From positions 1 through 25,168 of the IMG/VR virus record IMGVR_UViG_3300031227_000389: 25,168 nucleotides of DNA, one strand, 5' to 3'. The notes below the pieces were generated by a model that searched no databases, was not told the origin of the DNA, and saw only the letters and a program-made list of their open reading frames with translations. This DNA comes from a virus. Positions 1-25,168 of this stretch are shown here, one piece after another. A program made the translations under genes and the position numbers. Positions within the stretch are counted from its first letter, which is position 1; each line of letters starts with the position of its first letter.

Positions 1-133
1 TCATTACGATATCGGTTAACTTTAACTGATCGGACATACTTAACGGATACACCTTAATCTTCCTGAGACTGCGGATGCCGATCTCGGCATCCACAATCTG
101 GGGATTCAATTTCATTTCTTCGTTTTCCGGCAT
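1..133 (-). CDS. Probable tail assembly chaperone, N-terminal part (runs off the window)
   Basis: The reading frame opens with ATG at 133 and is still open at base 1, giving 44 residues that begin MPENEEMKLNP and include KVYPLSMSDQLKLTD. A good Shine-Dalgarno (AGGAGA) lies about 6 bases before the start. Its place directly after the tail tube gene is where long-tailed phages keep the tail assembly chaperone (lambda G/GT position), which helps assemble tail tube and tape measure. The short N-terminal region with a 'YPLS' segment resembles such chaperones, but this is inference from position and general look. The programmed frameshift typical of this family would lie outside the window. Confidence 0.5.
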   Translation of the reverse strand, partial: MPENEEMKLNPQIVDAEIGIRSLRKIKVYPLSMSDQLKLTDIVM

Positions 134-152
134 GGTATTTCTCCTAATCTTT

Positions 153-176
153 GTGGCAGGCAACAACGCCTGCCAC
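153..176 (-). other. Perfect inverted repeat between tail tube and chaperone genes
   Basis: GTGGCAGGC and GCCTGCCAC form a perfect 9-bp stem around a 6-base loop. It sits between the stop codon of the tail tube gene at 192 and the ribosome binding site of the next gene. On the transcribed (minus) strand the stem is followed by AAAG rather than a U-run, so it is not a typical intrinsic terminator. An mRNA stability or processing hairpin that favours the tail tube message is the more likely role. Confidence 0.55.
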
Positions 177-191
177 AATTATCCTAAAGGT

Positions 192-776
192 TTACGCCCA
201 TTCGATGTGGCCAAGAGGTTTGCTGTCCCAGATTGCATTCCCGCCACTCACGTCACTGGATGCGTTCTTGGACTCAAACATAACCGTAATCGCCGCGGCA
301 TCTTCCGAAGTGAAATCCGTTTCCACGTTAGCGGAAACCTGCGCCCTCGGAAAGATAAAGGTCATGGTATTGGAACCGTTGGGGTAGGTGTAAACACCCT
401 CAACCCGCAGGTACTCCGGTGCAACACGGCCGCCCAGCACGATCTCTCCGGAATGCACTTCCGCGTAATCGCTCGCAGGATCGATGCCGTTAGCCAACGC
501 CATATTGTAAGGTGTGATTTCTTTGAAAGCGCATTCGAGCGCGGCACCTTCCCGGATAGGAACGGTGTAATCCTCAATAAGAGGAAAGCCGGACTCCAGC
601 TTATACCAATCGGTGTTACCGACAAACTTGGTACTCGCAAGTGCGCCAATGGAATCACTCGCCGTCAATCCTGCTCCTGGCTGAGTGATATAGGTTGCCG
701 AGGTGCCTACGCGAATCTGCATAAGCCCAATGGCAATGGTCGAAGTATCTTTGGTAACTGGTCCTTGTCGACTCAT
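192..776 (-). CDS. Major tail tube protein
   Basis: This 194-residue protein, starting MSRQGPVTKD, should polymerise into the tail tube. I chose the ATG at 776 because GGAG lies 9 bases upstream; an in-frame extension to 812 has no good site. The sequence is beta-rich with few Cys. It has a segment around residues 58-80 (YKLESGFPLIEDYTVP) followed by ECAFKEITPYNMALANG, the arrangement seen in many siphophage tube proteins where a strand pair precedes a short helix. It follows a tail terminator candidate and a Com-like gene and precedes a chaperone-like gene, the usual order. The leader upstream is AT-rich with an 8-base T-run. Assignment rests on position, size and fold-like pattern. Confidence 0.72.
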   Translation of the reverse strand: MSRQGPVTKDTSTIAIGLMQIRVGTSATYITQPGAGLTASDSIGALASTKFVGNTDWYKLESGFPLIEDYTVPIREGAALECAFKEITPYNMALANGIDPASDYAEVHSGEIVLGGRVAPEYLRVEGVYTYPNGSNTMTFIFPRAQVSANVETDFTSEDAAAITVMFESKNASSDVSGGNAIWDSKPLGHIEWA

Positions 777-863
777 AACTGAAACTCCTTTCGATCCAAA
801 AAAAAGAATCAAATAAAATGAATATTGCCGGATTTTCAGCTATGCTGATTGGGGAGCTCGGAA
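777..863 (-). other. AT-rich leader before the tail tube gene
   Basis: This 87-base gap separates the Com-like zinc-ribbon gene from the tail tube gene. On the minus strand it holds a short TCAGC-ATA-GCTGA hairpin (about 831-843), an AT-rich stretch and a run of eight T (about 798-805) just before the GGAG ribosome binding site. I see no convincing promoter. It may be a regulated leader: Com of phage Mu acts on RNA structure just upstream of its target gene, and here the Com-like gene is immediately 5'. That link is inference. Confidence 0.3.
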
Positions 864-1097
864 TTAACCGATTGAAGAACGGCTATCGTCCTCGAAAGGA
901 AAATAGTTTAAGATGTTCATGTGTCCGCAAGTTCTGCGTAAACATTTGATTTTTAAGTTGCCATGGACGGTCATGTCAACTGGTGGGTTGCCCGGATCTT
1001 CAGGATTACGGCCAAAAACAAAGCGATAAAGGCCGTTAGGCAATCGTTCAATTAACTTTTTACCACACTTTTCACAGAATACAAAGTTTCTTTCCAT
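864..1097 (-). CDS. Com-like zinc-ribbon protein
   Basis: This 77-residue protein has one zinc-ribbon pattern: C8-x2-C11 near the N terminus and C52-x4-C57 followed by GHMN. The CxxC ... KIKC...CGH pattern with a conserved 'CGHxN' end is that of the Com family, whose founder in phage Mu binds RNA and switches on translation of mom. Compared with the 45-residue homologue at 19321-19458 it has a longer loop (residues 15-50). It lies 9 bases after the tail terminator candidate and just before the tail tube leader. It could regulate a late message or be a small structural zinc protein. The zinc fold is well supported; the target is unknown. Confidence 0.6.
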   Translation of the reverse strand: MERNFVFCEKCGKKLIERLPNGLYRFVFGRNPEDPGNPPVDMTVHGNLKIKCLRRTCGHMNILNYFPFEDDSRSSIG

Positions 1098-1106
1098 TAG
1101 ATTGCC

Positions 1107-1583
1107 CTACACTTTCGATGAGAACCTAAGCCTAACCGTTAAGATTTTGAACTTAGTGCCGTCATCGGCTTCAAACTGCTTACTCTCCATAACATCCTGA
1201 ACAATGAAACCACCGTCTAACTGCGTCCATGAGCCGGTCGCCCGACTCCTATAAAAAGCAAACCTGGCCATCCCGTCGGTCTGCGTATTATCCGTGAGAT
1301 ACTTGTAAACCTTGTCCCTGAGCTGAGCCAACTTAAACCCCTCACCATCAGCCCTGGTACAGCAATAGATAGCCAAATCATGGGTTGATAAGTCGCTTAA
1401 ACTCATGCCCCCGAAATTGACTGACACCCACCTGTCAACAGCATGCCCCTGAACATTCGGCGTGGTCAGATATTTATCGAAAGTTATTTGAATGCCTTCG
1501 GTTTTATAGATGCTATCAACAAAATAGCGTTTGATCGAATCCCGTATATTTGACTCTTTTGCCGTCGAATCCAAATCAGTCAT
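1107..1583 (-). CDS. Probable tail terminator / tail completion protein
   Basis: This 158-residue protein should cap the tail tube and meet the neck, as lambda gpU-type proteins do. I start it at ATG 1583, preceded by GAGGTGA at good spacing; an in-frame GTG at 1592 is an alternative. The N-terminal helix (RDSIKRYFVDSIYKT), central beta segment with WVSVNFGG, a helix with LRDKVYKYLTD, and final strands ending LTVRLRFSSKV give the alpha/beta order of tail terminators. The gene sits after an HK97 gp10-like protein and before the tail tube, the canonical location. It overlaps no neighbour downstream. Assignment is by position and secondary-structure pattern. Confidence 0.55.
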   Translation of the reverse strand: MTDLDSTAKESNIRDSIKRYFVDSIYKTEGIQITFDKYLTTPNVQGHAVDRWVSVNFGGMSLSDLSTHDLAIYCCTRADGEGFKLAQLRDKVYKYLTDNTQTDGMARFAFYRSRATGSWTQLDGGFIVQDVMESKQFEADDGTKFKILTVRLRFSSKV

Positions 1584-1749
1584 CTTGCTCACCTCTGCTC
1601 ATGCCCAGGCTTACGCTGGTTATCTGACCATCCAATTTACTGAGCCTGACATCTTCCACACACGCCCCGGTATCCTCCACAAAGCGTTGTAACTCCCGGC
1701 ATATCAAGTCAGACACCCAATTCGCTTTCTCAGAAACGCTAATTTTCAT
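1576..1749 (-). CDS. Small conserved-position protein, unknown
   Basis: This 57-residue ORF starts MKISVSEKANWVSD. Its ATG overlaps the stop of the preceding gene as ATGA, and its own end runs past the start of the tail terminator gene at 1583. It has one predicted helix (residues 6-26), two Cys (17 and 30) and a polar C terminus. The overlaps at both ends argue that it is translated. I do not recognise it; a small neck or tail-completion accessory is possible. Confidence 0.6.
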   Translation of the reverse strand: MKISVSEKANWVSDLICRELQRFVEDTGACVEDVRLSKLDGQITSVSLGMSRGEQDD

Positions 1750-1952
1750 TGCCCTACCTCTTGCGCTACTCCATCCAATGTCTTCCAGAAAGTAGTCTTT
1801 AAAAACTCGACTGCTCTTGGTAGCTTCGGATCTTCACTGCCATCAAACTCGATCACCGCTATCTCTAACGCATCAAGAACCATATCTATTTCGTTTAGGC
1901 TCATGTCGAGAGTTACATGAATGTCCTTTGGCTCTATGTTTACAATTCTCAT
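1746..1952 (-). CDS. Small acidic protein, unknown
   Basis: This 68-residue protein starts MRIVNIEPKDIHV if the ATG at 1952 is used. That ATG overlaps the stop of the gp10-like gene as ATGA, typical of this operon; an in-frame GTG at 1958 would add two residues. It is acidic and mostly helical, with a segment like LNEIDMVLDALEIA (about residues 19-32). No Cys or known motif is visible. It belongs to the neck/tail-completion block. Confidence 0.55.
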   Translation of the reverse strand: MRIVNIEPKDIHVTLDMSLNEIDMVLDALEIAVIEFDGSEDPKLPRAVEFLKTTFWKTLDGVAQEVGQ

Positions 1953-2464
1953 TTCCACTCAGCTCCCATGCGTTTCAGCATTTCATCGCCACGCTTTTGG
2001 AATCCTTCTTTCTCATATTCTTTCATGGTCGGTTCAAACACTGGGCGTTTGCTCTCCTCTACACGTCCGTACATCTCAATAGATTTCGATGGTCCCTTTG
2101 CCCCTTTCTTTCCTTTACCGAACCACGACTTGCCGCCAGAATCCATCTTCCCAGGTTGAACTCCCCCCAAATATCCTTCCCCGAATTTGTAAGCTCCCAG
2201 ACTGGCAACCAAATCACCTTTCAACTTCCATGGCGACGGGTATCCCATCCACCCATACTCATACTTCCAGTTCCGGTATCGCTTCGAATAGCCTGGGCTT
2301 GGCGCTCGTCTGTGCTGGATGTTCTTCATTACCAGCTGATAATAATCAACAGCGCACTTCCACGGGAGGGTTTCAAGGCCTTGAGTCTTAACGACTTGCG
2401 TGAGACCGCTAAGGGCAGACATTATCCTCTGTGCATCAGCTTTATTGACTTTAACCGATATCAT
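1949..2464 (-). CDS. HK97 gp10-like tail completion / virion morphogenesis protein
   Basis: This 171-residue protein has the features of HK97 gp10-type or 'virion morphogenesis' proteins, which sit at the head-tail junction or tail end. It has an N-terminal beta segment (MISVKVNKAD), helices, a basic Gly/Lys-rich middle (residues about 92-125) and a C-terminal region RPVFEPTMKEYEKEGF followed by a helix. The 'RP.F.PT' plus C-terminal helix pattern is common to that family. It overlaps the previous gene by 14 bases and the next by 4. It marks the return to ordinary structural genes after the glycan cassette. Confidence 0.62.
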   Translation of the reverse strand: MISVKVNKADAQRIMSALSGLTQVVKTQGLETLPWKCAVDYYQLVMKNIQHRRAPSPGYSKRYRNWKYEYGWMGYPSPWKLKGDLVASLGAYKFGEGYLGGVQPGKMDSGGKSWFGKGKKGAKGPSKSIEMYGRVEESKRPVFEPTMKEYEKEGFQKRGDEMLKRMGAEWK

Positions 2465-2834
2465 GGATCCACCCGTTTAAGACTGTCTCAAAAGTTACAT
2501 CCTGCTCCTCCGGCATTAAAGAACCGTCTTTCAACGTGATATGCCGCCTGAATATTCTCGGAGACCTTGAGCCTTTTTTATTCCCATCTGTTTTGAAAAG
2601 TACCAAAGCGTCGGCTTTCGTATATTCGAGAAACACCTTCAGGCCTTCGTTCAACTGCTCGTCAATGCGCTCATCGTCATACACAACGCCGTACCAATCC
2701 AGGCGGTCAGTACCATTGATTTCCTCCAGCCTCGCAACACGGTGGACCTCAGAGGCCAAGCCGTCAAAGGAACCAATGGTTTCCCGAGGGTCTTTAGGGT
2801 CAGCGCAGCCATTTACGACAAACAAGGTCATCAT
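2451..2834 (-). CDS. Last gene of the glycan cassette, unknown function
   Basis: This 127-residue protein starts MMTLFVVNGCADPKDP at ATG 2834, which overlaps the radical SAM stop as ATGA; the open frame extends further upstream without a better start. Alternating strands and helices include DWYGVVYDDERIDEQL and KADALVLFKTD, followed by PRIFRRHITL. That looks like a compact alpha/beta fold, possibly a small glycosyltransferase-like or sugar-binding domain, but I recognise no catalytic motif. It is coupled to the cassette upstream and overlaps the gp10-like gene downstream by 14 bases. A cassette function is inferred from context only. Confidence 0.55.
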   Translation of the reverse strand: MMTLFVVNGCADPKDPRETIGSFDGLASEVHRVARLEEINGTDRLDWYGVVYDDERIDEQLNEGLKVFLEYTKADALVLFKTDGNKKGSRSPRIFRRHITLKDGSLMPEEQDVTFETVLNGWIHDIG

Positions 2835-4027
2835 CTTAAAAGCTCCGGTTGTTTGAATTCGTGTTCCAATAAATCCCGCCATTCAAGGATCTCCATACCA
2901 CTCAAATGCTCAGTTCTTGCAATCGGTTCATACTCTCCCGGCTTACCCTTGTACCAACCGGGCTTACCGTTATATTCGAATTGGATGCCCCACTTTTCAG
3001 GATCAGCGAATATCTTCGAACCGGGCATTGGCTGGAAGACAGATAGGTCAACATCGTCCGGTTCCGCTTCGATGATCCAATCTGCGGTGTCCATAACCGT
3101 CTGCGTACTTTCCCCGGGGAGCCCGACAATTAGAAACGCCTTCGCCCTTATCCCGTTATCATGCAGGCGCCGGACAGCATTGACGTTTTGTTTTCTGGTG
3201 GTCCCTTTCATATTCAAACTCAGGATTTCATCAGATCCGCTTTCAATCCCGATACCAACTTCTACAACGCCCATCTTCTTTAAAAGTTTACAAACCTTAT
3301 CGTCCAGGAGATTACTTCTTGCAAAACATCGGAATTTGAACTCACCTTCAACCGCGTTGGCGATTCTTTCAAGCCGCTTTTTACTGGCGACAAACACATC
3401 ATCAAAGATCATGAACGCATCGTAACCGTACTTTTCGCTGACGTGCCGGATCTCGCTTATGGTTCTTTCCGCCGACTGCATCTGGAAGTCATGGTCGATC
3501 TTCGCGCAAAATGAGCAGCGAAAACAGCAACTCCTGGAAGTCATGATCGGTGTGGCCGGCACTCCATCGATATCGTAGTGATAATCTTTAATTGGGAGTG
3601 CGTCTCGATCTGGGAACGGGTAATCGTCAATAGGTATTTTCATGGCGTTCGGCTTAAGAGGCAATCTCGATAGCATCCAATGGAGGTTCTGCTCACCTCT
3701 ACCTCTCAAGACCCAACCGAAATGATCGCCACATTCATCCGACATATGAGTAGGATGCGGGCCGCCAGCAATGACCTTTTTCCCAGCGTCCATAAATTGA
3801 TCTGCCAGCTTAAAAGACTCTCCTCTTTGTGGAGTTGTGAAAGATATCCCAACCACATCAGATTCAACCATCTCAGGAGTATGGCCAATCCCACAGTCCA
3901 AGCACTGAACGTCCCACCCCTTCTGTTTCAGATAGGCAGAAAGATACATGATGCCCAGCGGAGGGAATACCGCTTGATCTAAAAGAAACGGGCTCGATGG
4001 GAATATCAATGTGATGTCAGGCTTCAT
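2831..4027 (-). CDS. B12-binding-type radical SAM enzyme
   Basis: This 398-residue protein combines an N-terminal cobalamin-binding-like domain (about 1-125, with PPLGIMYLSAYL and IAGGPHPT) and a radical SAM core. The core has the cluster motif C167-x3-C171-x2-C174 (TSRSCCFRCSFCA) and downstream GIESGSDEIL and FLIVGLPGES, typical of the family. Known relatives carry out methylations or carbon-skeleton chemistry through a 5'-deoxyadenosyl radical. The DxHxxG cobalt-ligand motif is not seen in the B12 domain, as in many family members. It overlaps the preceding methyltransferase-like gene and the next gene by 4 bases. In this setting it could methylate or rearrange a sugar or an amino acid side chain; that is inference. 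Confidence 0.9.
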   Translation of the reverse strand: MKPDITLIFPSSPFLLDQAVFPPLGIMYLSAYLKQKGWDVQCLDCGIGHTPEMVESDVVGISFTTPQRGESFKLADQFMDAGKKVIAGGPHPTHMSDECGDHFGWVLRGRGEQNLHWMLSRLPLKPNAMKIPIDDYPFPDRDALPIKDYHYDIDGVPATPIMTSRSCCFRCSFCAKIDHDFQMQSAERTISEIRHVSEKYGYDAFMIFDDVFVASKKRLERIANAVEGEFKFRCFARSNLLDDKVCKLLKKMGVVEVGIGIESGSDEILSLNMKGTTRKQNVNAVRRLHDNGIRAKAFLIVGLPGESTQTVMDTADWIIEAEPDDVDLSVFQPMPGSKIFADPEKWGIQFEYNGKPGWYKGKPGEYEPIARTEHLSGMEILEWRDLLEHEFKQPELLR

Positions 4028-4764
4028 AATCCCTCACTCAGTTCTTTTCGATATAGTTCGATTGCTTTTTGTGGATCCGGATAACCAATATCAGAATCGT
4101 TTATGAATCGAGTAGGGACGTCGTTCTTCCAAAAGAAGCCGAGTTGCCCCCAATCCAGCGGCTCGTAATGCTTCAGCTCTTTTTCCAGTGGACCAAAATC
4201 CATGGTTTCAATGGCGCTCAATTTCGGGAACCCCCAGAGGGCACTGTCTTTTATGGTGTAAACCCACCGATGGGGAAACGCCCCTCGATAGGATCCGGAC
4301 AATCCTAATCGTCTCAGGCCTTCATCCCCGAACTCACGCCCTCTGCCTAATTCAAAATACTTGTTGGGAACACCGATATATCCTTCATCCGCTAAGTCCG
4401 GAAGCATCTCAAAAAACCGTTGAGGATAAGACAGGTGCTCGGCCATTTGGGTGCAGACAACAAAGTCAAACTTCCCACGGATTGCCACGAACTCAACCAA
4501 TTCTTCCCACACCTCGTCAGATTCGCAGTCTCCATAAAACAACTTTGATCCCCATATCTCAGGATGATTATCGTACATATCCGGGTAACGCTTCATCCAA
4601 TCATGTGGGTTCACCATGTCCACATAGGCCTTTACATAATTGGAAGCCCACGGTCTTTGCACTCCCCCGATGTCGATGCAGTTGAAGAACATTCGGTTTT
4701 CCAGGTATTCTAGCACCCGGTTGTCCCCCATACCCTGAGTCTCTAATCGTTCTCCCGTAATCAA
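4024..4764 (-). CDS. Class I SAM-dependent methyltransferase-like protein
   Basis: This 246-residue protein has a Rossmann-type methyltransferase layout. FNCIDIGG (about residues 27-34) is a diverged motif I, and FDFVVCTQMAEHLSYPQRFF (about 99-118) matches the 'D.v.....EHl' segment of Methyltransf_11-like enzymes. It is followed by ADEGYIGVPN in place of the usual 'L.pGG' strand. The start is TTG at 4764 with GGAGG 7 bases upstream, and it overlaps the preceding stop as TTGA; an in-frame ATG at 4731 is the alternative. It may methylate a sugar. The diverged glycine motif means a non-catalytic or variant role cannot be excluded. Confidence 0.65.
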   Translation of the reverse strand: MITGERLETQGMGDNRVLEYLENRMFFNCIDIGGVQRPWASNYVKAYVDMVNPHDWMKRYPDMYDNHPEIWGSKLFYGDCESDEVWEELVEFVAIRGKFDFVVCTQMAEHLSYPQRFFEMLPDLADEGYIGVPNKYFELGRGREFGDEGLRRLGLSGSYRGAFPHRWVYTIKDSALWGFPKLSAIETMDFGPLEKELKHYEPLDWGQLGFFWKNDVPTRFINDSDIGYPDPQKAIELYRKELSEGL

Positions 4765-5831
4765 AACGGCACCTCCAGAGAATCAAACCTGCTACCGTCT
4801 TTTATCTTATTGAAGAACCATTCGTATCGTCTCGCCATCAGATCAGCAGTGAACCTCTCTTCAAACTGCTTACGGCACTCAGCAGGGTCAATCTCACCGA
4901 TCCGGTTGATTAGGGGAACCCCTGTATCCACTATGGCTTCCAGATCATCGGACGTATATCTCAACACATATCCATTGACACCATCCATGATGAAATCGTC
5001 TGTCTCAACCGAGCAAGGTTTTTGCACCATGCTCATCCCAACGATCGGTGTCCCCATCGCCATCGCTTCCAGCATGATAATGCCTGCATGCTCCCGCCAT
5101 GTGCTATTGTTTGTATATATCAAACACTTGGATTTACTCATTATTTTGTACTTCATGGCGTCATCTACGCCGCGAACCCAGAACACATTCTCGTTGTCAA
5201 TGTATGGTGCGACCTCGTTCCAAAAAGTGCCTGAATTATAGGGAGGCCCCATTACCACCAGTTTCAAACCCGCAGCTTTCGCCAGTTCGATTCCAACCCT
5301 GGGTGCTTTGCCGCCTTCCAGCTTACCAATCCAGCAGGCGTAATCTTCCTTGTCCGGTTGGAAGGGATATAAATCCTTCGGTAGACCATAGTGAATCATG
5401 GTGCTTGGCACTCCGCTGGATACCAGATCCTCTTGCAGGAGATTCGAGTAAGAAACGATATTGAACGGTTTTACTTCTGGGAATTCGAACTTGCTGTGCG
5501 TCCATTTACACCAGCAAAGCTCGACGTATGGCCATCTGTCAAAAACATCCCTGGTCCCGGATCCAAAGTATCCGCAGAAATAAATATCCGGTTCAACACC
5601 AGTCCGGTTCACATAGTCGCATACGGCCTTGTAATGAACGTCGTAATCACTCAACGGCCCCACGGGGATGTATTCAGTCGCTTCGGGGACGTTCGTTCCT
5701 TCTCGCGCAAATAGGTAGACCTGGTGCCCTAATTTGACCAGCTCTTGCGTGAGGTAGCCCAGGATTCTTTCGCCGCCGTAGCTTAGTCCCGCTCCAAAGG
5801 GGAATGAGTTCCCTGTTAGAAAAATTTTCAT
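4761..5831 (-). CDS. GT4-family glycosyltransferase
   Basis: This 356-residue GT-B enzyme should transfer a sugar from a nucleotide donor with retention of configuration. The N-terminal domain opens KIFLTGNSFPFGAGLSYGGE, the acceptor-side loop pattern of GT4 enzymes. The C-terminal donor domain has CWIGKLEGGKAP and an E-x7-E motif (E247 in WREHAGIIM, E255 in LEAMAMGTP), followed by GTPIVG. I place the start at ATG 5831, with GGAG 6 bases upstream; it shares its A with the previous stop. A TTG one codon earlier is possible. There is no signal peptide or membrane segment, so it acts in the cytoplasm on a soluble acceptor or assembling virion protein. Confidence 0.88.
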   Translation of the reverse strand: MKIFLTGNSFPFGAGLSYGGERILGYLTQELVKLGHQVYLFAREGTNVPEATEYIPVGPLSDYDVHYKAVCDYVNRTGVEPDIYFCGYFGSGTRDVFDRWPYVELCWCKWTHSKFEFPEVKPFNIVSYSNLLQEDLVSSGVPSTMIHYGLPKDLYPFQPDKEDYACWIGKLEGGKAPRVGIELAKAAGLKLVVMGPPYNSGTFWNEVAPYIDNENVFWVRGVDDAMKYKIMSKSKCLIYTNNSTWREHAGIIMLEAMAMGTPIVGMSMVQKPCSVETDDFIMDGVNGYVLRYTSDDLEAIVDTGVPLINRIGEIDPAECRKQFEERFTADLMARRYEWFFNKIKDGSRFDSLEVPF

Positions 5832-6691
5832 CAAATTCTCCTTGCCGCGAAATCACACGGATATGAGATTGTATTTGCGTACTCAATAACCTTCTTGTAT
5901 GGCCATTCATTCATCTGCTTGAGAACTCCCGAGTAATACCTCGACCAAGAAAACATATGATACCGTTGTGGTTGAATGGGAGGATAAAACACTTGGCTTT
6001 GACCAATCGCCCAGAGACCGAGGATATGCTCAAGCCAGGGAGTTCTTGGGGTGTCTTCCTCGCCATAACCTTCATACAAATAATCCGAATCCAAAAGGCA
6101 CCGAACAACTTCCCTGTAATCCGATATGTTGGGACAAATTTCAGGATTCGGCATTCGTTTAGTCATAAAAAATCTCGTCGAGGCCCACCAATGATGCTTG
6201 AACCTTGGATCAACCGCAGGCGCCGGGCTGTAAGCACTCGGGTAACAAATGAACTGATACTTACCTTCATCAAGCCATTCAATCCATTCGTCAATTACCG
6301 ACGGATCATTAATGAACGCATTCATATCTCCGTCCATGTGTACGAGGTAATCGCCCCTTGAAATCGTCATCGCGTTAAGGAAATTAAGATCATTCCACTT
6401 CGGGCAAAACTCCCCTAAGAACTGTTCCGTGTGCCGATTAAAAACCAGATTGTCTATAATTCCGCCATCGTTTTCGTTTAAGAGCCAGTGTTCAACCTGT
6501 TCGGGCAGTCTTTCGTGGATGTCGATGAAGACCGTCGTTTCCAGATCGTGGCCTTCGAAAAACTTAACTTTGTTGATGACCCCTTCGGTAAAGAAGTCCA
6601 AGGAACGAGTCCCTTTCATCATGGTGCTTTGAACGGTCTCGTCCTCCATGAATCCCGGTCTGGTATCCAGGTTGATTACAAGACTGATCAT
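5831..6691 (-). CDS. GT-A-type glycosyltransferase
   Basis: This 286-residue protein looks like a GT2-related transferase. It starts MISLVINLDTRPGF, then after a long first half has NAMTISRGDYLVHMDGDMNAF, where D120-G-D122 is a DxD metal/nucleotide-sugar site. The 'N.m...rGDYl...DgD' context is characteristic of GT-A folds. The C-terminal part is rich in Trp and Tyr (FSWSRYYSG), and a likely acceptor-side region. The start overlaps the previous stop as ATGA, and the stop overlaps the next ATG. The donor sugar cannot be told from sequence. It belongs to the coupled cassette. Confidence 0.78.
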   Translation of the reverse strand: MISLVINLDTRPGFMEDETVQSTMMKGTRSLDFFTEGVINKVKFFEGHDLETTVFIDIHERLPEQVEHWLLNENDGGIIDNLVFNRHTEQFLGEFCPKWNDLNFLNAMTISRGDYLVHMDGDMNAFINDPSVIDEWIEWLDEGKYQFICYPSAYSPAPAVDPRFKHHWWASTRFFMTKRMPNPEICPNISDYREVVRCLLDSDYLYEGYGEEDTPRTPWLEHILGLWAIGQSQVFYPPIQPQRYHMFSWSRYYSGVLKQMNEWPYKKVIEYANTISYPCDFAARRI

Positions 6692-6966
6692 TGATCTCGA
6701 ACCCCCTTCATCACATTCTCTTGAAACTCCCGAAGCGTTTTACCGTGGCGCATGGCATTGGCTATCCGTTCACCGGTCATTGGATGCCACCTCACGTCCC
6801 CGACAAACTCGTACATGGAGTCATCAGGGATATCGAGCCCCATCTTCACGGCATCCTCATCGCTCACGTTCTCGATGGAATCGCATCGGTCAAAATAGCA
6901 CCAGTTTGGTTTTTCATCGAATCTGCCACTTCTTCCGCATTGCTTACAACAATAAATGACGCTCAT
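6688..6966 (-). CDS. Zinc-ribbon protein in the glycan cassette
   Basis: This 92-residue protein starts MSVIYCCKQCGRSGRF at ATG 6966, which overlaps the SGNH gene stop as ATGA; a longer in-frame version from 6990 lacks this coupling. Cys at residues 6, 7 and 10, then Cys 23 and 28 (NWCYFDRC), suggest one zinc ribbon. The rest is an acidic linker and a C-terminal helical segment (GERIANAMRHGKTLREFQ). No enzyme motif is visible. It may be an RNA- or protein-binding accessory to its neighbours. I do not recognise the family. Confidence 0.6.
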   Translation of the reverse strand: MSVIYCCKQCGRSGRFDEKPNWCYFDRCDSIENVSDEDAVKMGLDIPDDSMYEFVGDVRWHPMTGERIANAMRHGKTLREFQENVMKGVRDQ

Positions 6967-7625
6967 ATTTCCAACCCCACTCGTTTGCATTCTTCCAACA
7001 TATCCGGTAGATTCTTCTGACTCAAATGCGTATCATCCAAATACCAATCCGGATCCGAATATCTTTCTTCGTCACACATACGGTTAAAGATTGAAATGCA
7101 GCGTGATCCGTCCCATGCTGTCCGCATCACCTCATTGAATCTCTGGCTTGCTTCTCGAATCTGCTCCCAAGTTCCAACCGCCGATTCGATAGTCCCTTCC
7201 TCTTTCTTCTTGATGACATGAGGCAGCAACACGTAAGCATTGACACCACGGTCTTTATACGCTTCAAGGCCTTCAACATACCTGTGGACAATCTCGTCAA
7301 TCACGGCCCATAAAGACCGATACGCCGACCGTCTATTCAAAGCGTAATCCCAAACGTGACAGCGGCAATCGATTTCCCCGAAAGAAAAAATTACGGGAGA
7401 TCCGGCAGGGACGCCTTTCAGGAAATGGTCAACAGCGACCGTCACAGGATGATCATGCCAAGCGGTCGCAGACTGCCTCTGCCCAAAATTGTATGCCAAC
7501 CGTGCCGACACATTGCCTGTCCTGAAGTTTGGCAACTTGTCCCCCTTATTGGGGAACCCTACGCTTAGGCCATCCGCGTTACCTGAGAATATGGAAACAT
7601 GACTATCGCCTATGACGTAGTTCAT
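6963..7625 (-). CDS. SGNH/GDSL-family hydrolase or acyltransferase
   Basis: This 220-residue protein has the blocks of the SGNH superfamily. The nucleophile lies in GDSH (Ser8) two residues after the first strand, block III is FSFGEIDCR (residues 80-88), and the catalytic dyad is D197-x2-H200 in LDDTHLS near the C terminus. SGNH enzymes add or remove acyl groups, often acetyl, on sugars. 'GDSH..' together with 'GEIDCR' is a subgroup often found near glycosyltransferases. There is no signal peptide, so it acts in the cytoplasm. It overlaps the upstream methyltransferase and the downstream zinc-ribbon gene by 4 bases each. Esterase or transferase direction is not resolvable here. Confidence 0.82.
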   Translation of the reverse strand: MNYVIGDSHVSIFSGNADGLSVGFPNKGDKLPNFRTGNVSARLAYNFGQRQSATAWHDHPVTVAVDHFLKGVPAGSPVIFSFGEIDCRCHVWDYALNRRSAYRSLWAVIDEIVHRYVEGLEAYKDRGVNAYVLLPHVIKKKEEGTIESAVGTWEQIREASQRFNEVMRTAWDGSRCISIFNRMCDEERYSDPDWYLDDTHLSQKNLPDMLEECKRVGLEI

Positions 7626-8329
7626 TGTTTTCTCCTAACGCACCCGACAAAAATGGGGAAATCAACCCCAGGCATGTGCCAGGAATCATTCCCATCTTCC
7701 AGCTTATTTTCCTTGGCATACTCAATCGCAGACTTCCAATCGATCTCAATGGCCTCATACTTCCCCGTGGAGATTAAATACTCATACGCTTTAGCAGGCC
7801 CGATGTATTGATTCCTGAAATCATGGAAGAAGACAAGACCACCAGGACTGACCAGATGCTCCAGCATCCTGACCTCCTGATGAACGAGTTCCACCTGATG
7901 ATCGTCTGAGTCAATGAAAGCGTAGCTGACCGGACCTTTTGCCTGAGACAAGAATTGAATAGATGACAACCCAGCGAGAACAACGTGCGGATAATATTTC
8001 TCAACCCTTTTCTTTATCGTGGCCTTAGCGTTTGGCTCCCGTAAGTAACCCCACGGCATCAGATCCGCATCCCCCTGTGTGGTGTGTTTCCACTCAGGAT
8101 TCATGAGATCGTATGCCAGGTCCACCATGAAGAACCTCCCCTTAAATCCAACATCGGCCAACGCCTTGGCACCAACAATAGATGATTTCCCAGCGTTAGA
8201 GCCCAAATCAACGGCAACGCCATGGGGATCGCCTTGTAAACTGCCTATCACTGTGCGGTAAATCCCTACAGACTCCGTCATGGAAATGGCGCCGGGTATC
8301 TTCTTCACATCCTCGAACATCTGCATCAT
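7622..8329 (-). CDS. Class I SAM-dependent methyltransferase (Methyltransf_24-like)
   Basis: This 235-residue protein has motif I as AVDLGSNAGKSSIVGAKAL (about residues 39-57), an acidic strand-2 end (FFMVDLAYDL), and the late pattern YAFIDSDDHQVELVHQEV then LEHLVSPGGLVFFHDF. The last is the signature of Methyltransf_24-type O-methyltransferases and related sugar-modifying enzymes. I start at ATG 8329, with GGAGG 7 bases upstream and an ATGA overlap with the GT2 stop; the TTG at 8344 is less likely. It probably methylates a sugar hydroxyl or makes a modified sugar. The acceptor is unknown. A hydroxylase-like relative is the main alternative. Confidence 0.78.
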   Translation of the reverse strand: MMQMFEDVKKIPGAISMTESVGIYRTVIGSLQGDPHGVAVDLGSNAGKSSIVGAKALADVGFKGRFFMVDLAYDLMNPEWKHTTQGDADLMPWGYLREPNAKATIKKRVEKYYPHVVLAGLSSIQFLSQAKGPVSYAFIDSDDHQVELVHQEVRMLEHLVSPGGLVFFHDFRNQYIGPAKAYEYLISTGKYEAIEIDWKSAIEYAKENKLEDGNDSWHMPGVDFPIFVGCVRRKQ

Positions 8330-9072
8330 CGATTTTCCTCCCAATAACTCGGTAGCGCATAATGAGCTATTTCAGGTTTAGCATCACACTCAAAGACGTC
8401 GGCTTCCAAACCGAGGTATTCCCTTCTTGCTTGGTTCCTTAACCACTGGCGTTCAATGCTATCCCGATCCCTGGCGTCTTCCTTGCCGTGGTAATGGATC
8501 AAATCAGCTTGGATGTTCTTGTTGGTGAATAATTGTTCCTGCAGGCCAAAGAGCATATGATGGGGGGAATTGACCCACTGCATTCCAAGGCGTCTTCTTA
8601 TGATCCGCAACTGAAAGTCCGGATATTGACCAATCTGGTGAGACGTGAGCCAGAAGCCGTCAGGTCCGGGCATGGCAAAAGGTGAGCCAGGAAACCGCAT
8701 AAGCTCATAAGATTTTCTGGAAACATGAACACAGTCCGCATCGTCCGGCATGCCGTTCTCATCGATATCTGCAAGAAGCGACTTCAACTCCGGAGAGCAT
8801 TGTTCGTCAAAATCCAGAATGAAAAAGATTTCGTCCATCGGGATATACTGGAGCAGGATGTTCGACTGGATGACTTCCTGAGCATGAAACCATTTTTCCC
8901 ATTTGTGCTGGTACACTTCCACTTTCGGGAACTGTTTCAGCTCAATAACGGTATCGTCAGAGGAACAACCATCAATCACGATGATCCGGTCGACCCAAGG
9001 TTCATCATGGATATCGCCTATGACCGGCTTAACTGAGGTCTGTTCATTGAGGCATTTCATCCCTATCAACAT
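8326..9072 (-). CDS. GT2-family glycosyltransferase
   Basis: This 248-residue GT-A enzyme has the first nucleotide-binding segment VDRIIVIDGCSSDDTV (residues 27-42) and the DxD motif L-D87-F-D89-E90. The layout matches WaaE/KdtX-like and other short GT2 enzymes that work on 'MLIGMKCLNEQ.....' starts. The C-terminal part contains HH and IHYHGKEDARDRD, likely acceptor and metal contacts. It overlaps the upstream fusion glycosyltransferase by 7 bases (ATGTTGA), so translation is coupled. No membrane segment is seen. Donor and acceptor are unknown; an inverting transfer is expected for GT2. Confidence 0.85.
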   Translation of the reverse strand: MLIGMKCLNEQTSVKPVIGDIHDEPWVDRIIVIDGCSSDDTVIELKQFPKVEVYQHKWEKWFHAQEVIQSNILLQYIPMDEIFFILDFDEQCSPELKSLLADIDENGMPDDADCVHVSRKSYELMRFPGSPFAMPGPDGFWLTSHQIGQYPDFQLRIIRRRLGMQWVNSPHHMLFGLQEQLFTNKNIQADLIHYHGKEDARDRDSIERQWLRNQARREYLGLEADVFECDAKPEIAHYALPSYWEENR

Positions 9073-11108
9073 AACAATCCCTCCAATGCCTTAGAAACAT
9101 CGAATGGCGAAATCGTGTTGATACAAGGAGACGTACACTTGACTTTGTTTCTCTGCGGTGTACTCCAGCAATGGCTGAGCGGGGCGCAGACCTGCAGCAT
9201 ATCCGGTTCCAGGTTGACCAGCTTCGCACCGCCCTTCATCCTCGGTTGGACAACCCTTGCCGGCGCAGGCCCGTACAGGACAACCACGTCAGTTCCCACA
9301 GCCCCGGCCAAATGGCTCATGAAGCTGTCAACAACAACGGCGGCCTTTGCGTTCTGCACAACCCAGGCTGATTCACGCCAGGTGAGTTTTCCGCATAAAT
9401 CAAGATCGGATTTACATCTCAAATCGCCAGGCCCTCCAAGTTGAACCACGGGCATGTCAATGTCTTGCAAGACCATGTCCATGTGAGAGTAGGACCGATA
9501 CTCCTTGCTGCCGCCCGTGGTGTGGACAACGATGTAGCCATCTCCAATATTGGCTCCTGCTGGCATTATTCCCATGATTCCCGTAATTGGTGGGTTCGGA
9601 CTGATAAAGATTTCATCGGGGTCGACGTTCACAAAATAGGGATACATACTGTGGAGAGTCACATCCAAATTATTCCACCCGCCAGGGAGGATTTTTTGCT
9701 GGTGAGGCGAGTAAACGATGGCGTATTCTTTCAAGAGCCGTTCGTCCCAACCAATGATTTCATCAATGTATTTATTGTCTTCGATAACCCCGGCAAACAC
9801 TTTCTGTGTCATGTAAACCAACGGAAGGTCTGGATGTCGTTCCTTAAGACCCTTAAAGCACTGTGTCGTCATAAGAACGTCCCCGGCGGAGGAATGCTGT
9901 GCGAACAGCACAGCTTCTATCTTTTTAACCTTACGTTTTTTGGAGGACGACTTCAAAAGAGCGTTAATGTCGTCAACCCCGGATACCCATTCATTGGCTA
10001 CCTTCAACCCTTTCCGTGACATTTCCTTCCTGAGTTCGGCGTCCTTCGCCACCTTAATAATGGCGTCACGAATATCCTCCACACGGCAGGCCTTTGATTC
10101 AACCGAGGCGTTACCTCCCTCGCTCGACATCGGCACGTAAGCCATATCTCTACACGGCACCATCAGCCCAGCATCTTCCACCAACTCTGTCTGAGCCGTC
10201 GTGTCAGAAGCAATGACAGGAGTGCCGCACAGCATGGCCTCAAGGGGAGTCCAAGACAAACCTTCCTGCATACTGCAGTTCACTAAACAATCGATGGCAT
10301 TAAAAATCATGGGCATTTTAGAACGCTCATAAGATAACCCCTGCTGTTTAGACACCAAATCCCCGGCAACCGCCCCATTATCCTGAGCGATCTGCTTCAG
10401 ATTATAAAGACCTTCCAGGTCAGAATGTAGATAAAGAACGATGTTCGGGACTTCTTTCTTGGCTTCCATGAACGCTTTCACAAGCCGTTCTGGAGACTTT
10501 CTAACTTGGTTATGGCCCACAAATCCGAAGATCACGGAACCAATCGCCACATTAGGAAACACCTGCTGTCTGGCAAGGGATAGGTCATCGCCCTCAAGAG
10601 GTTTGAATTGATCCCAACCGTTCAAGTGAGGTCGATAATATTTGACGTGAGGGACATGAGGTTTAAGCACGTCGTAGCCGAACTTGGAATAAACGCATGG
10701 AGCGTCTAAAATGTTCAGGTAGGGTATCCAGGCAGGTTGCAAATCCCATGTATCGTAAGGGAATATGGCAATCCACTTGAATTTCTTGGCATCACGGTAT
10801 CGACGAATGACGTCCCAGATTTTTAGATATCTCCAAAAATCAATCCCAACCATGACGAGATAATCAAAGTCGGTTTCCTGAATGATAGAAATAAGTCGTT
10901 GGCTTCCCCAGTAATCCGATTGGCTTGTCCCGTTCACTAATGTATAAGGCAAAGGGTCAAACATCACCGATGACGGGTTCACATCATGCACGACAAAGCA
11001 ACCTGGCCGAAACTTGTCCTGATCCAAGTCGGACAATATCGCTGCAAGCATATTTGAATTTCCACTGGTCCCTATGGGGTTTTCCCCGACGAACAACACT
11101 CGTTTCAT
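9066..11108 (-). CDS. Two-domain glycosyltransferase: GT4 fused to GT9
   Basis: This 680-residue protein holds two GT-B enzymes. Residues 1-390 are GT4-like: a start of MKRVLFVGENPIGTSG, GFVGHNQVRKSPERLV (195-210), and an E-x7-E motif (E282 in QEGLSWTP, E290 in LEAMLCGTP). After a basic linker (SSSKKRKVKK, 387-396), residues 397-680 look like GT9 (heptosyltransferase-type): HSSAGDVLMTT (405-414) and VVVDSFMSHLAGAVGTDVVVLYGP. Four Cys (641, 647, 658, 662) sit near the end. Such a fusion would add two successive sugars. The ATG has GGAGG 5 bases upstream, and it is the first cassette gene, 22 bases after the head-closure-like gene. Confidence 0.85.
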   Translation of the reverse strand: MKRVLFVGENPIGTSGNSNMLAAILSDLDQDKFRPGCFVVHDVNPSSVMFDPLPYTLVNGTSQSDYWGSQRLISIIQETDFDYLVMVGIDFWRYLKIWDVIRRYRDAKKFKWIAIFPYDTWDLQPAWIPYLNILDAPCVYSKFGYDVLKPHVPHVKYYRPHLNGWDQFKPLEGDDLSLARQQVFPNVAIGSVIFGFVGHNQVRKSPERLVKAFMEAKKEVPNIVLYLHSDLEGLYNLKQIAQDNGAVAGDLVSKQQGLSYERSKMPMIFNAIDCLVNCSMQEGLSWTPLEAMLCGTPVIASDTTAQTELVEDAGLMVPCRDMAYVPMSSEGGNASVESKACRVEDIRDAIIKVAKDAELRKEMSRKGLKVANEWVSGVDDINALLKSSSKKRKVKKIEAVLFAQHSSAGDVLMTTQCFKGLKERHPDLPLVYMTQKVFAGVIEDNKYIDEIIGWDERLLKEYAIVYSPHQQKILPGGWNNLDVTLHSMYPYFVNVDPDEIFISPNPPITGIMGIMPAGANIGDGYIVVHTTGGSKEYRSYSHMDMVLQDIDMPVVQLGGPGDLRCKSDLDLCGKLTWRESAWVVQNAKAAVVVDSFMSHLAGAVGTDVVVLYGPAPARVVQPRMKGGAKLVNLEPDMLQVCAPLSHCWSTPQRNKVKCTSPCINTISPFDVSKALEGLLC

Positions 11109-11130
11109 GCTTTCCTCCAGGAGGATTGGT

Positions 11131-11757
11131 TTATCGGTGGTCTTCCTCGACCACTAAGACATCTATGTTCGGGTAACGCCTTGGTTCAATAACACTGACC
11201 TGATAATATTCCCCGGAATACGGTTGCCAACGATCCAGGACCCTTACGCCCACTGAATGCTGGATCAAAACTTCCTTTTTATCCAAACCAAGCAACGCTA
11301 TTTCCTGATCGGTTTCGAGATCATTGCCGTAAAGAGCCGCGACCTGCATTGCGTCACAGTTAGCCTTGATGACTTCCCACTCAGTTTCTTTATGGTATTG
11401 ATTTAAAGGATCGTCCCACGTTTCACCACTCGGTCGAAGCAACTCACCACTCGATATGTTGCACTTGTAAAAAACCGTATCGTAATGAACTATTGCGTTT
11501 TCAAACAACTCAGGGAGAGTGTTCGTGGCCAAAAACCGTTCATTAATGACTGGGAACTCGACCACATCACCGGCAAGGATGTCAGTATCATACGGTGTCA
11601 TCCCGCGCCTGAAGGCCTCGATTGTCAGGGGTTTGGTTAACTGAGAAGAGAACTCAAGCAGCCCAAATTCTCCGGATATGTTACCACTATTCCGAATGAT
11701 GGTGTACGCCACCCCAACTTCAACAAGTGCTGCCTTTATATCTTCACCGACGCTCAT
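11131..11757 (-). CDS. Neck protein, head-closure-like
   Basis: This 208-residue protein starts MSVGEDIKAALVEVG; its ATG shares one base with the homing endonuclease stop. It has an N-terminal helix, then mainly strands (DILAGDVVEFPVINERFLATN) and ends with YYQVSVIEPRRYPNIDVLVVEED. A beta-barrel-like end of this type is common in head-closure (stopper) proteins that plug the portal. Size and position between a connector-like gene and the gp10-like gene fit, if the glycan cassette is mentally removed. No catalytic motif is seen. Function is inferred from order and fold pattern. Confidence 0.5.
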   Translation of the reverse strand: MSVGEDIKAALVEVGVAYTIIRNSGNISGEFGLLEFSSQLTKPLTIEAFRRGMTPYDTDILAGDVVEFPVINERFLATNTLPELFENAIVHYDTVFYKCNISSGELLRPSGETWDDPLNQYHKETEWEVIKANCDAMQVAALYGNDLETDQEIALLGLDKKEVLIQHSVGVRVLDRWQPYSGEYYQVSVIEPRRYPNIDVLVVEEDHR

Positions 11758-12599
11758 CAGTCTCTCTCCGGTATATGCCTATCTTTGGACACTTTATGGC
11801 AAGTCCACCCTTTGTCGGAATCCTTTTTCCCTTTTGCAACCTGATACATATTCCCCTGATTAAGATTATGCTCTCTGCAAAATTTCTTTAAATTCAAAGT
11901 GACATATTCTTCTTTATCGGGGCCTATAACCTTCCACTGATACGCCCATGCGACTTTGCCTTTCTGCACACTCCGCAGCTTTTCTTTTTGCTCATCCATC
12001 ATAGGACCTCGTTTTTTACCAGTACGAGCGAGTGTCCCTTTGCGTATGGATTCAGGCGACGGTATGTTCCCCATCAAGGATTTAGAGATTTTATCTTTTG
12101 TTTCCTGTGAGAGTGTTGCTCCGTATCTTGGATGATTCGTAGGATCAGCAAACTTGGTTTTCACTTCGATAGACTTTTTACGACACCATTCTTCCGACCT
12201 GACTATCCCAGCGTTTTTCTCTCCACCGTTTGTTAGATTCACAAGAGTTCCTGCTCCGAGGTCTCTTCTTCCGTACCTCTGGATTAAGACCTCTTCATAG
12301 TCGAGAGCGGCTTCTTCAGAATCAAAAAACCGAACGATATCGCAATAAACGTATCTCCCATTCCTCCAGCATTTTCTCAGGTAATTCGGGACAGGGAAGT
12401 TATACGTGTTATTAACAGCGTTTGTTTCGTGGCGGTAAGCTCGTCTCATGTGACCTTTCCCGACGTAAAAGGGTTTTTCATCTCTGAAGACGTAAACATA
12501 AAACCTCGTATCATTTTCCAACTCAGAAGAACTGTGACTGTAGATAACCTTTTCGGTTTGACAAGAAACGCCCAAGTGTGTTACTGGTTCTTTAGCCAT
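11757..12599 (-). CDS. Free-standing GIY-YIG homing endonuclease
   Basis: This 280-residue protein has an N-terminal GIY-YIG nuclease domain (residues about 32-126) with FYVYVFRD (33-40) and PFYVGKG (43-49), a later EEALDYEE helix, and LVNLTNGG (119-126). Next comes a stretch with repeated Ser/Lys-rich DNA-contact motifs of NUMOD3 type (about 155-215: LSQETKDKISKSLMG, PESIRKGTLARTG, MDEQKEKLRS). The C-terminal domain (LKKFCREHNLNQGNMYQVAKGK) is helix-turn-helix-like. Such enzymes cut alleles lacking their gene and spread into them. It has its own AGGAGGT ribosome site, and sits between two neck genes, downstream of a large hairpin. The reading frame is intact. Confidence 0.9.
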   Translation of the reverse strand: MAKEPVTHLGVSCQTEKVIYSHSSSELENDTRFYVYVFRDEKPFYVGKGHMRRAYRHETNAVNNTYNFPVPNYLRKCWRNGRYVYCDIVRFFDSEEAALDYEEVLIQRYGRRDLGAGTLVNLTNGGEKNAGIVRSEEWCRKKSIEVKTKFADPTNHPRYGATLSQETKDKISKSLMGNIPSPESIRKGTLARTGKKRGPMMDEQKEKLRSVQKGKVAWAYQWKVIGPDKEEYVTLNLKKFCREHNLNQGNMYQVAKGKKDSDKGWTCHKVSKDRHIPERD

Positions 12600-12628
12600 G
12601 ATTACCTCCTGTTAGGTGTTCGTGGTTA

Positions 12629-12663
12629 GAAGCCGAAGCGTGTTATCAGCACTCTTTGGCTTC
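12629..12663 (-). other. Imperfect 14-bp hairpin before the homing endonuclease
   Basis: The arms at 12629-12642 and 12650-12663 (GAAGCC...GTG and CAC...GGCTTC) pair at 12 of 14 positions around a 7-base loop (TTATCAG on the + strand). It starts 11 bases after the connector gene stop and ends about 18 bases before the endonuclease ribosome site. No U-run follows on the transcribed strand, so it is not a classical terminator. Hairpins in front of homing endonuclease genes in T4 limit their expression; a similar role is inferred here. Confidence 0.55.
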
Positions 12664-12673
12664 GTCCATTCAA

Positions 12674-13126
12674 TCAACTATTCTCGTTCGGCGTAATTAT
12701 CACTGTGTTATCGCTGTCATACGTTAAGTCACGACCCGTACCATCGTAAGCAAACCCTGCATCAATCTTCGTGCCGGCCAACTGATAAGAACTTACCCCT
12801 GCGAACTCAAAGGCGAAGTCTTCCTGGGCGGCAGTAAACCGATCATCCATGTCCTTAATCAATGCACGATAATGCTCAAACTTATGCTGGAGATGGATGG
12901 CTTTGAAGCGGAACTTTGCTGCGGATTCTGATAAAAGGAAGAAAAACAAATGGCGTTTCGAACGATCCAGCAGCCACTTGATTCTAAACTCTGTGGTCTG
13001 CGGCAGATCCCAGCCAGTGTCTCTTTCAGCGGCATCAATCGCATTTCCATAATCAGCAGTTACAAGGCTCCCGGTTAAACCCTTCACTTCGGCCTGGAGC
13101 TGCGTAACCATTTCATCTCTGGTCAT
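12674..13126 (-). CDS. Head-tail connector-like protein
   Basis: This 150-residue protein is mainly helical in residues 1-100 (MVTQLQAEVKGL, RIKWLLDRSKRHLFFFLLSE, FRFKAIHLQHKFEHYRALIKDMD) and ends in a Gly/Thr/Asp-rich tail (about 112-150). A helical bundle plus extended C terminus at this position, after head genes and before neck closure, fits the ring-forming adaptor of siphophages (HK97 gp6-type). Its start overlaps the preceding gene by 14 bases. Identification is by order and helix pattern. Confidence 0.5.
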   Translation of the reverse strand: MTRDEMVTQLQAEVKGLTGSLVTADYGNAIDAAERDTGWDLPQTTEFRIKWLLDRSKRHLFFFLLSESAAKFRFKAIHLQHKFEHYRALIKDMDDRFTAAQEDFAFEFAGVSSYQLAGTKIDAGFAYDGTGRDLTYDSDNTVIITPNENS

Positions 13127-13577
13127 CGGTCGTTACCTTCCTGTATTCCTTCTTAATAAGGCGCAATGCACTGGCCTTGGGAGAACTTTTCCCCTTTCGC
13201 CAGTTTGAGACAGTCAATGGTGACACGTTAAGCAAATCAGCGACTGCTCTCATAGACGTATATGTTTCGATGAGCCTTTCCATCTCCGGAAAAACAAATG
13301 GAGGTTCTGTCTCTTGCGGGGCTTCCTCTTCCTGTACTGTTTCCTGTATCTCAGGAATCGGCTCCACTGGAATATCGATCTCGTTATCTGGTTCCGCCTC
13401 GGCAATTGGTTTCTCGGCCTTGGCAAATGGGGATGCCGCTACAATTCTTACGGTATCCGCATTATTCTTAACTTCTTGAAGGATGCCCCCTGGAATAGGG
13501 GCGACGGTATCGTCAAATACCGTCCCCCTACGCCATAGGGCAGATCCTTTTAATGTCTTCAAGACTTCGATTTTCAT
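13113..13577 (-). CDS. Phage structural-operon protein with a C-terminal HTH domain
   Basis: This 154-residue protein has three parts. Residues 1-48 form a small beta domain (KIEVLKT..GSALWRRGTVFDD...PIPGGILQEVKNNADTVRIV) that resembles a common capsid-neighbour module. Residues 50-95 are an acidic, Pro/Glu-rich linker. Residues 107-143 are a helix-turn-helix (MRAVADLLNVSPLTVSNWRKGKSSP) of the Cro/YdaS-like type. A DNA-binding domain on a late-operon protein is unusual. It could touch packaged DNA, regulate transcription, or be a captured domain. The ATG at 13577 has GAGGAT upstream; the downstream connector gene overlaps it by 14 bases. Confidence 0.6.
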   Translation of the reverse strand: MKIEVLKTLKGSALWRRGTVFDDTVAPIPGGILQEVKNNADTVRIVAASPFAKAEKPIAEAEPDNEIDIPVEPIPEIQETVQEEEAPQETEPPFVFPEMERLIETYTSMRAVADLLNVSPLTVSNWRKGKSSPKASALRLIKKEYRKVTTDDQR

Positions 13578-13591
13578 CGATTGATCCTCTG

Positions 13592-14062
13592 TTAAGTAGG
13601 TTCAAGTTCAACAACAATGGTGAAAGTACCCATCTCCGTGGTTGGAGTCGCGGTCCTTGTCAGCGCCATGTCATACGTCAGAACGTCTCCATACGAAATG
13701 TCATTGTTGTCCGCATCCATAGCGGCCTGCGTCACGCCGGTATCAGCATCATCCTTCGTGGTTTTGTTGGTGCTTGATTCACCACTCACATGAGCAATGA
13801 TCGGAGCAGTACCCAAGCACGACGTTCCGTTAATCAGCACATCAGCGGTAAGGGACAACGTAGCTGAATCGTCCTTCCCGCTCTGACCAACAGACAGCCA
13901 AACATCAGACACCTTCCCCGCCACATTACAGGCACCCAAAGGCACACCGGATTGGTTAACGGTCAATTCCCCCGAAACAACCGCCAGCATGGGCGAAGCG
14001 TCATTCGCCGCCCACTGCTTACGGGCTTTAGGAGTGGGGTATGGTCCTTGTCTCTGTCTCAT
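13592..14062 (-). CDS. Minor capsid / head fibre-type protein
   Basis: This 156-residue protein starts MRQRQGPYPTPKARKQW. The rest is beta-rich and high in Ser, Thr, Ala, Asp and Gly (for example SLTADVLINGTSCLG and DMALTRTATPTTEMG), like surface-exposed accessory capsid proteins. It is placed directly after the major capsid gene, as expected for a decoration or fibre protein. It has two Cys and no catalytic motif. Thr- and Ser-rich exposed segments make it a possible acceptor for glycans made by the downstream cassette; that is inference. The exact family is not recognised. Confidence 0.5.
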   Translation of the reverse strand: MRQRQGPYPTPKARKQWAANDASPMLAVVSGELTVNQSGVPLGACNVAGKVSDVWLSVGQSGKDDSATLSLTADVLINGTSCLGTAPIIAHVSGESSTNKTTKDDADTGVTQAAMDADNNDISYGDVLTYDMALTRTATPTTEMGTFTIVVELEPT

Positions 14063-14079
14063 TCAGATCACCCCCTTTT

Positions 14080-15306
14080 TCAAGCCACAGTTAACTGATA
14101 AATCGCGTCTTCATGATAAAGCACGGGAAGGCCTTTATCCTCGACACGCAGGAACATTCCGTCAGGATCTTTCACTTCCCAACGATCCAACTGCTGGCCC
14201 CATTTCCTTGCCAACTCATGGGGGGCTTTCATAAACTCTGCGATCGGCTCACCGTCTACATTATCCGCCCACATAATAAACTTATCCGTGGGGATAAACT
14301 TCTTGGTCATGTAAACGTAATCGTCACCAGACTTATAAGATGACGCCAATGTCCCGGTCGCGGTTAAGGTTCCGGCATTGGTGTTCACCGCCGAAATAGT
14401 TAAGGTCTCGGTTGTTTTCGCAGAAACATCCAGAACCGTCAGAGTGCCACCAACTTCAAAGTCCACTGTCGAATCCACAGAAACCGTATGAGGTCCAGCG
14501 CCGGCAGCCAGAGCTGAAGTCAACCAAGCCCTAATCTGGTACGCTTCGTCGTACTGGTACATTGTACCAATGCCGAGTAGGTTCCCAATTACTCCGGTCG
14601 GGTTGGCAAAAAGATCACCCTGGCCAAAAGCGGATTTCTGAAGCAGTGTTTGGATGTCATCGTCAAACAGCATAAGCTGAAGGACTTCGCTGGTGAAAAT
14701 GGCGTTACTCAGAACTCCGGCATTCGCATCACTGACTACCTGTTTGGCGTCAAAGATGTCCTCAAGGAGTTTCCGTTTGGTGCCAGTTCCCCACTTATAA
14801 TCCGTAGCGAGGGAAACCTTGTTATCATCCGGAATACCGTAGTCCAGGGTCAAATACACCCCGTTCTTATCCTTGTAGGTGAATCCATCGTTGCAAAGCA
14901 TCTGCGCCCGCATCCATTCCTCTCGGCGGTAACTTCTATTGCTGAGATTTCTGGACTGATTCGCCAACGTCCTGGCCGCTTTCTGGTACATACGGTCAGT
15001 CCCGGGTTGTCGGATGTTATTCAGAAAGGAAGCACCAAAGAAGGTCCTTTCTTTCCAGAACGCCGCGTGAGCAGAGTTCTCGCCCACTCCAGGGACGGCT
15101 GCAGCGGGAGATTCCGCATCCTCAGCGGCAAACGGGGTTAATCCCCTGCTTCCAATCTGAGATTCCCACTCGATGTTATCGGTTTCATAGTTTACGTCCC
15201 GAAACATATTGCTGAGAATCAGATTCGGTGGCCGCATATACTTCGTGATCAGCTTATTCAGCACGGTTAATCTCAGTGCTGGTATATCGTTAATTCCTAT
15301 AGGCAT
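14080..15306 (-). CDS. Major capsid protein, lambda GpE-like
   Basis: This 408-residue protein should form the HK97-fold shell. Features include an N-terminal helix and arm (LRLTVLNKLITKYMRPPNLI), WESQIGSRGLTPF, and a helix with RREEWMRAQMLCNDGFTY, matching the phage capsid family E. The C-terminal A domain follows (IPTDKFIMWADNVDGE; VKDPDGMFLRVED; LPVLYHEDAIYQLTV). Residues about 262-332 form an extra Thr/Val-rich beta insertion (HTVSVDSTVDFEVGGTLTVLD...), absent from a basic GpE protein of about 340 residues. AGGAGGTGAGG gives a strong ribosome site. It follows the decoration protein, as in lambda D-E order. Confidence 0.88.
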   Translation of the reverse strand: MPIGINDIPALRLTVLNKLITKYMRPPNLILSNMFRDVNYETDNIEWESQIGSRGLTPFAAEDAESPAAAVPGVGENSAHAAFWKERTFFGASFLNNIRQPGTDRMYQKAARTLANQSRNLSNRSYRREEWMRAQMLCNDGFTYKDKNGVYLTLDYGIPDDNKVSLATDYKWGTGTKRKLLEDIFDAKQVVSDANAGVLSNAIFTSEVLQLMLFDDDIQTLLQKSAFGQGDLFANPTGVIGNLLGIGTMYQYDEAYQIRAWLTSALAAGAGPHTVSVDSTVDFEVGGTLTVLDVSAKTTETLTISAVNTNAGTLTATGTLASSYKSGDDYVYMTKKFIPTDKFIMWADNVDGEPIAEFMKAPHELARKWGQQLDRWEVKDPDGMFLRVEDKGLPVLYHEDAIYQLTVA

Positions 15307-15325
15307 AACACCTCACCTCCTTTCA

Positions 15326-16015
15326 TTAAAAAATGTAATACGGAGTGCTGTCAGAGCCACCAATGTCAGTTACGACATCCGCATTCCAGTTATAAAGATT
15401 TGCTGAATAGAGCATCGCGTTGCTGATAATCAATACGCCCTGTCCGCCCTTGGCGTTTTCGCCCACACCAGTATCCACGGCAGCTTTCAACACACCAGTC
15501 GCGGCCACAAATGGAGTCGCAGCAGCAGACTGGATGGTAATGACCGCGCCCTTGGCAATGGTTTCGGAACCGAAAGCGTTCGTCACCGTAATTTTTGCCA
15601 TATGAGTGTAAGTCGTCCGATCAATGGCGGTGATAGCTCCCAAATCCGTATTCCCATCAAGGTCACTGTCACCGGCAACCAGATGATCGCCAACGGCAAA
15701 CTTGTAACTGTCGTCCATGGTCACATACCCATCGGTACCCGTTGACGGATCAGTCACCAAAAAAGCCGCACCAAACAAGTTGGAAATACCCGCAGCTACA
15801 TTACCTGCCGCGTCAATCCCGGTATAAGGCACATGCTGGCCAACCCGGCTGGTACTTTCCGTGATGATCCCCATGATGGCTCCGGCTTTAATCACACCGT
15901 AACCTGCGGGAATCGTGATCGCTCGCGCGAACGCTTTGTCGGGGTCACTGTAGAAGAGTCTTTTCAGATCCTCCTGCCCTCCCCTGTTAATGTATGGAGT
16001 TTGTCCTAACGGCAT
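15326..16015 (-). CDS. Head decoration protein candidate
   Basis: This 229-residue protein starts MPLGQTPYINRGGQEDL. It is rich in Gly, Ala, Thr and strands, with ITIPAGYGVIKAGAIMGI and a domain with FAVGDHLVAGDSDLDG and MAKITVTNAFGS. The 'kaGtvlG' pattern near residues 40-50 is typical of capsid-stabilising (lambda gpD-like) proteins, with an added domain, since gpD is about 110 residues. It lies between the protease/scaffold and major capsid genes, exactly the lambda D position, and has AGGAGGTGAAG before the start. The extra C-terminal half is less clear. Confidence 0.68.
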   Translation of the reverse strand: MPLGQTPYINRGGQEDLKRLFYSDPDKAFARAITIPAGYGVIKAGAIMGIITESTSRVGQHVPYTGIDAAGNVAAGISNLFGAAFLVTDPSTGTDGYVTMDDSYKFAVGDHLVAGDSDLDGNTDLGAITAIDRTTYTHMAKITVTNAFGSETIAKGAVITIQSAAATPFVAATGVLKAAVDTGVGENAKGGQGVLIISNAMLYSANLYNWNADVVTDIGGSDSTPYYIF

Positions 16016-16016
16016 A

Positions 16017-16538
16017 TCACTTCACCTCCTCTCTATTTGCGCCGGAAGCGGCAAACAGGCTATCAGCCAGTTCGTCTTCTTCTTTTTCCAGCTTGCTGTT
16101 GGCTTTGGTTTCGTCATCCTCAACATCCTTGGATGAGAATCCAGTACCCATTACTTTTGACGTTGCGCCACGAGCTTCCCAATCCTCGACTTCTGCCTGC
16201 ACAGCTTCAGCAAACGCGGTCTTATCCAGCACGCCCTTATCGACGAACTTGTCATAAGCCACCTGCGCCTCAACTTTCTCATGCAGCCGGTCCGGGACAT
16301 CGGTCAACGCTTTTGCCCATATTCTGTCAGCTTCGGCCTTCATATCCCTTTCCTGGCGAATAACTTCGGCTTTTTCCAACTTGAGCAAAGTAGCTTTCAT
16401 TTCATCGCGCTCTTGATCGTGAGTAGTCATGAGTGCTTTTTTGTCCTCCTCAAACTGCTCGGTTAATTGCCCTTTCACCGAATCCTCAATCGAGCTTACG
16501 AGATCCGGATACTGCGTTTTGAGTTCCTGCATATTCAT
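16017..16538 (-). CDS. Nested scaffold protein (internal in-frame start)
   Basis: This is the C-terminal part of the S49 protease gene, translatable by itself from ATG 16538 as about 173 residues. AGGAGGTG stands 8 bases before that ATG, an ideal site. The protein is charged and coiled-coil-like (EEDKKALMTTHDQERDEMKATLLKLEKAE) with a helical, acidic C terminus, as expected of a scaffold that shapes the procapsid and is later degraded. A second strong site gives an alternative start at 16601 or 16607. In lambda, Nu3 is made from within C in the same way. Independent synthesis is inferred. Confidence 0.6.
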   Translation of the reverse strand: MNMQELKTQYPDLVSSIEDSVKGQLTEQFEEDKKALMTTHDQERDEMKATLLKLEKAEVIRQERDMKAEADRIWAKALTDVPDRLHEKVEAQVAYDKFVDKGVLDKTAFAEAVQAEVEDWEARGATSKVMGTGFSSKDVEDDETKANSKLEKEEDELADSLFAASGANREEVK

Positions 16539-17465
16539 GGTTTTCACCTCCTCGTTTTTATCGTCCTCTGGTTTAAGATTTCCTTGAGCTTCATTAGACA
16601 CGTGCATCACCTCCTTTTGGGTTGGTTGGCCATTCAATTCAGCCAGTATGATCCCAGGCACTTCACTGAATGAGGCGACTTCATCGGCCAAACCCTTTTG
16701 CACTGCCTTTTCGCCCATAAAAATCCCAGCCTGAGTTGCAATAACTTGTGCTATTTTCATTCCCCGATTCCGTGCTACGGTTGCGGTAAATAATTCGTAA
16801 TGATCCGATACGTCCTCTTCGAGCATCGCCTTGCCTTCATCGGAAAGCGGAGCGTAAGGGCTTAAATCGGTTTTCCTATCCCCTTTATAAATGGCCGTGT
16901 ACTTAACGCCGGCTTTGGCGTCGGCGTCCGACTGGTCACGATGGATCGCAATCACGCCAATCGACCCAACGTGTGCCGTCCTTGAAACAAAGAGATGATC
17001 AGCAGCGGACCCGATCGCGTAAGCGGCAGAGAACGCACTCTCATTCGCCACGGCATAAATGGGTTTCTCTCCACGGGCTTGAAAAATCTCGTCAGACAGG
17101 TCCATCACCCCGGCGGCTTCTCCACCAGGGCTGTCAATGTCCAGAAGAATCGCGTCTGCATCGGAGGCAAGAGCGGCCTTGAAGTCGTTCCGGATGTCGT
17201 CATACGTCGTGAGACCTGACATGGCATCCAATCCGTGCGTTCGGTGAACCAGGGAGCCAACCACTGGGACCACTGCAATCGATTTAGGAGCGGTGATCAC
17301 CTGTCTTTCCCCGGCAGCAGCGAACCCAATCGATTTAATGTCCACGTCATCGGCACCAATACGTCCTCCGATCACGTCAAGGATCACCTGAAGTTTGTCC
17401 GGTAGAATCATGAGCGGCGTATTGATCGCCTTACCTGCCAGTCTACTCAGCACCATCTTGTCCAC
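16017..17465 (-). CDS. S49 (SppA-type) prohead protease with C-terminal scaffold
   Basis: This 482-residue protein starts at GTG 17465, with GGAG 7 bases upstream; it overlaps the portal gene end by 23 bases. Residues 30-270 are an S49 serine protease: VVPVVGSLV, ILLDIDSPGGEAAG, the nucleophile region NESAFSAAYAIGSAAD (Ser146 in FSAAY) and the general-base Lys194 (AIYKGDR). These act in prohead maturation, cutting scaffold and possibly portal (lambda gpC). Residues about 285-482 are the acidic helical scaffold, also likely made separately from internal starts. No signal peptide is seen, so it is not the host SppA. An ATG at 17456 is an alternative start. Confidence 0.87.
   Translation of the reverse strand: MDKMVLSRLAGKAINTPLMILPDKLQVILDVIGGRIGADDVDIKSIGFAAAGERQVITAPKSIAVVPVVGSLVHRTHGLDAMSGLTTYDDIRNDFKAALASDADAILLDIDSPGGEAAGVMDLSDEIFQARGEKPIYAVANESAFSAAYAIGSAADHLFVSRTAHVGSIGVIAIHRDQSDADAKAGVKYTAIYKGDRKTDLSPYAPLSDEGKAMLEEDVSDHYELFTATVARNRGMKIAQVIATQAGIFMGEKAVQKGLADEVASFSEVPGIILAELNGQPTQKEVMHVSNEAQGNLKPEDDKNEEVKTMNMQELKTQYPDLVSSIEDSVKGQLTEQFEEDKKALMTTHDQERDEMKATLLKLEKAEVIRQERDMKAEADRIWAKALTDVPDRLHEKVEAQVAYDKFVDKGVLDKTAFAEAVQAEVEDWEARGATSKVMGTGFSSKDVEDDETKANSKLEKEEDELADSLFAASGANREEVK
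16539..16553 (-). promoter_or_regulatory. Internal ribosome binding site for nested scaffold
   Basis: On the minus strand GAGGAGGTG stands 8 bases before ATG 16538, inside the protease frame. Such a strong site in the middle of a long gene is unlikely by chance. It decides the proposed scaffold start. Confidence 0.6.
16601..16618 (-). promoter_or_regulatory. Second internal ribosome binding site in the protease gene
   Basis: AAAAGGAGGTG on the minus strand precedes an in-frame ATG at 16607 by only 2 bases and an in-frame GTG at 16601 by 8 bases. The GTG is better spaced. It gives a second possible internal start for the scaffold, 21 residues longer than the one at 16538. Confidence 0.5.
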
Positions 17466-19203
17466 TTTTCTTCTCCTTTTTGCCTTTGCCTGTTTTTTCC
17501 TGATCTGCCGGGGGCGTGTCCCCGCGACCTTTGTTGTCCCGAGTCCCGCCGCCACTGCCGTCTTTCTTAGGTTCCCCTGGTTTCGGTTGCGCCGGTTCAG
17601 CCTGTAGTGTTTCCTGCACAGATTCAGCGTCCATGTTCAAAGGGAGTTCCGGATACATTTCCTTTTCAGTCTCGTATCGGAGTCGCAGTTTCCTGTGATT
17701 TCCAAAGCCCATCTTCTTAACCAGCTCACTCAATGGGATGCCGGCCGTGTCATGTAAAGACGCATGCTTCGAACCAAAGAATGCCCTCGACCTTGCCTCG
17801 GGATCGTTGGTCTCGCTCGTAGGGAAACTGATTTCGATGAGTCGCTCTGGCTTGACATCCCTTTCCTTGAATATGGGCTCCTTGTTTTTGAACGAAACGG
17901 CTTCCCTAACCTTGAATGTTTCAGGGAACTTGCTAACTTTGCTTTTCAGGAAGAACACCCCACCCCAAAAATCGTATCTCAAGAACTTTTCGAAATAGCT
18001 GACCTCATCACTCACCCGATCGCTCATGGGTCCGCGACTTTCCTTGACACTGGCGAAAGTCCCAGAGGACTGCCCGGTGGTAACGTCCGCCGCTTCATTC
18101 AGCCCGCTTGTGACCTGATGGAGGATGTCGGTGTCAGATTCAGAGATATTCGGGAGGTTCGGGTTCATGACCTTCGCTTCCATGTTCGGGCCAAGAACCA
18201 ACGAACTCCCCGGGGTCTTGGGGGCAGCGATCCCCGTCTTAAGCCGGTCGTCATCAGACATCCTCAACCACTCAATCCACGATCGGATATCGGTAAACTG
18301 GAAGGTGTAGACATACGCTCCAGCCGATTTCTTGTGGTCGATCTCGTATTTCTTGAGGTTCTCCCAGTGGTTCAACCATTCGAGAATGGTCCTGGAATGA
18401 CCGATATTTCTTTTTGTGATGTAGGATTTATCCCATTCGATGATGAAGCGGTTGAACCCGCCGATAGACTTGAATTTTGATTTCCGACTTCCCTTGAGAG
18501 CATCGTTAGAAAACCCCTTTTGTTTCTTGGCGATGGCCATGAGTTCGGGGTATCTGGCAATGAATATGGATGGGATCTGTTCTTCTACCGAGTCATCGTC
18601 TCGCTTGATGCAGTAGATCAAAGGCATGGTCGTCTTAAAGGGATGGTAGATGATGCCGCTCTCGACATTGGATGATCGGACACAGGAAGGATCAATAAAA
18701 TCTATCTCGATGAAACCGTCGTTATGGACGGTGCAACATACTCGTAACTCCCCTTCGATAATGCTTCTAACCGTGTATTTTGGCCAAAAGTTGTAGAGCC
18801 TATTCCTGGGATCAAGCTCAATCTCTTCAATCGCGTCCTGGATCTGCTCAATGTCGGAGCTGGCTGATTCAAACCCGTAGCCGCTCATGCGACCTGCCAG
18901 ACCACGAATAGCTGTATTGACTTGAGGTGTGCGCTGGAACTTGAGCCAGCACTGCTCCTGAAGGTATTCCCTTGTGGCGGGACTTTCGTCTTTCCCATCC
19001 GCCAGGGTAGCAGAATAACCGTCTGCGTCTGTGGTGCGTCCGCTCGGGTCCCCATAAGATCCGGTCCCTGGGTCGTACTGCCACGGGGTGCTCATGCTGA
19101 TCCCGGGGATCTCCCTGAAGATGGCCTCCAGATATTCGTCTGGGATATCTTCAATCTTCGTTGGGATGCTGTCCCCTGGTTGTAGGACTGTGGATACTGA
19201 CAT
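17443..19203 (-). CDS. Portal protein
   Basis: This 586-residue protein should form the dodecameric DNA-entry ring at one capsid vertex. It has a long N-terminal region, LKFQRTPQVNTAIRGLAGRMSGYGFES typical of portal crown/wing entry, and a mixed alpha/beta core. Later come GIAAPKTPGSSLVLGPNMEAKVMNP and EAADVTTGQSSGTFASVKESRGP, the pattern around the portal tunnel helix. The C terminus is a Pro/Gly/Lys-rich tail (KPGEPKKDGSGG). Order TerL-portal-protease matches lambda-like heads. The start ATG has GGAG 5 bases upstream and lies only 12 bases after the U-run of a terminator. Confidence 0.85.
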   Translation of the reverse strand: MSVSTVLQPGDSIPTKIEDIPDEYLEAIFREIPGISMSTPWQYDPGTGSYGDPSGRTTDADGYSATLADGKDESPATREYLQEQCWLKFQRTPQVNTAIRGLAGRMSGYGFESASSDIEQIQDAIEEIELDPRNRLYNFWPKYTVRSIIEGELRVCCTVHNDGFIEIDFIDPSCVRSSNVESGIIYHPFKTTMPLIYCIKRDDDSVEEQIPSIFIARYPELMAIAKKQKGFSNDALKGSRKSKFKSIGGFNRFIIEWDKSYITKRNIGHSRTILEWLNHWENLKKYEIDHKKSAGAYVYTFQFTDIRSWIEWLRMSDDDRLKTGIAAPKTPGSSLVLGPNMEAKVMNPNLPNISESDTDILHQVTSGLNEAADVTTGQSSGTFASVKESRGPMSDRVSDEVSYFEKFLRYDFWGGVFFLKSKVSKFPETFKVREAVSFKNKEPIFKERDVKPERLIEISFPTSETNDPEARSRAFFGSKHASLHDTAGIPLSELVKKMGFGNHRKLRLRYETEKEMYPELPLNMDAESVQETLQAEPAQPKPGEPKKDGSGGGTRDNKGRGDTPPADQEKTGKGKKEKKSGQDGAE

Positions 19204-19214
19204 CTAATCTCCAT

Positions 19215-19263
19215 AAAAAAAGCCCGGGCGGGGAAAGATTGTCTCTTTCTCCATCCGGGCTTT
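19215..19263 (-). terminator. Strong intrinsic terminator directly before the portal gene
   Basis: The arms at 19219-19227 and 19255-19263 (AAAGCCCGG / CCGGGCTTT) pair perfectly over 9 bp. An inner GGAGAAAGA / TCTTTCCCC stem extends them with one mismatch around a GACAA loop. On the minus strand the hairpin is followed by seven T (19215-19221). The U-run ends about 12 bases before the portal ATG, so transcription from terminase must read through, be antiterminated, or restart. Confidence 0.85.
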
Positions 19264-19320
19264 CGAAAAGCTCACTTAGCGGAAGGTTTTATGCGGCGCT
19301 CGAAGCGCTCAAACTACCTG
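19264..19320 (-). other. Short non-coding spacer upstream of the terminator
   Basis: This stretch between the Com-like gene and the terminator contains one small inverted repeat on the minus strand (GCGCT-TCG-AGCGC, about 19294-19306). A weak TTGAGC with a TAAAAC about 15 bases on is below the level I would call a promoter. It could be a target for the Com-like protein; nothing firm is visible. Confidence 0.2.
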
Positions 19321-19458
19321 TCAGAACTTATTTATATGTCCACACTTTTTACATTTAATTTCTATCCCCCTGCGTTTGTCCAAGAGATTCCTGTCTGCGA
19401 CCACAAACAGTATCCCTTTGCACTTATTACACCGTATTTTCTCTTTGAAATCCTTCAT
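19321..19458 (-). CDS. Com-like zinc-finger protein (45 residues)
   Basis: This small protein starts MKDFKEKIRCNKCKG; its ATG overlaps the stop of the previous ORF as ATGA. C10-x2-C13 and C36-x2-C39 followed by GH-I-N-K give the compact Com zinc ribbon (IRCNKC ... IEIKCKKCGHINK), very close to the Mu Com pattern, whose founder binds RNA to activate mom translation. It is followed by about 57 non-coding bases with a small GCGCT/AGCGC hairpin and then the terminator before the portal gene. It may regulate a downstream message. No mom gene is in the window. Confidence 0.75.
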   Translation of the reverse strand: MKDFKEKIRCNKCKGILFVVADRNLLDKRRGIEIKCKKCGHINKF

Positions 19459-19610
19459 AAAGGCATAACTAAAAGTAATGCAATAGCCTCCTCATAAAAA
19501 ACTTTTTCACGTTTGTCAAGTAAAAAGTGACTGTTGGTGATAATGACTGTCGGATCGAACCCATACCCTTGGACTGAATCATAATAGTCGAATTTCGATA
19601 TAATCCTCAT
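19455..19610 (-). CDS. Short ORF resembling the N terminus of a longer phage family
   Basis: This 51-residue ORF starts MRIISKFDYYDSVQGYGFD. I associate this opening ('IISKF.DYYDSVQ..G.D') with longer conserved proteins found in phages and bacteria, which would make this copy a truncated or minimal form. It ends hydrophobic (EEAIALLLVMPL) and then overlaps the Com-like ATG. Its start is 3 bases after the preceding stop. The coupling suggests it is translated even if it has lost a domain. Function is unknown. Confidence 0.45.
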   Translation of the reverse strand: MRIISKFDYYDSVQGYGFDPTVIITNSHFLLDKREKVFYEEAIALLLVMPL

Positions 19611-19612
19611 TT

Positions 19613-19942
19613 TTATCCCCATAGGTCCAAAGCGGTCTCAACATCGCAGGTGGTTGTAGGTTCGATGTCCTTCCTCATTTCAAGGATCATCTCTGCATAC
19701 GCCTTCACAATCTCTTCGGCATTTTCACCGACTGAGGCAAGGGTCCGCCATTTCAGGTACGCCACGACAACCTTATCCGGCGCCATGATAAACAGTTGGA
19801 TGCCAAGCCTTGACAGTCTTTGGCCAAGAGCCTTGACCACATGAGGCTTTGTGGGTTGTTTGGCAATCATATCAACCATCAGATCCACGATCTCGTTGTA
19901 AACTTTTACTTTTTCTGGAAAGATTGCACTTAATTCTTGCAT
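19613..19942 (-). CDS. Conserved helical protein, unknown
   Basis: This 109-residue protein starts MQELSAIFPEKVKVYNEIVDLMVDM. I chose ATG 19942 because AGGAGG lies 6 bases upstream; the open frame extends to 20158 but overlaps the membrane gene and has no good start. It is almost all helix and ends with EEIVKAYAEMILEMRKDIEP. A '..mRKD.g' ending recalls helical bacterial proteins of unknown function. It overlaps the membrane-protein gene by 13 bases, so the two may work together. No catalytic residue pattern is visible. Confidence 0.62.
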   Translation of the reverse strand: MQELSAIFPEKVKVYNEIVDLMVDMIAKQPTKPHVVKALGQRLSRLGIQLFIMAPDKVVVAYLKWRTLASVGENAEEIVKAYAEMILEMRKDIEPTTTCDVETALDLWG

Positions 19943-20190
19943 TTTGGTCCTCCTGTCATCCTTAATCCTGTGTGGAATGCTTGCACCCCTATCTCCTCTA
20001 CCAGTAAAGTCAGCAGTTTCATTTTCTTTTGGGTGTTGCGATTTATGATCTCCTGTATTTCGATTGCAGCAAGAACGAGAACCAACAGGCTGGGGACCCA
20101 CCCATACCATTGCGGGAAAACAAACCATAATACGACTACGGCCAAGCAGCACGCCCACCTAACATAATCCGATGTTTTGAGTAGTCTCAT
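19930..20190 (-). CDS. Small membrane protein with two helices
   Basis: This 86-residue protein has a short basic start (MRLLKTSDYVR) and two hydrophobic stretches (about residues 12-27 and 31-46), then a charged helix (QEIINRNTQKKMKLLTLLVEE) and a polar end. Two close membrane segments and a charged tail are seen in class II holins, but the place between terminase and portal is unusual for one. It starts as ATGA overlap with the gene before and overlaps the next by 13 bases. A holin, antiholin or host-membrane role is possible. Confidence 0.6.
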   Translation of the reverse strand: MRLLKTSDYVRWACCLAVVVLWFVFPQWYGWVPSLLVLVLAAIEIQEIINRNTQKKMKLLTLLVEEIGVQAFHTGLRMTGGPKCKN

Positions 20191-20441
20191 CCCTCATCAC
20201 CCCCACCTTCAGGCCATATCCAGCTAACACCGTTCCAATAACCCTTATCTGAAACGAACACAGGAGAGGATGCGACCTTATCGTAAAAGCCCGAATCACC
20301 CTCTACGTGATCCAAAGTCAATCCGCTCATCTCCGGAGTAGCTCTAATAATAAAGTTTTTTGCAGATTCTTCTTTCCCGCCGGTGGTCCCATCGTCTACG
20401 GTTGCTGTGCTCACGATTCTTGATCCGCCATAGCTTATCAT
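20187..20441 (-). CDS. Small protein, unknown
   Basis: This 84-residue protein starts MISYGGSRIVSTATVDDG, with an ATGA overlap to the gene upstream. It is Gly-, Ser- and Asp-rich and aromatic near the end (KGYWNGVSWIWPEGGG), with no Cys. It appears beta-rich and soluble, perhaps a minor virion component. I do not recognise a family. Confidence 0.5.
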   Translation of the reverse strand: MISYGGSRIVSTATVDDGTTGGKEESAKNFIIRATPEMSGLTLDHVEGDSGFYDKVASSPVFVSDKGYWNGVSWIWPEGGGDEG

Positions 20442-20683
20442 TCATCGACCCCCTCTATTCTAATACCCAGCCTGCCAACAGATTTAACGAAAATAGATCC
20501 TTGATGCTTTGTCAGCCAGAAATAAAGTTGAGCTAATTCGGCGACACTCAAATTGTCTAAGTCTCCGGCGTTAATTTCAGAGAGTAACTCTATGACAGCT
20601 AAGATTTTGGTTTTACCTTTTCTCATCCGCCTTTCTCCGGGTAAATATCCGGGTGGTGGGAATCTTGGGTCATCTGCTACCAT
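20438..20683 (-). CDS. Small protein after terminase, unknown
   Basis: This 81-residue protein starts MVADDPRFPPPGYLPGER, with a strong GGGGAGGTG site upstream. The first 20 residues are Pro-rich; the rest is helical (AVIELLSEINAGDLDNLSVAELAQLYFWL). It lies 17 bases after the large terminase and overlaps the next gene by 4 bases. No motif suggests a function. A host-takeover or packaging accessory cannot be excluded. Confidence 0.55.
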   Translation of the reverse strand: MVADDPRFPPPGYLPGERRMRKGKTKILAVIELLSEINAGDLDNLSVAELAQLYFWLTKHQGSIFVKSVGRLGIRIEGVDE

Positions 20684-20700
20684 TAAAAATCACCTCCCCT

Positions 20701-22578
20701 TTATTGACTGTAATCCCCCAATAACCCAGCAGCAGGAAAGAAAGTCCCAAAGTCAATCTTCCCCTTCCTCTCACGAAAGTCCACCACGGACAAAGCCCTG
20801 CCAGCATAAATCGCACCGCCGGTTGTGAACATAACATCATCCTGGACTCCATCCTTCATATTCTTTTCCTTGCTCCCAAAAAACCCCGTTTTCCTTCCGG
20901 ACATGGGAGGCTCATGGTCAAACATCTCTGCCTCTTCCTCAAAAATATCATCCAGCTTATGCCCTGGTACAGCTACGGGAGGGATCTTAAACCTTCCAGT
21001 CTTCGCCGAGGTAAAGAACTCAGAGAACATGGCCTTCTGCCGATCGTATGTAGCCACCCACAGATCCAGTGCAATCGCCCGTTCTTCGCACCACGGCGCC
21101 AGATCCCAAGCTCCCCACCTTTCACCGCCGAGCATGTCAAGGCCACCGAATTCATCATGGAGTGCCTGCATCTGGTTCTTTATCCCCTCCAGGGAATGGT
21201 CCTCAACATGAGACAGGTGGACCACAAGGTACATATACGCCGGGGTTTCACCGTCCGATGCGATGAAAGGGTTTGACCTGCTTCCCGGTAATCCCTTCGC
21301 AAGACCCACCACAATCGTTCTCGCTGACGTCCTTTTCTTCATGGGATCAGCACGATCCAAGGCCCCTATGATCGACCAATTCGTATCGTAAATATCGCTG
21401 AGGGTTTCAATGTTTTGGACTGTAGCCATCTTCGGTAGCTGATGTTCCGTCCGTAGCGTATACACCGATTCAACCGGCCATATCCTTTTCTCGATCTCTT
21501 CAATCTTGGCGTGGGTAGCGACATTAATTCCGACTTTCTTGAAATCGTCCCGCCGCTTATAGAATTCGTTCTTGTCCTTCAGCATCTCAGTCAAGGTCTG
21601 GTGGGTGTTTGGCATTTGATCCACCCCGAGATACCGCATGGCCTCGATGATTTCGGTGGTAAAAACCTTCTCGCCGGCCGCTTCCCACAAGTTTAGAAAG
21701 TACCGCTCAAAATCCCCGAATGGGAACTTGGTCCGGTACGAATCCAGCTGAGCCTGGGTCATGTTCGGGTTCCAGTAATCGTCCGGGTTCCCGTCTTTGC
21801 TGTATAAGTATGAAAAGAAAAGGGAAGGGTCTTTCTTCTTAATGTAGGCCTGGTATAACCTGTGGAGCTGATGCTGTTTACTCGAAACGGTCGAATCGAT
21901 GCAACCCATGGCGTTCGGGATATTTCGAATGGATCCGTCAAGCTGGACAAAGAAATCAGCTTTCGTCTGCTGGAACATTTCAGAGAACGTGTAGGAGTTG
22001 ATATTCGACACAATCCCTGAGAACGATGAGATCGTTTTAATCTCAGACTGTGCGGCGCCGTGGTTATCAAAAAAATACAAACCTTTTTGCTGGACACCTT
22101 TCCTTCCAATCTCTTGCAATAGCCTGGGGCTGTGAAGAACGATGCTCCTCATAATATCGTAATGGACAAACTGGCTCTGGTCTTTGGAGTTGGCGCCACA
22201 GACAATCTTCTGCCGGGTGAAGTTGAAGAACCGGAATAACTCGATTAAACAGACTAGTAAACTTTTTCCTTCACCTCTGGCCCAACAGAAAACGATGAGT
22301 CGGTACACAAACTGTTCGTTCTCCATCCGGAGAGCTTCCCTCAAAATCTCCTTCTGTGCTTCCCACATCTGCCAGTAGGATCGGCCAGTGACAGGATGCT
22401 TATCCTTCGGAAGATCCCCGATAGGAACCCAGATAGAATATGCGGACCCGAAAGGGGTGATAGACACGTTCACCTTCTCCTCGGCCCACCGGATCATAGC
22501 GTGGCCGTCAAGAGCTCCAGCTGATGATGATTGTCCGTCCCGCCAGTCTTTACTTGGATTTTTTTGAGGTCTTGCCAC
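20701..22578 (-). CDS. Large terminase subunit (TerL)
   Basis: This 625-residue protein packages DNA and cuts it. The ATPase domain has Walker A W-A-R-G-E-G-K-S (residues 99-106), and a Walker-B-like hydrophobic stretch ending SYTFSEM (195-201). The C-terminal RNase H-like nuclease has ALDRAD (D408), GAWDL (D492), and VQDDVMF (D580/D581) as likely metal ligands. Length is near the upper end for TerL. It starts at GTG 22578, overlapping the upstream gene by 29 bases, with GGGGAAGAA before it. The motor works with the upstream candidate TerS and the portal. Confidence 0.88.
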   Translation of the reverse strand: MARPQKNPSKDWRDGQSSSAGALDGHAMIRWAEEKVNVSITPFGSAYSIWVPIGDLPKDKHPVTGRSYWQMWEAQKEILREALRMENEQFVYRLIVFCWARGEGKSLLVCLIELFRFFNFTRQKIVCGANSKDQSQFVHYDIMRSIVLHSPRLLQEIGRKGVQQKGLYFFDNHGAAQSEIKTISSFSGIVSNINSYTFSEMFQQTKADFFVQLDGSIRNIPNAMGCIDSTVSSKQHQLHRLYQAYIKKKDPSLFFSYLYSKDGNPDDYWNPNMTQAQLDSYRTKFPFGDFERYFLNLWEAAGEKVFTTEIIEAMRYLGVDQMPNTHQTLTEMLKDKNEFYKRRDDFKKVGINVATHAKIEEIEKRIWPVESVYTLRTEHQLPKMATVQNIETLSDIYDTNWSIIGALDRADPMKKRTSARTIVVGLAKGLPGSRSNPFIASDGETPAYMYLVVHLSHVEDHSLEGIKNQMQALHDEFGGLDMLGGERWGAWDLAPWCEERAIALDLWVATYDRQKAMFSEFFTSAKTGRFKIPPVAVPGHKLDDIFEEEAEMFDHEPPMSGRKTGFFGSKEKNMKDGVQDDVMFTTGGAIYAGRALSVVDFRERKGKIDFGTFFPAAGLLGDYSQ

Positions 22579-23278
22579 TCTTCTTCCCCACCGTCTTTTT
22601 CCGGTCTTTTTCCCGCGCTTCGGCTCTTTTCACCAGATCCTCGTAGGCGTCAGGACGTCCTTTGTCCATAATCTCGTCTACGGTCGCCGCCATCGGGTGC
22701 GTCCCGAACTTATTTTCCCATAAGACATCAATCTTCAAGTCCTTCATCTCTGACCGTATCTGGGTAATGACAGACCTGATTTCCCCGAATTGCGGGAACG
22801 CCATCCAGGTCCCCTGCTTATTCTGGTAGGCCGTCTGGCTCAAAGCAGACGTTTCCATAGAGAACCTGGCTAACTGCTGGTACAGTGGGATAATGTGCGT
22901 TCCAATCCGGTCAAACTGGATCTGGTTTAATTCTCTCCCCAGACCTGTCCTCGGATCTGTCCAGTCAGTGTAGATGGACTTCAAGAACTGGTTAATCATC
23001 GAACAACGGCCTGATTTAGTGTAGGGACACTGATCGTTCATAGGGCATTCGTCCCCGGTACATTTAGGGACGTGAGTGATAAAGCTCTTGGTGCTTCGTG
23101 TGTATGCCGCTAATCTGTGCCGAATCGCGCTCGTATTTGAGACACCATACTCCTCAGCAACCACGTCAACGGTTTTCTCGCCATTCCGGATTAGGAGAAT
23201 CTCCGATTCTGGGATATCGTCGGCTTCGGTCTTCGCATCTGGTACGGCACCATCACCGAGCCTCCTCGACTTCGCCAT
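22550..23278 (-). CDS. Probable small terminase subunit with HTH and Cys cluster
   Basis: This 242-residue protein precedes TerL and overlaps it. Residues 36-59 form a helix-turn-helix (TVDVVAEEYGVSNTSAIRHRL), then C73-x4-C78-x5-C84-x7-C92 (PKCTGDECPMNDQCP...RC) makes a probable zinc or metal site. The middle is helical (NQIQFDRIGTHIIPLYQQLARF) and the end strongly basic (RKKTVGKKSGKTSKKSK), suited to DNA or TerL contact. HTH plus helical core before terL fits a TerS that recognises pac or cos. The Cys cluster is not a standard TerS feature. The start has AGGAGGT 6 bases upstream. Confidence 0.55.
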   Translation of the reverse strand: MAKSRRLGDGAVPDAKTEADDIPESEILLIRNGEKTVDVVAEEYGVSNTSAIRHRLAAYTRSTKSFITHVPKCTGDECPMNDQCPYTKSGRCSMINQFLKSIYTDWTDPRTGLGRELNQIQFDRIGTHIIPLYQQLARFSMETSALSQTAYQNKQGTWMAFPQFGEIRSVITQIRSEMKDLKIDVLWENKFGTHPMAATVDEIMDKGRPDAYEDLVKRAEAREKDRKKTVGKKSGKTSKKSK

Positions 23279-23282
23279 CGTC

Positions 23283-23660
23283 TTACCTCCTCTTCTTCTT
23301 TATGTTCGGGTCTAATATCTTAATGTTTCGCCACTCACCGTCCGCCATCCATCTATTGCTGATCGCATAAGCGGCCTTCTTGTTCGGGAACCCACCAGGT
23401 TCCACAGTATCAATGAATCCAGCTTCCTCTAATTCCATAACAGCTCTCTGGAAAGTAGGTTTACTCATCCCGTTCGCATCAGAGAACCCGAACCGGATAC
23501 GGTCGTCACTCCGGTTGAGTACCTTCCCCCTTGAATTCTTAATGTTCCGGCGGCCGCGGATCTGGGTGTAAACCTCCCTCGCGGCAAGAGATAACAACCT
23601 GCGGGCGCGACTATGCAGGAATAGGTAATCCAGTTGAACGTATTGTTTAGCTTTGGCCAC
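23283..23660 (-). CDS. Winged-helix DNA-binding protein
   Basis: This 125-residue protein starts at GTG 23660 (MAKAKQYVQLDYLFLHSRARR). It has a winged-helix domain: ARRLLSLAAREVYTQI as a first helix, MSKPTFQRAVMELEEAGFIDTVEPGG as recognition helix and wing (about residues 64-90), and a basic end (IKILDPNIKKKRR). Such domains occur in replication initiators and regulators. It is placed just before the TerS candidate, from which it is separated by 4 bases. A role in late-gene control or packaging-site recognition is possible. Confidence 0.65.
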   Translation of the reverse strand: MAKAKQYVQLDYLFLHSRARRLLSLAAREVYTQIRGRRNIKNSRGKVLNRSDDRIRFGFSDANGMSKPTFQRAVMELEEAGFIDTVEPGGFPNKKAAYAISNRWMADGEWRNIKILDPNIKKKRR

Positions 23661-23696
23661 ACGCTGCCTACCGAATACTGTCGGTTTGAATTACCA

Positions 23697-23900
23697 TTAT
23701 TTTCTCAATTTCCTCTCCGCCATCTCTTCCAGACTCCACAAGCATTTCCCTCGACGGTAATTCGGCGCCCGGGTAGTCGCGCACCACGTCCCGTGCCAAC
23801 AACAGCAATATCGAGCGCAGAACCTCCGGTCCACATTCGCCTGGTCCGGTAAAGACTTGATTCGGAACTTTTCGGCTATTGAGAGATTCACGGCGTCCAT
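23697..23900 (-). CDS. Doubtful Cys-rich small ORF
   Basis: This 67-residue ORF starts MDAVNLSIAEKFRIK, or at an in-frame GTG (23891) whose GTGA overlaps the holin-like stop. Its middle is unusual (CARYCCCWHGTW), which is not typical of a real protein. A second open frame on the same strand, ending at 23668, reads LARDVVRDYPGAELPSREMLV and looks more protein-like but lacks a good start. One of the two frames may be used, for instance for a spanin or regulator, or a frameshift may have split an ORF. Low confidence. Confidence 0.3.
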   Translation of the reverse strand: MDAVNLSIAEKFRIKSLPDQANVDRRFCARYCCCWHGTWCATTRAPNYRRGKCLWSLEEMAERKLRK

Positions 23901-24019
23901 TTCTTCGGCGCAGTCAACAGGAGATACCCAATCGCGCAAAAAGCCACAGCACCCAGGCTTATGTAAATAACTTCCAAGATAGTTTGAATCGTTGGGATAA
24001 TCGTCAGTAGATAGTCCAC
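23888..24019 (-). CDS. Tiny holin-like membrane protein
   Basis: This 43-residue ORF starts at GTG 24019, with AGGAGGT 4 bases upstream, stronger than most sites here. It reads VDYLLTIIPTIQTILEVIYISLG..., one long hydrophobic segment (about residues 4-36), then LTAPKKWTP with a short positive end. Single-span peptides of this size next to an endolysin may act as holins or antiholins. It comes 15 bases after the NlpC/P60 stop, supporting a lysis cassette. An ATG two bases upstream is out of frame. Confidence 0.55.
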   Translation of the reverse strand: MDYLLTIIPTIQTILEVIYISLGAVAFCAIGYLLLTAPKKWTP

Positions 24020-24034
24020 ATTACCTCCTACCTG

Positions 24035-24460
24035 TTATTCTGGAACTTCCATAAATGGGTCAATTATTACGACAAGATCTGACCTTGAAGCCAACGGTCT
24101 AATTTTAATAAAAGCGTTATACCTGATTGCATCTGCCTCAGTTCTTACCCTGCTTCCTCCGCCTGATGCCCCAATTGTCCGTAAGTCATCAAACATCATT
24201 TCAACATGGATAATGCTATTTGTTGAACTTCCAAAAAATACTAAATCACCTGCATGAGGAAGAAGGACAACATTACTGGAAAAAGTATTATAGATACCTT
24301 GGGCTGTCCAATCTCTCTTCCTTGGCAATTGACCAGTAGACTTTAAAATTTCGACATACATCCCAGAACAATCAAAAGCACTTGGATCATCACCACCCCA
24401 TGAGTAAAACGTTCCCCACATCTTAAAGGCTATCTTTAGTGCTAACTTTCTATCATCCAT
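24035..24460 (-). CDS. NlpC/P60 cysteine peptidase, probable endolysin
   Basis: This 141-residue protein should cut peptide stems of peptidoglycan. The catalytic Cys31 is in SAFDCSGMYVEILK, preceded by WGGDDP; GDLVFFG (71-77) and the catalytic His85 in IIHVEMM follow, then GASGGGSRV. Length is that of a single NlpC/P60 domain, with no wall-binding domain. No signal peptide is present, so it would need a holin; the next gene supplies a candidate. The gene is clearly AT-richer than its neighbours and lies next to a receiver fragment of similar composition, suggesting acquisition from another genome. Confidence 0.87.
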   Translation of the reverse strand: MDDRKLALKIAFKMWGTFYSWGGDDPSAFDCSGMYVEILKSTGQLPRKRDWTAQGIYNTFSSNVVLLPHAGDLVFFGSSTNSIIHVEMMFDDLRTIGASGGGSRVRTEADAIRYNAFIKIRPLASRSDLVVIIDPFMEVPE

Positions 24461-24480
24461 ACCACCCTTTAATTACTATT

Positions 24481-24648
24481 CTATTTCATTTCTTTCCATC
24501 GTTCTCTCAGATTTGAAATGCAGCACATAACTGTTGTTAATTCGGTAATAGTAAAAGGCTTTCGTATCACATCTCTAAATCCAACTGCCAAACATAAATT
24601 TAATGTGTAATAATCAATAAAACCAGTGATAGCTACAACATCACAATC
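24481..24648 (-). pseudogene. Broken response-regulator receiver fragment
   Basis: This frame reads DCDVVAITGFIDYY, then LAVGFRDVIRKPFTITEL and ends in a helix and TAG at 24481. It matches the second half of a CheY-like receiver: strand 4 plus the conserved Thr (AITG) and strand 5 with the conserved Lys-Pro (RKPF). The phosphorylated Asp half is missing, and upstream the frame runs into the end of the 132-residue gene without a start codon. Base composition is AT-rich like the endolysin gene. It is best seen as a host-derived remnant. Confidence 0.65.
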
Positions 24649-25031
24649 CGGTCGTCCGGTTCCGTATCCACCTCCTCGTCTGCTGGCATAAGCCCGAACC
24701 TTTCCAGTAACATCCCCTTCAAAAGCAGGAGATAGTTAATCGTATCACCGAATTTCTCGTCTATCGTAGCCCTCATGGATTCCTTGTCCCCAGGTGAGAT
24801 ACGCTCCCACGTCTCGCAAAGGTCGACTATGTCCATGATGGAAACGTCGTGCTTCACCTTCATCCCCAGCAACGCCCGCTCAGGGGTCACATCCAAGATG
24901 CAGGCCGCCCGGTAAAAGTTCCAGAACCTGTCATCGTCCTGGCTGTACTCGTCAGCCTTAGCAGACAATACCTTCAGAGATTTCTCAAACTGGTCACGGA
25001 CAACCTCGTACTCAAAATCATGGTGATTCAT
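24633..25031 (-). CDS. Conserved phage protein of unknown function
   Basis: This 132-residue protein reads KADEYSQDDDRFWNFYRAACILDVTPERALLGMKVKH, then IMDIVDLCE and EKFGDTINYLLLLKGML. That helical order ('DDrF.NF..aa......pe.al.gm..KH..si.d.v' and 'EK.gD.inYl.LL') recurs in many unrelated phage genomes without a known role; a MazG-like or nucleotide-related helical fold is a possibility. AGGGAGATG precedes the ATG. The last residues (DEEVDTEPDDRIVML) run into the AT-rich island, so the C terminus may have been altered by the insertion. Confidence 0.65.
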   Translation of the reverse strand: MNHHDFEYEVVRDQFEKSLKVLSAKADEYSQDDDRFWNFYRAACILDVTPERALLGMKVKHDVSIMDIVDLCETWERISPGDKESMRATIDEKFGDTINYLLLLKGMLLERFGLMPADEEVDTEPDDRIVML

Positions 25032-25034
25032 ATT

Positions 25035-25154
25035 TCATCTCCCTATTTCGGTTTGCTTGCAGGCAGAACAAGGGCGCAATTTCCAACCGTGGATATTCTG
25101 TCTGTAATGATCTATTCTTTTTTGTTTTCTACTCTCCCAGGTCATTTCTCTCAT
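25035..25154 (-). CDS. Small basic ORF at window edge, possibly partial
   Basis: This 39-residue reading frame starts MREMTWESRKQKRIDHYRQN and ends WKLRPCSACKQTEIGR, with a C-x2-C pair. The frame is open to the window edge, so the true start may lie outside. It ends 3 bases before the next ATG. It may be the end of a small zinc-ribbon protein. Low certainty. Confidence 0.35.
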   Translation of the reverse strand: MREMTWESRKQKRIDHYRQNIHGWKLRPCSACKQTEIGR

Positions 25155-25168
25155 TCCACCCGCATCTT

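Follow-up and report, generated by a model that had tools for sequence, protein, structure and literature searches.

A hypervariable glycan-gene cassette in the structural operon of an isolate-free siphophage lineage, with a probable role in virion glycosylation

The late structural operon of an uncultured siphophage contains a cassette of glycan-building genes that is probably a virion-glycosylation locus, co-expressed with the late structural genes and consisting of soluble initiating enzymes plus swappable tailoring genes. The most likely product is cytosolic glycosylation of virion proteins, with glycans differing from phage to phage in the manner of bacterial O-antigens. The window analysed here is the entire virus record of 25,168 bp, in which nearly all genes lie on the minus strand. 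The operon follows an HK97-type order (terminase, portal, protease, decoration protein, major capsid protein (MCP), neck genes, cassette, tail genes), several of the gene names resting on gene order and on relatives. An earlier note on this DNA had placed a glycan cassette within the late operon, with which ORFs, Pfam families, motifs and synteny all agree. The reading it proposed, glycosylation of the virion in step with assembly, has the best support, given the structural-operon site, the soluble enzymes, the resemblance to heptosyltransferases, SunS and GmaR, and the precedent of the cluster O mycobacteriophages. The relevant features are as follows.

13592 to 14062, minus strand: 156, a jelly-roll-like decoration protein candidate and candidate glycan acceptor, mostly limited to phages bearing glycosyltransferases (GTs)
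11131 to 11757, minus strand: neck208, head-tail connector and upstream boundary of the site, preceding GT4-GT9 in relatives
9066 to 11108, minus strand: GT4-GT9, fusion glycosyltransferase of 680 aa, near-core, first cassette gene (Pfam Glycos_transf_1, 1.9e-14, and Glyco_transf_9, 1.5e-7)
8326 to 9072, minus strand: GT2 glycosyltransferase, SunS/GmaR-like, usual second gene (Pfam Glycos_transf_2, 1.6e-6; SunS NCBIfam, 1.3e-5)
7622 to 8329, minus strand: MT24, class I methyltransferase (Methyltransf_24, 5e-10), weakly resembling rhamnosyl O-methyltransferase
6963 to 7625, minus strand: putative SGNH-type enzyme, O-acyl transferase or esterase (GDSH, GEID and DxxH motif blocks)
6688 to 6990, minus strand: putative zinc-ribbon protein of 100 aa (Cys pairs), of a family found in the cassettes of 12 relatives
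5831 to 6691, minus strand: putative GT-A-like glycosyltransferase without a curated family (HxDGD, an HxDxD motif)
4761 to 5831, minus strand: GT4 glycosyltransferase (Pfam Glycos_transf_1, 1.7e-10)
4024 to 4764, minus strand: MT23, putative methyltransferase-like protein (Pfam Methyltransf_23, weak, 1.1e-3)
2831 to 4027, minus strand: B12-binding radical SAM enzyme (Pfam Radical_SAM, 2.5e-21, and B12-binding, 1.7e-11; PhpK-type NCBIfam, 7.9e-32)
2451 to 2834, minus strand: 143, small protein, GT-A-like by predicted fold; conserved last cassette gene
1949 to 2464, minus strand: tc171, neck or tail-completion-like protein and downstream boundary (weak PHROG 26; synteny)
192 to 776, minus strand: MTP, major tail (tube) protein in its short form, without the approximately 105-aa domain discussed below; candidate acceptor

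Nine overlapping genes (2831 to 11108, minus strand) encode four glycosyltransferases, which together carry the five transferase domains that had been counted earlier, two methyltransferase-like proteins, the SGNH enzyme, the zinc ribbon and the B12-radical-SAM enzyme; 143, the tenth, is a conserved gene at the opposite end of the cassette from GT4-GT9. All ten ORFs are present on the minus strand with overlaps of 4 bp or slightly longer, and a Shine-Dalgarno-like sequence lies ahead of most starts. The start of 143 is corrected from 2882 to 2834, giving 127 aa, and the likelier starts are 8329 for MT24 (picked by its Shine-Dalgarno sequence; the ORF opens at 8344) and 5831 for GT4. The cassette resembles the adjoining genes in GC content, its promoter-like sites are not enriched (6 against 16.7 expected) and its terminator-like sites occur at chance level; its GT and methyltransferase genes lie inside the virion structural operon and are likely to be co-transcribed with the late genes. 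The expectation that the flanking genes normally adjoin is confirmed by cassette-free relatives such as L115, L118 and L133, where the tc171 homologue follows the neck208 homologue within about 10 bp.

The families listed in the earlier note stand, apart from some starts and the tenth protein, which was there called unknown. GT4-GT9 carries both GT9 signatures, an N-terminal GD (SAGDVLMTT) and a C-terminal D-(S/T)-x-x-SH (VVDSFxSHxxGA), which are nearly all invariant across six relatives, and the Pfam and NCBIfam GT9 matches agree. PDB matches to the GT9 half are LPS heptosyltransferases, not protein heptosyltransferases. For GT2, the best solved natural relatives are SunS and GmaR, both weak PDB profile matches. 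The radical SAM enzyme contains CX3CX2C, and its closest PDB match is the AprD4 diol-dehydratase (5.7e-13), a sugar-deoxygenating enzyme; sugar C-methylation or deoxygenation is its likely activity. The GT-A, SGNH, zinc-ribbon and MT23 assignments are tentative, being motif-level or weak-match calls. H-x-D-x-D is invariant in ten relatives of the GT-A gene, and neither Pfam nor PDB searches support the GT-A call; in the SGNH enzyme G-x-S-H, G-E-I-D and D-x-x-H, including Ser, Asp and His, are invariant in five relatives, and a Pfam search gave no match. The AlphaFold model of 143 (pLDDT 87.6) matched SunS/ThuS in Foldseek with probability 1.0, indicating a predicted GT-A-like fold of the same class as GT2 and SunS, although profile comparison of 143 with GT2 was unsuccessful. 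Its activity is uncertain because it retains the DxD motif only in part.

Relatives were retrieved from IMG/VR by capsid, GT4-GT9 and tail protein, yielding about 280 loci in 164 dereplicated groups. These are metagenomic fragments with automatically called ORFs, presence and absence counts cover the fetched records only, and automatic clustering may split or merge families. No isolate among 50,697 phage records matched the phage by nucleotide or by translated terminase, capsid or tail protein. GT4-GT9 is a near-core gene of this isolate-free siphophage lineage, across which a database search for the same gene order found the site to recur. In loci with both genes, GT4-GT9 directly follows neck208, except in one group (L119, L126 and L128), where a cupin and two HldE (ADP-heptose) genes sit between them; ADP-heptose kinase and adenylyltransferase adjoin GT4-GT9 in L119 and L126. 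At the other edge, 143 ends the cassette in each of the 23 lineages that carry GTs and whose site could be read. It is not a cassette-exclusive marker, being present in 14 of 65 cassette-free lineages. A pattern-based scan of 84,980 bacterial and archaeal species genomes of GTDB, which reaches close relatives only, gave a sole clear match to GT4-GT9, the phage-like 31-kb contig L078 with the same synteny; homologues beside host envelope genes, the finding that would have told against the earlier note, were not encountered. A host assignment through an Ignavibacteriota contig is unsupported, as a close capsid match occurs, among 396 genomes searched from this phylum, solely in the MAG of that contig.

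GT4-GT9 and, usually, the SunS/GmaR-like GT2 would act in the cytosol, attaching the first sugars to one of the phage's structural proteins. The acceptor may be the tail tube, the capsid or a decoration protein; no acceptor site was recognised, and 156 is not a proven acceptor, its support ending at co-occurrence and a weak jelly-roll match. Later genes would lengthen and tailor the glycan, in the window by the GT-A and GT4 enzymes, two methyltransferases, the SGNH acyl-type enzyme and the B12-radical-SAM enzyme, so that a methylated, acylated glycan may be expected. The benefit could be a particle masked from decoys, predators or host recognition. Soluble cytosolic sugar transfer to protein is also the mode of action of SunS/ThuS (S-glycosyltransferases), of GmaR, the flagellin O-GlcNAc transferase, and of the GT9 autotransporter heptosyltransferases; the sequence similarity of the cassette GT2 to SunS and GmaR is weak.

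A rival reading is that the cassette alters the LPS core or O-antigen of the host envelope, for instance to keep other phages from superinfecting the cell. The classical role of GT9 enzymes is that of LPS heptosyltransferases, relatives carry ADP-heptose genes and the enzyme repertoire is O-antigen-like; as in bacterial O-antigen and capsule loci, conserved flanks enclose swappable sugar-nucleotide, transferase and acyl or methyl genes. However, the cassette lies in a phage structural operon, and does so throughout the lineage, and we found no lipid-linked initiation, flippase or polymerase: Wzx, Wzy, WecA/WbaP (the initiating membrane transferase) and an ABC exporter were all sought in the cassettes and none was found. 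When 315 cassette proteins were scanned for hydropathy, seven were flagged, of which one (DUF2061) is a clear membrane protein. Because this is the single real-looking membrane protein among the 315, lipid-linked synthesis with export is unlikely, and the enzymes appear to be soluble ones working with neither lipid carrier nor export machinery. With no envelope-linked homologue of the fusion in the scanned bacterial genomes, and an association with tail-tube architecture (see below) that it does not predict, modification of the host envelope is an unlikely function.

The contents of the cassette vary greatly between its constant edges. The 19 full cassettes hold 52 families, 24 of them singletons, and only GT4-GT9 and 143 are present in at least 90%. 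The earlier grouping of ten genes thus survives as nine genes plus a conserved edge gene but not as one fixed unit, its middle being highly variable among relatives. Identity of GT4-GT9 tracks that of neck208 (rho 0.83), and shared cassette content does so only moderately (rho 0.46). L064, with an MCP 88% identical to that of the window, has one of 16 further families in common with it, yet L053, at 44% MCP identity, has seven of 11; a deletion of 658 bp that takes out one cassette gene separates L044 from L051, which are otherwise about 100% identical. Relatives add DegT aminotransferase, dehydratases, epimerases, RmlD, carbamoyltransferase, GNAT and hexapeptide acyltransferases, LicD, cupin, GT8, SPASM radical SAM and ADP-heptose synthesis, as well as pyruvyl-transferase-like, deacetylase-like and sulfotransferase-like proteins recognised by reading the sequences. 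Several cassettes have homing endonucleases within or next to them (11757 to 12599 in the window; also L009, L038 and L057), and these could promote cassette exchange. The pattern is best explained by edges inherited with the phage and a middle swapped between phages, which would generate serotype-like diversity.

The same endonucleases, and the very fast turnover of content, would also suit cargo spread by homing endonucleases, or enzymes making a small glycoconjugate, soluble or lipid-linked, that has nothing to do with the virion. We consider this improbable, as GT4-GT9 and 143 are kept, with conserved motifs intact, across a deep divergence in which MCP identity falls to about 44%. Hypermodification of phage DNA bases with sugars, conceivable since phage glycosyltransferases can glycosylate DNA (PMC12619734), is very improbable, as the cassette lies beside neck and not replication genes, the nearest GT2 relatives act on peptides or proteins, and the thymidylate-synthase family (PF00303, which includes dUMP/dCMP hydroxymethylases) is absent from all 12 phage records searched, which reach 93 kb and are possibly incomplete.

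Where a virion glycan might sit is suggested by the tail-tube protein, which has 193 to 219 aa in most relatives and 272 to 311 aa in others, the long forms containing an internal domain of about 105 aa that looks beta-rich. After dereplication, 35 lineages have the domain and lack the neck cassette, 27 have the cassette and none has both (domain in 0 of 27 cassette lineages), an exclusivity that is one-sided and partly follows phylogeny, a confounder. In the capsid tree, the cassette lineages L066 and L068, the window clade and a clade with a portal-protease cassette lie among or beside domain-bearing phages, and all lack the domain. A strict two-sided alternation is ruled out, since some phages with short tail proteins have neither feature: 24 of 77 tree rows lack both GT4-GT9 and the domain, several of them belonging to the portal-protease-cassette clade. 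No GT2-family gene occurs anywhere in three large records of the domain type (L139, L234 and L263), and a fourth such record, L243, has two, elsewhere in the record; the GT-cassette records tested do carry GT2-family genes. The exclusivity suggests that the glycan replaces the extra tail-tube domain, and favours the tail tube or the virion exterior as its site. We tentatively put forward, as a possibility short of an even chance, a phage serotype locus in which a GT4-GT9 initiator and 143 bracket an exchangeable tailoring region and the glycan functionally replaces the tail-tube domain, so that the coat would be either domain or variable sugar, never both.

Virion glycosylation loci of a related kind are known. 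In cluster O mycobacteriophages, a methyltransferase and GTs are encoded between the portal and protease genes (PMC4351075), and PMC11600133 (citing Freeman et al. 2023) reports that these genes modify the capsid and the tail tube. Corndog gp35-38 resembles the cassette in combining methyltransferase and glycosyltransferases within a virion structural operon, and glycan genes occupy the same portal-protease site in relatives L017, L027 and L029, which lack a neck cassette. In contrast to the four genes of Corndog, described as common to the cluster O phages examined, cassettes here reach about 16 genes, are hypervariable and lie at the neck; also unlike Corndog are the sugar-precursor synthesis of relatives and the GT4-GT9 fusion. 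Corndog is absent from the tblastn matches of GT4-GT9, GT2, GT4, MT24 and the radical SAM enzyme, and site and types of gene, rather than common descent, are what place the cassette with the cluster O kind. Synechococcus phage S-CBS4 likewise has, by annotation, a GT, a galactosyltransferase and a SAM methyltransferase (gp014-016) between portal and protease, the GT being a distant match (25%) to the GT4 half of the fusion; it differs in having three genes, no detected GT9 half and no neck-site cassette. The cassette is best read as a member of the known cluster O kind that is larger and hypervariable and has a new fusion enzyme as its anchor. We found no comparable hypervariable phage locus in the open literature.

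Glycosylation of the phage particle has been shown for very few phages, and here a whole lineage without isolates apparently encodes a glycan of its own, differing from strain to strain, at one constant site of the structural operon. Because the phage tree shows alternation between the protein-domain state and the glycan state, virion sugar serotypes and the role of tail-tube and capsid decoration become testable. In addition, the cassettes offer, in compact form, soluble enzymes that build glycans without a carrier.

The tail-tube protein of many relatives lacking the cassette has gained an internal domain of ~105 aa, and when the window (192-776) is compared with the related loci L115, L118, L129-L139 and L227-L271, this domain and the GT4-GT9 (fusion glycosyltransferase) cassette do not co-occur. 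A 174-aa tail-tube paralogue with a Tat-type signal (MVSRRGFLKVAGG) is encoded between 143, the small GT-A-like last cassette gene, and tc171, which bounds the cassette, in three loci.

L043:20644-21168; L044:20644-21168; L051:18808-19332: tail-tube paralogue gene
window 11757-12599; L038:12024-12875; L009:15080-15793; L041:2602-3567: GIY-YIG or HNH homing endonuclease genes
L017:3706-8134; L027:2270-7885; L029:2269-8068: portal-protease glycan cassettes
L119:12715-14349; L126:9754-11392: genes for a cupin and two HldE enzymes (adenylyltransferase and kinase)

The homing endonuclease genes lie within or adjoin the cassette region, and may drive cassette exchange. The portal-protease interval is a second location for glycan gene cassettes, as in mycobacteriophage Corndog (cluster O) and Synechococcus phage S-CBS4. 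A GT-free relative that retains 143 carries a large fibre-like protein (729 aa) at the cassette position (L182:5084-7273). In L072 (7497-9310) a frameshift breaks GT4-GT9 into pieces, reflecting either an inactivated gene or an assembly error.

The cupin and HldE genes lie immediately 5' of GT4-GT9, a gene neighbourhood pointing to ADP-heptose-like donors.
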